Shown here in pieces: positions 1 to 64,000 of a stretch of 64,000 bases of DNA. Under the pieces are notes generated by a model. The model was not told where the DNA came from. It made no database searches and worked only from the letters and a program-made list of their open reading frames with translations. The translations under genes were made by a program, and so were the position numbers. Origin of the DNA: Thermoleophilaceae bacterium (lineage in GTDB: Bacteria; Actinomycetota; Thermoleophilia; Solirubrobacterales; Thermoleophilaceae); the NCBI GenBank assembly GCA_030446485.1, contig JAUJNF010000002.1, forward strand, positions 124,001-188,000, given 5' to 3'. Position 1 is the stretch's first letter, and each line of letters opens with the position of its first letter.

Positions 1-1851
1 GAGGCCGAGGTCGAGGAGCGCGAAGCCGACCTGAAGCGCACGAAGGAGGAGCTCCAGGCCCAGGTGAAGGAGCGCGAGGACCGGCTCGAACGCACGAAGT
101 CCGAGCTCGAACGGCGGATACAGGAGCGCGAGGCGGCTCTCGGCCAGACGCGCGACGAGCTGCGCGAGCGCGAGCAGCAGCTCGAGAGCGAGCAGCAGAG
201 CCGGTCGGAGCTCGAGGAATGCCGCACGGCCGAACGGCACTGGAACAACGAGCTCCGGGCCGAGCTCTTGAAGATGCAGAGGGAGCGCGGGCCGCTCGGC
301 GACATGAGCGACGTGCGCGAGCTGGTGCTGCGCCTGGCGGTGACGCTGCTCGACGCCGAGAAGGGCCTGCTCCTTTCGCGCGAGGACGAGGACGGCGACG
401 GCCTGCTGGACTTCGTCGCCGGACACGGGTTCCAGAACGACCCGTGCGAGAGCGAGCTGGCCCAGCGTTTCGCCAGCGAGGTGATCGCCCAGGACGTGAC
501 GCTCCGCGAGGACGACGTCTCCGGGCTGCAGTCGCCCGACGGCCGGGGGGCCGACCAGGAGATCCACAACCTGGTCGCGATCCCGATCTACATGCAGGAC
601 CGCTTCAGCGGCGTGGTGGTCTGCGCCAACCGCGAGGGCGGCTTCGACGAGTACGACGACGAGGTGCTCCTCTCGGTCGGAGACCACGCCGCGGCGGTGC
701 TGCAGAACGCCCGCCTCCAGGGCCAACTCCGCGACTCCTACCTGGCCACCGTCGGCATGCTGGCCGAGGCGATCGAGGCGAAGGACCCGTTCCTGCGCGG
801 TCACTCCGACGAGGTCTCGGGATACGTGGCGGCCGTGGCCGACCAGCTCGACGTGCCCGCCGACCGGCGCGAGGAGCTCGTGTTCGGCTCCCTTCTCCAC
901 GACGTGGGCAAGATCGGTATCAGCGAGCGCATCCTGCTGAAGCCGGGCGGCCTGACGCCCGAGGAGCGCACGGTGATCGAGCTGCACCCGCGCATCGGCT
1001 ACCGCCTGGTCCAGCAGGTTCCGAGCCTGCGACCGATCGCCCGCGCCATTCTCCACCACCACGAGCGCTGGGACGGCTCCGGCTACCCGCGGCAGCTCGA
1101 GGGCGAGGAGATCCCCCTCGAGGCCCGCATCATCTGCGTGGCGGATTCCTTCAGCGCCATGACCGCCGAGCGCCCCTACCGCCGGCGAATGTCACTCGAC
1201 GACGCCTGCACCGAGCTCGAGCGCTGCGCGGGGACGCAGTTCGACCCCGAGGTCGTGAGGATCTTCGTCGAGGAGGTCCGCTGCCGGCCGCCGGCCGGGC
1301 GGAACGAGCTGGTGGACGCCCTCCACGATCCGGAGATACGCGACAGCCTCGAGCCCGGCGAGCCGATTCTCGGCCTCGGCTCGATCGCCGTGACCGACAA
1401 CCTGACGCTGCTCTACTCGCACCGCTACTGCCACGAGATGGCCGAGAGCGAAGCCCAGCGTGCGGTGGCTGAGGAGCGCTCGTTCGCGATCGTGATAGTG
1501 GAGCTCGCGGACATGGTCGAGATCAACCGCGTCGAGGGCTATGCGGCCGGCGACGCCGCCATCCAGGCGGTGGCCCAGGCCATCCAGCGCGCGGCGGTGC
1601 GCTGCGGGGGCACCGCGTGCCGCTACAGCGGGCGGCGGCTCGCGCTCATCGCCCCCGGGGTCGACGAGCCCGCGGGCGAGCGCCTGCGCACCGACATCGA
1701 GCTCGACCTGCGCCCGGGCCCGGCGGTGCGGACGGTGGTGTCCGCCTGGCGCCTCGGCGACACCGGAGGGGACGACGTGATCAACCGGGCGCGGCTCGGG
1801 CTGAGCCTGCAGGACGTGCCGGCGCGGTACGCGCGGCCGACGCCTACCTGA
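1..1851 (+). CDS. Coiled-coil / GAF / HD-GYP / GGDEF-like signalling protein, 5' truncated by window edge
   Basis: Open frame continues to base 1 with a charged coiled coil; GAF-like segment; HD-GYP motifs 'HDVGKIG' and 'HHERWDGSGYP'; C-terminal GGDEF-like region (degenerate). Confidence 0.85.
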   Translation, partial: EAEVEEREADLKRTKEELQAQVKEREDRLERTKSELERRIQEREAALGQTRDELREREQQLESEQQSRSELEECRTAERHWNNELRAELLKMQRERGPLGDMSDVRELVLRLAVTLLDAEKGLLLSREDEDGDGLLDFVAGHGFQNDPCESELAQRFASEVIAQDVTLREDDVSGLQSPDGRGADQEIHNLVAIPIYMQDRFSGVVVCANREGGFDEYDDEVLLSVGDHAAAVLQNARLQGQLRDSYLATVGMLAEAIEAKDPFLRGHSDEVSGYVAAVADQLDVPADRREELVFGSLLHDVGKIGISERILLKPGGLTPEERTVIELHPRIGYRLVQQVPSLRPIARAILHHHERWDGSGYPRQLEGEEIPLEARIICVADSFSAMTAERPYRRRMSLDDACTELERCAGTQFDPEVVRIFVEEVRCRPPAGRNELVDALHDPEIRDSLEPGEPILGLGSIAVTDNLTLLYSHRYCHEMAESEAQRAVAEERSFAIVIVELADMVEINRVEGYAAGDAAIQAVAQAIQRAAVRCGGTACRYSGRRLALIAPGVDEPAGERLRTDIELDLRPGPAVRTVVSAWRLGDTGGDDVINRARLGLSLQDVPARYARPTPT

Positions 1852-2272
1852 GCAGCTCCCGCCGCAGCTCCGCCATCCGCAGCACCGCCCGCGCCGCCTC
1901 CTCGCCCGAGTGTCGATTCCCGCCACCGCTGCGAGCCAGCGCCTGCTCCATGTTGTCCACCGTGAGCACCCCGAACGCACACGGCACGCCGGTATCCAGT
2001 CCCACCCGCGCGATCCCGCGCGCCGCCTCGCCACACACGTAGTCGTAGTGGTCGGTCTCCCCGCGGATCACCGCGCCGAGGCAGGCCACCCCCGCGTACC
2101 GACCCGACCCAGCGCAGTACGACGCCGCCAGCGGCAGCTCGAACGCCCCCGGCACGTCGTGCACCTCCAACTCGGCGCCGGCTTCCTCGAAGACACCCGT
2201 CGCCCCCGACACCAGCCGCTCGGCCAGCTCCTCGTAGAAGCGGGCCACCACCAGCGCGTAGCGGTCAGGCAC
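1844..2272 (-). CDS. ribH: 6,7-dimethyl-8-ribityllumazine synthase
   Basis: '[15 protein letters not shown]...[11 protein letters not shown]...[22 protein letters not shown]' typical of RibH; in riboflavin cluster. Confidence 0.95.
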
Positions 2273-3559
2273 GCGGCGCGTCGTCGGCCGCGTCGCGGTC
2301 GTGCACCCGCTCCTCGTGGATCATCTCCTCGTCGAGCGCGAGCCCCTGGTGGTGGAGCATGTGTCCCATCCGGTCGCGCTTGGCGCGCAGGTAGGCGCGG
2401 TTGCGGTCGGTGGCCGGATGCTCGATCGGCACCTGCTCGCTCACGCGCAGCCCGTAGCCCTCGAAGCCCACGATCTTCTTCGGGTTGTTGGTGAGCAGGC
2501 GGATCGAGGTGAGGCCCAGGTCCACGAGTATCTGCGCCCCGATGCCGTAGTCACGCAGGTCGGCGGGCAGGCCGAGCTCGAGGTTGGCGTCGACGGTGTC
2601 CATCCCGGCCTCCTGCAGCTTGTAGGCGCGCAGCTTGTTCAGCAGGCCGATCCCGCGGCCCTCCTGGGCCAGGTAGAGGAGGACGCCGCGACCCTCCTCC
2701 TCGATCCGCCGCAGGGCGTCCTCGAGCTGCTGGCCGCAGTCGCAGCGCTGCGAGTGGACACGTCACCGGTGAGGCACTCGGAGTGCACGCGCACGAGCAC
2801 GTCCTCCTCGCCCGAGACGACGCCCTTGACCATCGCCACGTGGTGCTTGTCGTCGATGGTCGTGCGGAAGCCGACCACGTTGAAGTCGCCGAAGTCGGTG
2901 GGCATCTGGGCCTCGACCACGCGCTCGACGAGCTTGTCGTGCCGCCGCCGGTACTCCACGAGATCGGCCACGGTGATCATCTTCAGCCCGTGCCGGGAGC
3001 AGTAGTCCACGAGGTCGGGCACGCGGGCCATCGTGCCGTCGTCGTTCATCACCTCGCAGATCACGCCGGCCGGGTTGAGCCCGGCCAGCCGCGCGAGGTC
3101 CACCGCCGCCTCGGTCTGCCCCACGCGCTCGAGCACCCCACCCGGCTTGGCCTTCAGCGGGAACAGGTGGCCGGGCTGCACGATGTCGCCCGGGCCGGTG
3201 TTGGGGTCGGCCGTGACCTGGATGGTGCGCGCCCGGTCGGCGGCGGACACGCCGGTGGTCACGCCGGTGCGGGCCTCGACCGAGACCGTGAACGCGGTCT
3301 GGTACGGCGTCTCGTTCTTGGCGGCCATCAGGTTCAGGCCGAGCTCGTCGCAGCGCTCGGGCGTGAGGGCGAGGCAGACGATGCCGCGCCCCTCCTTGGC
3401 CATGAAGTTCACGGCCTCGGGGGTGGCGAACTGCGCGGCGAGCGTGAGGTCGCCCTCGTTCTCGCGGTCCTCGTCGTCGCAGACCACCACCATCTTCCCG
3501 GCGCGCATGTCCTCGAGCGCCTCCTCGATGGTGCTGAACGGCCTCTCGGGGGCGCTCAC
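2265..3559 (-). CDS. ribBA: Bifunctional DHBP synthase / GTP cyclohydrolase II, interrupted by a single-base frameshift near 2760
   Basis: '[32 protein letters not shown]' (RibB) and '[12 protein letters not shown]' then GCH2 C-terminus '[26 protein letters not shown]' in another frame. Confidence 0.92.
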
Positions 3560-4162
3560 GCGCTCACCGCGACACGGCCGGGAAGCAGCTTCTCCACGTA
3601 CTTGGCGAGCACATCGACCTCCAGGTTGACGCCTTGGCCGGGCGCGGCGGCGCCCAGGTTGGTCCGCTCGAGCGTCTCGGGGATGAGGGAGACGGCGAAG
3701 TCGCCCTCCCCGACCTCGGCCACGGTGAGCGAGACGCCGTCGACGGCGATCGAACCCTTCTCGACGACGTAGCGCAGGAGATCGGTGGGGGCGGTGATGC
3801 GGATCAGGCGCGCGAAGCCCTCGTCGCGCAGGGACTCGACCGTGCCGAGCCCGTCCACGTGGCCCTGGACGATGTGGCCGCCCAGCCGGTCCGCGGCGCG
3901 CAGCGGCAACTCGAGGTTCACGCTGTCGCCCGGCTCCAGCGGGCCGATAGAGGAGCGGCGCAGGGTCTCGGCCATCACGTCGGCGCCGAACGCTCCGCTC
4001 TCCGTGCCGACGGCGGTCAGGCACACGCCGTTGACCGCCACCGAGTCGCCCTCGGACAGCTCGGCGGCGAGCGGGAGGCGACGGTGAGGCGCACGCCCTC
4101 GTCGTCGCGCTCGACGGAACGCACGCTGCCGGTGTCCTGCACGAGTCCCGTGAACACCTTCG

Positions 4163-4166
<4 letters not shown>
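3556..4166 (-). CDS. ribE: Riboflavin synthase alpha chain, frameshift near 4078
   Basis: 'VFTGLVQDTGSVRSVERDDEGVRLTV' then, one frame over, 'AVNGVCLTAV...GGHIVQGHVDGLGTV...GSIAVDGVSLTV'. Confidence 0.92.
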
Positions 4167-5288
<1,122 letters not shown>

Positions 5289-5339
5289 CAGGCGGAGTGA
5301 GGGGGACCTCCCGGCCCGCCGTAGAATGCTCGTTGACTC

Positions 5340-6974
5340 GTGAGTCAACTCTACCAGCGGGTCCGTGCTGCCCGCGGGCGGATCGGCCCGCCCGAGGCGA
5401 TGCTCGCCGCTGTGCTCGCTGCGGCGCTCGCGCTGCGGCTGTGGTCGATCGACCACGGGCTGCCGTTCGTCTTCAACCCCGACGAGGCGGAGCACTTCGT
5501 CACACCCGCGGTGGGCATGTTCGACGGCTCGCTCAACCCGGGCTACTTCGACAACCCGCCGGCGCTCACCTATCTGCTGTTGGGAGTGCTGCGCGCCTTC
5601 GACGTGCTGGGCGGCGAGGCGCTCGCCGCCGCCGGGCGCCCTAGCGAGTCGGCCTTCCTCGCCGGCCGCCTGGTGGTGGCGCTGATCGGCACGCTGGTGG
5701 TGACGCTCGTGTACTGGGCGGGCACGCGCTACTTCGAGCGCCGGGTCGGCCTGGTGGCCGCGGCCCTCCTGGCCTTCTCGTTCCTCCCCGTCTTCTACTC
5801 GAAGCAGGCGCTGAACGACGTGGTCACGCTGCTGCCGCTCACGGTCGGGCTCGTCGGCTGCCTGCTCGTGTACGAGCGCGGGCGGCCGCTCGACTGGGCG
5901 CTCGCGGGCGGCGCGCTCGGCGCCGCCGCCGCCACGAAGTACACCGCCGGGGCGATGGCGGCCACCGTCGCGCTGGCGGCGCTCCTGAGGGTGCTCGACC
6001 GGCGCAGCACGTTCGTGCCGGCCGCGCTCGGGCTGATGGGCGCCGGGGTGGCCTTCACCGCCGCCTTCCTCGTGCTGCATCCCTACTCGCTGCTCGACTT
6101 CGCGAGCTTCCGCGAGGCGGTGGCCGACCAGTCGGGCACCGCCGGCGGGCGCCGGAAGCTCGGCCAGGAGGAGGTTCCCGGCCCCGTGTACTACCTGTGG
6201 ACGCTCACGTGGGGACTCGGCTGGCTGCCTGCGGTGGCCGCGCTAGGGGGCGCGGTGCTGGCCCTGCGGCGCGACTGGCGGCGCGGCCTGCTGCTCGCGT
6301 CCTTCCCGCTGCTGCTGCTCGGGTTCCTGTCCCTGCAGGCGCGCTACTTCGGCCGCTGGTACATGCCGGCCTACCCGGCGCTGGCGATCCTGGCCGGCTA
6401 CGCCGTGGTGCGGACCGCCGATGCGATGCCACTGCCGCCGGCGCGGCGGGCGTTACGGCCGGCGCTCCTGGCCGCGCTGGCAGCGCTGCTGGTCGCCCAG
6501 GGCCTGGGGTCGTCGGTGCGCTCGAGCGCGGTGCTCGCCGAGGACGACACCCGCGCGCTCGCGCGCGCGTGGCTCCGCGCGGAGGTCCCGGCGGGATCCC
6601 GCGTGGCCGCCGAGCCGTTCCTGCCGGACGGCTTCCTCGCCGGCTACCCAACGCGCCCCGTCGAGCGCCCGTTCGACGTCTACGAGACGCGCCTCGCGCC
6701 CGAGCTGGTCGACCGCTACGCCCGGGAGGGCTACTGCTGGGTGGTGGTCGGCAGCTACCAGAAGGAGCGCGGCCTGGCGGCCGGCCTGGCGAACGCCCGG
6801 GCCTACTACGCGCGGCTCGAGGACGCCTCCGTTCAGACGCTGCGCTTCTCCCCCTACCGGCTCGGCACCGAGCCGGTCGACTTCAACTTCGACCTGTCCT
6901 TCAACTTCCTGCCGCGCGCCTACGAGCGGCCGGGGCCGGTGGTGGAGGTGCACCGGCTGAGGGGGTGCGGGTAA
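5340..6974 (+). CDS. Multi-TM glycosyltransferase, GT39/ArnT-like (dolichyl-phosphate-mannose-protein mannosyltransferase type)
   Basis: 'SIDHGLPFVFNPDEAEHF' acidic first loop, many hydrophobic segments, 'YSKQALNDVVTLLPL'. Confidence 0.75.
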   Translation: MSQLYQRVRAARGRIGPPEAMLAAVLAAALALRLWSIDHGLPFVFNPDEAEHFVTPAVGMFDGSLNPGYFDNPPALTYLLLGVLRAFDVLGGEALAAAGRPSESAFLAGRLVVALIGTLVVTLVYWAGTRYFERRVGLVAAALLAFSFLPVFYSKQALNDVVTLLPLTVGLVGCLLVYERGRPLDWALAGGALGAAAATKYTAGAMAATVALAALLRVLDRRSTFVPAALGLMGAGVAFTAAFLVLHPYSLLDFASFREAVADQSGTAGGRRKLGQEEVPGPVYYLWTLTWGLGWLPAVAALGGAVLALRRDWRRGLLLASFPLLLLGFLSLQARYFGRWYMPAYPALAILAGYAVVRTADAMPLPPARRALRPALLAALAALLVAQGLGSSVRSSAVLAEDDTRALARAWLRAEVPAGSRVAAEPFLPDGFLAGYPTRPVERPFDVYETRLAPELVDRYAREGYCWVVVGSYQKERGLAAGLANARAYYARLEDASVQTLRFSPYRLGTEPVDFNFDLSFNFLPRAYERPGPVVEVHRLRGCG

Positions 6975-7015
6975 GTGCCGACCGTTCTCGCCCTTCTCGA
7001 GGAACACGAGTCGCC

Positions 7016-8560
7016 CTACCGGCAGCGCCCATAAACCCGCCAGCGGTCGTTCTCGGCCACCGTCGTGAACCCCGGAAGTGGCAGGTTCACCCACCGCTGC
7101 CTCACCTCCGCCGGGGGCCGCGCCGGCGCGTCGGGATAGGTCGGGTCAAAGAGGAAGCTGCGGCTGATCAGCAGGAGGCCCTCCTCCGGCGGCTCGGCCA
7201 GCGAGGTGGCGGCCCGGATGCCTTCCTCCCCAACGCCGGTCTCGTAGCGCACCACCGGCACCGACGAGTGGTTGGGCATGGTGATGGGTCCGCACGTGCC
7301 GAGCAGCGGCACCACGGCCGGGTCGTCGAGGATGGCCTTCAGCGCGCGGGTCTGGTCGCGGCTCGCCAGCGAGCGGTCGTCGAGCTGCTCGAAGTCGCTG
7401 GCGTAGGAGGGCGCGCGGACGACCACGAGGAGAGCGCAGGCGGCGGCCACCGCCACGGCCACGCGGCGCACGCGCGGCTCGGTGGCGGCGGTCCAGCCGG
7501 CCAGCCCGACCCCCACGCCGGCGGTGAGCAGCACGGAGGGCAGCAGCAGGTAGCGCGGGATCACCGAGAGCCCGGCGAGGGCGATCACCAGGAAGAGGCC
7601 GAGCCCGATCGCGAGCAGTACGCCCGGGAGGGCCGCGCGCCGGCGCAGCAGCCACAGCGCGAGGAGCGATCCGGCGCCACCCGCCACCACGTTCACGAGC
7701 TTCTCGCTGCCACCCAGGAAGGCCGGCATCGCCCGCAGGGCGTCGAAGACACCCTGCTGCCGCTCGACGTCGCCCGCCACCTCGCGGGTGGAGGTGAACG
7801 AGTAGAGCGGCTCGCCGGTGACGATCCAGTCCGAGGTGAGCCAGGCCGCGGGAGCTACCAGGGCCAGCGCGGCGTAGCCCGGCAGTCGCTCGCGCGGGAC
7901 CGCCGGCGCCAGCCACAGGAGGTAGGCAACCGACAGCACCCACGCCTCGGGCCTCACCAGCCCCGCGAGTGCGAGCAGTGTTAGCACCGGCCACCCGCGT
8001 CGCGGCCGCCGCAGCTCGAGCACGGCCGCGCCGACCACGAGGGCCAGGAACTGCAGGTCCACCACCGCCCTGAACGCGAAGAACCACAGGTCGGTGCGCG
8101 TGAGCAGAGCCGCCACGGCGACCGCGGCCACCACCGTGCCGAGCAGAAGCTGGGTGAAGCGAAACACGAGGGCCAGCACACCGGCGAGGGTGGCCAGCGA
8201 GAGGAGCACGAGCAGCCGGTCGGCCGCCCCGCCGAGCGGCGCGAGCGCGGCTCCGAGCAACGTGGCGAGCGGATGCGGCGTGGGCGTGCGGAAGACCTCG
8301 TAGTCGGGCAGGTCCCCGGCGGCGAGCTCCGCGCCCCACACGAGCGAGTAGTAGCTGTCGTAGTTCGGGTAGGTCGGCCGCAGCGCGAACACGAGCGCGA
8401 CGGCGGCCAGCGCGAGTGCCGCCGCCGGCCACCACCGGCGGCGCGGCTCGTTCGCTGAGCGCTCGTCCGCCTGGGCGGCCGGTGCCGACCGGGCACCGGC
8501 AGCGGTCTGCGTGGCGGCGGACACCGGCGGCCAGCGTAGTTCGCCCTGCCGTTCGATCAT
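7016..8560 (-). CDS. Multi-TM membrane protein, GT39-like
   Basis: Repeated hydrophobic helices; 'PNYDSYYSLVWGAELAAGDLPDYEVFRTPTPHPL' loop. Confidence 0.6.
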   Translation of the reverse strand: MIERQGELRWPPVSAATQTAAGARSAPAAQADERSANEPRRRWWPAAALALAAVALVFALRPTYPNYDSYYSLVWGAELAAGDLPDYEVFRTPTPHPLATLLGAALAPLGGAADRLLVLLSLATLAGVLALVFRFTQLLLGTVVAAVAVAALLTRTDLWFFAFRAVVDLQFLALVVGAAVLELRRPRRGWPVLTLLALAGLVRPEAWVLSVAYLLWLAPAVPRERLPGYAALALVAPAAWLTSDWIVTGEPLYSFTSTREVAGDVERQQGVFDALRAMPAFLGGSEKLVNVVAGGAGSLLALWLLRRRAALPGVLLAIGLGLFLVIALAGLSVIPRYLLLPSVLLTAGVGVGLAGWTAATEPRVRRVAVAVAAACALLVVVRAPSYASDFEQLDDRSLASRDQTRALKAILDDPAVVPLLGTCGPITMPNHSSVPVVRYETGVGEEGIRAATSLAEPPEEGLLLISRSFLFDPTYPDAPARPPAEVRQRWVNLPLPGFTTVAENDRWRVYGRCR

Positions 8561-8589
8561 TTAGCCTTGAGTGGCTGGTTCCCCAGGAC

Positions 8590-9648
8590 ATGAAGCTGAT
8601 CATCCAAATTCCCTGCTTCAACGAGGAGGATCAGCTCGCGCGCACGCTGGCCGACCTGCCGCGCGACCTGCCGGGCGTCGACGAGGTGGAGTGGCTCGTG
8701 ATCGACGACGGGTCGAGCGACCGGACCGTCGCGGTGGCTCGCCGCGAGGGCGTCGACCACATCGTGCGCCTGACCAACAACAAGGGCCTGGCCACGGCCT
8801 TCCAGGCGGGCCTCGACGCCTGCCTCAAGCTCGGCGCCGACATCATCGTGAACACCGACGCCGACAACCAGTACCACGGCGGCGACGTGCCCAAGCTGGT
8901 GGCCCCCATCCTGCGCCACGACGCCGACATGGTGGTGGGCGACCGCGAGGTGCAGACCGTCGAGCACTTCTCCCCCTGGAAGATCCGGCTGCAGCGCCTC
9001 GGCAGCGCGGTGGTGCGCCGGGCCTCCGACACCGACGTGCCCGACACCACCTCCGGGTTCCGTGCCTACAACCGCGAGGCCGCGATCCAGATGCAGGTGG
9101 TGTCGAAGTTCACCTACACGCTCGAGACGATCATCCAGGCCGGCAAGATGCTGGTGGCGGTCGACCACGTCTCGGTGCGGACCAACCCGAAGACGCGCGA
9201 GTCGCGCCTGTTTCCGTCGGTGTCCTCCTACGTGCGCCGCAACGCGGTCGCCATCTTTCGCATCTACTCGCAGTACGAGCCGCTCAGGGTCTTCCTCGTG
9301 GCGGCGGCCGTGCTCGGGTTCGTGGCCGCCGTGATCTGGGGCCGCTTCGCCTACTTCTACGTGACCGGCGAGGGCTCAGGGCACCTGCAGTCGCTCATCC
9401 TCGGCGCGGTGCTGTTCATCGCGGCGGTGCAGCTGGCGGCGCTCGGAGTGGTGGCCGACATCCTGGCCTCGAACCGCGTCCTCCAACAGCGCACGCTCGA
9501 ACGCGTGCGTCGCGTCGAGCTGCAGCTCGGGGTGGAGCCGTCGCACTACGAGCCGGGCGACCTCACGAGTGGCCGCCAGCGCACCACCGGAGCGGGCGCC
9601 GGCCGCGCCACCGGCAAGACGGAGGAGCGAGAGGCCCTCAAGCTGTGA
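8590..9648 (+). CDS. Family 2 glycosyltransferase (DPM/GtrB-like)
   Basis: 'LIIQIPCFNEEDQLARTLADLP...WLVIDDGSSDRTVAVA...NTDADNQYHGGDVPKLV' plus C-terminal TM segments. Confidence 0.9.
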   Translation: MKLIIQIPCFNEEDQLARTLADLPRDLPGVDEVEWLVIDDGSSDRTVAVARREGVDHIVRLTNNKGLATAFQAGLDACLKLGADIIVNTDADNQYHGGDVPKLVAPILRHDADMVVGDREVQTVEHFSPWKIRLQRLGSAVVRRASDTDVPDTTSGFRAYNREAAIQMQVVSKFTYTLETIIQAGKMLVAVDHVSVRTNPKTRESRLFPSVSSYVRRNAVAIFRIYSQYEPLRVFLVAAAVLGFVAAVIWGRFAYFYVTGEGSGHLQSLILGAVLFIAAVQLAALGVVADILASNRVLQQRTLERVRRVELQLGVEPSHYEPGDLTSGRQRTTGAGAGRATGKTEEREALKL

Positions 9649-10268
9649 GCGGCCCCGCGCCGGCAGCGGCGGTGCCCACCGGCAACACGTTCGACAAGTA
9701 CGGCTCCACCAACCCGGTGGTCAGGCGCCTGATGGCGGGCTTCCACCGCACGCTGGACGAGCTGTGGGAGCAGGCCGCGCCGCGCTCGCTGCTGGACGTG
9801 GGCTGCGGCGAGGGGGTGCTCACCTACGAATGGGCCGAGCGACTGGGCGACGGGCGCGCGGTGGGCGTCGACCTCGACGATCCCAAGCTCCGGCGCGAGT
9901 GGGAGCTGCGCGCGCGGGAGAACCTCGAGTACCGCACCGAGGACGCCGAGGTACTGTCCTTCACCGACGGCGAGTTCGACCTCGCCGCGGCCATCGAGGT
10001 GCTCGAGCACGTGCCGCGCCCGGAGGCCACGCTCGCGGAGATGGCCCGCGTGGCCGAGCGGCACCTGCTCGTATCGGTGCCGCGCGAGCCCCTGTGGCGT
10101 GGCCTGAACGTGGCGCGCGGCGCCTATTGGCGCACGCTCGGCAACACACCGGGCCACGTGAACCACTGGTCGAAGGCGGCGTTCGTCGCGCTGCTCGGCC
10201 GGTACGGAACCGTCGCGGAGGTCCGCTCGCCCTTCCCGTGGACCATGTTGCTTGTCCGCCTCGGCTGA
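9645..10268 (+). CDS. Class I SAM-dependent methyltransferase
   Basis: 'LLDVGCGEGVLTYEWAERLGDGRAVGVDLDDPKL...FDLAAAIEVLEHVPRPE'. Confidence 0.88.
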   Translation: MSGPAPAAAVPTGNTFDKYGSTNPVVRRLMAGFHRTLDELWEQAAPRSLLDVGCGEGVLTYEWAERLGDGRAVGVDLDDPKLRREWELRARENLEYRTEDAEVLSFTDGEFDLAAAIEVLEHVPRPEATLAEMARVAERHLLVSVPREPLWRGLNVARGAYWRTLGNTPGHVNHWSKAAFVALLGRYGTVAEVRSPFPWTMLLVRLG

Positions 10269-11682
10269 GGCGGGCGCCGGGACGCCGCCGGCAGCGGCCT
10301 CCGGCGCCCCGGTGGGCTACGGACGCAGCGCCGCCGTGCTCTCGCTCGGGATCGGCGTCACCGGTCTCGTCACCTACCTCTACTTCTCGCTCTCGAGCCA
10401 CGCACTGAGCGAGGCCGACTACGGCCGGATCACCGTGCTGTGGTCGGCGATCTTCGTGGTGATCGGCGTGCTGTACCGGCCCGTCGAGCAGCTGCTCTCG
10501 CACTCGATCGCCGATGCACAGGCCCGCGGCCGCCCGGAGGCGCACCAGCTGCGCGTGGCGGCGGGCCTCCAGCTCGGGCTGGGGGTGGCCTTCGCCGCGG
10601 CGGCGCTGGCCTTTCGCGGCCCGATCGAGGACGACCTCCTCGGCGGCTCCAGCCGCCTGTACTGGATCTTCGTGGTGGCCGTGCTCGCCTACGCGGCGAG
10701 CTACTTCGCACGCGGGTTCCTCGCCGGCAACCGGCGCTTCGGCCTCTACGGCGGCCTCGTGCTCATGGAGGCGGTGTCACGCTGCCTGTTCGCGGTGGCG
10801 GTGGCGGTGGGGATCGCCGAGGGCCAGTCCGTGGTGGCACTCGGGATGGCGGCGGCCCCGATCGTGTCGCTCGCGGTGGTGCCGCCGGCGCTCGGGCGCA
10901 GGCGCGCGCGGCGGCGGGGTGGCGTGGAGAGCGCGGCCGCGCCGGTGCCCTCGGTCGCTAGAGAAGCGGCGGGCGTGAACGACCCCCTCACCGCCGACGC
11001 CGCCGCGGCCGCCGAGCCGAGCGCGGAGACCGCTCAGCCGAAGGAGACGGAGTTCACCCTCTCCCGGGGCACGGGCTTCGCCGCGGCGGTGCTCGTGGTG
11101 ATGGTGTGCGAGCAGACGATCGTGAACGCGGGCCCGCTGGTGGTGAAGAGCACCGAGGGCGCGGCCGGAGCGGCGCTCGCAGGGTTCGTGTTCAACGCGC
11201 TGCTCGTGGCGCGCGCCCCGCTGCAGCTCTTCCAGGCAGTGCAGACCTCGATCCTCCCCCACCTCACCCGGCTCCGGGCCGGGGGCGAGCAGGACCCGTT
11301 CCGGCGCAGCGTGAACCTGACGCTGGTCGCCGTCGCGGGCTTCGCGGCCGTCGTGACGCTCGTGATGGCGGCCATCGGGCCGGCGCTGATGGACCTGTTC
11401 TTCGGCGGCGAGGTCGAGTACGCCCGCGGTGGGCTCGTGCTGGTGGCGCTCGGGATGGGCTTCTACCTCGCCTCGGCCACGCTCAACCAGGCCGCGCTCG
11501 CGCAGGGGCGCGCGGCGCAGGCGGCCGTGTGCTGGACGGTGAGCGCGGGCTCGTTCGTCACCTTCCTGCTCGTGCTGCGCCCGGACGACCGCGTGCTGCA
11601 GGTCGAGGCGGGCTTCCTGGGAGCGGCCCTCCTGCTCTGCGGGCTGCTGTACGCGGTCTACCGCGCGGAGCTTGCACGCTAG
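10252..11682 (+). CDS. Polysaccharide/lipid flippase-like membrane protein (MATE/Wzx type)
   Basis: About 12 hydrophobic segments; position in a glycan gene cluster. Confidence 0.7.
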   Translation: MSASAEAGAGTPPAAASGAPVGYGRSAAVLSLGIGVTGLVTYLYFSLSSHALSEADYGRITVLWSAIFVVIGVLYRPVEQLLSHSIADAQARGRPEAHQLRVAAGLQLGLGVAFAAAALAFRGPIEDDLLGGSSRLYWIFVVAVLAYAASYFARGFLAGNRRFGLYGGLVLMEAVSRCLFAVAVAVGIAEGQSVVALGMAAAPIVSLAVVPPALGRRRARRRGGVESAAAPVPSVAREAAGVNDPLTADAAAAAEPSAETAQPKETEFTLSRGTGFAAAVLVVMVCEQTIVNAGPLVVKSTEGAAGAALAGFVFNALLVARAPLQLFQAVQTSILPHLTRLRAGGEQDPFRRSVNLTLVAVAGFAAVVTLVMAAIGPALMDLFFGGEVEYARGGLVLVALGMGFYLASATLNQAALAQGRAAQAAVCWTVSAGSFVTFLLVLRPDDRVLQVEAGFLGAALLLCGLLYAVYRAELAR

Positions 11683-11761
11683 TGGGTCTTCTCGAAACGT
11701 TCGCCCGATGAACCGTTGAGAGCAGGTCCACCAGGGGGCGCCAGCCCCTACCGTTTGCCGT

Positions 11762-12586
11762 GTGGACACCGTGCTCGTCCGCCATGCGCCTGACCCGGCC
11801 CTGCGCGGGGCGGTGCGCGGCTACTGGGACTTCGAGCAGCGCGCCGACGGCCCGGTGCAGACGCGTGAGACGCCCACCGCCGGGCTCGTGGTGATCATCG
11901 ACCTCGAGGCCGGCTGGACCGTGCAGGGCGAGCGGTTCGGCTCGTTCGCGGCCGGGCTCACCGACGGGCCGACCACCGTGCGCCATGAGGGCACGGCGAG
12001 GGCCATCCAGGTCGACCTCTCCCCGCTCGCGGGCCGTGCCCTGCTGGGTGTGCCGGGCGGCGAGCTCGCCGGGCAGCCGGCCGAGCTCGGCGACCTGGTG
12101 GGTGGCGAGGCGGGATTCCTAGTCGAGCGCCTGGCCGAGGCACCCGGCACCGCGGCCCGCGCAGCGATCGTCGACGCCGCCCTCCTGCGGCGCCTGCGCC
12201 AGGCATCGGGCGCTGCGGCCGCGCCGGTCGCACCCGACGTCGCGCGGGCCTGGAACCTGCTCCAGCGCTCGCGCGGCCGCCTGCGGGTCGAGGCGCTGGC
12301 CGCCGAGCTGCGCTGCTCGCGGCGACATCTCGCCCGCCGCTTCGCCGCCGAGGTGGGGCTCGGCCCGAAGGCCGTCGGGCGAATCCTCCGCCTCGAGCAT
12401 GCCCAGGCGCTGTGGCACCGCGCCCCGCTGGCCGAGGTGGCCGCCGGCGCGGGCTACGCCGATCAGGCCCACCTGTCCCGCGAGGTGCAGGTACTCACGG
12501 GCCGCTCGCCGGCCGCCCTGCGGGCCGAGCGGGCGGGGATGCAGCCGGTCCCAAACGTCCAAGACACCCTCGCGGACGCGCTCTAG
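11762..12586 (+). CDS. AraC-family transcriptional regulator
   Basis: C-terminal 'LAAELRCSRRHLARRFAAEVGLGPKAVGRILRLEHAQAL...GYADQAHLSREVQVLTGRSPAAL'. Confidence 0.88.
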   Translation: MDTVLVRHAPDPALRGAVRGYWDFEQRADGPVQTRETPTAGLVVIIDLEAGWTVQGERFGSFAAGLTDGPTTVRHEGTARAIQVDLSPLAGRALLGVPGGELAGQPAELGDLVGGEAGFLVERLAEAPGTAARAAIVDAALLRRLRQASGAAAAPVAPDVARAWNLLQRSRGRLRVEALAAELRCSRRHLARRFAAEVGLGPKAVGRILRLEHAQALWHRAPLAEVAAGAGYADQAHLSREVQVLTGRSPAALRAERAGMQPVPNVQDTLADAL

Positions 12587-12596
12587 CGTCCACGTC

Positions 12597-12974
12597 ATGA
12601 ACCAAACCGTCTTCCCCACATTCAAGTACAGCAACGCCCGCGCCGCGATCGACTGGCTCGAGCGGGTGCTCGGCGCCGAGCGGATCGCCGTGTACGAGGA
12701 CGGCGACCGGATCTCCCACGCCGAGATCCGGCTGGGCGAGAGCGCGATCATGCTCGGCGACCTGGAGGGCGGCACCGCGACCCCGCCCGGCGGCGTGGTG
12801 ACCTACGTCGTGGTGTCCGACGCCGACGCCGCCCACCGCCGGGCGGTCGAGGCCGGTGCCGAGGTGTCCGGCGAGCCCGTCGACCAGGACTACGGCTCGC
12901 GCGACTTCTCGGTCACCGATCCCGAGGGCAACGTATGGGCGCTGGGCACCTACAGGGGTGCGGCGGGGACCTGA
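12597..12974 (+). CDS. VOC/glyoxalase-like protein
   Basis: 'VFPTFKYSNARAAIDWLERVLGAE...HAEIRLGESAIMLGD...DYGSRDFSVTDPEGNVWALGTY'. Confidence 0.88.
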   Translation: MNQTVFPTFKYSNARAAIDWLERVLGAERIAVYEDGDRISHAEIRLGESAIMLGDLEGGTATPPGGVVTYVVVSDADAAHRRAVEAGAEVSGEPVDQDYGSRDFSVTDPEGNVWALGTYRGAAGT

Positions 12975-12987
12975 GTAGCTTCGCGGG

Positions 12988-13227
12988 CTAGATCGCCCGC
13001 AGCATGTGGCCGCCGCAGCTGTTGCACTTGAGGTCCGAGTTGCTCGACATGCGGGCGATGGTCGAGTGCGCGCCGCAGTCCGGGCACTCCGAGCGCAGCT
13101 CGAATCGGCCCAGGCAGTTCACGCAGTGGAAGCGGCCGGGCAGATTGGTAGGTCGGAGCCAGGGCTCGCCGCAGCCGGGGCAGATCGGCCCCAGGTCGAC
13201 GCTGGCCTCTGTCTCGGTGCTGGACAT
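12988..13227 (-). CDS. Small zinc-ribbon protein
   Basis: Three CxxC pairs: 'CPGCGEPW', 'CVNCLGRF', 'CPDCGAH', 'CNSCGGHML'. Confidence 0.65.
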   Translation of the reverse strand: MSSTETEASVDLGPICPGCGEPWLRPTNLPGRFHCVNCLGRFELRSECPDCGAHSTIARMSSNSDLKCNSCGGHMLRAI

Positions 13228-13229
13228 CG

Positions 13230-14627
13230 CTATCCGCCGGCGGGGAGCCTAGTCGAGCGTCTCAGGCGCGCGATGAAGAAGCCGTCGGTGCGGTCGCGGT
13301 GCGGCAGGAGCTGCAGAAAGCGCGGGGCGTGCCGCCAGGCCCAGGCCGGCCACTCGGCACCGAGGTCGTCGGCCTCGAGGTCCGGACGGGCGGCGAGCAG
13401 GGCCTCGATCCGCTGCTCGCCCTCACGCGGCGAGATCGTGCACGTCGAGTACACGAGCGTGCCGCCGGGCGCCAGCTGGTCCGCGGCAGCCGCGAGGAGG
13501 CCGTCCTGGACCTGCGTGAGCTCCACTATCTGCTCGGGCGACCTGCGCCAGCGGGCGTCGGGCCGGCCCTGCAGCGTGCCGAGCGCCGAGCACGGGGCGT
13601 CGAGCAGGACGCGGTGGAAGCCGCCCTCGAGCGGAGGGCGGGTGGCGTCGGCGCAGATGACCTCGACCCGCTCGGCGCGCATGCGACGGCAGTTGGCCTC
13701 GAGCTCGGCGGCCCGGCCCGGATGGCGCTCGAGCGCCACGATCTCACCCTCTCCCGCCATCAGCGCGGCCAGATGGGTCGTCTTGGCGCCCGGAGCCGCG
13801 CACACATCGAGCACCCGCTCTCCGGGCTCGGGGGCGAGCACCCGGGCCACCACCATGGACGCTCGCGACTGGGGCATAAGCGCCCCACCCTCGAACAGCG
13901 GCGAGCCGGCGAGGTCGAGCGGGCTATCGACCACGAGGGCCTCCGGCGGCTGCTCGGACGCGTGCGAGTGAATCCCGGTGGCCTGCAGCGCCTCGGCCAG
14001 CGCGTCCCTGGTGGTGAGCAGCTCGTTCGCGCGGACCGCGCGCTCGGGCGGCTCGTTGTCGCGCTCGAGCAGCGCCAGGGTCTCCTCCGGGCCGAGCAGG
14101 TCCCACCACGTTCGCACGAGCCACTCGGGGTGCGAGTGGCGCAACGCGGCCTCGGCGGGCGTCCCGTCGCCGAGCGCTTCGACGATCGCCCTCGCCTCCC
14201 GCGCGGCTCGGCGCATGAGCGCATTGGCCAACCGGTGTCCGCCGCCGCCGCCCTCCTTCGCCAGCTCGACGGTCTCCGACACCGCGGCGTGATCGGGCAC
14301 GCCGTCGAGCCATACGAGCTGGAAGATCCCCAGCCGCAGGGCATCGCGCAGCGGCGGGTCCAGGTCTTCGACCGGTCGCGACGAGAGGCGTCCGATCAGG
14401 TGATCGAGCGTGCCCAGCCGCTGAACGGTGCCGTAGGTGAGCTGCTGGGCGAAGGCCCGTTCGCGAGCGTTCAGCGTCGCCCGCACGGCCTCGGCGCGGA
14501 AGGCGCGGTCCGCGTAGGCGTTCTCCCCGGTGACGCGCCGCAGGACGCGGTGGGCGCACCGGCGCGCGGGCGAGACGGCCCGGCCCGGCCGTCGTGCGTT
14601 GCGCTGCCGTGGGGCGGGGACGCTCAT
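13230..14627 (-). CDS. rsmB: 16S rRNA m5C967 methyltransferase (RsmB/Sun)
   Basis: NusB-like N-terminus 'QQLTYGTVQRLGTLDHLIGRL' and 'VLDVCAAPGAKTTHLAALM...LLDAPCSALGTLQGRPDARW...LVYSTCTISPREGE'. Confidence 0.95.
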   Translation of the reverse strand: MSVPAPRQRNARRPGRAVSPARRCAHRVLRRVTGENAYADRAFRAEAVRATLNARERAFAQQLTYGTVQRLGTLDHLIGRLSSRPVEDLDPPLRDALRLGIFQLVWLDGVPDHAAVSETVELAKEGGGGGHRLANALMRRAAREARAIVEALGDGTPAEAALRHSHPEWLVRTWWDLLGPEETLALLERDNEPPERAVRANELLTTRDALAEALQATGIHSHASEQPPEALVVDSPLDLAGSPLFEGGALMPQSRASMVVARVLAPEPGERVLDVCAAPGAKTTHLAALMAGEGEIVALERHPGRAAELEANCRRMRAERVEVICADATRPPLEGGFHRVLLDAPCSALGTLQGRPDARWRRSPEQIVELTQVQDGLLAAAADQLAPGGTLVYSTCTISPREGEQRIEALLAARPDLEADDLGAEWPAWAWRHAPRFLQLLPHRDRTDGFFIARLRRSTRLPAGG

Positions 14628-14787
14628 CCGACGGCTGAGCGGATGCTCACCGGCCGTGCCGAGCTGCACAACCGGTCTCGCGTCACCAGTCCGGATGCCA
14701 GCGACGATTTCGGCACGCTCCACATGCACAACTCGACTAGCGTCCTCGCGGCGGGCGCCAGTGTCCAATTGTGCATACGCAAGAATC

Positions 14788-15690
14788 TCATCCGGACCCG
14801 GCGAGGGCCTTCCCTCGCCCGCGCAGGTAGTCGCCGGCGGGCATGGGACGACCACCCGCCGGTTGCACCTCGAGCAACTCGATCGCGCCCTCGCTGCAAC
14901 CGATCAGGAGGCGACCGTCCCGGGCGGCCGGGGCACCCGGCGGGACATCGTCCAGCGCCACGGCCGCGCGCCTGACCCCCAACCGCTCCCCGCTCAGCTC
15001 CAGGTACGCGCCGACGTGCGGATTGAGCGCGCGCACGCGCCGCCACACGGCCACGGCCGGCCATCGCTCGGGGTCGAGCCGGCGGTCCTCGGGCCCGATC
15101 TTGTCGGCAAGCGTCACGCCCTCCGACGGCTGCTCGCGGAAGGGCCGCTCCTCGTCGAGGGCCTGCACGAGCAGGTCGCCCGCCAGCTCGCTCAGGCGGC
15201 CGGCCAGCGAGCCGTAGTCGTCGTAAGGTCCGATGGGCACCTCGCGAGCCAGGCACACGGGCCCGGCGTCCATCTCGGCCACGGGCCGCATGATCGACAC
15301 GCCCGTGACCTCGTCGCCGGCGTCGATGGCGCGCTCGACCGGCGCGGCGCCGCGCCAGCGGGGAAGCAGGGAGGGATGGACGTTGAACCACGAGTGATCG
15401 GTCAGGAGGGGATCCTTGATGAGCGCCCCGAACGCGCAGATGCAGACGGCCTCGGGGCGCTCCGCGGCGATGCGCTCACGCGCCTCCTCGGCGTTCACCG
15501 ACTGCGGCTGCTCGACGGGGATGTCGAGCGCCCGGGCCGCGTCGGCGACGGGCGGTGACCGCAACCGTCGCCCACGGCCCGCGGGCCGGTCGGGCCGGGT
15601 GATCACTAGTGTGGGCCGGTGCACGGTGGCCGCGAGGCGCTCGAGCACGGCGCCGGCGAAATCGGTGGTTCCGAGGTAGACCGTCCGCAC
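14788..15690 (-). CDS. fmt: Methionyl-tRNA formyltransferase
   Basis: 'RTVYLGTTDFAGAVLERL...FNVHPSLLPRWRGAAPVERAIDAGDEVTGVSIMRPVAEMDAGPV'. Confidence 0.96.
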   Translation of the reverse strand: MRTVYLGTTDFAGAVLERLAATVHRPTLVITRPDRPAGRGRRLRSPPVADAARALDIPVEQPQSVNAEEARERIAAERPEAVCICAFGALIKDPLLTDHSWFNVHPSLLPRWRGAAPVERAIDAGDEVTGVSIMRPVAEMDAGPVCLAREVPIGPYDDYGSLAGRLSELAGDLLVQALDEERPFREQPSEGVTLADKIGPEDRRLDPERWPAVAVWRRVRALNPHVGAYLELSGERLGVRRAAVALDDVPPGAPAARDGRLLIGCSEGAIELLEVQPAGGRPMPAGDYLRGRGKALAGSG

Positions 15691-15787
15691 GAGTGCAAGG
15701 CTAGACCGGCGTTCGCGCCCCCCGAGCGACCCCCGGGGTCAGACTGCTTCGGCCTGCTCGGGCAAGGCCGGGGTTAGAGTGGCGAGC

Positions 15788-15898
15788 GTGGCGTTGCGCG
15801 CGTTCCCGGTGATCTACGCCAGGGACGTGGTCGGCTTCGTCACCGATCCCGAGGGCAACCTCGTGTCCCTCGGGGCGTCGGCGAGTGCCCCGGGGTAG
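15788..15898 (+). pseudogene. Internally deleted VOC/glyoxalase remnant (37 codons)
   Basis: 'VALRAFPVIYARDV' (VOC start) joined directly to 'VGFVTDPEGNLVSLG' (VOC C-terminal strand); the middle of the domain is missing. Confidence 0.55.
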
Positions 15899-15962
15899 CT
15901 GAGGCCGGCGATCAGTGGGCGCGCCAAGGGGTGCGGTCCGCGGACTGACGTAGCCTGCAGTC

Positions 15963-16451
15963 GTGGCGAACATCTATCGACCGGTGTTCGAGCAGGGTGA
16001 CCGGCCCGAGGGCTTTCGAGGGCGTCGAGCCCGGATCGGTTACGAGCTCGGCTGCGAGCTGATCGGTTGCAGCTTCTGGGAGCTGCCCGCGGGTGAAGCC
16101 GCCTACCCCTACCACTTCCATTACGCCGACGAAGAGCTGATCGTGGTGGTGCGGGGCCAACCGACCCTGCGCACCCCCGAGGGATCCCGTGAGCTCGACG
16201 AAGGGGAAGCGCTGCGCTTTCCCGTGGGCGAGGAAGGGGCCCACCAGATCATCAATCGGTCTGAGGAGACCGTCACCTTCCTGGCTATCAGCAGCCACGG
16301 CCGGCCCGACGTCGTCATGTACCCCGATTCCGGAAAGATCGGGGTCGGAGAGCGATTGCCGCGCGGCGGTGGGTTGCGCGCCTTCTTCCGTCGTGCCGAC
16401 GCCGTCAGCTACTGGGAGGGCGAGGACCCGCCCGGGGACGACCGTCGATAG
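15963..16451 (+). CDS. Cupin-domain protein
   Basis: 'PYHFHYADEELIVVVRGQPTLRTPEGSRELDEGEALRFPVGEEGAHQIINRSEE'. Confidence 0.88.
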   Translation: MANIYRPVFEQGDRPEGFRGRRARIGYELGCELIGCSFWELPAGEAAYPYHFHYADEELIVVVRGQPTLRTPEGSRELDEGEALRFPVGEEGAHQIINRSEETVTFLAISSHGRPDVVMYPDSGKIGVGERLPRGGGLRAFFRRADAVSYWEGEDPPGDDRR

Positions 16452-16463
16452 CGGGGAGCATCT

Positions 16464-17363
16464 ATGGCCAGCGACTTCCGACCAACCGGCGTCCTGGTGC
16501 CGCTGGTCACTCCGTTCGACGAGACCGGGAGCATCGATCTCCGTTCCCTCGAGGCTCTCGCGGCCGGAGTCCTTCGCGACGGCGCCCGTGGCATCGTGGC
16601 GCTCGCCACCACCGGTGAGCCGACATCGCTCGATCAAGCGGAGCGAGAAGCGGTCGTCGCCGTTTGTGCCGGCGTGTGCGCCGAACATGGGGGCGTCTTG
16701 GTGGTCGGCGCAGGTACGAACGACACGCGGACGACGATCGCACGGCACGAGGCGCTCGCCCAGGTCGCCGGAGTACGGGCCTCCCTAGCGGTGGTCCCCT
16801 ACTACGTCCGGCCGTCCGAGGCGGCCATCGTCGCCCACTTCCAGGCGGTGGCTGAGCGCTCCCCGGTGCCGCTTCTCGTCTACAACATTCCTTATCGCAC
16901 GGGCCGAGGGTTAGGTGCCGACGCGCTGCTGGAGCTAGGGGTGACCGACAATGTGGCCGGGATCAAGCAGGCGGTCGGAGGCATCGACGCAGACACCCTC
17001 CGAGTGCTTGCCGAGGCATCCGAGCGCCTCGCCGTGCTCGGGGGAGACGACCCGTTCCTCTATCCGCTGGTACTGATGGGTGGCAGTGGGGCGATAGCGG
17101 CGTCGTCACACCTATGTACCCGTCGTTTCGCGGAGATGATCGAGTGCGGGCTCGCCGGCCGACTAACCGAAGGACGGCTTCACGCGGAAGCGCTCTTGCC
17201 CCTCGTTCAGGCGCTGTTCGCGGAACCAAGCCCCGCAGTGATCAAAGCAGCACTGCACGCCCAGGGCAAGCTCCCGACGCCTCACGTCCGCATGCCGCTT
17301 GTCGACGCATCCCAGCCGGCCCTCGACCGCGCGGTCGCCGCGCTCAGCGCGGCTAATGCGTAG
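16464..17363 (+). CDS. DapA/NAL-family lyase-synthase
   Basis: 'GVLVPLVTPFDETGSIDLRSLEALAAGVLRDGARGIVALATTGEPTSL...PVPLLVYNIPYRTGRGL...VAGIKQA'. Confidence 0.9.
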   Translation: MASDFRPTGVLVPLVTPFDETGSIDLRSLEALAAGVLRDGARGIVALATTGEPTSLDQAEREAVVAVCAGVCAEHGGVLVVGAGTNDTRTTIARHEALAQVAGVRASLAVVPYYVRPSEAAIVAHFQAVAERSPVPLLVYNIPYRTGRGLGADALLELGVTDNVAGIKQAVGGIDADTLRVLAEASERLAVLGGDDPFLYPLVLMGGSGAIAASSHLCTRRFAEMIECGLAGRLTEGRLHAEALLPLVQALFAEPSPAVIKAALHAQGKLPTPHVRMPLVDASQPALDRAVAALSAANA

Positions 17364-17409
17364 GTTCGCCCCCTAAGTTCCCTGTCACTTCGTCGCCCGA
17401 TCCCCGGCA

Positions 17410-17781
17410 CTACGGGCCCGGCCTCCGCAGCAGGCCGGCGATGAGGCGCCCGACGATCACGTAGACCGTCAGCGCGATGCCCCAGTTGATCGCGATCTCG
17501 AGCTTGCGCTTGTCCGGCTTGAAGAGCTCGTCGAACGGCCCCACGAGGAAGCTGGCCGCGTCGTCGACCGCGCTCACGATGTCGTTGCCCATGTTGGCCC
17601 CGAGCACCACGAACAGGATTCCGAGGAGAATGATGAGCGCGACGATGCCGGTGACCAGGTCGACGAGCACGGCGAGGAGGCCGAGCGGGCCGTAGACCCC
17701 CGCGGCAATGCCGCGGCGGGGGGTGTCACCGCCGGCGTCGCCATCGGCCACTCGCGTCCTCCGGCGGAACCGCTGCAGCAT
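17410..17781 (-). CDS. Hypothetical membrane protein
   Basis: Long hydrophobic segment 'LLAVLVDLVTGIVALIILLGILFVVLGANMG'. Confidence 0.55.
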   Translation of the reverse strand: MLQRFRRRTRVADGDAGGDTPRRGIAAGVYGPLGLLAVLVDLVTGIVALIILLGILFVVLGANMGNDIVSAVDDAASFLVGPFDELFKPDKRKLEIAINWGIALTVYVIVGRLIAGLLRRPGP

Positions 17782-17791
17782 CAGCGGAGCC

Positions 17792-18181
17792 TCAGCCGCT
17801 CGCGGCCGGCGGCAACTCGGCCCCGCGCAGGGCAACCGCGCCGAGGGCGGCAGCGCCCAGCGCCGTGCCCCCGGCCATCACGGCTGTCACCGTAGACAGG
17901 TAGCCACTCCGGCCGCCCGCGAACGCGGCGGCGGCGTCGGCGAGGTCACACGCGAGCCCGGTCGCGAGCCAGCGGGTTCCGCCGTCGGCCTGCTCGGCGA
18001 ACGTCCCGTAGGCGAGGGCCAGATCCCGGGCGCCGAAGAGCCGGCCCAGATACGGGGCCTGAGGGTTGCGGCGGGGATCGATGCCGAACAACTTCGCCGT
18101 GGGTCGCGGGCTGAGCCATACCGACAACCCGATCACCGTGCGCAGGCCGACGAGAGCCTTGAGAGAAGCGTCTCGATCCAT
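17792..18181 (-). CDS. Small integral membrane protein
   Basis: 'LVGLRTVIGLSVWLSPRPTAKLFGIDP...LGRLFGARDLALAYGTFA' with several hydrophobic segments. Confidence 0.6.
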   Translation of the reverse strand: MDRDASLKALVGLRTVIGLSVWLSPRPTAKLFGIDPRRNPQAPYLGRLFGARDLALAYGTFAEQADGGTRWLATGLACDLADAAAAFAGGRSGYLSTVTAVMAGGTALGAAALGAVALRGAELPPAASG

Positions 18182-18213
18182 GAACGGACGCTATCGAAGA
18201 TCGGCCCGAGGCC

Positions 18214-18831
18214 TCAGGCCGCCCGGCGCTCCTCCTCGGCGGCCCGCAGTGCGCGGATCGCCTCCTTGCGCTGCTCGCGCGTCGTGCGCTCGAGGATGAG
18301 CACGCCGTCCAGGTGGTCCATCTCGTGCTGGATCACGCGCGCCTCGAGGCCGGAGGCCTCGACCAGGCGCTCGGCACCCCGCTCGTCCCGGCTGCGTACG
18401 CGCACGTGCACCGGACGCTCGACGTCGACCAGCACGCCCGGAATCGACAGGCAGCCCTCCTCCAGGGTCTCCTCGTCACTGCTCTCCCACTCGAGCTCCG
18501 GGTTCACGAGGGCGATCAGCGGCGCGTCGGGTCCGACGCGGTACACGAGCACGCGCTGGGAGACCCCGAGCTGCGGCGCCGCCAGGCCGACCCCGTGGGC
18601 GTCCGACATGATCCCGCCCATCCGAGCCACCTGCTGGCGCAGCCCGTCGTCGAAGCGGTCGACCGGAGTGGCCCGGCTCTTCAGCACCGGGTCCCCGTAG
18701 CGGCGCACGAAGGAGAGCGCGGCGATGCGGCGTGCCTCGACCTCCGGATCGAGCCGGGGCTCCTCAGCCGCGTGCTCGGGCGCCTCGTCCCCGAGAGACT
18801 CCTCTTCGACCACCTCGTGGGGCTCGGACAT
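18214..18831 (-). CDS. def: Peptide deformylase
   Basis: 'GVGLAAPQLGVSQRVLVY...EEGCLSIPG...EARVIQHEMDHLDGVLI'. Confidence 0.95.
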   Translation of the reverse strand: MSEPHEVVEEESLGDEAPEHAAEEPRLDPEVEARRIAALSFVRRYGDPVLKSRATPVDRFDDGLRQQVARMGGIMSDAHGVGLAAPQLGVSQRVLVYRVGPDAPLIALVNPELEWESSDEETLEEGCLSIPGVLVDVERPVHVRVRSRDERGAERLVEASGLEARVIQHEMDHLDGVLILERTTREQRKEAIRALRAAEEERRAA

Positions 18832-18842
18832 GACCGCGCATT

Positions 18843-21026
18843 TTACTGGGGGTCGACGTCGACCGAGAAGGCCACCCCCCGATGGGCGCGGTCACCGGAC
18901 ACGGCTTCGACGGCATCGCGCACCGCTGCCACCGCCGGACTGCGGGCCGAGGCCTTGACCACGAGCTGCGCGCGCTCGCGGCCCTTCAGCCGGAACAGCG
19001 GGGCGGGCCCCAGCACCGATCCCCACCCGGGCGAGCGTCCGGCCACGCTGTCGACCACCGCGCGGGCGGCCACCACCTCGGGCCCGGCCTCGCGGCTCGA
19101 GCACACGACCCTGATCAGATAGCCGAACGGCGGGTAGCCGAGCGCCTGCCGCCGCTCGAGCTCGCCGGTTAGGAACCCGTCGGCGTCGTGTCGCGCCGCG
19201 TACCCGAGCGAGCGGGCTCCCGGGTCGAGTGCCTGGACGATCACGCGCCCGCCGCCGGCGCCGCGGCCGCTGCGGCCCGCGAGCTGCGCGACCATCGCGA
19301 ACGTGCGCTCCTCGGAGCGGAAGTCGGGGAAGCGCAGCGTGGCGTCGGCGTCGAGGACCACGCCGAGGGTGACCGCCGGGAAGTCGTGGCCCTTGGCCAC
19401 CATCTGGGTCCCCACGAGCACTCCGGCGGGCGCGGCGTCGAAGCGGCGCAGCAGCTCCCCCACGCCCGTGCGGCCGCCGGTGCTGTCGCCGTCGAGGCGC
19501 ACGACCGGCAGCGGGTCGAGGATCGCCTCGAGCTCGTCCTCCAGGCGCTCGGTGCCGACACCGTGGCGCGCCACCGACAGCGACCCGCAGTCGGGGCAGG
19601 CCGCCGGCGCGGGCTCGGAGTGCCCGCAGTGGTGGCAGGCCAGCCGCCCGGCGGACCGGTGGAGCACCAGCGACACGTCGCACTGCGGGCAGCCCCACAC
19701 CCGCGCGCACGAGCGGCAGGTGAGGAAGTTCGACCATCCCCTCCGGTTGAGCAGCACGATCGCCTTCTCTCCCCGGTCGCGGACCTGCTCTAGCGCCTCG
19801 CGGGTACGCGGGTGGAGCGCGCCGGCCGCGCCCACCATCCCCACGAGCTCGACCGGCGGCAGCCCCCGGCCGTCCACCCGCTCGGGAAGGGTCAGGCGCC
19901 GCAGCGCGCGGTAGCTCTCGGGCCGCGGCGTGGCCGTGCCCGCCACCAGCACGGCGCCCGCCTGCTCCGCGCGCCGGTCGGCCACCCAGCGGGCGTCGTA
20001 GCGAGGGTCGCTCTCCTGCTTGTAGGAGGGGTCGTGCTCCTCGTCGACCACGATCAGGCCGATGTCGCTCAAGGGGGCGAAGATGGCCGACCGCGGCCCG
20101 ACGCACACTCGCGCCTGCCCGCGGCGCAGGCGCACCCACTCGTCGTAGCGCTCGCCGGCGCCGAGGCGCGAGTGCAGGAGCGCCACCGAGTCCCCGAAGC
20201 GATCGTGGAAGCGGCCGGCGGTCTGGGGCGTGAGCGCGATCTCGGGCACCAGCACGATCGCCGACCGCCCGCGCTCGAGTGCCGCCGCCACGGCCCGCAG
20301 GTAGACCTCCGTCTTCCCGCTGCCGGTGACCCCGTGGAGAAGCAGGCGGCGGTCGCTCGTGGCCGGCCCGTCCATGCGAGCGACGATGGCCGCGAGCGCC
20401 GCCTCCTGGGCGGGGATCAGCCGGGCGGGACCCTCGGCGCGCGCCCCCACCGCCGCCAGTGACGGGCGCCGCCGGCGCTCGAGCGTCTCGAGGCGCACCA
20501 GTCCGCGGCGCTCGAGGGTCCGCAGCGTGGCGTGTCCACCGCCCGCGTCGCGCGCCGCCGCGGCGGCGGCGGCCGGACCGCCGGAAAGCCCGCCGAGCAC
20601 CGCCCGCTGCCGGGAGCCGAGCCGTTCCTCTCCCCCGAGGGCCCGGCGACCGGCGTCGGTGAGGTGCGCCACCAGCTCGCGCCGCGGAGTCACGCCGGGG
20701 CGTCCGCCGCGCCCCGTGCCCGGCGGGAGCACGAGCGCGAGCCCGCGCGCGGGCGTCGAGCAGTACTCGGCGGCCACCTCGAGCCCGAGCCGCAGCAGCT
20801 CGCGCGGCACGTCGCGCTCGAGGGCCGCCAAGGGCTCGAGCAGCCGGTCGGCGGGCACCTCGCTCACCTCGGCGAGGTCGACCACCACGCCCAGCATGCG
20901 GCGCCGCCCGAAGGGCACGACCAGCATGCTGCCGATGTCGACCCCGCTCATGCGACTGGGGACCAGGTAGTCGAACGGGCCGCGCAGGGCCCGCGCCGGG
21001 GTGAGGGGCTCGACCTTGGCGATCAC
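18843..21026 (-). CDS. priA: Primosomal protein N' (PriA)
   Basis: 'LLHGVTGSGKTEVYLRAV', 'LIVVDEEHDPSYKQESDPRYDARW', zinc-binding 'CRSCARVWGCPQCDVSLVLHRSAGRLACHHCGHS', 'GTQMVAKGHDFPAVTLGVVLDAD'. Confidence 0.95.
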   Translation of the reverse strand: MIAKVEPLTPARALRGPFDYLVPSRMSGVDIGSMLVVPFGRRRMLGVVVDLAEVSEVPADRLLEPLAALERDVPRELLRLGLEVAAEYCSTPARGLALVLPPGTGRGGRPGVTPRRELVAHLTDAGRRALGGEERLGSRQRAVLGGLSGGPAAAAAAARDAGGGHATLRTLERRGLVRLETLERRRRPSLAAVGARAEGPARLIPAQEAALAAIVARMDGPATSDRRLLLHGVTGSGKTEVYLRAVAAALERGRSAIVLVPEIALTPQTAGRFHDRFGDSVALLHSRLGAGERYDEWVRLRRGQARVCVGPRSAIFAPLSDIGLIVVDEEHDPSYKQESDPRYDARWVADRRAEQAGAVLVAGTATPRPESYRALRRLTLPERVDGRGLPPVELVGMVGAAGALHPRTREALEQVRDRGEKAIVLLNRRGWSNFLTCRSCARVWGCPQCDVSLVLHRSAGRLACHHCGHSEPAPAACPDCGSLSVARHGVGTERLEDELEAILDPLPVVRLDGDSTGGRTGVGELLRRFDAAPAGVLVGTQMVAKGHDFPAVTLGVVLDADATLRFPDFRSEERTFAMVAQLAGRSGRGAGGGRVIVQALDPGARSLGYAARHDADGFLTGELERRQALGYPPFGYLIRVVCSSREAGPEVVAARAVVDSVAGRSPGWGSVLGPAPLFRLKGRERAQLVVKASARSPAVAAVRDAVEAVSGDRAHRGVAFSVDVDPQ

Positions 21027-21076
21027 GGGAGCGACGGTAGGAGCGCCGGCGGACGACCTCCGCCTACAGTGGCGGC

Positions 21077-22147
21077 GTGGCTCCCGCGCCGATCAGGCCC
21101 CCGGCGGTGCGCGCCGGCGGCACGGTTGCCGTCGTCTCACCAGCCTTCCCGGCCGTCGCCCGCTATCCGCACCGGGTCGGGCGTGGGCGCGCCTACCTGG
21201 AGTCGCTCGGACTGCAGGTGAAGCTCATGCCGAACGCCGCCCTCGACGGCGGCTGGGCCGCCGGATCCGGTCGCGAGCGGGCCGCCGACATCAACGCGGC
21301 CTTTGCCGACGACGAGGTGGTCGCCGTGCTCTGCGCGCTCGGCGGCAACCACTCGAACCAGATCCTCCCCCACCTCGACTACGCCCTCATCCGCGCGCAC
21401 CCCAAGGTCTTCCACGGCTACTCCGACGTGACCGTGCTGCAGTGGGCGTTGCTGGCGCACGCCGGCCTGGGCAGCCTGTACGGGCCGATGCTCGCCTCCA
21501 GCCTGGCGGAGGCGCCCAGAGTGTCCCCCTACACCGACCGCTGGCTGCGCGCCGCCTGGTTCGGCGAGCAGCCCCTCGAGTTCGAGCCGGCGAGCGAGTG
21601 GACCGACGAGATCGTCGACTTTGACCTCGATCCGCCGCCGCGGCGCGAGCTGCGCCCGAACCCGGGGTGGTTGACCGTGCGGGAGGGAACGGCCGAGGGC
21701 CCGCTGCTCGGCGGCTGCCTCGAGATCATCGCCTGGCATCTCAAGGGCTCGAGCGCCTGGCTCGACCTGACCGGCGCGGTGCTCTTCCTCGAGACGGCGG
21801 GCACGGCGCCCACCCCCGACAACGTCGACTCCTGGCTCACCGACCTCGAGCAGCTCGGCGTCTTCGACGCGGTGGCCGGGCTCGTGTGGGGCCGGCCGGC
21901 CGGCGTCGGTCCCGAGCAGGTCGAGACCCTGTGGGACGTCGTCCGCGCGCGCACCGAGGCCGCCGCGCTACCGGTGCTCGTGAACGTCGACTTCGGGCAC
22001 AGCGATCCCATGCTCACCCTGCCCCAGGGCGCCAACGCACGGCTCGACGCGGGTGCCCAGACCTTCGAGGCCACCGAGGCAGCCGCCGGCCGGCCGCTCG
22101 ACCGACCGGCCGCGGGAGCCCGCTCAGGCCGGTTGCGGCTGCCGTGA
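21077..22147 (+). CDS. S66 family peptidase (LD-carboxypeptidase / MccF-like)
   Basis: 'VAVVSPAFPAVARYPHRVGRGRAYLESLG...LGGNHSNQILPHLDYALIRAHPKVFHGYSDVTVLQWAL...YGPML'. Confidence 0.9.
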   Translation: MAPAPIRPPAVRAGGTVAVVSPAFPAVARYPHRVGRGRAYLESLGLQVKLMPNAALDGGWAAGSGRERAADINAAFADDEVVAVLCALGGNHSNQILPHLDYALIRAHPKVFHGYSDVTVLQWALLAHAGLGSLYGPMLASSLAEAPRVSPYTDRWLRAAWFGEQPLEFEPASEWTDEIVDFDLDPPPRRELRPNPGWLTVREGTAEGPLLGGCLEIIAWHLKGSSAWLDLTGAVLFLETAGTAPTPDNVDSWLTDLEQLGVFDAVAGLVWGRPAGVGPEQVETLWDVVRARTEAAALPVLVNVDFGHSDPMLTLPQGANARLDAGAQTFEATEAAAGRPLDRPAAGARSGRLRLP

Positions 22148-22996
22148 GCCCTGGCCGAGGGCGCTCAACCCGATCCCGATGAAGATCGCGGCAGCGCCCA
22201 GCGTCTGCGCCGGGCCGAACGGGTCCTGGAACACGAGCGCTCCGGCCGCGGCACCCACGAGTGGCTCGAGGTTCACGAACGCCCCGGCCACCTCGACCGA
22301 CACGCGCGCCTGGCCGTAGGCGTAGAGCGCGAAGGGAAGGACCGAACCGACGAGGATCAGCCCGCCGAGCGCCCAGGCCTGCGTGGCGGTCGGCGCCGAC
22401 GCGCCGACGCCCTCGAAGAGGAGGGCGACCGGACTGACGACGATCGCCCCCGCGGCCATCTGCACCGCGGTGACCGCCACCGGGTCGCGCTCGGCGAGCA
22501 GTCGCGGCTGGGCAACGATGAACAGGGCCGACAGGGCACCCGAGGCCAGCATGAGCAGGTCACCGACGAGCGACGCCTCGCCGCCGGACCCCGCCACGAG
22601 GCCGACGCCGAGCAGCGCGGCGACGAAGCCGATCCACGCCGAGACCCCGGCGCTCGCCCGCCCCAGCACGAGCGCCGTGAGCGCCACCAGCACCGGGACG
22701 GCTCCGACGATCAGGGCCGCGTGGCTCACGCTCGTGCGCTCGATGCCCAGGTTCTGGACGGCGACCACGGCGCCGTAGAAGAGGGCGCCCCAGGCCATCA
22801 CCCGCGGCGCCATGGCTCCGCGTAGCGCGCGCCGGGCCACGAACGCCAGGATCGGCGCGGCGATCGCAAAGCGGGCCACGCCTAGCCAGAGGGGATCCAG
22901 CCAGCCGAGAGCCACCTTCGAGAGGGGGACGGTGAGCCCCCAGACGAGTCCGGCGGCGGTTAGCGCAAGCAGCGCACGGGTGCGGTTCCGATCCAT
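22124..22996 (-). CDS. EamA/DMT-family transporter
   Basis: Ten TM pattern; 'LVWGLTVPLSKVALGWLDPLWLGVARFAIAAPIL...NLEPLVGAAAGALVFQDPF'. Confidence 0.88.
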   Translation of the reverse strand: MDRNRTRALLALTAAGLVWGLTVPLSKVALGWLDPLWLGVARFAIAAPILAFVARRALRGAMAPRVMAWGALFYGAVVAVQNLGIERTSVSHAALIVGAVPVLVALTALVLGRASAGVSAWIGFVAALLGVGLVAGSGGEASLVGDLLMLASGALSALFIVAQPRLLAERDPVAVTAVQMAAGAIVVSPVALLFEGVGASAPTATQAWALGGLILVGSVLPFALYAYGQARVSVEVAGAFVNLEPLVGAAAGALVFQDPFGPAQTLGAAAIFIGIGLSALGQGSRQPQPA

Positions 22997-23050
22997 CTGG
23001 CGATGATCGGTCGCACCGCGCCTTTTCCCAAACGAGATTGCGCGGCTACG

Positions 23051-23081
23051 CCATAGTACGCAATAATATTTCGTACTATGG
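23051..23081. promoter_or_regulatory. Perfect inverted repeat, probable operator of the Lrp/AsnC gene
   Basis: CCATAGTACG-N11-CGTACTATGG, overlapping the ATG at 23078 and lying between divergent genes. Confidence 0.75.
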
Positions 23082-23551
23082 CCCTCAAGCTAGACGAAAT
23101 TGATCGCGTGCTGCTCCGCGAGCTCGAACGGGACGCCGATCGCCCGAACGTCGAGCTGGCGCGGGTCATCGGCCTCTCCCCCGCCGCCACGCTCAACCGC
23201 GTGCGGCGCCTGAAGGACGGAGGAGCGATCACCGCGGTACGGGCGATCGTCGATCCCGACACCGTCGGCTACCCGCTGCAGGTGTACGTGGCCGCCACCC
23301 TCTCCCAGCACGACGAGCGCTCGCACCAGCGCTTCGAGGCCGCCGTCAGGCGGCTCCCCCAGGTGCTCACCGCCGACTGGGTGACCGGCGAGACCGACGC
23401 CCTCCTGCGCGTGGTGGCGCGCGACGTGGAGGAGCTTCAGAAGGTGCTGAACCTCCTGGCCCGCGCCGGGGCGGCGCGGGTGCTCACCCTGCTGCGACTC
23501 GAGGAGATGAAGGCCCGCGCGCCGATGCCGGCGCCGGCGCGCGCGGAATGA
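23078..23551 (+). CDS. Lrp/AsnC-family transcriptional regulator
   Basis: 'LDEIDRVLLRELERDADRPNVELARVIGLSPAATLNRVRRLKDGGAI...VTGETDALLRVVARDVEELQ'. Confidence 0.92.
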   Translation: MALKLDEIDRVLLRELERDADRPNVELARVIGLSPAATLNRVRRLKDGGAITAVRAIVDPDTVGYPLQVYVAATLSQHDERSHQRFEAAVRRLPQVLTADWVTGETDALLRVVARDVEELQKVLNLLARAGAARVLTLLRLEEMKARAPMPAPARAE

Positions 23552-24094
23552 CGACTCAGGTCAGTAGGCGCGCCCTTCACGTGGCGCACCGCGGGCAGAG
23601 GCCGCTGCCCCACAGCGCACCCCAGCCGTCGCCCGACCCGCACGTCGGTCGGCGCGTAGCTGCCGCCCCGCCCTACGCATCTCGCGCGGGGTCAGGGTGC
23701 CGCACAAGCTCACGGAGTAGCCGCCCTCCGCCCGGCGATAGAGCAAACACACCGATGCGCTCACCCACAGGCGCTTCGAAGCCGCATTGAGCCCCGCTCG
23801 CAGAAGTCCGGGCCTTGACCATCCGCGGCAGCCTGCCCTTCTCCGACCGGCCGAGCCGGCGGAACGTGATCACCACCTCGTCGTCGAACTGGTCCTCCGA
23901 CTCGCCAGGTTCGGTCCGCCGCCGCATCGTGGGCCACTACTGCCCGAGCCGGGTAGACCCGTTCTACTTCAGGCTCCGCCCCGACCGGCGGGCCACCCGA
24001 TCGTGCGACGGCGGCCTCTACGCGAGCCAGCACTACGCGATCGAGGGCTAGCGGGACAACAAGCGACTGATCCGAAGGCGAACGGAGATGGACG

Positions 24095-24586
24095 ATGTAC
24101 GAGACGGATGACGATCTGCGGTCTCTGCAAGAGGTGCTCGACACGAGCTACGCGCGCGCCGGGTCGCACCTGCGCTCCATCTGGGGAGAGGAGACCCGGC
24201 TGGGCGCCGCGGAGCTCAACGCGGAGCTCCAGGGCGTGCAGGTGCTCGACCTCGCCACCGTCACGCCGCGGGGTGAGCCACGGGTTGCACCGGTCGACGG
24301 CCTCTTCTTCCGTGGCCACCTCTGGTTCGGCTCGGCCGATAGCTCGCAACGGTTCCGGAACATCCGCGCCAACCCGGCGGTGAGCGCCGCGATCACGCGT
24401 GGGCTCGAGACGTTCCTCGTGATCGTGCACGGCCGGGCGATCGAGACCGACCCTCGCGGCCCCGAGGCCGGTGGGTTCGCCGCGTACCCCCGCGAGGTCT
24501 ACGACTTCGATTGGGACGCTTGGCATTCAGATGCTCCGTACGCGCGGATCGAGGCGCGGACCCTGCTGGCGTTCAAGCGGCGGTAG
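24095..24586 (+). CDS. Pyridoxamine 5'-phosphate oxidase-family protein
   Basis: 'VLDLATVTPRGEPRVAPVDGLFFRGHLWFGSADSSQRFRNIRANPAVSAAI'. Confidence 0.85.
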   Translation: MYETDDDLRSLQEVLDTSYARAGSHLRSIWGEETRLGAAELNAELQGVQVLDLATVTPRGEPRVAPVDGLFFRGHLWFGSADSSQRFRNIRANPAVSAAITRGLETFLVIVHGRAIETDPRGPEAGGFAAYPREVYDFDWDAWHSDAPYARIEARTLLAFKRR

Positions 24587-24614
24587 TGCGGGGGGCGGCC
24601 GGTAGCACGCCCGA

Positions 24615-26375
24615 TCAGATGCCGGCGGGCGGCTGCACCGTCTCGACATCCGGCTCTGATTCGATCTGGCGTTCCAGGACGGCGAGAAAGGCGTCCACCA
24701 CCCGCGGCTCGAACTGCGTTCCGGAGCACGAGCGCAGTTGCTCACGCGCCGCGTCCGCGCCGATCGACTTCCGGTATACGCGATCGCTGGTCATCGCCTC
24801 GTAGGCGTCGGCCACCGCGAGGACCTTCGCCTCCAGCGGGATCTCGTCCGCGGCGATGCCGCGCGGATAGCCACGGCCGTCGGGTCGCTCGTGGTGAGCG
24901 TAGATCCAGCGCTTGATGTCTTCGAGGCCCGAGCCGCCGAGGATCCGGGCACCGATCTCCGGGTGCTGGCGCATCTGATCGAACTCCTCGGCGGTGAGGG
25001 AGGTGGGCTTGCGCAAGATGGCGTCGGGCACACCGATCTTCCCGATGTCGTGTAGCACTCCGGCGAGTCGGAGGCGCTCGGTACGTTCGCCACTCAGACC
25101 GAGCTCGCACGCCATGTGCTCGCAGTACCGGCCGACCGTCTGCGAGTGTCTCGCGGTGCCGGTGTCGCGTACGTCGAGTGCCTCGGCGAGATTGAGCACT
25201 GTGACCAGGTGCGCCTGCGCATGGCTCTGCTGATCGGCGCGCCCGGCGGCGAGGATGCCCGCGATCTCCTCGCTGTGCAGGACGCTGCGGTCGCGACCGA
25301 GGGTCTTGGCCGCGTACAGCGCATCGTCCGCCGCACGTACCAGTTGGTCGTCGGTTACACCGTGGTCCGGGAATGTGACCACGCCGAAGCTCATCGTGAG
25401 CGGAACGGGCTGCGCGGCAAACACGTCGGCCAAGCGCATGCGGATCCGCTCGGCGACGGCGTAGGCCCCCTCTTGGCCGGTCTCCGGGAGGACGAGCGCA
25501 AACTCTTCCCCGCCGATTCGCGCGGCCACGTCGATCTGCTCCCTGTTCGCCTCGAGCAGGCGGGCGATCGTGACCAGCGCGCGATCGCCCGCGTGGTGGC
25601 CGAGGCGGTCGTTGAGGTCCTTGAAGAAGTCGCAGTCGCCGAGCAGCAGGCTGAACGTGCCGCCCGTCCGGCGGGACCGCGCGAGCTCCGTCTCCACGAC
25701 GCGATGAAACCCCCGCCGGTTGAGCAATCCGGTCAGGGGATCCGTGCTGGCAGCGTCGGTGAGCTCGCGAATCAGCCGACCCACGCGTTCGCGCAGCAGC
25801 ACGATGAAGGCCCCCGCGACGGCCACCGTGCCGGTGATGAGCACTACCGCGGGAACGTCATCGTTTCCCTGGGGACCAGAGGAAGGCTCGCCCCACACGC
25901 GGAATCCGAGCACCACTGCCACGTAGTTGACGATCGCGAACGACGCAAGCAACGCCGCCTCTCGGCGCGACAGGAAGTAGAAGGCGTAGAAAGCCACCCA
26001 GAGGTAGAAGAGGAGGTAGCCGCTCGTGCTGACGCCGCTGAACACGATCACGGCGGACGTGAGCATCGTCGCGGCGAACGGACCGGCGGTCGTCAACCAG
26101 CCGGGGACTCGCCGACGCAGCAGGAAGAGCATCACCGCGCCGATCAGCGAGGCCACCTGGATGGAGACCATTCCCGCCTCGTTGAAGCTGGCCGGGTGCG
26201 GAAGGACCACGCCGAGCAGCCCGACCACTCCAGCGCTGGCGAAGAGGTAGGCCTGCGCACGCGCGGCCACCTCGGGCGTGAGCGAGCGGACGGCCAGCGC
26301 GTTCTCGCGGAGGCTAGGGGCAGGCCGGGTCGGGCCGACGTTCCGGAGCTGTTCGTGGGCCTCGGCGAGGTCCAT
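24615..26375 (-). CDS. Membrane-anchored GGDEF + HD-GYP protein
   Basis: GGDEF domain 'DPLTGLLNRRGFHRVVE...ARIGGEEFALVLPET' and HD-GYP 'LHDIGKIGVPDAIL...HHERPDGRGYPRG'. Confidence 0.93.
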   Translation of the reverse strand: MDLAEAHEQLRNVGPTRPAPSLRENALAVRSLTPEVAARAQAYLFASAGVVGLLGVVLPHPASFNEAGMVSIQVASLIGAVMLFLLRRRVPGWLTTAGPFAATMLTSAVIVFSGVSTSGYLLFYLWVAFYAFYFLSRREAALLASFAIVNYVAVVLGFRVWGEPSSGPQGNDDVPAVVLITGTVAVAGAFIVLLRERVGRLIRELTDAASTDPLTGLLNRRGFHRVVETELARSRRTGGTFSLLLGDCDFFKDLNDRLGHHAGDRALVTIARLLEANREQIDVAARIGGEEFALVLPETGQEGAYAVAERIRMRLADVFAAQPVPLTMSFGVVTFPDHGVTDDQLVRAADDALYAAKTLGRDRSVLHSEEIAGILAAGRADQQSHAQAHLVTVLNLAEALDVRDTGTARHSQTVGRYCEHMACELGLSGERTERLRLAGVLHDIGKIGVPDAILRKPTSLTAEEFDQMRQHPEIGARILGGSGLEDIKRWIYAHHERPDGRGYPRGIAADEIPLEAKVLAVADAYEAMTSDRVYRKSIGADAAREQLRSCSGTQFEPRVVDAFLAVLERQIESEPDVETVQPPAGI

Positions 26376-26585
26376 GGTGCCTTATCGGTTTTCCAGCCGT
26401 TTCTCCTTATGCCGGCGTAGGACACTCGTACGTTCGTCCACGCTGGCGGGGCCGGCCTACAGCTCTGCGCCGGGTGCGGCCGACCACCCGAGGGTGACCC
26501 CGTTTCCGCAGCACTCGTTCGATCTCGTCCTGGCCTCGGCCCTGGCGGGCGCGAGGCGCGCCCTGCGGCGGCTCGGCGGCAGGCG

Positions 26586-27890
26586 CTAAGCCAGGCGTCG
26601 CTCGACCACCACCCTCGCCCCCTCCGAGGGCGAGAGCGTGAAGGCCCGCCGGACGATGCGCTCGTCGCGTCGCTGGGCGGGGCGTAGCTCGACACGCGAC
26701 AGCACCACCTGCATGACCGCTCTCATCTCCGCGAGCGCAAAGCCCGCGCCCAGGCAGCGCCGTACCCCCCCGCCGAAGGGAATCCAGGTGTAGGGCGCAG
26801 ACGTCGTGCCGAGGAAGCGCTCGGGGCGGAACGCCTCCGGCGCTTCGTAGAGGTCGGGCTTTCGGTGCAGCAGGAAGATGCACGGCATGAGCACCGTGCC
26901 GGCGGGGTAGTGGCGGTCGCCGAGCGAGAACGGCACCGCAAGCTTGCGAGCGGTGATGGGCACCACCGGCCGCAGGCGGAGGCTCTCCTTGATCGCGGCG
27001 TCGAGGTAGGACGTCTCGCCATGGGCGAGCTCGGCGCGGAGCCGCATCATCACGTCCGGATGGCGAAGGATGCGCTCGAAGGCCCAGGCCAGAGCAGTGG
27101 CCGTGGTCTCGTGGCCCGCGACGAGCATGGTGAGCAGCTGGTCTCGGAGCTCGCGGTCGGTCATCGGCTCGCCGCCCTCGTCCTCGGCGTCCAGGAGCAG
27201 GGACAGGACATCGCCAGGGCGATCGGACTGCTCACGGCGCCGGGCGATCTCCGCGTACAGGGCGCGATCGACCTCCTTCGTGCAGCTCATGAGCTTGCCC
27301 CATGGAGAACGCCCGCCGAGCTCGTGGCGGAGTTGAGGGAGCGTCGTTGCCAGTGTCGTGTTGAGCTCGAGCAGCCGCGCCAGGAGCACGCGGAGCTCGT
27401 CCCGCCGGGGGCCCGGCTGCAGGCCGAACACGGCGCCGAGGATCACGTTCAGCGTCATCGACTGCATCCGCGGCTGGAGGGTGAAGGGCGCGCCGACAGG
27501 CCAGGAGGCCACGTCGTCCTCCGCTGCGGCCAGCATGGCCGCGGTGTGCTGGGCCACGCGCTCGCCGTGGAACGGCGGCAGGAGCAACTTGCGCTGCTGC
27601 AGGTGCTCATCGCCGTCGATCACCAGCAACGACTTGCGCCCGAGCACGCGCCGGAAGAGCCCGTTGATATCGCCCATGTTCATGTCCTGGGGCGAGCCCT
27701 GGAAGACGGCCCTCACCGCGTCGGGCTCGGTGAGGAAGACCACGTCCGCCCTGGGCCCTAGCCGCACCGTGAAGGCGCTGCCGTAGCGGTCCCTGCAGCG
27801 GCGCATGAACCGTTCCGGATTGGTGATCCACTCCAGCGTCTGGACGAACGCGGGTCGGCGGGGGCCGGGAGGAAGGGTGGTCTGCGTCAT
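26586..27890 (-). CDS. Cytochrome P450
   Basis: 'LLTMLVAGHETTATALAWAFERIL' (I-helix), 'ESLRLRP', 'FRPERFLG', heme loop 'WIPFGGGVRRCLGAGFALAEM'. Confidence 0.95.
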   Translation of the reverse strand: MTQTTLPPGPRRPAFVQTLEWITNPERFMRRCRDRYGSAFTVRLGPRADVVFLTEPDAVRAVFQGSPQDMNMGDINGLFRRVLGRKSLLVIDGDEHLQQRKLLLPPFHGERVAQHTAAMLAAAEDDVASWPVGAPFTLQPRMQSMTLNVILGAVFGLQPGPRRDELRVLLARLLELNTTLATTLPQLRHELGGRSPWGKLMSCTKEVDRALYAEIARRREQSDRPGDVLSLLLDAEDEGGEPMTDRELRDQLLTMLVAGHETTATALAWAFERILRHPDVMMRLRAELAHGETSYLDAAIKESLRLRPVVPITARKLAVPFSLGDRHYPAGTVLMPCIFLLHRKPDLYEAPEAFRPERFLGTTSAPYTWIPFGGGVRRCLGAGFALAEMRAVMQVVLSRVELRPAQRRDERIVRRAFTLSPSEGARVVVERRLA

Positions 27891-28052
27891 GGAGGGGGGT
27901 GCGACCCGGTTCGTGGCGGGTGCGGCCCGGCCAGACCGAGCCCGCCGTGCGAGGCCCGGGCGATCGCGGATGCACCCTAGCCCGCCTACCGGCCCTGATA
28001 CTCCGCCGGGTGCGGGGTTGTATGCACGGCGTATGCTAACGTTGCAAAGCGT

Positions 28053-28286
28053 ATGGGTGTTCTTGTCCAGGTTCGTGACGTGCCGGAGCATGTCCACCGC
28101 ACGCTGAAGGCCCGAGCGGCGGCGTCAGGCCTGTCCCTCTCGGAGTACCTGCGCGGCGTCCTCGGCCGCACCGCCTCCCGGCCCACCCCTGCGGAGCTCT
28201 CGGCGCGCATCGACGCCCGCGGCACTGCGGAGCTTGGAGAACCGAGCGAGGTCGCAGTCCGGGCCGTTCGCGACTCCGGCGAGTGA
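28053..28286 (+). CDS. RHH-type (FitA/VapB-like) antitoxin, copy A
   Basis: 'VQVRDVPEHVHRTLKARAAASGLSLSEYLRGVLG' RHH signature; stop overlaps start of PIN gene. Confidence 0.85.
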   Translation: MGVLVQVRDVPEHVHRTLKARAAASGLSLSEYLRGVLGRTASRPTPAELSARIDARGTAELGEPSEVAVRAVRDSGE

Positions 28287-28680
28287 CCGTCATCGACACC
28301 TCGGGCGTGGTCGATTTCCTGCTTGGCGCCGGGGTGGCCGCGGACGTCGAGGCGCTCATGGTCCGGGAGGGCGAGCTGGTAGCCCCGGATCTGCTCGTCT
28401 TCGAGGTGCTCGCCGTAATCCGCCGTCAGACCCTTCGCGGACGGCTCGGCGCGGCCCGCGCCGCCGGGGCCGTGCAGGACCTCGGCGACGTGCCGATCGA
28501 GCTCGTGCCCTCACTCCCCCTGCGCGGCCGGCGTGGGAGCTGCGCAACAACCTGACGGTGGCCGACGCGCTGTTCGTGGCCCTCGCCGAACAACTCGGAG
28601 AGCCGCTGGCCACCAAGGACTCGGCCTTGGCGGCCGCAGCCGCGAAACACGCTGCGGTCGAGGTGGTACTGCTCCCGAGC
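28185..28680 (+). repeat. Direct repeat copy A (antitoxin C-terminus + PIN gene)
   Basis: About 496 bp aligned by eye to 32699-33194 with one mismatch (ggcactg vs ggaactg). Confidence 0.92.
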
Positions 28681-28689
28681 ACGCTTTGA
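28283..28689 (+). pseudogene. VapC-like PIN-domain toxin, copy A; -1-type frameshift at a C5 run near 28514-28518
   Basis: 'MTVIDTSGVVDFLLGAG...VAPDLLVFEVLAVIRR' then, in the next frame, 'ARPAWELRNNLTVADALFVALAEQLGEPLATKDSAL'. Confidence 0.8.
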
Positions 28690-28710
28690 AGGTGAGAAGG
28701 CCGGCGGGCG

Positions 28711-28847
28711 CGTTCGAGTCGTGTGGTAGTAACCCCGGCTCCATGAACGGCCTGCAGCGACAGACGGGCCATGCGGGCCAACCGCGACGCCTTCGACCAC
28801 TGGCGGATCGTGCCGCGGATGCTGCGCGACGTCTCGCGGCGCGACAC
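28711..28847 (+). pseudogene. 5' remnant of an alpha-hydroxy-acid oxidase gene, with internal deletion
   Basis: Matches 29671-29726 (upstream region + 'atgaacggcctgcagcgacagacgg') joined to sequence like 29862-29940 ('ccatgcgggccaaccgcgacgccttcgacc...'). Confidence 0.75.
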
Positions 28848-29000
28848 GCGGAGCCGCGCAGCAACACCGCGGCAGCGGCCTCGAGCGCAACGGTCGGCTC
28901 GCTGTCGCCGCGGGCGTCGCGGGGTCCTCCGCGGGGGGCCACTCCGCTAGGGGCTGGTGAAGCGGGCTCGCCTCCGGCTCGCTCGGTACCGTGTGGCTCA

Positions 29001-29267
29001 ATGAGCAGCCAGCGAGTGCCCGGTGGGGTGGTGCACGAATTGCCCGCAGACCTGCGCAAGGCGCTGATCGCCAACACCACGTCACTCGGCGCGTGGAAGG
29101 ACATCACGCCCTTGGCCCGGAACGAGTTCATTTGCTGGGTCGAAGATGCCAAGCAGCAGCTGACCCGAGAGCGTAGGATTCGCCGGACCCAGGAGGAGCT
29201 CGAGGAAGGCCAGCGCCGGCCCTGCTGCTGGCCTGGGTGCAAGCACCGCGAACGCACCGGCAGGTAG
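29001..29267 (+). CDS. YdeI/OmpD-associated-like protein (OmdA domain)
   Basis: 'VHELPADLRKALIANTTSLGAWKDITPLARNEFICWVEDAKQQLTRERRIRRTQEELEEGQRRPCCW'. Confidence 0.75.
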   Translation: MSSQRVPGGVVHELPADLRKALIANTTSLGAWKDITPLARNEFICWVEDAKQQLTRERRIRRTQEELEEGQRRPCCWPGCKHRERTGR

Positions 29268-29623
29268 CGGCCGGCGCAAGAGGCGACCATCACCTAGCCC
29301 GGCAGGAGGCGCGGCGGATCGGAAAACTTCTGGCCAATTTCAGAGTCGACGACCGTGGCGGGCTGTCGCCCGCCAAGAAGCTAATCAATGACGACAGCCC
29401 CAGCGACGGTTTCACCAAGCTGTGGGAGCTGAAGCGGCTCGATCTGACCGTTGAGGCGGTCGCGCGGCGTCCGCCGTACAGCGCTCTGTTCTCCCCCGCC
29501 GAGCGGACCAAGGCCCGCAAGCGGCTTGAGGACTACGGCTATCGGCTCGAGACGTTGTGGGCGTACCGAGAGCTGTTGCGAGTCGAGCCCGGGTCTCAAG
29601 GCATTCGCGCGCGAGCAGGATAG
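29237..29623 (+). CDS. Hypothetical protein (start uncertain)
   Basis: Open frame 'RRIGKLLANFRVDDRGGLSPAKKLINDDSPSDGFTKLWELKRLDLTVEAVARRPPYSALFSPAERTKARKRLEDYGYRLETLWAYRELL'. Confidence 0.5.
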   Translation: MQAPRTHRQVAAGARGDHHLARQEARRIGKLLANFRVDDRGGLSPAKKLINDDSPSDGFTKLWELKRLDLTVEAVARRPPYSALFSPAERTKARKRLEDYGYRLETLWAYRELLRVEPGSQGIRARAG

Positions 29624-29701
29624 GCGGCGTCGGGCCCCGGAAGCCGACGCTGGGCGGGCCGGGCGGAACACATTCGAGGGGTGTGGTAGGAACCCGGGTC
29701 C

Positions 29702-30991
29702 ATGAACGGTCTGCAGCGACAGACGGCGATCTACCTGCAAGGCGTGAGCGGCCGCCGGTCGCCCGTGTCCACCGACGCTACCCGGCTCGAGGGCCACGCG
29801 CGCAGGCACATGTCGGCCGAGGCGTTCGCCTACATCGCCGGCGGGGCGGGCACCGGCCGGACCATGCGGGCCAACCGCGACGCCTTCGACCGCTGGCAAA
29901 TCGTGCCGCGCATGCTGCGCGATGTCTCCCGCCGCGACACGAGCGTCGAGCTCTTCGGTCGGCGGCTGCCCTCGCCGTTCCTCCTGGCCCCGATCGGCGT
30001 GCTCGAGATGGTGGACCGCCAGGCGGATCTCGCGGTGGCTCGCGCCGCCCGCGAGGAGGGGATCCCGATGGTCTTCTCCAACCAGGCGTCGCGACCGATG
30101 GAGGCCTGCGCCCAGGCCCTGCGCCAGAGCCCCCACTGGTTCCAGCTCTACTGGAGCACCTCGAACGCGCTCGTGGAGAGCTTCGTGTCGCGCGCGGAGC
30201 GCTGCGGCTCCGAGGCGATCGTGGTCACGCTCGACACGACGATGCTCGGCTGGCGCACCCGCGACCTCGATCTCGCCTACCTGCCGTTCCTACGCGGCAA
30301 GGGGATCGCGCAGTACACGAGCGACCCGGTGTTCCAGCACCTGCTCACCGAGGATTCCGCAAGCGCAGCGACCCCCGAGCCCCGGCCGACGCTCGCCGCG
30401 CTGCGTACGCTCGTGGAGCTCACACGCGCCTACCCCGACCGCTTCTGGCCCGCCCTGCGCTCCGGCCGCGCGCGCGCCGCGGTGCAGCGCTTCGTCCAGA
30501 TCTACTCGCGCCCGTCGCTCACCTGGGACGACCTGCCGTTCCTGCGCGAGCGCACGAAGCTGCCGATCGTGCTGAAGGGCATCCTCCATGCCGACGACGC
30601 CGCCCGAGCCGTCGACGCCGGCATGGACGGCGTCTGGATCTCGAACCACGGCGGACGGCAGGTGGACGGCGCGATCGGCACCCTCGACGCGCTCCCGGGC
30701 ATCGCCTCAGCCGTCGGCGGGCAGGTGCCGATCCTGCTCGACAGCGGCATCCGAGGCGGCGCCGACGCCTTCAAGGCACTCGCCCTCGGCGCCACCGCGG
30801 TGTGCATCGGCCGCCCGTACGCCTACGGCCTGGCCATCGCCGGGCAGGCCGGCGTGCGGGACGTGATCCAGAACTTCCGGGCCGACTTCGACCTGACCAT
30901 GGGGCTGGCGGGCTGCGCCTCGGTCGAGGAGATCGACGAGGATGCGCTCAGGGAGGTGCCGGGCGGGGCTCGGGCGACGGCCGACGATTAG
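29702..30991 (+). CDS. FMN-dependent alpha-hydroxy-acid oxidizing protein (lactate 2-monooxygenase-like)
   Basis: 'YIAGGAGTGRTMRANRDAFDRW...PFLLAPIGVLEMVDRQADLAVARAAREEGIPMVFSNQAS...VWISNHGGRQVDGAIGTLDALPGI...LDSGIRGGADAFKALALGATAVCIGRPYAYGLA'. Confidence 0.93.
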   Translation: MNGLQRQTAIYLQGVSGRRSPVSTDATRLEGHARRHMSAEAFAYIAGGAGTGRTMRANRDAFDRWQIVPRMLRDVSRRDTSVELFGRRLPSPFLLAPIGVLEMVDRQADLAVARAAREEGIPMVFSNQASRPMEACAQALRQSPHWFQLYWSTSNALVESFVSRAERCGSEAIVVTLDTTMLGWRTRDLDLAYLPFLRGKGIAQYTSDPVFQHLLTEDSASAATPEPRPTLAALRTLVELTRAYPDRFWPALRSGRARAAVQRFVQIYSRPSLTWDDLPFLRERTKLPIVLKGILHADDAARAVDAGMDGVWISNHGGRQVDGAIGTLDALPGIASAVGGQVPILLDSGIRGGADAFKALALGATAVCIGRPYAYGLAIAGQAGVRDVIQNFRADFDLTMGLAGCASVEEIDEDALREVPGGARATADD

Positions 30992-31024
30992 GGCAACCTG
31001 ACTCGCCGCCTCCGGCGCGGACTC

Positions 31025-32059
31025 CTAGGAGTAGGCGACCTGCCCGCGCGGTTCGCTGACGGCAGTCCCGCCGCTTCCGGCCTGGCGAGGCCCGCGGGCG
31101 ACGATCGCCGCCCCGAACCCGAGCGCGATGCACAGCGGGAGTAGAGCGTCAGGTCGAGCTGCGCAAAGACGGAGTCGAGACCGCCGATCAGGTCGACCGG
31201 GATGAAGAGCGCCCCGCGGGCCACGAGGACTAAGGCGACGCTCCAAGTAGCAGCCCGGAGAACCCGCTCGCGACGGCGCGGCGCGCGCCGCCGCCGCCCC
31301 GCCCCCGGCGCCGCCGAGGCCCGCCGCGGCCGCCCAGACGAGCGGCTCCGCGGGTAGCTCGGCACCCGCTCCCACCACCCGCTCGGCGAGCGCCCGGTCC
31401 GTACCGCCCGGCCACCTCCATCCCAGCGCCCAGGCGGCGTGGATCGCGGCGACCGTGCCCAGAGCGGCCGGTACGACGATGCGGGCAGGGCGAAACATGC
31501 GGTAGCCGAGCGGAGGTCGTCCGCTGTCTCGTCCCGCGGCGGGAGGGAGCTTTCCGAGCGCGCGCCCGAGTGCGATCTCGAGCCCGTTCACGGCGCGAAG
31601 CCAGCGCGGAATGCGCGTGCGGCGCTCGAGGGATCCGGTCGCCTCGAGCTCCGCCCGATCGAACGCCGTCTCGACCATGGCGTCGTGCCAGCCGACCAAG
31701 ACGGGCAAGATCGGCCGCATCCACCGGCTCGTGTCCGCCTCCAGGATGTGGGTGAGCCGGCACCGTGCGGCCCGAGCGCGTCGAGCTCAAAGCGGTGCGT
31801 TCCCGACAGGCCCCCGTCCGGGGAGAACTCGAAGACGATCCGTCGGCCAGGCTCGTACTCGGCCACCGAGTAGCGGATCGATCCGTGACCACCGTCGGCA
31901 CCGACGCCGAGCGGGCGATCGAAGACCACCGGCTCCGCCACCCAGATGTCGGTGGCCCAGAGCCGATCGTCCCGCGCTCCCCAGCGTGTCGAGGATCTCG
32001 CCGACCGCCGCCGGTGCGGCTGCGATCTCGCGCGTGTGGATGTTGTCGATCTTCGCCAT
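31025..32059 (-). CDS. SRPBCC-like protein followed by a DUF3995-like membrane segment, frameshifted
   Basis: 'MAKIDNIHTREIAAAPAAVGEILDTLG' (32059 start), 'VAEPVVFDRPLGVGADGGHGSIRYSVAEYEPGRRIVFEF', then 'VAAIHAAWALGWRWPGGTDRALAERVVG' in other frames. Confidence 0.55.
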
Positions 32060-32068
32060 GGCGTGCCT

Positions 32069-32108
32069 CCATACGGTTGCGTACTGTCCCGCGTACGGTA
32101 GCGTATGG
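32069..32108. promoter_or_regulatory. Inverted repeat in divergent promoter, probable TetR operator
   Basis: CCATACG...CGTATGG arms with inner CGTAC...GTACG, between the SRPBCC gene (-) and the TetR gene (+). Confidence 0.65.
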
Positions 32109-32800
32109 CCATGAGCCTGTCAAAGGACGACTGGGTGCGCGCCGCCCTGTTCGCGATCGCCGAGGGCGGGGCCGCGGCGGTCGCAGTCGAGCCGCTGGCC
32201 GAGCGGCTGGGAGCCACCAAGGGCAGCTTCTACTGGCACTTCCGCAACCGGGAGCACCTGATCGCCAGTGCACTCGAGTTCTGGGAGCGCGAGGGAACGG
32301 ACGACCCGATCGCCGAGCTCGCTCCCGTCTCAGACCCCGTCGAACGGCTCCGCCGCCTGCTCGAGATCGCGATCGGCTACGAGGACGACGACGCCGCCGG
32401 ACAGGCGGACGTCGGCCTGCTCGCCGCGGCCAACGACCCGGTCGTCGGACCGGTGCTGAGGCGGGTAGCCGACAAGCGGCTCGACTTCCTCGAACGCATC
32501 TTCACCGAGCTGGGATTCACCGCCGGCGAGTCGCGCCACCGGGCCCGGATCGCCTACAGCGCCTTCCTGGGCTGGTTCGAGCTACGACGCGTGGTCCCGA
32601 ATCGGACGCCGCTCGGGCGCGAGCGGGCGGCTTATGAGCGCGCGGTGCTCAACCTCGTGCTCGCCGACCTGCCGGGCGGTCCACCCGCTAGGCCGAACAC
32701 CCCTGCGGAGCTCTCGGCGCGCATCGACGCCCGCGGAACTGCGGAGCTTGGAGAACCGAGCGAGGTCGCAGTCCGGGCCGTTCGCGACTCCGGCGAGTGA
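32105..32800 (+). CDS. TetR-family regulator with C-terminus replaced/extended by an antitoxin C-terminal tail
   Basis: TetR HTH 'LAERLGATKGSFYWHFRNREHLIASALEFWE'; last about 34 aa 'TPAELSARIDARGTAELGEPSEVAVRAVRDSGE' identical to the C-terminus of the antitoxin at 28053-28286. Confidence 0.88.
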   Translation: MAMSLSKDDWVRAALFAIAEGGAAAVAVEPLAERLGATKGSFYWHFRNREHLIASALEFWEREGTDDPIAELAPVSDPVERLRRLLEIAIGYEDDDAAGQADVGLLAAANDPVVGPVLRRVADKRLDFLERIFTELGFTAGESRHRARIAYSAFLGWFELRRVVPNRTPLGRERAAYERAVLNLVLADLPGGPPARPNTPAELSARIDARGTAELGEPSEVAVRAVRDSGE

Positions 32801-33194
32801 CCGTCATCGACACCTCGGGCGTGGTCGATTTCCTGCTTGGCGCCGGGGTGGCCGCGGACGTCGAGGCGCTCATGGTCCGGGAGGGCGAGCTGGTAGCCCC
32901 GGATCTGCTCGTCTTCGAGGTGCTCGCCGTAATCCGCCGTCAGACCCTTCGCGGACGGCTCGGCGCGGCCCGCGCCGCCGGGGCCGTGCAGGACCTCGGC
33001 GACGTGCCGATCGAGCTCGTGCCCTCACTCCCCCTGCGCGGCCGGCGTGGGAGCTGCGCAACAACCTGACGGTGGCCGACGCGCTGTTCGTGGCCCTCGC
33101 CGAACAACTCGGAGAGCCGCTGGCCACCAAGGACTCGGCCTTGGCGGCCGCAGCCGCGAAACACGCTGCGGTCGAGGTGGTACTGCTCCCGAGC
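32699..33194 (+). repeat. Direct repeat copy B
   Basis: See copy A at 28185-28680; offset 4514 bp. Confidence 0.92.
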
Positions 33195-33203
33195 CTGCTT
33201 TGA
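32797..33203 (+). pseudogene. VapC-like PIN-domain toxin, copy B, same frameshift as copy A
   Basis: First 90 aa identical to 28283-28555, C-terminal half in the second frame; GTG start overlaps stop of the TetR chimera. Confidence 0.8.
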
Positions 33204-33291
33204 GCTGAGAGGCGGTCGGGTACCCGGCCGCCCACCGCCAGTGCCGCTCGACGCACCGACAGGTCTCCCCCGCTCTGGCAGGATCTCACGT

Positions 33292-33705
33292 ATGGACAAC
33301 GCCGTCTTGCGCTACCGGGCAGCCTCCGAGGCGAACGACATCGGGGGGCTCATGAACACTCTGGCCCCGGACGTCGAGCTGGTTTCGCCCATCTCCGGCC
33401 GAATGGTTTTCCGCGGGCAGGACGACCTTCGCGTTCTGCTCACAGCGGTCTACGGCAGCATGACCGGTCTGCGCTGGCACGAAGAAGTCGGGGACACCAG
33501 CGTGCGCGTGATCATGGGTGACGCCGCCGTGGGGCCGCTCAAGCTCGGGGACGCGATGGTCCTCGAACTCGCAGAGGACGGACGAATACGACGAATCAGG
33601 CCGCACCTGCGCCCTTGGCTAGCGCTCACGCTGCTGGCACTCAGGCTCGGGCCGAAGGTTGGACGCCACCCGGGGGTCGTCCGCCGCGCGCTACGACGGT
33701 CCTGA
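33292..33705 (+). CDS. SnoaL/NTF2-like protein
   Basis: 'YRAASEANDIGGLMNTLAPDVELVSPISGRMVFRGQDDLRVLLTAVYGSMTGLRWHEEVGD'. Confidence 0.75.
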   Translation: MDNAVLRYRAASEANDIGGLMNTLAPDVELVSPISGRMVFRGQDDLRVLLTAVYGSMTGLRWHEEVGDTSVRVIMGDAAVGPLKLGDAMVLELAEDGRIRRIRPHLRPWLALTLLALRLGPKVGRHPGVVRRALRRS

Positions 33706-34515
33706 CTCGCCGTGAACGACGCTCCGCTCCTGACACGCCTCGCAGGCGTGACGCCCGCAACAGCGAGCCTTCTCGACATCAATCGGGATGAATGGACGGC
33801 TCTTGAACCAAGCGCAACAGATCCGCGGCCTGTACCAGAGGCTGGCCTGAACCCGAGGTAGATCGGGGGTCCAACGGAAGAACGCCGAGCCGAGCGGGGC
33901 GCTCTCCCTTTGCGCCGAGGGCGGTAGCCAGCACCGTCGGCGATGGCGCTACCGCTTTCACGCGTACAGACCAGCACGGCGCGCAAGAATCATCGGTCAG
34001 GCCTACGGAGGGCCAGTTGACCATGACGCCAAGCAGATGTTCCGTACGGAAAGGAACCGGTGCCGGCACACCGTCGCGTGGAGCCCGTCCCGAGAGCACT
34101 GGCCGAGGGCGGTGTGCCGTAACACTGGTTCGGTGATGTGTGCCGATGAGGGGACGACCACCGGGACCGCGCCACGCCCAGTGCAGGCGTAGGCGAGGGC
34201 CTCCCGGCCGGACTCAGGCGCTCCTGCCCGGGACCGATTGCCCAGCGCCACGCAATCCACCGGACCACCACGTGGTGCATAGGCATGACCTAATGCAGAG
34301 GAGGGGCGCCGACCGGACGGAGGCCTAAGTCAACTCGCTTGCGCAATCGCCTGACAGCAGCAGTCCTGGCGCACGCGCGCCGCTGCCCGATCCATGCAAA
34401 GGAGCGGCCCAGGTCGGAGGTGTCGCATTGCGCGAAAGCTGCAGTGGTTAGACACACGCCGACTGCACGCCGAGCGTGCGCGAGGCCGAACTAGTCGAGG
34501 CTGCCTTCGAAAAGG

Positions 34516-35856
34516 TCAGGTGGGACTCAGGGTCTCGGTCGCGCGGGCGAGCAGGACGGCGAGCTCGCCGCCGTGGCCGGGACGCGCGAGCGGATCCTCG
34601 ATCAACGCCGAGAGCGCGAGGTCTATTGCGTCTAGTCCAGGCTCCTCGCCGCGGATCAGGCGCATAAGTTCATGCGCGGTGGGTGCAATGCCCTGGCCAA
34701 CGATCTCAAGGCCTTCCTCGTCGCTCGGCGCCGCAGGCTCGGGCTCGACGAGCCAATCGCGATCGACACCACCCGCGCGCTCGAGATAGCGGCGGGCATG
34801 CTCATAGACCTCTTCACAGGTCCCGACCCCTGACGCGATGTGCATTACCCAGACCGCGAGTAAACCGCTCGGCTGGTGGCTCGCGTGCTCGATCTGGTGG
34901 AGGAGAGCGGAGGGCTGCCGGGCACACCAGGCCCGCGCGCCCGGAACGTCATGCATGAGCGCCGCAACGAGCGCCCAGTAGTAGCCGATGTTGTCGACGA
35001 TGTACTCGGTCCACTGGCAGCCTGAACCCGTGTTCTCTCCGAGGCGGTCGCCAATGTGGTTGAGCTCCTGCCAGCGGGCAAGCAGCTCGAGCGAGCGGTG
35101 GCCATGCTGAGGCGCCAGCGCGGCAACGAGGCCCAACTCGATTGCCTCGCAGCCCGCCGCGGCCATGTATGAGCCGTACGCCTCCTCGCGCGGCTGTGGC
35201 GGCTCGAGGTATCGGTTCGGGGGCGCCGAGCGCCCGCTGAGCTCGGCCTCCCATAGTTCGAGCAGCTTGCGCCGAAGACTCGGCCGAAACTCGCGAGAGG
35301 CAAGGGCCAGCAAGGCGTAGGTTCGCTCGCTGAGACCGCGAAGGCCCTTCGCTTGCGCATGTCGCAGAAGCGGGTCGACGAGTTCCTGCGGCCAGGGTCC
35401 CGCTATGAGGAGACGACCCAACCCAAACCCGTCGAGCTGGTCGCTCACGCGAGCATGCACATCGATGAGCTTCTCGAGGAATTGCCCGGGTTCCCCGCCC
35501 CCCGACAGCAGGTGAACGGAGTAGTTGTGGCTGCCGAAAGCCTGCTCGACCTCGGTGGGGCGAGCGGACGCGATGCCACCCTCAACGACGAGGTGGAACA
35601 GATGAAGTGGCTGCGCTGCACCTTGGCGGGACAGGAGCTTCAGGACGTTGGCGGCAAGCCCTGTACTCGCCGTCGATTCCACTTCAAAGGCCACTAGCGG
35701 CGCGTCGTCGTGCGGTCGCCGCAGCCAGACCACATCCACCGCAGCTGCCTTGCCCGGTACGCGCCACTCCCTGACCGCCGTGTACCCGAGCGGCGCGGCG
35801 AGCGCCTCGAGCGCCTCGAGGATCTCGACGCCCGGTTTCAACACATGCTCTGGCAT
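34516..35856 (-). CDS. Putative PD-(D/E)XK nuclease-like N-terminus + large helical domain, unknown function
   Basis: 'VDVVWLRRPHDDAPLVAFEVESTASTGLAANVLKLLSR' resembles the D...ExE/K core of REase-fold domains; internal ATG at 35856 chosen as start. Confidence 0.6.
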   Translation of the reverse strand: MPEHVLKPGVEILEALEALAAPLGYTAVREWRVPGKAAAVDVVWLRRPHDDAPLVAFEVESTASTGLAANVLKLLSRQGAAQPLHLFHLVVEGGIASARPTEVEQAFGSHNYSVHLLSGGGEPGQFLEKLIDVHARVSDQLDGFGLGRLLIAGPWPQELVDPLLRHAQAKGLRGLSERTYALLALASREFRPSLRRKLLELWEAELSGRSAPPNRYLEPPQPREEAYGSYMAAAGCEAIELGLVAALAPQHGHRSLELLARWQELNHIGDRLGENTGSGCQWTEYIVDNIGYYWALVAALMHDVPGARAWCARQPSALLHQIEHASHQPSGLLAVWVMHIASGVGTCEEVYEHARRYLERAGGVDRDWLVEPEPAAPSDEEGLEIVGQGIAPTAHELMRLIRGEEPGLDAIDLALSALIEDPLARPGHGGELAVLLARATETLSPT

Positions 35857-36162
35857 CGCCGTCCAGTTTGCCGCCAGAGGCGGCGGATTTCTGCAAACCT
35901 GCGCGTCTCTGGCTGCCCTTGCTGTCTCCGGCACATGAGCCCCGGTCGTCTCGGCGACAGGCAGCGCATCCGCGGCCTCGATGCACCCAAGCCCGACGAA
36001 GGTGCGAGGATGCGAAAGCAATAACGGCGCGGCGGACGATGCTACGCAGTCACCCGGGTCGCCAGCCGGGCCGTCCGGGCGCCGGCCTAGCGTTGGGAGC
36101 GCGGTGGTCCTGAGGGCAGTCTTCACCTGGTCGAAGCGACCCGCTCTCGCGGGGAGAGCCTG

Positions 36163-37527
36163 ATGGGTGCCCTCGCAACTCTCGCCGGCGCCGAGTCCCC
36201 GGCTGTTGCGGACGCTCAGCTGGCTGCTCGACTCGCCGACTTGCAAGCAGAACGCGGCCACAAGTGGGCCGAACCGAACGACTCTGAGAGCCACCGCCTG
36301 CACGGCCTCTTCCAGTACCCCGCGATGATGGTGCCTGAGATGCAGCACGACATCCTCGATGTGCTCCAGGCCAACTTCGAGGCCCCGCGCGTCTGGGACG
36401 GATTCGTCGGCTCGGGCACGACTCTGGCCGAGAGCATGAACCTCGGCCTCGATTTCGTCGGGCGCGACATCAACCCGCTCGCGATCCTAATCTGCCGCGT
36501 GAAGGCGGGCCCCTACCACGTCGGGGCGTTCGCGGCCTCGGCCCAGCGGGTCATTGACCGCTCCAAGGCCGACCCCGACCGCAAGCTCGCCGTGCTCTTC
36601 CCGAACTGGCAAAAGTGGTTCCGGATGAGCGTTGCCTTGGCGTTATCACGAATCAGGCGCGCCATCCTCGTCGAGCCCAACCCAGCGTGCCGGCGCTTTC
36701 ATTGGCTCGCGCTCGCTGAGACGGTCAGGCTTTGCAGCAACTCTCGGCTGTCGACCGTAAAGCTGCACGCGCGGCCGAGCGACGAGGTGAAAAGTCGCGC
36801 GATCGACGTCTATGGCACTTTCAGTACAACACTTCTGCGCAACCTCGAGCGGCTCACCGAGCAAGGGGAGTGGCTTGCCCAGGAGGGGCTCCTGAACAGC
36901 GGGTACTACACCGGCCAGATAGCGCTTGAACTCGGTGACATCCGAGACGCGCCCGCCTCCACCGAACCGTGCCACATCGCGCTTACGTCCCCTCCCTACG
37001 GCGACAACACGTCGACGGTCACCTATGGTCAGCACGCCTACCTTCCGCTTCGCTGGATCGACCTCCGCGACATAGACCCCGCCGCCGACGACAAGGTGCT
37101 CGCCAGCACTCACGCGCTCGACTCCATGAGCCTCGGAGGGTCGCGACGCCTCGATGAGCGAGATGTCGAGTCCCTCTGCGAGGCGGCGCCGTCGCTCAAG
37201 GCGACCTTCGAGCGGCTAGCGCCGCTGCCGCGCGACCGCACGAACCGAGTCGCCGCCTTCTTCCGCGACTTCAGAGACGCGCTACCGTCGGTCGTCGAAC
37301 GGATTGAGCGGGGCGGGGTAACGGCGTGGACGGTCGGCAATCGTCAGGTCGGCGGGGGTCAAGTCCCCCTAGACGACGCGCTCGTCGAATTGCTCGAAGC
37401 TCACGATGTGAGCCCCATCTGTCGGCTCGAGCGAACGATCCCGGCGGGTCGCAAGCGAATGGCGGTCCGCAACGGCCACGCCGATACGATCGCCGGCGAG
37501 ACCGTGCTCGTCTTCCGCCGCAGCTAA
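36163..37527 (+). CDS. Amino-methyltransferase-type DNA methylase
   Basis: SAM-binding 'VWDGFVGSGTTLAESMNLGLDFVGRDINPLA' and catalytic 'ALTSPPYGDNTSTVTYG'. Confidence 0.88.
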   Translation: MGALATLAGAESPAVADAQLAARLADLQAERGHKWAEPNDSESHRLHGLFQYPAMMVPEMQHDILDVLQANFEAPRVWDGFVGSGTTLAESMNLGLDFVGRDINPLAILICRVKAGPYHVGAFAASAQRVIDRSKADPDRKLAVLFPNWQKWFRMSVALALSRIRRAILVEPNPACRRFHWLALAETVRLCSNSRLSTVKLHARPSDEVKSRAIDVYGTFSTTLLRNLERLTEQGEWLAQEGLLNSGYYTGQIALELGDIRDAPASTEPCHIALTSPPYGDNTSTVTYGQHAYLPLRWIDLRDIDPAADDKVLASTHALDSMSLGGSRRLDERDVESLCEAAPSLKATFERLAPLPRDRTNRVAAFFRDFRDALPSVVERIERGGVTAWTVGNRQVGGGQVPLDDALVELLEAHDVSPICRLERTIPAGRKRMAVRNGHADTIAGETVLVFRRS

Positions 37528-39963
37528 ATGCGCTTCGAGATCGACCCCAGGGTCGTCTTTCGGCTGGGCGAAGACCTGATCTCTGATGACGCTCAGGCGA
37601 TCTCCGAGCTCATCAAGAACGCCTACGACGCCGACTCCCCGTGGGTCCGCGTGCAGGTTGACACCCGCGAGGAGATCGAGTCTCTCCACGGTGGCGAACG
37701 ACTCGTAGGGTGCGTCACCATCGAGGACGCCGGCACAGGCATGACCTCCGAGCAGGTTGAGCACGGCTGGTTGCGCATCGCCGTCTCGGACAAAAGAGCG
37801 CTGAAGCAGGCGGGCAGAACCACGCCCAAAGGGCGGACGCCGTTGGGAGACAAGGGCCTTGGCCGACTCGGCGCGCAGCGGCTCGCGGACGAAGTGGAAC
37901 TCGTAACGAAGGCGTCCGGGGAGGACGCTTTGCGGGTCCGCTTTGCATGGCCCGACTTTGCCAGGCACGACACGCTCGGGCGGGTCCCTGTCGACATTCG
38001 AGAGGCGTCCCGCTCTCGAAACGGGACGACGGTACGGCTCCTTGGGATGCGCCAACGGGAATACTGGGCGCCCGGCGAAGGCGAGCAATCACGATCACGG
38101 CGACTGCTGTCGGAGCTATCCCAGATCGTCAGCCCTTACGAGGGCGTCAGGGGCTTCGATATCACGCTCAGCGTCGACGGAGTCTCGCTCGACCTCTTCT
38201 CGCTGACCGCGCGGCTCCGCGATACGGCCCAGGTTCGATACGCGCTCCAGTTCGATGGCCAGGAGATGAAGGTAACGGGACGGATGCGCCTCGCATTTTT
38301 GCAGCCCAATCGCAAGAGCGGCCCGGAGGTTGAGAACTATCAGCGCTTTGCGCTCCACGACGAAGGCGGAGCGTTTCGGCGCTATCTAGAGGAGCGGGCA
38401 ACTGCAACCGAGTGGGGGTTCCGAAAGCCGCGATCGAAGAAGGCGTTCGTCGAATGCAGCTGGACGATCGGGCCCGACGACTTGGGCGAGCTCTACGTCG
38501 CAGACGGTGAGCTGATCTCTCCGGGGCCATTCCACGGCGAGGTCGACGGCTACGACCTCGGGCACGCAAGTGCAGCCGAGCAGGACGTGATGAACACCAC
38601 CGCCGAGTACCGCAACATCGTCAAGTCGATCGCGGGGGTCCGCGTGTATAGGGATGGGTTTCACGTTCGAACCGATCGGGACCCCCTCCGCCTCTCGGCG
38701 GCTGCCTCATCGGCGCGCGGAGCCTACGCGCTGAAGCCTGATACGACGAGCGGCTTCATCGCGATCTCGGCGCGTGACAACGCGATGCTTGGTGAGAAGA
38801 CGGACCGCGAGGGTTTCCAGGACACCCCCGCGTTCAGGAACTTCACGGGCTTGCTCCAAGTATTCAGGGCCGAGGTCGACAGCTTGCACAACGAGGTTCG
38901 ACGCGCCTGGCTCGCCTACCAGTCTGAGCGCCTCGGCGAGGAGGCAGGGGTCGACGACGAGGAGGAAACAGAAGGCGCTGCCGAGCGGCTTGCCGACCAA
39001 CTCGATAACGCGCGCGCACTGGGCTCCCGTGTGGCGGCGGTCAACGCGAGGCTTGTGGCCGTCGCCACCCAGTCAGAGGCGGCGCTCGAGCACGAGCCTG
39101 ACCCCGAGGCGCTGGCCGAGGCCGCCGAGGCCCTGCGGGCAGTAATGGCGGACGCCCGCGCCGTACTCGGCGAAACAGAGGCCTACCTAGGCGGCATCAC
39201 CGCCGCCGCAGCCCTGCCCCTCTTTATGGGCGTCGAGCTCACGGAGCTTCGTGATCAGATCGTGCTTTCCCAGGAGACGATGAGCCTCGGGATCACGGCA
39301 GAGGCGCTTGTGCACGAGCTGATGAATGTGTGCGATCAGTTGGAGTCACGCTGCACCGCTCTCGTGGAGAAGGTGGAGAACGACCAGCTCACACCGCGCC
39401 TCGCGTTGTCGTTCGCGGACTTCGTCCGCGCCTCGAGCCGGGCGCTGCGCAAGCAGGCCTCGCACTTGCAACCGGGCTTACGGTATGTGCGGGACCGCCG
39501 GGACACAATCGATATCGAGGAGTTCCTAAACGAGATCGCTGACCACTACGCGACTCGCTGGCGGGAGCAGCCGCTTGATATTGCGGTGAACGTGAAGGTC
39601 GGCTTCAGGATCGAGATGAACCGCGGCAAGCTGACCCAGATCCTCGATAATCTCCTTTTGAACAGCGAATACTGGCTTCGCGAGGGGCTCCGCAAGGATC
39701 TCGAGCGTGGCAAAGTCACGATCGAGGCCTCCCAGCCGTATCTGACGATCAGCGACAACGGCCCGGGTGTTACCCCGCGCCGCGCGAACCGCATCTTCGA
39801 CCCGTTCGTTTCTGGGAAGCCTGACGGGCGCGGCCTCGGACTGTTCATTGTTCGCCAGCTCCTCGACAGCGACGGCTGTTCGATCTATCTCGCCCCGGAC
39901 CTGAACCGGCGCGGCAACCACAGCACCTTCGTGCTCGATCTAGGTGGCGCCCTGGCGGAATGA
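37528..39963 (+). CDS. Protein with N-terminal HSP90/MORC-like GHKL ATPase and C-terminal histidine-kinase-like module
   Basis: N-box 'AISELIKNAYDADSPWV', 'IEDAGTGM', 'GDKGLGRLGAQRLAD'; C-terminal H-box-like 'AEALVHELMN', 'LTQILDNLLLNSEYWL', 'ISDNGPGVTPRRANRIFDPFVSGKPDGRGLGLFIVRQLL'. Confidence 0.88.
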   Translation: MRFEIDPRVVFRLGEDLISDDAQAISELIKNAYDADSPWVRVQVDTREEIESLHGGERLVGCVTIEDAGTGMTSEQVEHGWLRIAVSDKRALKQAGRTTPKGRTPLGDKGLGRLGAQRLADEVELVTKASGEDALRVRFAWPDFARHDTLGRVPVDIREASRSRNGTTVRLLGMRQREYWAPGEGEQSRSRRLLSELSQIVSPYEGVRGFDITLSVDGVSLDLFSLTARLRDTAQVRYALQFDGQEMKVTGRMRLAFLQPNRKSGPEVENYQRFALHDEGGAFRRYLEERATATEWGFRKPRSKKAFVECSWTIGPDDLGELYVADGELISPGPFHGEVDGYDLGHASAAEQDVMNTTAEYRNIVKSIAGVRVYRDGFHVRTDRDPLRLSAAASSARGAYALKPDTTSGFIAISARDNAMLGEKTDREGFQDTPAFRNFTGLLQVFRAEVDSLHNEVRRAWLAYQSERLGEEAGVDDEEETEGAAERLADQLDNARALGSRVAAVNARLVAVATQSEAALEHEPDPEALAEAAEALRAVMADARAVLGETEAYLGGITAAAALPLFMGVELTELRDQIVLSQETMSLGITAEALVHELMNVCDQLESRCTALVEKVENDQLTPRLALSFADFVRASSRALRKQASHLQPGLRYVRDRRDTIDIEEFLNEIADHYATRWREQPLDIAVNVKVGFRIEMNRGKLTQILDNLLLNSEYWLREGLRKDLERGKVTIEASQPYLTISDNGPGVTPRRANRIFDPFVSGKPDGRGLGLFIVRQLLDSDGCSIYLAPDLNRRGNHSTFVLDLGGALAE

Positions 39964-41831
39964 GCGAAGTTGCCGAGCTTGACCATGTTCGCCGACTGCT
40001 CGACTGCATCAAGGTCGAGCATGTCGTCTCGGTGGACGATCGCCACGCACCCCAGCAGGAGGTGGTCCTCACCCTTGCGCGCGAGCTGGACGGACCGGCC
40101 CGGGCGGAGCTACTCAAGCTGTCCGAGCGGGCAGAGGCCTTCGAGGAGTTCGACATCTTCCGCGACGAGTTGGAGGCTCTCTGGGACACCTACGCCCCAG
40201 ACCGTCACACCGAGATAGTTCAGGAAGTACAACGCCTGAGTCGCCAAAGCGACAAAGCAGACGACACCCGGGCACTGACGAAGCTCTCGTCGCTCGTGCC
40301 CGGCGACCGCTTCGAGACCGTCTCGCTCCACCAATGGGACAAACGGCGGGACGAGCTAATCAAGAGCGGCCAGCGGGCGCTTGTCCTCTTCGACCGAGAT
40401 TTCAGCGGCGAAGGGGGTGGCGCCCGCGAAGGAGACAAGCTCTTGCTCGAGCTGCAATCAGCGTCGGAAGGCAAGGACGTATGGACAGGGCTACTCACGC
40501 ACACCGCCACGCCGCAGGAGGAGCACGCGACATACCGCGAGCTGACCGAGACCGCGGATCCGCACCGGACCGTCGTCATCTCAAAAGCCAGGCTCGAATC
40601 GGGGGAGTTCCCCAAGCACCTGCGCCTCACGCTGCTCGCACCCCTCATGCACAAGCTAGTCAGCATCCTGGGCGACAAAATCGAGGCGATCCAGGGGGAG
40701 GCGATCGAGGAGGTGAAAGCGGCTCTTCCTGCCGAGCTCGAGTCGATGGTTTTCGGAGCATCACAGGCGGAGGGGGTCTGGGAGCCGGAGACACTGCTTC
40801 TCTTGTTCGGGCTGGTACAGCGCGACAAGGCGCGTGAGGAGATTTGGCAAGACGACGATGTTCACGAAGTCACCGCGCTCATCCGCTGCCTGAACGCCGT
40901 GAAGGTGGGGCTTCCGGTCGCGGACTCAGACACCCACAAAAATGCCGGTGCTGCGTCCGACGATCCGCCGAAGGGGAAAGGGCGACCGAGCGAGCCGACC
41001 GGGAGCAAGGAAGCGGACGACGCCACCGCCGAAGACGAGGCGGAGGTTGCCACCGATCCGAACTCCGCTCCGCGCTTCTACCAGCGGCTACAGATCTACG
41101 AGAAGATCGACGTTGTCAACGGTCTCCACATGCCCGTCGAGTGTGGGGACGTGTTCGACAACCGCGAGGAGTCCGCGAAACGCCGCAAGACCTGGATCGT
41201 GATTGCCCAGCCTTGCGATCTCGCCCTACGCGCGGACGGCAAGCGCGGAGACTTTCCGATCACCCACGTCGTCGTGTGCCCGGTGGAGCGCCAGCCCACG
41301 AAGGGTCCGCATGCGAATCACTTCCAACTGCCGCACTTCGACGAGCTAGGGCGCCCGTACGTCGCGAAGCTGAACCAGGCGCGGTATCAACGGGTCTGCC
41401 TACTCGACTTCTGTGTCTTTCGACCGGACGGGGTCGGCGTCCTCGACGTCGAGGACACAACGCCGGAGCGAATCCTCGAGGGGTGGAGCACGCGCCACGC
41501 CCTGCTGCAACAGTCGGCCAGGCAGGTGATCGAGCTGGCTGGCCAGCACGAGTCGCAGCTCGCACGGCTCAAGAACCTTTCTGAGAGCGCCCCCAGTGAC
41601 GACGAGATCAGCACGCTCGCGAGCGCCATCCTCGAGGCGATCTCGACAGACCACGCCCGGCCCCCATTTGTGACGGCGATAGATCCGCAGACGAAAACCA
41701 TCGACGCGGGCTGCCAGCGCGTGGCCCGTCTCTCCGCGGACTACGCCCGCGCTCTGCTGGCGGCCTGGGGTAGTCATCTGACCCGGCCGGTGCTTCCCTA
41801 CAACCTGACTCGCCAGCCGACGGACCATTGA
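39960..41831 (+). CDS. Receiver-like N-terminal domain + C-terminal unknown domain with 'WIVIAQPCDLALR' motif
   Basis: 'VEHVVSVDDRHA' (acidic pair), 'RALVLFDRDFSG' (candidate phospho-Asp), 'GLLTHTA' (T), 'TVVISKARL' (K): the order expected of a response-regulator receiver. Confidence 0.72.
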   Translation: MSEVAELDHVRRLLDCIKVEHVVSVDDRHAPQQEVVLTLARELDGPARAELLKLSERAEAFEEFDIFRDELEALWDTYAPDRHTEIVQEVQRLSRQSDKADDTRALTKLSSLVPGDRFETVSLHQWDKRRDELIKSGQRALVLFDRDFSGEGGGAREGDKLLLELQSASEGKDVWTGLLTHTATPQEEHATYRELTETADPHRTVVISKARLESGEFPKHLRLTLLAPLMHKLVSILGDKIEAIQGEAIEEVKAALPAELESMVFGASQAEGVWEPETLLLLFGLVQRDKAREEIWQDDDVHEVTALIRCLNAVKVGLPVADSDTHKNAGAASDDPPKGKGRPSEPTGSKEADDATAEDEAEVATDPNSAPRFYQRLQIYEKIDVVNGLHMPVECGDVFDNREESAKRRKTWIVIAQPCDLALRADGKRGDFPITHVVVCPVERQPTKGPHANHFQLPHFDELGRPYVAKLNQARYQRVCLLDFCVFRPDGVGVLDVEDTTPERILEGWSTRHALLQQSARQVIELAGQHESQLARLKNLSESAPSDDEISTLASAILEAISTDHARPPFVTAIDPQTKTIDAGCQRVARLSADYARALLAAWGSHLTRPVLPYNLTRQPTDH

Positions 41832-41920
41832 GCACGTCCACCCTGGGCAGCGCCACCTTTGTCGCGCCGCGCGATGGAGGCGGCTGGTCACGGGCCCGGA
41901 GGCGGCCTAGCCGTCGCCAG

Positions 41921-41948
41921 GTGCCCCGACTGGATTCGAACTGCACAC
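41921..41948 (-). other. tRNA 3'-end-like fragment (possible att remnant)
   Basis: Minus strand 'gcagttcgaatccagtcggggcac' resembles T-loop + acceptor 3' strand; T-stem does not pair and no 5' half is present. Confidence 0.35.
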
Positions 41949-41949
41949 G

Positions 41950-42000
41950 GCCGCCCGGCAGGCGGCCGTCCACCGCCCCCGCCCCTCGGGGGGCGGTGAC
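41950..42000. terminator. Two adjacent GC-rich hairpins at the 3' end of the island
   Basis: gccgcc-cggca-ggcggc and accgccccc...ggggggcggt. Confidence 0.45.
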
Positions 42001-42162
42001 GACGGCGACCTCCACGGGCGCCGCGGAGGGTCGAGCGAGCCCAGCGAGAGGCGCTAGCCGATAGCTGTTGCGAGTCGAGCCCGGAGCAAGACCGTGGAGG
42101 GCGGCGGCGGAACACAAGCCCACCCGCCACGGCGCCCCGGGAACTGCCGGAAGAAGCGAGCG

Positions 42163-43407
42163 TCAGGCAGTCGCCGTCGAGCGCGCCTCCAGCCCCGCCG
42201 CCTCACGCAGCAGGTCCTTCTTGTCCGTCTTCTCCCACGTGAAGTCGTGGTCCTCGCGGCCGAAGTGGCCGTAGGCCGCCGTCTTCTGGTAGATCGGCCG
42301 GTGCAGGTCGAGGTACTGCCGGAAGGCGCCCGGGCGCAGGTCGAAGTGCTCGTCGATCAGCTCGACGATCTTCGACTTCGAGACACGCTCGGTGCCGTAG
42401 GTCTCGACCATCACCGACACCGGATGCGCCACCCCGATGGCGTAGGCCACCTGGATCTCGCAGCGGTCCGCGAGCCCCGCGGCCACCAGGTTCTTGGCCA
42501 CGTAGCGCGCGGCGTAGGCCGCCGAGCGATCGACCTTCGACGGGTCCTTGCCCGAGAACGCCCCGCCGCCGTGGCGAGCCATGCCGCCGTAGGTGTCGAC
42601 GATGATCTTGCGGCCGGTGAGCCCGCAGTCGCCCATCGGGCCGCCGATCTCGAACTTGCCGGTCGGGTTCACCAGGAAGTTCTCGAACAGCTTCGACGAC
42701 TCGTACAGCTCCGAGGGCAGGATCGGCTTGGCCACCTGCTCCCAGAGATCGGGCTTGATGAGGGTCTCGGCGTCCACCCCCGGCTTGTGCTGGGTGGAGA
42801 TCAGGATCTTCTCGATCTCGATCGGCTGGTCGTTCTCGTAGCGGATCGTGACCTGCGTCTTCCCGTCGGGACGGAGGTAGGGCACGAGCTCGGCGTGGCG
42901 GACCGCCGCCAGGCGCTGCGCCAGCTTGTGCGCGAGCGAGATCGGGAGCGGCATCAGCTCCTTGGTCTCGCGCGTCGCGTAGCCGAACATCATGCCCTGG
43001 TCGCCCGCGCCGAAGACGTCGAGCGCGTCCTCGTCGCCCGGGTCCTTGCGCGACTCGTAGGCGTGGTCGACACCCTGGGCGATGTCCGGCGACTGCTCGT
43101 CTATGGAGGTGACCACCGCGCAGGTCTTGGCGTCGAAGCCCGTGCGGGCGTCGTTGTAGCCGATGCGGTCGACGGTCTCGCGGACGATCTTCGGCACGTC
43201 CACGTACACGTCGGTGGTGATCTCCCCGGAGACCACCACGAGGCCGGTGTTCACGAGCGTCTCGCAGGCCACCCGGCCGCCGGGATCCTCGGCCATCACG
43301 GCGTCCAGCACGCCGTCCGAGATCTGATCGGCCATCTTGTCGGGATGGCCCTCGGTGACCGACTCCGAGGTGAAGAGGTACTCGTTGTCTGAAAGTTGTG
43401 TGCTCAT
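42163..43407 (-). CDS. metK: S-adenosylmethionine synthetase
   Basis: '[27 protein letters not shown]...[12 protein letters not shown]...[27 protein letters not shown]'. Confidence 0.97.
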
Positions 43408-43419
43408 AGGGTGGCGAGA

Positions 43420-44763
43420 CTACCGGGCCGCCGCCTCAGAACCCCGCCCCTGCCGGCCGCGCGGCGGGTCGTCCTTGCCCCTGAACTCGATGATCAGCGG
43501 GATCCCCTCCAGCCCGTACCGCTCGCGCAGCTGGTTCTCCAGGAAGAAGGCGTAGTCGCGCGTCAGGCGGCTGCGATCGGAGATCTGCACCGCGAAGCGC
43601 GGCGGGCGGACGTCGTACTGGGCCATGTAGTAGAGGCGCATCCGCCGCCCTCTGATCGTGGGGGGCTGGCGCGCCGCCTGGAGATCGGACAGCAGGCGGT
43701 TGAGGTCGGGGGTCGGCAGGCGCTGGCCCAGCCGCTCCGCAAGCACGAGCGACTGGCTGAGCAGCCGCCGTATCCCCCGTCCCGTGGTGGCCGAGGCCGT
43801 CATCACCTTCGGGCGCAGCCGCAGCTTGCTGGCCACGCGCGCCCGCGCGAAGTCGAGGTCGGGCTGGGCGACGTCCCACTTGTTGAGCACCATCACGGTC
43901 GCGCAGTCGGCCTTCATGGCCAGCTCGGCGATGCGAAAGTCCTCGCTCGTGATGCCGTCCGCGCTGTCGCACACCACGAGCGCCACGTCGGCCCGCTCCG
44001 CGGCGCGCTCGGAGCGGATCTGGGCGTAGTAGTCGACGGTGCCCCCCACCTTGGCTCGCCGGCGCAGGCCCGCGGTGTCCACGAGCACGATCTCGCGGCC
44101 CTCGAAGCTCAGCCGGGTGTCGATGGCGTCGCGCGTGGTGCCCGCCACGTCGGAGACGATCACCCGCTCCTCTCCGAGAAAGGCGTTCACCAGCGAGGAC
44201 TTGCCCACGTTGGGGCGCCCGATCACCGCCAGGCGCACGACGTCCTCCTCGGCCTCCGGCTCGGTGGCCTCGAGCCGCTCGGTCAGCCGGTCGAGCAGGT
44301 CTCCGGTGCCGAGGCCCTGCGTGGCCGACACGGCCACGGGCTCGCCCAGGCCGAGGCTCCAGAAGGCGGCGGCCTCGGGCTGCAGCCCCGCGGCGTCGAC
44401 CTTGTTGGCGGCCACGAGCACCGGCACCGGCGCGCGCTGCAGCTCCCTGGCCAGCTCGCGATCGCCCGGGCGCGGGCCGGCCCGGGCGTCCACCACTAGC
44501 ACCGCCGCCGCCGACTCGGCCACCGCTCGCCGGGCCTGGGCGCCGACGGCCTTCGCCATGTCGCCCTCCTCCTCGCGGTCGACCCCGCCGGTGTCGACCA
44601 GCAGGAAGCGGCGCCCGTTCCACTCGGTCTCGATCTCCTTGCGGTCGCGCGTGACGCCCGAGGTCTCGTGCACCACGGCCTCGCGGGTCTGCGACAGGCG
44701 GTTGACGAGCGTCGACTTGCCGACGTTCGGGTAGCCGACGACGGCCACCTTTGGCAGCGCCAT
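43420..44763 (-). CDS. der: Ribosome biogenesis GTPase Der (EngA)
   Basis: Two G domains: '[16 protein letters not shown]' and '[16 protein letters not shown]'; KH-like C-terminus. Confidence 0.97.
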
Positions 44764-44791
44764 CAGGCGGCGCGGCGGGCCGAGGCCATGC

Positions 44792-45409
44792 CTACCTGCG
44801 GACCGTGCGCGCGAGCCCGGCGATCTGGGTGACCACGTCCTCGACCGTGCGGTCCGTGCTGTCGATCTCGATCGCGTCGACGGCGGCTCGCAGGGGCGAG
44901 TGCTCGCGCGTGCTGTCCTGCTCGTCTCGCAGGGTCTGGTCGCGCAGCACGGTGCGCCAGTCGGTCGCGAGCTGGCCGGCCCGACGCCTGGCCCGCTCCT
45001 CGGGGGACGCCGTGAGGAAGACCTTGAGCTCCGCCCCGGGGCACACGACGGTGCCGATGTCGCGGCCCTCGGCCACCCAGTCGCCCTCGGCCAGCAGCTT
45101 GCGCTGGCGCTCGACGAGCGCGTCGCGCACGGAGCGCACGGTGGCGATCCGGGACGCGGCCTCGGAGGCCTCGGTGGTGCGGATGACATCGGTCACGTCG
45201 CGGTCGCCGACGAGCACGCGCTCGCCCAGGCGGATGTCGAGGTTGGCGGCCTGCTGGCCGAGATGGCCCTCGCCGGCGCTGTCGAGGGCCACCGCCGCGG
45301 CGCGGTACATCGCCCCGGAATCGAGGTAGGTGAAGTTGAGCTTCTCGGCGAGAAGCCGGGCCACGGTGCTCTTCCCCGCGCCGGCCGGCCCGTCGATGGC
45401 CACGACCAT
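44792..45409 (-). CDS. cmk: Cytidylate kinase
   Basis: '[36 protein letters not shown]'. Confidence 0.96.
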
Positions 45410-45419
45410 GTGGTGCAGG

Positions 45420-46718
45420 CTACTTGCGGAGGGCGGCCAGGTCGCGCTCGAACGTCGGGTACGACACCGACGCCGCCTCTACCCCCACCACCTCGACGCC
45501 CTCCTCGGAGGCCAGCCCGGCCACGGCGCCGAGCATGGCCAGGCGGTGGTCGCCGCGGGCCTCGAGCGAGCCACCCCGAAGCCCGCCCCCGCCCCGCACC
45601 GCGAAGCCGTCGGCGGTGCCCTCGATGTCGGCGCCGAGGGCGCGCAGGCCGTCGACCACTCCGGCGATCCGGTCCGACTCCTTGTGGCGGAGCTCGCTTG
45701 CCCCCCGCACCGCCGTCTCGCCGTCGGCGAAGCACCCGAGCAGGGCCACGAGCGGCAGCTCGTCGATCGCCAGCGGCACCTCGTCGGCCTCGACCACGGT
45801 GCCCACGAGCGGCGCCGCGGCCACGTCGATCTCCCCGGTCGGCTCGGCATCGGCCACCGTTCCCACCTCCTCGAGGTCGCCGAGCAGCACCGCGCCCATC
45901 CGCTGGGCGATGCGCAGGAAGCCGGTGCGCGTCCAGTTCAACCCCACGTCCGCGATCACCACGCGCGAGCGCGGCACCAGGCAGGCGGCGGCCACCAGGA
46001 AGGCCGCCGATGAGGCGTCCCCCGGCACGACGACGTCGTCGAGCTCCAGCTCGTCGACCTGCGAGATGCGCGCGGTCCGGCCCTCGCGCACGAACGGGGC
46101 GCGCGCGCCGGAGAGCATGCGCTCGGTGTGGTCCCGGCTCGGCCGGGGCTCGGTGACCGCCGTCTGGCCCTCGGCCAGCATGCCCGCGATCAACAGGCAC
46201 GACTTCACCTGGGCGCTTGCCACGGGCAGCTCGTGCTCCAGGCCCATGAGCTCGGCGCCGTGCACGGTCAGCGGGGGAAAGCGGCCCTCGCGCGCCTCCA
46301 CGGTGGCCCCCATCAGCCGCAGAGGCTCCGCCACGCGGTCGACCGGGCGGGCGCGGATCGAGGCGTCGCCGTCGAGCGTCCAGGCGCCGCCCGGCTGCCC
46401 CGCGAGCCAACCCGGGAGCATGCGCATCAGCGTGCCGGCGTTGCCCACGTCCAGCAGCCCGCCGGTGGTCTCGAAAGCGGTGTGCAGCCCCACGCCGCGG
46501 ATCACGAGCTCGGCCTCTGTGCCCTCGACGCCCGCCCCCAGGGACTGGATCGCCTTGAGGGTCGAGTCGGTGTCGTCCGACCTGAGGTAGTTGCGGATCG
46601 TGACGGGGTCGGCCGTCATCGCGCCGAGCAGCGCCGCGCGGTGTGAGATCGACTTGTCGGCCGGAGGGGTGACCGTGCCGCGCAGCGGTCCGGCCGGGTC
46701 GAAGCGGCGGGTGCCCAC
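45420..46718 (-). CDS. aroA: 3-phosphoshikimate 1-carboxyvinyltransferase
   Basis: 'PPADKSISHRAALLGAM...GNAGTLMRMLPG...VPGDASSAAFLVAAA...LRHKESDRI'. Confidence 0.96.
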   Translation of the reverse strand: MGTRRFDPAGPLRGTVTPPADKSISHRAALLGAMTADPVTIRNYLRSDDTDSTLKAIQSLGAGVEGTEAELVIRGVGLHTAFETTGGLLDVGNAGTLMRMLPGWLAGQPGGAWTLDGDASIRARPVDRVAEPLRLMGATVEAREGRFPPLTVHGAELMGLEHELPVASAQVKSCLLIAGMLAEGQTAVTEPRPSRDHTERMLSGARAPFVREGRTARISQVDELELDDVVVPGDASSAAFLVAAACLVPRSRVVIADVGLNWTRTGFLRIAQRMGAVLLGDLEEVGTVADAEPTGEIDVAAAPLVGTVVEADEVPLAIDELPLVALLGCFADGETAVRGASELRHKESDRIAGVVDGLRALGADIEGTADGFAVRGGGGLRGGSLEARGDHRLAMLGAVAGLASEEGVEVVGVEAASVSYPTFERDLAALRK

Positions 46719-46723
46719 GCGGG

Positions 46724-47797
46724 CTATGCGGCCGGGACGATCGGGACGTCGAGCTCGGCCACCAGCTCGCGGGCCCGGGCCGCCGCATCGTCGCCCGCGA
46801 TCCACAGGGTGATCTGACCGGAGCGCATGTCGGGCGCGGGGGCGAGCGCCATGTCGGAGATGTTGATGCCCGCCCGGCCGAGGGCCAGCGCCACGTCGGC
46901 CACGACGCCCGGGCGGTTGGGCACAGAGGCGCGGAGCTCGTGCACAGGGCCGCCGGCCACATCGGCCTCGAGCAGGCGCCTGCGGTCCTCGCGCGCCGCG
47001 TTGTTCCACGCCGTTATGGCCGGGGCGTCCTCGGCTCGCAGCTTCGCGGACACCTCGGCCAGCTCGTGGGTCATCGCGTCGATCTCGTCGGCGATGGCCT
47101 CCGCGTTGGAGAGGTAGATGTCGGTCCAGATGCTCGAGTTCGCGCCGGCCACGCGGGTCACGTCGCGGAAGCTCGGGCCGACGCGCGGGCGCTGCTCCCC
47201 GCTCGCCGAGGCGGAGGGCGAGCTGCGAGACCAGCACGTTGGCGAGCACGTGCGGCAGGTGGCTGACCGTGGCGAGCATCCGGTCGTGCGACTCGGCGTC
47301 GATGGCCACGGGCGGGCCCCCAGCGCGGCGATCACGCGGTGCAGGCGCTCTAGCACGATGCCCGAGGAGGTATTCGACGGCGTGAGGTACCAGACGGCGC
47401 CGTCGAAGAGGTCGGCGCGTGCGTGCTCCACACCGGCGGTCTCCGCGCCGGCGATGGGGTGCCCGCCCACGAAGCGCTCGTCCGTGAAGGACTCGGCGAG
47501 CTGGCGCTTGACCGAGCCGACATCGCTCACGGCGCACCCGGCCGGAGCGGCCGCCAGCGCCGCCGCGACCTGCTCGGGCAGCGCGCCCACCGGCGCGCAG
47601 CAGAAGCACACATCGGCACCGTCGAGCGCCTCTTCGGGCGAGCCGGCGGCGCGGTCGATCGCCGACAGCTCGACCGCGCGCGCCAAGCGGTCCGGCGAAC
47701 GGCCGGAGCCGACCACCTCGACGTCCTCCATCCCCTCGCGGGCGGCGAGGCCGATGGAGCCGCCGATCAGCCCGACGCCGAGGACGGCGATCTTCAT
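46724..47797 (-). CDS. tyrA: Prephenate dehydrogenase with C-terminal ACT domain; two compensating frameshifts near 47200-47330
   Basis: 'MKIAVLGVGLIGGSIGLAARE...GGHPIAGAETAGVEHARADLFDGAVWYLTP'; 'ESHDRMLATVSHLPHVLANVLV' in another frame; ACT 'VPNRPGVVADVALALGRAGINISDM'. Confidence 0.92.
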   Translation of the reverse strand: MKIAVLGVGLIGGSIGLAAREGMEDVEVVGSGRSPDRLARAVELSAIDRAAGSPEEALDGADVCFCCAPVGALPEQVAAALAAAPAGCAVSDVGSVKRQLAESFTDERFVGGHPIAGAETAGVEHARADLFDGAVWYLTPSNTSSGIVLERLHRVIAALGARPWPSTPSRTTGCSPRSATCRTCSPTCWSRSSPSASASGEQRPRVGPSFRDVTRVAGANSSIWTDIYLSNAEAIADEIDAMTHELAEVSAKLRAEDAPAITAWNNAAREDRRRLLEADVAGGPVHELRASVPNRPGVVADVALALGRAGINISDMALAPAPDMRSGQITLWIAGDDAAARARELVAELDVPIVPAA

Positions 47798-48178
47798 CGC
47801 GGGCCCTCCAGCGAGTCGCCGCAGCCGCTCGTCGAAGGTGAGCAACTCAGCGCCCGCCACACGAGCGCAGGCCAGGGCAAGGGCATCGCCGAGTCGCAGG
47901 GACCGGTGCTTGGCGCGGAGCTCGGCCGCCAGCCGCGCGGCCGCGCGGTCGATCGCCACGACCTCGACGCCGATCTTGTCCAGGAAACCGTCGACGTGCT
48001 CTGCCTGCTTTGCGCGCACCGGCTGGACCATCACCTCGGCATACACGCTGGCGGCCATCTGCAGCGAGGCGCGGCGGTCATTGAGGCGCTGCAGCTCCGA
48101 GATTGCGCGCTGATGATGCGGATCGTCCGCCCCCAGGATGCCGATGACGACGCTGGCGTCGAGCGCTACCGGTCCCAC
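47798..48178 (-). CDS. PIN-domain VapC-like toxin, open-reading-frame-continuous with tyrA (no stop codon between)
   Basis: 'VALDASVVIGILGADDPHHQRA...LRLGDALALACARVAGAELLTFDERLRRLA' followed in frame by 'GGPAMKIAVLGVG'. Confidence 0.82.
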
Positions 48179-48378
48179 TCGTCCCGGAGCCGGTCGAGGT
48201 AGCCGGGCGGGTAGCGGACCGTGCCGGCGTAGCGCTCGAGGATGTCGTCCAAGCGCTCAACCTCCAGCCGGCCGCGGCCGGCGGCGCGGACCTGAAGTAC
48301 GTCGCCCGGTCCCAGCCCAGCTTCTCTCAGGACATGGACAGGGACCGTGATCTGGTTCTTGCTGGACAGCTTAGCCAT
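48166..48378 (-). CDS. AbrB/MazE-like antitoxin
   Basis: 'MAKLSSKNQITVPVHVLREAGLGPGDVLQVRAAGRGRLEVERL'. Confidence 0.87.
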   Translation of the reverse strand: MAKLSSKNQITVPVHVLREAGLGPGDVLQVRAAGRGRLEVERLDDILERYAGTVRYPPGYLDRLRDEWDR

Positions 48379-48396
48379 GCCTTTACCAGGCTAACA

Positions 48397-49503
48397 CTAA
48401 GGTAAAGGTCCATCGGTGTTCCGCCGGGCCCGCACCGCTCCGGCCAGCCCGTCGAGCACCCCGGCCGTCGTCTCCCAGTCCATGCACGCGTCGGTGATCG
48501 ACTGCCCGTACACGAGCGCCTTCCCGCCCTCGAGGTCCTGCCGTCCGGCGGCGAGGAAGGACTCGAGCATGACCCCGACGATCGGGCGGCGGCCGCTCGC
48601 CACCTGCGCCCCCACGTCGGCGGCCACGGCCGGCTGCCGCGCGGGGTCCTTGCCGCTGTTGTCGTGAGAGGCGTCGATCACCACGCGCTCGGGCAGGCCG
48701 GCGGCCCGCAGCCTCTCCAGCGCGTGGTCCACCGCGGCCGGGGCGTAGTTGGGCTCGCCGCGCCCCCCGCGCAGGATCACGTGGCAGTCGCGGTTGCCGA
48801 GCGTGTACAGGATCGCCGGCGTACCGCTCTTCTCCACCCCCGCGAAGGCGTGGCTGGCCGCGGCGGCCCGGACCGCGTCGACCGCCACCTGGACGTCGCC
48901 GTCGGTGCGGTTCTTGAAGCCCACGGGCATCGAGAGGCCGGAGCCGAGCTGGCGGTGTATCTGGCTCTCGGTGGTGCGGGCGCCGATCGCGCCCCACGCG
49001 ACGGTGTCCGAGATGTACTGCGGCGTGATCGGGTCGAGGAACTCGCAGCCCACCGGCAGCCCGAGGGCAAGCACCTCGAGCAGCAGCTCGCGGGCCATTC
49101 GCAGGCCCCGGTTCACGTCGCCCGAGCCGTCGAGATGAGGGTCGTTGATCAGGCCCTTCCAACCCGTGGTGGTGCGCGGCTTCTCGAAGTAGACGCGCAT
49201 CACCACGCACAGGTCCTCGCGCAGCACCTCGGCGTGCCCGGCCAGGCGGCGGGCGTAGTCCCGCGCCGCCGCGGGGTCGTGCACGCTGCACGGGCCGACC
49301 ACGGCCAGCAAGCGGTCGTCGGTGCCGTCCAGGATGGCCGCCACCTCCTCGCGGCCGCGCAGCACGACCTCCTCCTGCTCCGGCTGCAGCGGGAGGTCGT
49401 CCAGCAGGCGCTCGGGGCTCGTGAGCGCCACCACCCGCTCGATGCGGCGGTCGCTTACGCCCTCGCCTCTCATCACAACCATGTCCTGACCTTTCGAAAT
49501 CAC
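48397..49503 (-). CDS. 3-deoxy-7-phosphoheptulonate (DAHP) synthase, class I
   Basis: 'LLAVVGPCSVHDPAAARDYARRL...VVMRVYFEKPRTTTGWKGLINDPHLDGS...GCEFLDPITPQYISDTVAWGAIGARTTESQIHRQL'. Confidence 0.96.
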   Translation of the reverse strand: MISKGQDMVVMRGEGVSDRRIERVVALTSPERLLDDLPLQPEQEEVVLRGREEVAAILDGTDDRLLAVVGPCSVHDPAAARDYARRLAGHAEVLREDLCVVMRVYFEKPRTTTGWKGLINDPHLDGSGDVNRGLRMARELLLEVLALGLPVGCEFLDPITPQYISDTVAWGAIGARTTESQIHRQLGSGLSMPVGFKNRTDGDVQVAVDAVRAAAASHAFAGVEKSGTPAILYTLGNRDCHVILRGGRGEPNYAPAAVDHALERLRAAGLPERVVIDASHDNSGKDPARQPAVAADVGAQVASGRRPIVGVMLESFLAAGRQDLEGGKALVYGQSITDACMDWETTAGVLDGLAGAVRARRNTDGPLP

Positions 49504-49557
49504 CTGGGGAGAACCTACTGACGGTGCTGCGGTGGGCCGTGAAGGGCCCGTGAAGGC

Positions 49558-49611
49558 GGCGTCCGGCGGGGAGCTGCGGTCGGCGGCTGCGAAGCCGCGC
49601 GGCCGGACGCC
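49558..49611 (-). promoter_or_regulatory. Hairpin pair between leader ORF and DAHP synthase: candidate attenuator
   Basis: Perfect 10-bp stem GGCGTCCGGC/GCCGGACGCC enclosing inner stem gcggc-tgcgaa-gccgc (49583-49598). Confidence 0.6.
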
Positions 49612-49700
49612 TAGCTAAATCGCCAGGTGCGATAGACACGCCAGGAGGCGCCCGTGGGGGCGCTCAGGGGTACGGCGGGCGTGTCGAGGTGCTGCATCAT
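49611..49700 (-). CDS. Candidate leader peptide MMQHLDTPAVPLSAPTGASWRVYRTWRFS
   Basis: Short ORF rich in aromatic codons (W, Y, W, F in the last 11 residues), stop abutting the hairpin, upstream of DAHP synthase. Confidence 0.55.
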   Translation of the reverse strand: MMQHLDTPAVPLSAPTGASWRVYRTWRFS

Positions 49701-49770
49701 CAGGGGTTGTAGCACGGATCGGCCACGGTGGGGCCGGGCTTGAGTGCTGGATCGTCGGGCAACGACCCGC

Positions 49771-50787
49771 TCAGCCGCGCTTGTAGCGGCTGGCAACGTA
49801 TTCCTCCACCCAGGCTCTGGAGCTCCGCCAGCTACCGTCGGCGGCCTTCGCGGCCTTCAGCCGCCCTCTGGTGGCAGCGACGCGCAGGGCGTTGGCGGAC
49901 AGCTCGTCGGTCTCGAGCGCCGGCAGCGGTACAAGCCGTGCGGGCCCGGCGATCGCCGGGACGACGAACCTGTAGAGGTTGTCCAGCACGGCGCGCGCCA
50001 GGAGCTCTCCGAGCGGCCCGAGGTCGCCTTGGTCGGCTCGGCGGAGCGCGGCCAGGTACCGGCTGCGATCGCGCTTGTAGACGATCGCCGGCGGAAGCCC
50101 CAGGCGTACCAGCAGGAGATTGAGGACCAGCCGGCCGGCACGGCCGTTGCCGTCGAGGAACGGGTGGATCTGCTCGAAGCGGGCGTGCAAGGACGCGAGC
50201 GCCTCGGCGAGCTTCGCCTCATCCACTGTGCCGAGAGCCCGCGCGTCCGTCACCCAGTCGCGGATGAGCACCGGTACCTCTGTCCAGGCGGGGGGCCGCA
50301 TTCCGGCTGGAAACTTCTCGATGTCGTGCTCGCGAAACGAACCGGGGCCTTCGCGCTCGGTCGCCTGCGGATGTGGCGCCACCTCCCACACCGGTGTCAT
50401 CGCGAGAGCGTGTACGTGACGTACCTCCGAGAGCGAGATCAGTCCGTCGTCCACCCAGTCGCCGGGGTGGATCCCCCGTCCGTAGACCCAGTCGGCGGCG
50501 GTGGCATATCCGCGAACCTCCAGGTACTCGCGGAGCTCCTTGTTTCCGACGGCGCGGCCCTCGGAGAGCAGCTGCTCGACCTGCCGGAGAACGAGCGTGT
50601 TTCCCTCGATCGCGGTTGAGTGGTGCGCCTCCTCCAGCCAGATCCCACGCCAGATGCCCTCGGCCTCGGCGGGCAACGGGAGTCCACCAAGGCGTTCCCG
50701 CAGCTCACCGACCTGCAGGCGCAGACGCTCGTAGACCGCGGCCCGGGACGGGCGCCCGCGCGCCCGTGATTTGTTCGGTCTGGCCAT
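49771..50787 (-). CDS. Fic/DOC-family protein (putative AMPylase)
   Basis: Fic motif 'IHPFLDGNGRAGRLVLNLLLV' and inhibitory-type 'STAIEGNTL'. Confidence 0.93.
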   Translation of the reverse strand: MARPNKSRARGRPSRAAVYERLRLQVGELRERLGGLPLPAEAEGIWRGIWLEEAHHSTAIEGNTLVLRQVEQLLSEGRAVGNKELREYLEVRGYATAADWVYGRGIHPGDWVDDGLISLSEVRHVHALAMTPVWEVAPHPQATEREGPGSFREHDIEKFPAGMRPPAWTEVPVLIRDWVTDARALGTVDEAKLAEALASLHARFEQIHPFLDGNGRAGRLVLNLLLVRLGLPPAIVYKRDRSRYLAALRRADQGDLGPLGELLARAVLDNLYRFVVPAIAGPARLVPLPALETDELSANALRVAATRGRLKAAKAADGSWRSSRAWVEEYVASRYKRG

Positions 50788-50850
50788 GAACTAAATGTAC
50801 CGAACAACAGGCAAAGTGTGCAGGTCACCGCAATGAAACCGTACCGAACA
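50771..50850. promoter_or_regulatory. Operator-like repeats upstream of the Fic gene
   Basis: TTGTTCGGT (50771-50779) - N19 - ACCGAACAA (50799-50807) inverted repeat, plus a third copy ACCGAACA (50843-50850). Confidence 0.6.
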
Positions 50851-50904
50851 CTTAAACGCGGCCCGCGCTGGCCGCCTTTGCGCCGGCGACGGCGGTCCAG
50901 CGTG

Positions 50905-51981
50905 TCACAGCACCTCGTCCAGCGCCCGCAGGAAGCGGTCGTTCTCCGCCCGCGTGCCGTAGGTCACGCGCAGGTGGCCGGCTCCCCCGAGGCCCGTGCC
51001 GCCGCGCACGATCACCCCGCGCGCACCGAGTCCCTCGAGCACCTCCGCCTCGTCGCGGTCGCCCAGCGACACCCAGGAGAAGTTGGCCTGGCTGTCGGTG
51101 ACCGACAGGCCGCGCTCCTCCAGCTCGCCCTGCAGGTGAAGGCGCTCGACCGCGGTGCGCTCCACCCGGCGCGCCACCTCGTCGCCGTGCCTGAGCGCCT
51201 CGGCGGCGGCCACCTGGGCCACGGCGTTCACCGCGAAGGGCTGCCAGACGCGCTCGACGCCCAGCCGGAAGTCCTCGGGGCCGAGCGCATAGCCGACCCT
51301 GATCCCGGCCAGGCCATAGACCTTCGAGAAGGTGCGCAGGACGATCAGGTTCGGGTGCCGGTCGAGCAGCGGGAGCGATTCGTCGGGATCCTGCAGGAGG
51401 CCGAACTCGATGTAGGCCTCGTCGAGGATGACCGCCACGTGACGGGGCACCTCGGCCACGAAGGCCTCGATCGCCTCGACCGGAAGCGCCGTGGCCGTCG
51501 GGTTGTTCGGGTTGCACACGAGCAGCATCCGCGTGGCGGCGGTGACCTCGGCGGCCATGGCCTCGAGGTCGTGGCGGCCGTCCTCGTCGAGGGGCACCGC
51601 GATCGCGCGCGCGCCGGTCATCGCCGCCAGGTGGGGGTAGATGGAGAACGACGGCCAGGCGTACACGAGCTCGGCGCCGGGCTCGAGCATGGCCTGCGCC
51701 GCGGCCAGCAGGATCTCGCACGAGCCGTTGCCCACCGTCACCCGGCCAGGCGCGAGCTCGTGGCGCTCCGCCAGCCGCCGGCGGAGCGCCGACTTCGAGG
51801 GGTCCGGGTAGCGATTGAGGCCGCCGAGCGCTTCCTTTACGGCCTCCAGCACGGCGGGGTGAGGTGGCCACGGCGTCTCGTTCGAGGCCATGAGCGCCCG
51901 CTCGCCCTGGTACCCGTAGGCCTCGGCCGCCGGATAGGCGGGGATCTCGCGCAGGCGCGTGACGAACTCGATGGCGCTCAC
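50905..51981 (-). CDS. hisC: Histidinol-phosphate aminotransferase-like PLP enzyme
   Basis: 'ASNETPWPPHPAVLEAVKEALGGLNRYPDPS...LVCNPNNPTATAL...VILDEAYIEF...LRTFSKVYGLAGIRVGYAL'. Confidence 0.9.
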   Translation of the reverse strand: MSAIEFVTRLREIPAYPAAEAYGYQGERALMASNETPWPPHPAVLEAVKEALGGLNRYPDPSKSALRRRLAERHELAPGRVTVGNGSCEILLAAAQAMLEPGAELVYAWPSFSIYPHLAAMTGARAIAVPLDEDGRHDLEAMAAEVTAATRMLLVCNPNNPTATALPVEAIEAFVAEVPRHVAVILDEAYIEFGLLQDPDESLPLLDRHPNLIVLRTFSKVYGLAGIRVGYALGPEDFRLGVERVWQPFAVNAVAQVAAAEALRHGDEVARRVERTAVERLHLQGELEERGLSVTDSQANFSWVSLGDRDEAEVLEGLGARGVIVRGGTGLGGAGHLRVTYGTRAENDRFLRALDEVL

Positions 51982-52343
51982 TGGGCTCCCTCGAGGTCGC
52001 GGCGCAGGGCGGCCGCCTCGCGCAGGTAGACGTGACGGGGCTCGCTGCCGTCGGGCGCGTAGCAGTGCAGCATCAGGCGGATCACGCGAGGCATGGAGCC
52101 GGGCACGTCGACCTCGCGCGCGCACAGGAGCGGGACGGCGCCGAGGCCGAGCCGGCGCGCCGCGACGGCCGGGAATTCGGCGTCGAGGTCGCCGGTGCAG
52201 GTGAAGATGCAGCTCACCATGTGGTCGGCGGCGAGCTCGTTTCTCTCCATGACCGCTCGCACCAGCTCCTCGGTGGCCTCGAGGATCTGACCGGCGTCGT
52301 TGTCGTTCACCGTCGTGGCGCCGCGCAGGGCCCGGAGCTTCAT
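51978..52343 (-). CDS. aroH: Chorismate mutase, AroH type
   Basis: 'LRALRGATTVNDNDAGQILEATEELVRAVMERNEL...MVSCIFTCTGDLDAEFPAVAARRLGLGAVPLLCAREVDVPGSMPRVIRLMLH'. Confidence 0.95.
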   Translation of the reverse strand: MKLRALRGATTVNDNDAGQILEATEELVRAVMERNELAADHMVSCIFTCTGDLDAEFPAVAARRLGLGAVPLLCAREVDVPGSMPRVIRLMLHCYAPDGSEPRHVYLREAAALRRDLEGAQ

Positions 52344-53074
52344 CGGCGGCGATTATCGCCCACGCGGGCGCGTCCCTCCCTTTCGGCGGGGGCCCGCAGC
52401 TCCTCGATCTCCCCCGGACGCAGGCGCCGGTGCGCACCCGGGGCAAGGCCGCGCAGGCGCAGCGGCCCGAACGCGACGCGCTCGAGGGCGGTCACGCGGT
52501 GGCCGACGGCCTCGACCATGCGCCTGACCTGGCGCTTGCGGCCCTCGCGGATGGTGATCTCGAGCAGCCCGGGCCGCACCTGGCGCACCTTCGCGGGGGC
52601 GGTGCGGCCGTCGTCGAGCTCCAACCCCTCGCGCAGGCCCTGGAGGCCGCGCTCGGACACGACCGCCGGGCGCACGTGGGCGCGGTAGGTCTTGGCCACC
52701 CCGTAGCGAGGATGGGTGAGGAGGTTGGCCAGCTCGCCGTCGTTGGTGAGCAGCAGCAATCCGGTGCTGTCGGCGTCGAGGCGGCCGACCGGGTACAGGC
52801 GCCGCGCCGAGGGCACGAGCTCGGTGACGGTGCGGCGGCCGTGGGTGTCGCTGGCGGTGGACACCACGCCTGCCGGCTTGTTCAGCACCCAGACCTCGCG
52901 CGGCTCTGCTCGGACCGGCTCGCCGTCGACGGCCACGGCGCTCGACTCGTCGACGTCGCGGGCCGGATCGGTGACTGCCGTTCCGGCAACCGTGACCCGA
53001 CCCTCGGCCACCAGGCCCTCCGCCGCCCGCCGTGAGGCGACACCGGCGTGGGCCAGGTACTTGGCGAGGCGCAC
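52340..53074 (-). CDS. 23S rRNA pseudouridine synthase (RluB family)
   Basis: S4 domain 'RLAKYLAHAGVASRRAAEGLVAEGRV', 'NKPAGVVSTASDTHGRRTV', 'YPVGRLDADSTGLLLLTNDGELANLLTHPRYGV'. Confidence 0.94.
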   Translation of the reverse strand: MRLAKYLAHAGVASRRAAEGLVAEGRVTVAGTAVTDPARDVDESSAVAVDGEPVRAEPREVWVLNKPAGVVSTASDTHGRRTVTELVPSARRLYPVGRLDADSTGLLLLTNDGELANLLTHPRYGVAKTYRAHVRPAVVSERGLQGLREGLELDDGRTAPAKVRQVRPGLLEITIREGRKRQVRRMVEAVGHRVTALERVAFGPLRLRGLAPGAHRRLRPGEIEELRAPAEREGRARVGDNRRR

Positions 53075-53112
53075 CGGCTCAGCCTCGCATAGGCCGCTGC
53101 GAGAATGGCGAC

Positions 53113-54093
53113 GTGGACCTACAGCTCCTCGAGCAAGCCTTGGGCGATCGGCGCGAGCCTCCCTTCCGGGCGCGGCAGGTGTGGGAATGGGCCGCTCGGG
53201 GTGCTGCTTCCTACGACGAGATGAGCAACGTCCCCGCCGATCTACGCGGGGAGCTCGCGCGAACCGTGCCGTTGTCGTCGCTCGAGCTCGAGCACGAGGC
53301 GCGCGCGAGCGACGGCACCGAGAAGGTTCTCCTGCGCACCGCCGACGGTCGCCCCGTCGAGAGCGTGCTCATGCGCTACCGCGACGGCCGCCGCTCGCTG
53401 TGCCTCTCGAGCCAGTCGGGCTGCCCGCTCACCTGCACCTTCTGCGCCACCGGGCGGATGAAGTTCGGCCGCAACCTCACGGCGTCCGAGATCCTCGACC
53501 AGGCGCTGCACTTCCGCCGCAAGGAGGCGGTGAACCACGCGGTGTTCATGGGGATGGGCGAGCCGCTGCTCAACCTCGACAACGTCCTCGCCGCCTGCGA
53601 GCGGCTCCCGGACCTTGGCATCACCGCGCGCCGGACCGCCATCTCGACCGTGGGCTGGATCCCCGGCATCGAGCGCCTGGCCGGCGAGGGGCCGCCCGTG
53701 CGCCTGGCGCTGTCCCTGCACGCCGCCGACGAGGCCCTGCGCTCCGAGCTGATGCCGGTGAACGACCGCTATCCGCTCCCCGATGTGCTCGACGCCTGCC
53801 GGGCCTGGTCCGAGGCCCGCCGCGAGCCGGTCTTCGTCGAGTACCTGATGCTCGGCGGGGTGAACGACCGTCACGAGCAGGCCGTGGCCCTGGCGGACGC
53901 CCTTCAGCCGCGTGCCATGTTCAAGGTCAACCTGATCCCCTACAACCCCACCGACGCGCAGTTCGAGGGCTCGAGCCGCAACGCCGTCGACGCGTTTCGC
54001 GCGGCCCTCGACGCCCAGGGCGTGCGGGCCACGGTGCGGCTCACCCGCGGGCGGGACATCGACGCGGCGTGCGGGCAGCTGGCCGCTCGCTGA
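53113..54093 (+). CDS. rlmN: 23S rRNA (adenine2503-C2)-methyltransferase
   Basis: Radical-SAM motif 'CLSSQSGCPLTCTFCATGRMKFGRNLTASEI...AVFMGMGEPLLNLDNV'. Confidence 0.95.
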   Translation: MDLQLLEQALGDRREPPFRARQVWEWAARGAASYDEMSNVPADLRGELARTVPLSSLELEHEARASDGTEKVLLRTADGRPVESVLMRYRDGRRSLCLSSQSGCPLTCTFCATGRMKFGRNLTASEILDQALHFRRKEAVNHAVFMGMGEPLLNLDNVLAACERLPDLGITARRTAISTVGWIPGIERLAGEGPPVRLALSLHAADEALRSELMPVNDRYPLPDVLDACRAWSEARREPVFVEYLMLGGVNDRHEQAVALADALQPRAMFKVNLIPYNPTDAQFEGSSRNAVDAFRAALDAQGVRATVRLTRGRDIDAACGQLAAR

Positions 54094-54113
54094 GCCTCGG
54101 GGCGGCGCGGGCG

Positions 54114-54202
54114 GAGCGGTTCGGCTTGAGCGGGCGCGGTTCGCTCGGCGGGAGCGGTTCGGCTCGAGCGGGCGCGGTTCGCTCGGGGGCGCGGTTCGCT
54201 CG
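54114..54202. repeat. 38-bp GC-rich tandem repeat, about 2.3 copies
   Basis: gagcggttcggcttgagcgggcgcggttcgctcggcgg repeated at 54152, partial third copy ggcgcggttcgctcg at 54188. Confidence 0.75.
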
Positions 54203-54234
54203 ACCTGCGGCGCCTAACTCGACCCGCGCGGCGG

Positions 54235-54556
54235 CTAGCTCGGCCGCAGCGCCATCGCGCCCAGCGGCCGGCGCCTTCGCGGCACCAGCGAGCCACCGCG
54301 GCGCTCCGTCGGCTCGTCCTCCGAGCGCAGCTGCGCGGCGCGCAGCTGCAGGAGATCGCCGAGCTCGGCGGTGAGGCGGAAGGGATCGGCGACGATCCGG
54401 CCGGCCGCAAGCAGGAGCGCGGCGAGCGGGGCGCCGTCGACCTCCGCCACCAGCGCCGCTCCACGGGGCGCGGGGGCGCTGTCGAGCGCCGCCAGGCGAC
54501 GGAGCGCCGCGGCGTCGCCAGCCTCCGCCACACGAATGGTGATGCAGCCCGTCACG
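54235..54556 (-). CDS. Small GNAT-like/hypothetical protein
   Basis: 'VTGCITIRVAEAGDAAALRRLAALDSAPAPRGAALVAEVDGAPLAALLLAAGRIVADPF'. Confidence 0.45.
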
Positions 54557-54619
54557 CCGCCGCCCTCACCGCCGGCGCCACGACCGGCGCCGCGGGGGCG
54601 CGGAGCGCCCGGCCCGCCC

Positions 54620-55488
54620 CGGCAGCCGGCCCTCGGCCGCGACCGCGCCGAGCCGACGAGGATCAGGGCCAGACCGATGAACGTGCCCGCCGAGACGCTC
54701 TCGCCGAGCAGCGTCACCCCGTAGAGCACCGCGAAGCCCGCGCGCGATGTAGGCCACCACGGACGCCCGGGACGCTCCGACGTCGGCGATCAGCGTGTAG
54801 AAGACGAGGAAGGCGATGCCCGTGCCGCCGAAGCCGAGCGCGGCCATCGCCCCCACCGTGATCGCGCCGAGGCGGCGATCTGGACGGTCGAGCGCCGACC
54901 GCCTTGCCGGCAGCGCGAGCAGCGCGGTCGCGGCCATCGCGCCGGTGACGATCCCGACCGGCTGGTAGCCGGCCAGGCGGCGCTTGAGGTAGTGGGCGCC
55001 GACCGCGTAGCCAATGTCCAGGCCAGCACCATCAGCCCGCCGACCAGCGCACCGGCGTCGCCGCCGACGTCGATCCCGAGGAGCACCGCGACCCCCACGA
55101 TGCCGACTCCCACGCCCACAGCGCCCAGGCGGCTCGAACGCTCGGCGGGCGACACGCGCAGGGCGATCAACGCGGTGAAGATCGGGGCGGAGGCCACGAG
55201 GATGCCCGCCAGCGACGAGGAGATCTCCTGCTGGCCCGCCGAGATCAGCAGGAAGGGGCCGGCGATCTGTACGGCGGCGAGCACGAAGAGAGCACCGACG
55301 CGTCCACGCAGGCCGCTGAGGGCCCCGCGGCGGATGGCGAAGGGCAGCAGCACGAGCGCGCCCAGCGCCGTGCGGGCGAACACCACACCGGCGGGCGACA
55401 GGTCATCGAGTCCGATCTCGATGAACAGGTACGAGGAGCCCCACATCGCCGCGAGGAACCCCATCATCGCCCATGCTCGGCCGCTCAT
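54620..55488 (-). CDS. EamA/DMT-family transporter, frameshifted in C-terminal half
   Basis: 'MSGRAWAMMGFLAAMWGSSYLFIEIGLDDLSPAGVVFARTALGALVLLP...ISAGQQEISSSLAGILVASAPIFTALIAL'. Confidence 0.75.
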
Positions 55489-55560
55489 GAGGGTGAGCAT
55501 CGCAGCACGCGGTCCATGAGCACAAATGACAAGTAGCGTCATGTCCGATAAGTTCCACTT

Positions 55561-56540
55561 ATGCTCGACGTGCGCCGCATGCGGGTGTTGCGCGAGGTCG
55601 CGCGACCGGGGCTCGTTCTCGGCGGCGGCCGAGTCGCTGTCCACCACCCAGTCGGCGGTCAGCCAGCAGGTGGCGGCCCTCGAGCGGGAGGCCGGCGCCA
55701 CGCCGGGCTGCTGGAGCGCGGCGGCCGCGGGGTGCGGCTGACCGACGCCGCGCCGCGCCCTCGTTGCCCACGCCGATGCCATCCTGGCCTGGCTCGGCGA
55801 GGCCGAGCAGGAGCTGGCGGCGATCGCCGCGAGCTGCGCGGCGGGCGGCGCGATCGGCACATTCCCGAGCGCCGGGGCGACCGGCGTTCCGCGCGCGGTG
55901 GCCACCTTCAAGACCCGCCACCCCGAGGTCGAGCCGAGCATGGTCGAGGGCGAGCCCGAGGACCCGATCCCGCGGCGAGGGTCGTCAGGGCGGGCGAGCT
56001 GGACATGGCGCTCGTGCTCGTACCCGTGACGCCAGGCGGTGCCCGGCGCGCCGGCCGACCCGGCCGAGGGCGAGCGCGCGCGCATCATCTGGTCGACGAC
56101 GCGGTGGACGTCGCGCGCACGCCCCCGTGTCGAGCGCGTCGCCGCCCGGCACACCGTGCGCCGGCTGGAGGACCTCGGCGGCGAGTCGTGGATCGCCGCG
56201 GTGCGCGCCCGAGCTCCTGCACGACGATGATCAAGCGGGCTACCGGCGACTCCGGCTTCGAGGCCAGGATCACCTTCGCGGCGACGATTACCAGGTGGCA
56301 CAGGCCCTGGTGGCCGCGGGCGTCGGCGTGACGATGCTGCCGCGGCGTAGGGCCTGACCACCGTGCACCCCGAGGTCGAGGTGCGCTCGCTGGGGCCCTC
56401 GGCGCCCGTACGCCGGATCTGGGCCGCGCGCCTCGCCGACTCCGAGCCCGCCGCCCGCCAGCGAGGCGATGCTGCAGATCCTCACCGACGTGAGCGAGGA
56501 CTTCGCGGACGGGCGGGCGTTGGCAGCGGTCTCCTAGCCG
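55561..56540 (+). CDS. LysR-family regulator, multiply frameshifted
   Basis: 'MLDVRRMRVLREVA' then, across frames, 'SFSAAAESLSTTQSAVSQQVAALEREAGA'; C-terminal 'VAQALVAAGVGVTMLPRRA'. Confidence 0.7.
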
Positions 56541-56569
56541 CGCGCTTCCCCCACGCGCCTCCCCGAGCG

Positions 56570-57230
56570 TCACCAGCTCGAGCCCAGCTCCCGCGCCCGC
56601 TCCGCGATGAGGGGGATGGCCGCGCTGGCGCGGTCAGCCGCGGCGCTCGGCCGGACGGAATAGCGGGCGGAGTCGTGCAGGACCAGCTCTGGAACAGATC
56701 GCGCCGCCGCGCGAGGTCCCGCCCCGCCATGTCGGCCGGCTGCGTGCCGCGACGTCGATGTCTTCCCAGTCGCCGCCCCACGCCGACCAGTACACGGGCT
56801 CCAGCTCGAGCGCGCCGCAGGCCGCGTAGGAGTGCTCGGTGAACGAGCGTCCGTAGTAGGGGCTCTGTAGAAGGCGCCGCGGCCGCCGCCCGGTGGCGAC
56901 CTCGATGCCGTCTCGAGCGCGCGCGCCGGATCGTCGCGCGCGCGACGCGGCGTCACGCGTCGTCGTGGGGCAGGTGTGTGAAGCTGTACTGCACCGCGCC
57001 ACCTCGTGGCCGCGCGAGGTGAGCTGACCCCGCCCCAGGGCGATGTTGCGCAGGCGCGCTGCTCGCAGCACCAGGAAGAAGGTCGCCCGCGCCCCGGCGG
57101 CGTCCAGGGCGTCGAGCACGAGCTGGCGTCGGGCGTCGGGGTCGGGCGCCCGTCGTCGAAGGTCAGGGCCACCCGGCCCGCGCCCTCGGGCAACCGCTCG
57201 AGCCGGCGGGAACGCCCGCCAGCGCTCGGA
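56570..57230 (-). CDS. Polysaccharide deacetylase (NodB-like), frameshifted
   Basis: 'GRVALTFDDG' then 'LVLDALDAAGARATFFLVL' and 'SRGHEVAR' in other frames. Confidence 0.65.
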
Positions 57231-57239
57231 AGCGTCTCC

Positions 57240-57930
57240 GAGCTGCGCCCGCGAAGCCTCGGCAGCTCGGCTACCTCTCCCCGCCACTACGAGGCGCTGC
57301 TCGCCGGCCCGCAGGAGGCGCTCGTCGTAAATCGCCCACCTCTCCGGGCGTCGGATCGAACTCGCGCGGATCTCGGGAAGGTCGCCGAGGCCGCTCAGCC
57401 CTCGAAGACGCTCGAAGAGCCGGCGAGGCGCGCGATACAGCACGGCACCGAAGCGTGAGCGCCCCGATTCGTCGATCAGGCTCGTCGTCGCGCGCAGCGT
57501 GCCCGACCGCTCGACGCCGTCCGACATCCACGCCGCGGATGCGAGCGAGGTATCCGGGCGCCGACTCCGGGATGCAGCGTAGGCCACGATGGCCAGGCAC
57601 CGCCGGCCTGCGCCTGCGATGGCTGGCGCTGGGTCGCCGCGGTCGTGACAGCAGGCGCCGGGCGGCGCGCTCGGCCACCGGGTCGGTGGCGAGGGTGAAG
57701 CCGCGGCGACGTCGCGCAGCACCGCTGGCCGTCGCCGACCTCGGCGGAGTGCATGCGGTTGAAGGTCGCCGGGCGCGGTGACGAGGCGCTCCACCACCTC
57801 GCCCTCGCCCACCTCGCACGCCTGGCGAGATCCGGCACCGACAGCGGCTCCGAGGAGAGGAAGAGGAGCGCCGTGTCGAGCACGTAGCTCGGCAGCTCGC
57901 AGTTCTCGTTCGCCGACTGCGTGCCGGCCT
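57240..57930 (-). CDS. scpB: Segregation and condensation protein B, frameshifted
   Basis: 'LDTALLFLSSEPLSVPDLAR', 'GFTLATDPVAERAARRLLSRPR', 'CLAIVAYA', 'LIDESGRSRFGAVLYRAPRRLFERLRGLSGLGDLPEI' in several frames. Confidence 0.8.
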
Positions 57931-58760
57931 CGTGATCGTGATCGGCCTCGACGTAGTGGCGGATCGCGCCGATGATCCGAGTGCGGCCTCGACCGCGCGC
58001 TGGATGCCGCTCGAGCACTCGGCGGCGAACAGGGTCACCGCGGTGATCGGTCAGGCGAGCCCGGCAGCTCGCGCGACCGCATGGTCGAAATCGAAGGCGT
58101 CCGCGGCCCGCAGCTGGCCGCGGCCCTTCTCGGTCGCGTTCGAGACGCAGCTGCCGGCGACGGGCGGCCGCCCGACGGCCACGTGCGCCGAGCTCGAGCG
58201 GCGGGCGGCGCCCTGCAGCAACCCGCCCAGGGCCTCGGCGCGAGGTGGCCGGGGTCGTAGCACTGCCGCGCCCCGTCGAGCGAGACCTTGCGCAGCGCCG
58301 CCGGCAACGGCGCCGAGCGGTAGCGGTAGCCCTCCCGCACGGCCTCCTCGCCGAGCGCCGGCGCAGGCGCTCGGAGGCGCAGCGCGCCAGCGGCGGTACG
58401 CCGAGCATCCGCGCGAGCACTACGACGTCTCGAACGGCCTCGCCGGCCTCGACTCCTCGATGACCTACTCGCGCGGCTCTTTCGCGACGGCGCCACGACT
58501 TGATCGAGCAGGGCGGCGATGCTCGAGCACGAGGAACTCGTCGTGGCCTCGAGAGCGATCTGACGTCGGCTGCGGCTTCAGGTGCTCGACTGCACGGCCG
58601 CCCGCCACGGCGGCCAGATCGGCATCCAGCAGGCGGAGCGCCAGGCGGAGCACCGCGTGCGGGTCTGCGAGCAGGGGTCGAACGTCGAGATCCGGCTGAT
58701 GGAAGACCTCGCGGCGAGCGGTCGAGGCGAGCACGGCATGGTCGAGCATCGGCGAGGAGC
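57930..58760 (-). CDS. scpA: Segregation and condensation protein A, frameshifted
   Basis: 'HDEFLVLEHRRPA', 'VLARMLGVPPLA', 'EGYRYRSAPLPAALRKVSLDGARQCYDP', 'FDFDHAV', 'AVTLFA' across frames; adjacent to scpB and trpS. Confidence 0.65.
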
Positions 58761-58769
58761 AGATCAGGC

Positions 58770-59475
58770 CTACGGGGCCGACGGCATGCGCTCGCGCACG
58801 TCGGCCACGGTCGGCGCCGCGCGATCGCCGCGCGCGCTTCGCTCCGCCGGCGAGCACGCGGTGCGCGTTCTCCTCATCGGCGCGGACTTCAAAGTCCAGC
58901 ACGTCGAGGGCGCACCGGCGCTACGAGCAGACGCTCGCCACTGCGTCGGCCACCGCCACCTTGAAGTCGCCCGTAGCGCGAGCTGGCGAAGTCGCGCTCG
59001 ACGTCGGCGGGCGCGCGGTCGCCGGATCACCGTCCATCACCTCGATCAGGTTCGATATCCGGGCGACGTCGGGCATTCCGAGGACCACCTCGCTGCCCGA
59101 GTCGGTCACCGCGCTCTTCACCTTCTTCGCGACGCGGGCCTGTCGTCGAGCGAGGAAGCACGCGACGCCGTTCTCCGACCCGGCGGTGGTGGACTCTCTT
59201 GGCCGTGGGGTCCTGGAGGTCCATGATGCGCGCGCCGACCGATCCGGTTGACGCGGTGATGCGGCACCACGAGCGTCTGCGCGTGAGCGCTCGTTGAACC
59301 GAGTAGGCGAGGTGTCGCGCTTCGAGATCGACTGGCTGACGCTGGTGACGTCCCCCACCCGCACGGCGTCGGCGCGGATGGCCTCATCGAGCGCACGTCG
59401 GCGCCGCGCAGTTGACCGGATAGATAAAGAGCCCCGCCGAGATCAGCTCGCGCTGCCTGGATGCCTTCTCCTTGA
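58770..59475 (-). CDS. trpS: Tryptophanyl-tRNA synthetase, C-terminal two thirds, frameshifted
   Basis: 'RELISAGLFIYPV', 'TLVVPHHRVNRIGR', 'MDLQDPTAK', 'AKKVKSAVTDSGSEV', 'ISNLIEVM', 'GDFKVAVADAVASV', 'AAPTVADVRERM'. Confidence 0.8.
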
Positions 59476-59730
59476 CGAGCACGTCGATGCGGCCGAGCCT
59501 CGACCGCCTGCTCGACCATGACGCGTCCGCCTGTGACGTCGCCCTGGACGAGCACGTCGCGGACGCCGGCGCCCTGCACCTTCCTCGACGCACGCTCGGA
59601 CTGGCGGGTGAAAGAGGCCTCCTGCAGCGCTCGGGGATCGCGAGGCCGGCTCGGCGAAGCGCACGGCATCGCCTGGCCGATTCCGGAGCCTCCGCCCGTC
59701 ACCAGCGTTCTTGCCCTCGGCGCATGGGTT
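59475..59730 (-). pseudogene. Short-chain dehydrogenase/reductase N-terminal fragment abutting trpS
   Basis: 'VTGGGSGIGQA', 'AVRFAEP', 'GAGVRDVLVQGDVT', 'GRIDVLV' across frames, then abrupt change to TrpS-like sequence. Confidence 0.6.
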
Positions 59731-59789
59731 CGCGGGATCGTAGGGCCGGTGACGTAAGAGACCGTGCAGGCCGACGACTGTGGGAAGAT

Positions 59790-61633
59790 CGCCTCCGCGA
59801 TCCCGCCCCGCGAGCACGTCGCAGCCGGGATCGCGGATCGCGCCGCTCCTGTCCGACTGTTGCCGCGGCGCTCGTCGCACGCGACGGGTCGATCGGGCTG
59901 GATGCCGCTGAAGCGCCGCCGTCCTCGCGCGCATCCTGGATCCAGGCGCGGGGCACTGGTCGATCCACCCCGTCGCCCCCTTCTCGAGCGAGCGTCGCTA
60001 TCTGCCCGGCACGCTCGTGCTCGAGACGACGTTCACGACGGACTCGGGCAGCGTGCGCGTGCTCGACGCGATGGCCTTCGCCGCGGGCCAGCGCCGCCAC
60101 GATCTCGGCTTCGACTCGCCTCACGAGCTGCTGCGCTCGGTCGAGGGCGTCGCGGGCACGGTGGAGCTGTCGATGGAGCTCAGCCCGAGGCCGGAGTACG
60201 GGCTCGTGCGCCCGCTGTTCAGGCGCGAGGGCAAGGGCGGTCACGTGTTCGGCGCCACTCCGATGGCCGTCCGGGCCGGGGTCCCCGTCGAGATCGACGA
60301 CGCCACGATGCGCGCGTCGTTCTCGCTCGGGAGCGGCGAGCGGGCGGGCTTCTCGCTGCGCTTCGCGCCCCCGGACACGCGCCGCCCGCCGCTGCCTACC
60401 GCCGCCGAGCGGGTAGCCGAGCGGATCGGCGACACGGCCGAGGCCTGGCGCTCTTGGGAGGCCGAGCACGACATCTACGAGGGACCGCACCGCGAGCTCG
60501 TGCGCATGAGCACGCGGGTGCTCAAGGGGCTCACCTACCGCCCCACGGGGGCGATCGTGGCGGCGCCGACGACCTCGCTGCCCGAGACCGTCGGCGGCGA
60601 GCGCAACTGGGACTACCGCTTCTCGTGGATCCGCGACTCAAGCCTGACGATCGAGGCGCTCTACATCGGGGCGTGCTCCGACGAGGCCGCGGAGTTCGTC
60701 TCGTTCATGACGAGCTCGGCGGGTGGCCGCGCCGGGGAGGGGTCGCTGCAGATCATGTACGGCATCGGAGGCGAGCACGACCTCTCCGAGCGGGAGCTTC
60801 CGCACCTCAGCGGCTGGCGCGAGTCGCGCCCGGTGCGGGTCGGAAACGGCGCCTGGGGCCAGACGCAGCTCGACGTCTACGGCGAGCTGCTCAACTCGAT
60901 CCACCTCTACCGCGACCGGCTGCGTGAGCTCCACCCCGAGATCCAGGCCTTCGCCGCCGACCTCGCCGACACCGCGGCGCGCCGCTGGATGGAGCGCGGC
61001 GCGGGCATGTGGGAGATGCGCGGCGAGCCGAGTCATCACGTCTCCTCGAAGGTGCTCTGCTGGACTGCGCTCGACCGCGCCGTCAAGCTCGCGCCCCGGC
61101 TCGGCGAGCACGCCAGGCCTGAGCAGTGGTCAGCCGAGCGCGAGCGCATCCGCGACGCTGTGCTGACCCGGGGCTGGAGCGAGCAGCGCCAGGCCTACGC
61201 GCAGTCCTTCGACTCCGACGAGCTCGACGCCGCCGCGCTGCTGATGCCGCTCGTCGGGTTCCTGCCCGCCACGGACCCGCGCATGCGCTCGACGATCGAG
61301 GCGATCGCGCGCGACCTGACCGAGGACGGCCTCGTGCTGCGCTACCGCACCGAGGGGGACGGCCCCGGCGCCGACGGGCTGAGCGGCGAGGAGGGCACGT
61401 TCGTGATCTGCTCGTTCTGGCTCGTCTCCTGCCTCGCCAAGGCGGGCGAGGTCGAGCGCGCCGAGGTGCTCTTCGACCGGGTCGCCGGCTATGCCAACGA
61501 GCTCGGGCTGCTGGCGGAGGAGATCGACACCGCAAGCGGCGAGATGCTCGGGAACTTCCCCCAGGCCTTCAGCCACATCGGCCTGATCACCTCCGCGTGG
61601 GAGCTCGACCAGGCGCGAGCGCGGGCCGGCTAG
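59790..61633 (+). CDS. GH15-family glucoamylase/trehalase-like protein (first about 75 codons frameshifted)
   Basis: 'LVARDGSIG...WMPLK' near the N-terminus, '[17 protein letters not shown]', '[22 protein letters not shown]', '[47 protein letters not shown]'. Confidence 0.88.
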
Positions 61634-63199
61634 AGCGCGCCGCCGGTGACCTGGCCGGCGCGCTCGGGATCCCCGGGCGCCTCGGCGTCGGGCGGGCGCT
61701 GGCGAACGACCGGGCGCTTCGCCGCGCCGACCTCGTCGAGGCGGCGCACCGGCGTCGAGTAGGGCGCGCCGCGCGCGATCTCCGGGTCGCGTCGCGCCTC
61801 CTCGAGCACCTCGCGCACGACGCGCGCGAAGTCGTCGAGGCGCTCCTTCGTCTCCGTCTCGGTCGGCTCGATCAGCAGCGCCTCGTCGACCAGCAGCGGG
61901 AAGTAGACCGTCGGCGGGTGGACGCGGTGGTCGAGCAGGCGCTTCGCGATGTCGGTCGTCTTGATCCCGAGCTCGCGCTTCGCGCCGCGACCCGAGAGCA
62001 CGAACTCGTGCATGCAGATGCGGTCGAAGCCGATTGGCAGGTACTCGCCGATCCCCTCTTCCGCCAGCAGCGCACGCAGGTAGTTGGCGTTCAGCACGGC
62101 GGTCTCCGATGCCTCGCGCAGGCCGTCGCCTCCGAGCGAGCAGATGTAGGCGTAGGCGCGCACGAAGACGCCGAAGTTGCCCTGGAAGCCGCGCAGCCGC
62201 CCGATCGACTTCGGGCGCTCGTGGTCGAGGTCGTAGACGGGGCCCTCGCCGTTGTGGGACGGGCGCTCGACGACCTGCGGTCGCGGCAGGTACGGCTCGA
62301 TGCGCTCGGAGACGGCGATCGGCCCCGCCCCCGGCCCGCCGCCGCCGTGAGGCTGGGTGAAGGACTTGTGCAGGTTGAAGTGGACGATGTCGAAGCCCAT
62401 GTCCCCCGGGCGCGAGATGCCCATCACGGCGTTCAGGTTCGCGCCGTCGTAGTACAGCGTGCCCCCCACCCCGTGCACGACCTCGGCGATCTCCTCGATG
62501 TTCGAGTCGAAGAGGCCGAGCGTGTTGGGGTTGGTGAGCATCAGGCAGGCGACCTGGTCGTCGGCCTTTGCGCGCAGGTCGTCGAGGTCGACGCCGCCGT
62601 CGGGCGCCGTGCCGACCTTGACGACCTCGTAGCCGGCCATCCGCACCGTGGCCGGGTTCGTGCCGTGGGCGGTGTCCGGCGTCAGGACCTTCGTGCGCCG
62701 GTCGCCGCGGTCCTCGTGATAGGCCCGCGTCAGCAGCAGGCCCGCGAGCTCGCCGTGCGATCCGGCGCTCGGCTGCAGCGAGACGTGGCATGCCCGAGAT
62801 CTCGGCAAGCGCCCGCTGCAGGCGCCACATCAGCTCGAGCGCGCCCTGCGCGAGCTCGGGATCCTGCAACGGGTGCAGGCGCGCGTGGCCGGGGTAGGCC
62901 GCGACGCGCTCGTTGACCTTCGGGTTGTGCTTCATCGTGCACGAGCCGAGCGGGTAGAAGCCGGTGTCGAGGTCGAAGTTCTGCTTCGAGAGGTTGTTGT
63001 AGTGGCGCACGATCTCGGGCTCCGAGACCCCGGGCAACGCAGCCGGGCGCGTGCGGATCGCGCTCGCCGGCAGCAGCTCGGCGACCGGTCGCTCGGGGAC
63101 GTCGCACGCCGGGGCGACGAACGCGCGCCGTCCGGGCCGCGAGCGCTCGAAGATCGTGATCGCCTCGGGCCGCGCCGGCACGAGCCGCGCCTCACTCAC
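61630..63199 (-). CDS. gcvPB: Glycine dehydrogenase (decarboxylating) subunit 2, frameshift near 62790
   Basis: '[43 protein letters not shown]' and '[20 protein letters not shown]...[23 protein letters not shown]'. Confidence 0.94.
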
Positions 63200-64000
63200 G
63201 CCGCCACCTCCGCGCGCGCCCCGGCGGCGATGCGCGCCAGGCGGTCGATGTCCGCGCGCGTGCGTCGCTCCGTGATCGCCACCAGCAGCCCGTCGTCGTA
63301 CTCGGGGTAGTCGCGCCCGAGCCGGTAGCCGGGGTTGATCCCCTGTGCCCGGGCCTCGGCGAACAGCCCGTCGAGGTCCGGCACGCGGACCGCGAACTCA
63401 CGCGCGACCGGACCGGGGTTGATCGCCTCGAGGCCGATCGCCTCGCGCGCATAGGCGGTGCGGCGCAGCATCAGCTCCCCGAGCTCGACGAGGCCGCGGC
63501 GCCCGAGCCAGGACAGGTAGACGGCGCCCGCGAGCGCGTTCAGGGCCTGCGAGGTGCAGATGTTGTGGGTCGCCTTCTCACGCCGCGATGTGCTGCTCGC
63601 GGGTCTGCAGCGTCAACACGAAGCCGCGCCGGCCGTCGGCGTCGACCGTCTCCCCGGCGATCCGCCCCGGCATCTTGCGGATGTAGCGCTCGGCCGCCGC
63701 GTAGAAGCCAAACGACGGGCCGCCGTAGTCGAGGCGGTTGCCGAGCGTCTGGCCTCGCCGACGGCGACGTCGACACCGAACTCGCCCGGCGGCTCGAGGA
63801 TCCCGAGCGTCAGGGGATCGACCGCGCAGACGAGCAGGGCGCCGGTGCGCTTGGCCGCCTCGGACAGCGGCCCCAGCTCCTCGACGGTGCCGAGGAAGCT
63901 CGGCTGCTGGAGGAAGACAGCCGCCGTGTCGTCGTCGACGGCACCTGCGAGCGCATCGACGTCGGTCGCGCCGCGCTCGTCGAGCCCCACCTCGTCGACG
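63196..64000 (-). CDS. gcvPA: Glycine dehydrogenase subunit 1, truncated by window end, frameshifted
   Basis: '[69 protein letters not shown]' and C-terminal '[18 protein letters not shown]'. Confidence 0.9.

Follow-up and report, generated by a model that had tools for sequence, protein, structure and literature searches.

The antitoxin-PIN pair and its partial second copy

The stretch of DNA analysed here (hereafter the window, 64,000 nt from a Thermoleophilaceae bacterium) contains at 28053-28689 a ribbon-helix-helix (RHH) antitoxin gene followed by a PIN-domain toxin gene, organized as a toxin-antitoxin (TA) module of the FitAB/VapBC type with the PIN frame broken as sequenced. The antitoxin gene (28053-28286, forward strand) is intact and encodes a FitA-like protein of 77 amino acids (FitA-like_RHH, PF22513; Pfam E 3e-9), 69-77% identical to antitoxins adjoining intact PIN genes in ten genomes of the same order. 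PIN copy A (28283-28689, forward strand) starts with a 90-amino-acid open reading frame (ORF, 28283-28555) and has its remainder in another frame, although Pfam, once the join is masked, recognizes a PIN domain spanning the two (E 6e-12); its intact relatives are 57-71% identical and 130-132 amino acids long. Immediately 3' of this gene, positions 28713-28848 hold a remnant, approximately 90% identical, of the promoter and 5' end of an FMN-dependent dehydrogenase gene (29673-29941), from which the inner ~130 nt are missing. Another PIN gene of the same genome (L171, G000:C15:232353-233618) is 42% identical, and no RHH antitoxin is readable in an overlapping frame upstream of it, possibly owing to another indel.

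Nucleotide comparison revealed that a 506-nt segment of this locus occurs a second time 4.5 kb downstream. The two copies, 28184-28689 (copy A, the donor) and 32698-33203 (copy B, the recipient, fused in frame to a tetR gene), both on the forward strand, differ by three substitutions and no gaps, and each comprises the last 33 codons of the antitoxin, i.e. its tail, plus the entire PIN gene. One substitution (C/A at 28223/32737) is silent (Gly) and lies inside the tail, while the others affect two neighbouring bases (28681-28682/33195-33196) close to the 3' end of PIN, so that the longest unbroken identity extends over 457 bases. The repeat ends are sharp, because on both sides the flanks are no more similar than random pairs drawn from the window (P 0.15 and 0.49 for the 25-nt flanks). 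Screening of the whole genome (assembly 76% complete) identified no copies of the segment besides these two, and a 35-nt match elsewhere.

The extent of the repeat rules out a chance similarity between the TetR tail and the antitoxin. A different history would be one in which an ancient second TA copy was homogenized with copy A by gene conversion and the fusion is old. A weak similarity of about 20 nt right after the PIN stop, seen as a BLAST extension, would be in line with such a history, but the similarity of the flanks falls within the random range and what precedes the junction in tetR is the C-terminus of a TetR protein and not of an antitoxin. Conversion between older paralogues was rejected on account of these dissimilar flanks, and we regard it as very improbable.

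A TetR-family regulator carrying an antitoxin tail

The ORF at 32105-32800 (forward strand) encodes 231 amino acids, in which a complete TetR-family regulator (residues ~1-195) is followed by the antitoxin tail (199-231), as delimited by Pfam, relatives and AlphaFold2. Its N-terminal part contains TetR_N (PF00440; Pfam E 7e-10, above the cut-off) and no RHH domain. Its C-terminus reads NTPAELSARIDARGTAELGEPSEVAVRAVRDSGE, and the 33 residues from TPAEL onward are identical to the last 33 encoded by the antitoxin ORF (28053-28286); of the approximately 34 identical residues counted in the original prediction, the remaining Asn belongs to the junction sequence. The tail, whose protein sequence is unchanged from the native antitoxin, is 53-70% identical to the tails of its relatives. 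As had been proposed, PIN copy B (32797-33203, forward strand) overlaps with its start the stop codon of the chimera just as in the native pair, with GTGA at 28283 and at 32797-32800, so that an antitoxin-type gene again overlaps a toxin gene across the chimeric locus (32105-33203).

In the AlphaFold2 model a nine-helix TetR protein is predicted at high confidence, with an N-terminal HTH and an all-helical C-terminal domain, pLDDT being mostly above 90 in the TetR helices (most of residues 1-185). A low-confidence linker (186-199) leads to two tail helices (200-214 and 220-228) with pLDDT of about 57-81. The model fits a tail that is loosely attached and accessible, and which would represent an extra, potentially toxin-binding peptide on a flexible linker.

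The fusion among relatives

Relatives of the TetR part were collected by scanning a single genome of each species, from which the best 80 of 554 were taken, and by searching the class. The resulting 103 proteins have a median length of 195 amino acids and end, in the alignment, just before the tail; neither the tail nor a PIN gene was found in any of them (0/103). BLAST also aligned residues 19-77 of the antitoxin weakly with the C-terminus of the TetR protein; this match was discarded as an extension of the one in the tail, because that region aligns with the TetR relatives.

An RHH antitoxin accompanies PIN in 67 of the 69 PIN relatives, namely in all ten close ones, which belong to another family of the same order and all have an intact PIN gene, and in 57 of the 59 further ones. 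At the remaining two further loci, one of them in the same genome, the partner could not be read as RHH, and no TetR gene was found near PIN at any of the 59. All readable partners of the PIN relatives being RHH proteins and none of the partners TetR, the chimera is therefore unique in what was searched, and no conserved family of TetR proteins with this tail was detected among the 103 TetR and 69 PIN relatives and 399 genomes of the class.

These comparisons uphold one half of the original prediction, that recombination had generated a chimeric antitoxin: a fusion did take place, as TetR relatives end at ~195 and RHH proteins are the usual partners of PIN, while the step to a functional antitoxin is unsupported. 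The further proposal that TetR replaces the RHH domain is only partly right, because the original RHH antitoxin gene persists 4.5 kb upstream, from where its product could neutralize the toxin in trans.

The operator and the divergent neighbour

A putative TetR operator overlaps the tetR start at 32069-32108, as an inverted repeat of two 16-nt arms (CCATACGGTTGCGTAC and GTACGGTAGCGTATGG) that are 81% complementary. A tandem CCATACGGT..CGTATGG (CCATACG..CGTATGG) motif occurs upstream of tetR in relatives from Streptomyces, Nocardia, Kribbella and Actinoplanes, and at least two half-sites are present at 53 of 106 tetR loci versus 4% of random 120-nt stretches. On the other side of the operator, 31030-32059 (reverse strand) holds a divergently oriented gene whose sequence reads as SRPBCC-like and carries about two frameshifts as sequenced. 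Pieces of it match, in three frames, the gene that is divergent from tetR in actinobacterial relatives; Pfam returned no match for its fragments. The conservation of both the tandem motif and the divergent gene argues that the TetR core is an ordinary conserved regulator, complete to about residue 195, and that its operator is very probably real. The tandem CCATACGGTNNCGTATGG operators lie directly upstream of tetR at many of the loci (L029, L031, L033, L035, L036, L038, L040, L045 and others), and their strong conservation over Streptomyces, Kribbella, Nocardia and other genera points to a regulon with a predictable operator.

The PIN frameshift and the quality of the assembly

Both PIN copies carry an identical frameshift, by which the frame is lost after ~80 residues and the last two of the conserved catalytic acidic residues are removed, whereas the ten close relatives are intact without programmed frameshifting. 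The original prediction implied a frameshift by speaking of a frame-corrected PIN and took it at face value, but with the indel rate of this assembly the break may or may not be real. The riboflavin operon of the window (ribD, ribE, ribBA; 2265-5066, reverse strand), which holds the only DHBP synthase gene of the genome, contains five frameshifts within ~2 kb (at about 2759, 4072, 4235, 4368 and 4701). Protein similarity to relatives continues across the breaks, and their contexts resemble single-base gains or losses in short runs; sequencing error is the simplest reading. Elsewhere in the genome, two of approximately 39 ABC-transporter domains are split. As a further yardstick of error, rpoB was searched for, and only an N-terminal piece was recovered.

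The assembly is thus indel-rich and, with five frameshifts in the sole riboflavin operon of the window, single frameshifts there are therefore not readable as pseudogenes. The break in PIN may have the same cause, as a context-dependent error would affect both copies alike. The shared frameshift had been considered as proof of a dead toxin, and was dropped as such in view of the riboflavin operon and the split ABC domains, which make it weak evidence. At the chimeric locus, no single open frame of PIN contains all of the conserved acidic residues, a result that is provisional as the break may lie in the assembly.

The same error rate raises the question of whether mis-joining created copy B or the point at which it meets tetR. 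Besides the abundance of indels, the frameshift and the 457 consecutive identical bases common to both copies speak for such an artefact, as does the occurrence of the fusion in one genome only. However, the copies differ by three substitutions, whereas the errors inspected in the riboflavin operon resemble gains or losses of single bases; the junction is embedded in a contig of 356 kb and flanked by unique sequence on either side; and a mis-join would require two breakpoints, one at each end of the same segment. We consider an artefact distinctly unlikely.

Origin and possible function of the chimera

The chimera was probably produced by a recent partial duplication that happened to fall in frame. 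A non-reciprocal, segmental duplication would have placed the tail and PIN gene of a FitAB/VapBC-type module 4.5 kb downstream, behind an unrelated tetR gene and just where a TetR protein would ordinarily terminate. The reading frame would have been kept by luck (approximately one chance in three); with the insertion in frame, the TetR protein would have gained a C-terminal tail of 33 residues ending at the antitoxin's own stop. PIN copy B would thereby have become translationally coupled to tetR and come under the autoregulated promoter of TetR. The chimera very likely still folds, dimerizes and binds the CCATACGGT..CGTATGG operator. Should the PIN frame be open in vivo, the toxin would be held in check twice, in cis by the tail and in trans by the intact antitoxin of the RHH type; should the frameshift be real, the tail would be a passenger without a partner.

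This explanation is supported by the near-identical repeat with its sharp ends, by the TetR relatives, which stop short of the tail and lack both tail and PIN, by the RHH partners of the PIN relatives, by the conserved operator, by the modelled TetR fold with its loosely attached tail helices and by the published principle of grafting (PMC10440598). The tail, moreover, has acquired a single silent difference, too little time having passed for selection on it to become detectable. Several points weigh against the explanation. On its 3' side the repeat stops exactly with the stop codon of PIN, a tidier boundary than a random break would need to leave, and a chance and a selected origin of the fusion would look alike at the sequence level. 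The duplication itself is read from a single genome, 76% complete and with many indel errors.

A more far-reaching proposal is that the locus works as a chimeric TA module, in which TetR binds DNA and possibly senses a ligand, the tail neutralizes the coupled PIN, and a PIN:TetR complex regulates the operator. A response to a ligand would be expected from the TetR family to which the regulator belongs. The complete and unchanged tail, the preserved translational coupling and the conserved operator are consistent with this proposal, as is the fact that neutralizing tails are transferable to foreign scaffolds (PMC10440598), and the break in PIN may be an error of the kind met in the operon of the only DHBP synthase gene. 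Against it stand the frameshift that both PIN copies show as sequenced, the likewise broken sequence of the divergent neighbour, the absence of the fusion from all relatives searched and the lack of any sign of selection, for which the copies are too young; the surviving original antitoxin also makes the chimera dispensable. A working module is thus possible but unlikely. It is still more doubtful that the module was functional at birth, with a FitA-type tail turning an allosteric TetR protein into an antitoxin, such that a small-molecule signal and the level of PIN control each other.

A chance fusion by duplication remains our preferred reading, under which the chimera would constitute a rare natural fusion in one error-prone genome assembly, with a putative function. 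Its interest lies in that nature may here have joined a neutralizing motif to a DNA-binding protein by way of a young duplication, of which the donor, the product and the two ends can all still be read. Provided that the fusion is real and the PIN frame open, the locus would offer a direct test of the idea that new antitoxins could arise by such grafting; if PIN is dead, it would be an ordinary accidental fusion.

Comparison with known systems

A TetR-controlled working antitoxin would be plausible in principle. Antitoxins are modular, the Phd-C region fused to SUMO neutralizing its toxin in vivo, and a linear neutralizing motif attached to a DNA-binding domain has been proposed to suffice for an antitoxin (PMC10440598). 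According to a review, the DNA-binding domains of the antitoxins solved are of the HTH, RHH and SpoVT/AbrB types (PMC4803016). No description of a TetR-headed antitoxin of the FitA/VapB type was found in our literature search, in which TetR-type antitoxins led to one paper, on a GNAT toxin.

Three kinds of known system resemble parts of the locus at 32105-33203. With the FitAB and VapBC type II TA systems, composed of an RHH antitoxin and a PIN toxin, it shares the PIN family, the C-terminal tail and the overlap of stop and start also seen in the native pair at 28053-28689, but a whole TetR protein stands in the place of RHH and PIN is frameshifted as sequenced. The actinobacterial TetR/AcrR regulators (e.g. 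L029, L033 and L040) are about 40-55% identical over the core and have the same tandem CCATACGGT..CGTATGG operator, and the divergent neighbour is common to L033, L035, L040 and others; the chimeric locus differs from them by its 33-residue tail, its downstream PIN gene and a neighbour gene broken as sequenced. Finally, in modular antitoxins with exchangeable linear neutralizing elements, DNA-binding and neutralizing parts are joined linearly as in the chimera (PMC10440598), which differs from them in arising from a visible duplication.

Follow-up and report, generated by a model that had tools for sequence, protein, structure and literature searches.

A methylase, dual-ATPase histidine kinase and receiver gene cassette, probably a DNA-modification-linked phage-defence module, with a predicted MazF/CcdB-fold output domain

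Four ORFs occupy positions 34,516 to 41,831 of the window, a stretch of 64,000 nucleotides from a Thermoleophilaceae bacterium (GCA_030446485.1 JAUJNF010000002.1:124001-188000). Three of them, all intact, follow each other on the plus strand: B spans 36163-37527 (454 aa), C spans 37528-39963 (811 aa) and D spans 39960-41831 (623 aa). The stop codon of B, a TAA at 37525-37527, directly abuts the ATG of C, and C and D overlap by an ATGA at 39960-39963, as had been noted in the first-pass annotation. The same annotation had called a fourth ORF, A, on the minus strand (34516-36348). The presence of this ORF was confirmed; however, the call was over-extended and overlaps B. The upstream ~490 bp carried no coding signal (log-odds of -0.02 per codon versus 0.16 for the core of A and 0.17-0.20 for B, C and D). 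A most likely starts at the ATG at 35856 and would then be an orphan ORF of 446 aa with coding-like composition (34516-35856, minus strand), divergent from B.

The earlier description of A as nuclease-like was not sustained, as no match was obtained in Pfam, PADLOC, NCBIfam or PDB sequences, and the single-sequence structure model was of low confidence (pLDDT 41). The model opens with an alpha-beta-beta-beta-alpha-beta order of elements, which at this confidence is compatible with, and does not identify, a PD-(D/E)XK fold. Searches of plasmids, viral contigs, 299 genomes from its class and the other loci carrying B, C and D yielded no homologue of A. Three marginal partial matches in same-class genomes (E 0.001-0.006) all contained in-frame stops and were taken as chance. 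As A had no homologue anywhere searched, was absent beside other copies of the cassette and had an uninformative single-sequence fold, it was rejected as a core gene and probably represents local cargo.

B matched the PADLOC model MTase_II (PDLC03360) over residues 42-453 (1.1e-78) and was assigned as an N4/N6 amino-DNA-methyltransferase. The catalytic motifs are intact, with motif I (DPFVGSGT) at residues 79-86 and motif IV (SPPY) at residues 276-279, the latter being kept in 31/31 sequences; the Pfam model N6_N4_Mtase matched with 1e-4, below that model's cut-off. Hence a dedicated DNA methyltransferase, as is characteristic of type II restriction-modification (R-M) systems, is present, and no recognised restriction endonuclease was detected in B, C or D by family libraries, PDB profiles or Foldseek, nor in any constant neighbour.

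C, a soluble histidine kinase, contains two domains of the GHKL ATPase type (Pfam HATPase_c_3, 1.1e-14; HATPase_c, 1.7e-18), in line with its first description as a dual-ATPase kinase. The N-terminal GHKL module (37528-37962) is of the paraMORC/HgiDII restriction-enzyme type (NCBIfam restrict_BbrUII, 1.3e-20, residues 2-140; PADLOC REase_II PDLC03419), and its residues N31, D67, G107, G110 and G112 were invariant among the 31 relatives aligned. It is followed by predicted dimerisation and phosphoacceptor helices (39265-39522), which matched profiles of solved histidine kinases and contain the conserved His596 (codon 39313-39315), and by the C-terminal catalytic HATPase_c domain (39595-39945) with N708, N712, D743, G767 and G769. 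In all 31 aligned relatives the two ATPase sites had identical GHKL residues, apart from G745, which was found in 29/31. H596 was kept in 31/31 close and also in 31/31 broader relatives, and all 18 relatives searched contained both the N-terminal HATPase_c_3 and the C-terminal HATPase_c domain. The HEF_HK model (PF19191) did not match C of the window at E ≤ 1 and matched only 2 of the 18 relatives, weakly (best E 2.7e-4). Among the PADLOC models, only REase_II and CARF6 matched C, and neither C nor D matched a Detocs model.

D has no family match in Pfam, PADLOC or NCBIfam. With 29 homologues as input, AlphaFold2 modelled D (pLDDT 81, pTM 0.72) and predicted a receiver-like domain at 39960-40664, in which strands at residues 21-25, 118-121, 140-144, 174-180 and 204-208 alternate with helices and a helical insertion lies between strands 1 and 2. 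In this strand order, strand 1 ends at D26/D27, strand 3 at the predicted phosphoacceptor D145 (codon 40392-40394), strand 4 at T180 and strand 5 at K209, the arrangement that marks a receiver. D26, D145 and K209 were present in 29/29 homologues and D27 in 26/29. Thus, the description of D as receiver-like was supported by model and motif, although no family library recognises it. D was also rejected as a member of Response_reg_2 (PF19192), which matched none of the 29 homologues, and comparison of the D profile with PDB profiles returned a spurious coiled-coil as its sole match. Taken together, the residues of a two-component pair are in place, with invariant H596 in C and D26, D145 and K209 in D, and T180 of D at the T/S position; from these we infer that a His-to-Asp phosphotransfer from C to D may occur.

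A conserved and so far unnamed output domain (41067-41786, plus strand) with the signature GDIF...QPCDLxxR makes up the C-terminal ~240 residues of D. Ten of its residues (G396, D397, F399, Q417, C419, R424, D483, G491, R587 and R609) were found in 29/29 homologues. When the D model was compared with the PDB by Foldseek, the most probable matches were Staphylococcus aureus MazF, Mycobacterium tuberculosis MazF proteins and CcdB, with probabilities of up to 0.99, yet with E ≥ 0.08 and TM-scores to the target of 0.40-0.53; among viral models, PemK-like proteins were at ranks 1, 5, 6 and 8. A related domain is present in receiver partners of distant dual-GHKL kinases, characterised by GDI(L/F)...(V/L)(V/L)TPxCD and a terminal R..RL..PF...RxG, and profile comparison linked this TPxCD domain to the output domain of D (P = 1e-5). 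In an hhalign comparison with MazF, the TPxCD domain aligned over 102 columns with a score that was reached in 0/200 column shuffles. D's own profile scored 17.4 against MazF, which was not above the best shuffles, and a proof of MazF homology from the sequence of D alone was therefore discarded; the Pfam model PemK_toxin likewise matched 0/29 D proteins at E ≤ 0.1. The catalytic residues of MazF, as judged by eye, are apparently lost in D, so that a canonical RNase activity is unlikely. Based on the model, we read the C-terminal domain as a predicted MazF/CcdB fold (in that family an SH3-like barrel followed by a C-terminal helix) with a different functional site. Among 55 distant receiver partners, the strict output motif occurred in 16 and a looser form in some others, while distant receivers of ~210-230 residues are too short to hold the domain, indicating that it is not always needed. 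The PADLOC candidate PDC-M60B/C matched some distant receiver partners weakly and was rejected, since none of the kinases hit a PDC-M60 model.

A profile of C alone was scanned against 85,462 species genomes and yielded 80 loci, in which homologues of B and D were then sought independently. B, C and D occurred together in 34 loci, comprising loci from the scan, one plasmid copy each from Hymenobacter monticola and Rhizobium etli, and the window. The order B-C-D on one strand was found in 32 of the 34; in the Paenibacillus copy (L043) the order is C-D-B, and in the Pimelobacter copy (L042) C-D is accompanied by a converging B. In the Colwellia copy (L051), C and D are each broken into two ORFs. 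With ORF starts taken mechanically, the gap between B and C ranged from -62 to +30 bp in 29 of 31 non-redundant loci and that between C and D from -86 to +57 bp in all 31. The three genes co-evolve, their pairwise distances being correlated with Mantel r of 0.80-0.89, a value as high being obtained in none of 1000 permutations. The conserved unit therefore consists of three genes, not four: B-C-D recurs in other genomes, and the four-gene co-occurrence anticipated at first was not observed, as a homologue of A lies beside no other copy.

The cassette occurs in two Nanoarchaeia bins and in seven or more phyla of bacteria, its bacterial carriers being found among Bacteroidota, Pseudomonadota, Myxococcota/Deltaproteobacteria, Aminicenantes, Chloroflexota, Balneolota, Actinomycetota and Bacillota. 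Within the phylum of the window, the window's own genome was the sole carrier (1/398 sampled genomes with D as the query, 1/298 with the D profile). In the kinase tree, C of the window grouped with copies from Aminicenantes and Deltaproteobacteria (90/84 support) within a well-supported set of seven that includes archaeal and two actinobacterial copies. This grouping is compatible with horizontal transfer, with the reservation that contigs of metagenome-assembled genomes can be misbinned.

The codon composition at the locus is atypical, with a GC3 of 0.78 for A and 0.80-0.82 for B-D compared to 0.96 for the adjacent housekeeping gene metK. The metK region was also compared by tblastn (tblastx being uninformative at such GC) with that of six relatives (73-85% identity in metK), and in none of them did the ~10 kb retrieved from the 3' side of metK contain any of A-D. 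Both the lower GC3 and this absence suggest that the A-D stretch is probably an acquired island. The flanks of the cassette contain matches to BREX (BrxL, PglZ, PglX), DRT2, PtuB, PD-T7-1, PsyrA, pAgo, HNH nucleases and integrases. Known defence genes or integrases lie no more than three genes from many copies, counted as raw occurrences without a background rate, and this content fits a defence-island setting. Thus, of the conserved defence-like unit initially proposed, the joint conservation of methylase, dual-ATPase kinase and receiver and the proximity of defence genes to many copies were upheld, while the four-part architecture was not. Clustering of 255 flank proteins revealed no constant accessory gene, nucleases included, as no family occurred in more than three loci. 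The effector should therefore sit within B-C-D, and since the cassette carries no nuclease or other candidate gene, the C-terminal domain of D is the best candidate and most likely the effector.

The kinase-receiver pair was also found next to other DNA-modification genes. In Rhizobium sp. BT03 it lies beside a C5 methylase, Vsr and a type II restriction enzyme, and elsewhere beside other N4/N6 methylases. In Ensifer, it adjoins genes annotated as PAPS reductase, ATP-binding protein, DUF4007 and class V aminotransferase, a set that probably represents DNA sulfur-modification genes. This variety of modification partners (C5, N4/N6 and sulfur) argues that the pair may respond to the modification state of DNA.

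From the motifs, the predicted folds and the genomic context, B-C-D is probably a DNA-modification-linked phage-defence module. It would be self-contained and horizontally spread, and would resemble an R-M system in which a phosphorelay serves as the restriction arm. The initial proposal that methylation marks self and that the kinase senses invasion is plausible in this setting. The following chain of events is our tentative choice and may well apply, without being firmly likely. B would methylate the host's own sites, and the N-terminal GHKL clamp of the soluble C, being of the paraMORC/HgiDII type, would engage incoming or unmethylated DNA. ATP-driven closure of the clamp would let the C-terminal kinase phosphorylate H596, from where the phosphate would move to D145 of D. 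The resulting change in the receiver would release or activate the MazF/CcdB-fold domain, a putative toxin, which would then hit a core process (RNA, DNA or topoisomerase), so that phage replication or cell growth stops.

No recognisable DNA-binding domain was found in D by family-library searches, also among its 29 homologues, no constant R-M nuclease that could be regulated lies near B-C-D, and the output domain shows strong conservation, including polar residues that are invariant. These findings make it rather unlikely that C and D are a regulatory two-component system which tunes the expression or activity of B and of nearby R-M genes and has no effector of its own, even though receiver proteins usually regulate, short receiver-only partners exist among the distant relatives, and HEF_HK/Response_reg_2 pairs have been proposed, as a speculation, to control R-M systems (PMC8011034). 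We also consider it unlikely that B-C-D represents a true, if unusual, R-M system, in which the C-terminal domain of D, or D together with the GHKL clamp of C, would be a new DNase cutting unmethylated DNA and phosphorylation would only license the cut. The HgiDII-like N-terminus of C, the dedicated methylase and the Q, C, D and R residues that are invariant in the output domain would agree with such a system; however, no nuclease fold or motif was found in D by sequence or Foldseek, and DNase activity is not known for the MazF/CcdB fold. A four-gene system with A as its true effector, a PD-(D/E)XK nuclease, is very improbable given that no homologue of A turned up beside other cassettes or elsewhere in the sequences searched, despite the atypical composition A has in common with B-D, its joint absence with them from the metK flank of the relatives and an element order that could fit such a fold.

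If the favoured reading of B-C-D as a phosphorelay-armed defence module is true, it unites DNA modification as a mark of self, two-component signalling and toxin-fold effectors, which are usually separate themes. The kinase/receiver family described in 2021 would gain a concrete output domain, with Q417, C419, R424, R587 and R609 of D as named residues, and it would be explained why such kinases adjoin so many different DNA-modification genes. A broader and somewhat doubtful extension is that these loci represent a class of modification-guided immunity in bacteria and archaea, in which a His-Asp phosphorelay replaces the restriction endonuclease: a clamp-kinase would read the modification and license a fused MazF/CcdB-fold toxin, forming a modular arm for N4/N6, C5 or sulfur modification.

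Parts of this arrangement have been described before. Bellieny-Rabelo et al. (2021, PMC8011034) described kinases with HATPase_c_3, HEF_HK and HATPase_c domains and examined 644 regions, 91.6% of which showed a link to Response_reg_2 proteins; the kinases were reported to have upstream methylases and R-M genes in their vicinity, a paraMORC origin was proposed, and no other known domain was reported for the receiver protein (PMC8011034). Iyer et al. (2008, PMC2292703) had earlier assigned paraMORC GHKL ATPases to R-M systems, and a figure legend of DefensePredictor names HATPase and REC among predicted systems whose domains are unvalidated (PMC13092281). The locus had initially been called undescribed, which holds insofar as PADLOC placed neither C nor D in a named system and the proteins gave no exact match to a named defence system, but not for the association of kinase, receiver and methylase, published in 2021 (PMC8011034).

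The window shares with the HEF_HK/Response_reg_2 family a soluble kinase composed of HATPase_c_3, a phosphoacceptor His and HATPase_c, an adjacent receiver-like gene, an upstream methylase and the R-M/defence context. It differs in that C falls outside HEF_HK and D outside Response_reg_2, that the fixed partner is an N4/N6 instead of a C5 methylase, and that D has a defined output domain. As in paraMORC loci, an N-terminal GHKL ATPase is encoded next to a DNA methylase; however, B-C-D lacks an SFII helicase or a constant nuclease and adds a histidine-kinase half and a receiver partner. The N-terminal GHKL module of C also resembles the BbrUII/HgiDII family (NF050001), of which only 140 of ~660 residues align, with a score of 73.5 against a cut-off of 550, and C continues as a histidine kinase. 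Detocs is a two-component-like phage defence of kinase, receiver and effector, the latter being of a nucleosidase or ATP-cleaving kind. B-C-D would work in a similar way, but it contains a methylase and its candidate effector is not of that kind. With MazF, PemK and CcdB, the C-terminal domain of D has the predicted fold in common, and GDIF and the second strand match MazF in register; it differs by the missing significant Pfam match and the apparent loss of the catalytic residues, by a long helical insertion, and by its fusion to a receiver instead of being held by a separate antitoxin. The literature searched, which covered few subscription papers or preprints, contained no description of this B-C-D subfamily or its output domain. 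Thus, while the idea of the kinase-receiver pair has already been published, the subfamily and its toxin-fold output are the new part: the catalytic residues of a receiver are retained in D, whose C-terminal half appears, from sequence comparison, to be an unnamed conserved domain shared with receiver partners of distant kinases.

The cassette is formed by the DNA methylase B, the dual-GHKL histidine kinase C and the receiver-like protein D. Three related genes are common to the Paenibacillus (L043) and Halalkalibacter (L050) loci and lie upstream of C in a C-D-B arrangement, and these two loci possibly represent a firmicute sub-variant of the cassette with more parts. In both Nanoarchaeia copies, related 91-aa ORFs are located immediately upstream of B (L024, 6333-6608; L041, 6345-6620), whose product may be a regulator. 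The public record labels WP_243520915, the homologue of D on the Hymenobacter monticola plasmid (L014, 10560-12356), as 'cytochrome P450', an annotation that is almost certainly wrong. The window itself additionally harbors a PIN-domain (VapC-like) toxin gene on the + strand (32797-33203), which is apparently split by a frameshift into an N-terminal half (read in ORF 32797-33069) and a C-terminal half (read in ORF 32634-33203).

On Ensifer adhaerens plasmid pC (L016, 10334-18328), a dual-GHKL kinase is accompanied by a 680-aa partner that contains TPxCD. The pair is convergent with genes carrying the annotations PAPS reductase, ATP-binding protein, DUF4007 and class V aminotransferase, and possibly constitutes a kinase-receiver restriction arm of a DNA sulfur-modification system.

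In an Acidimicrobiales genome (G662, L135), a Response_reg_2 (PF19192) protein is split by a frameshift. As this protein is followed by an ORF with the motifs YLLCIQPLCD and RAICRL...RPG, the results suggest that the output domain of D is also present in the published Response_reg_2 proteins.
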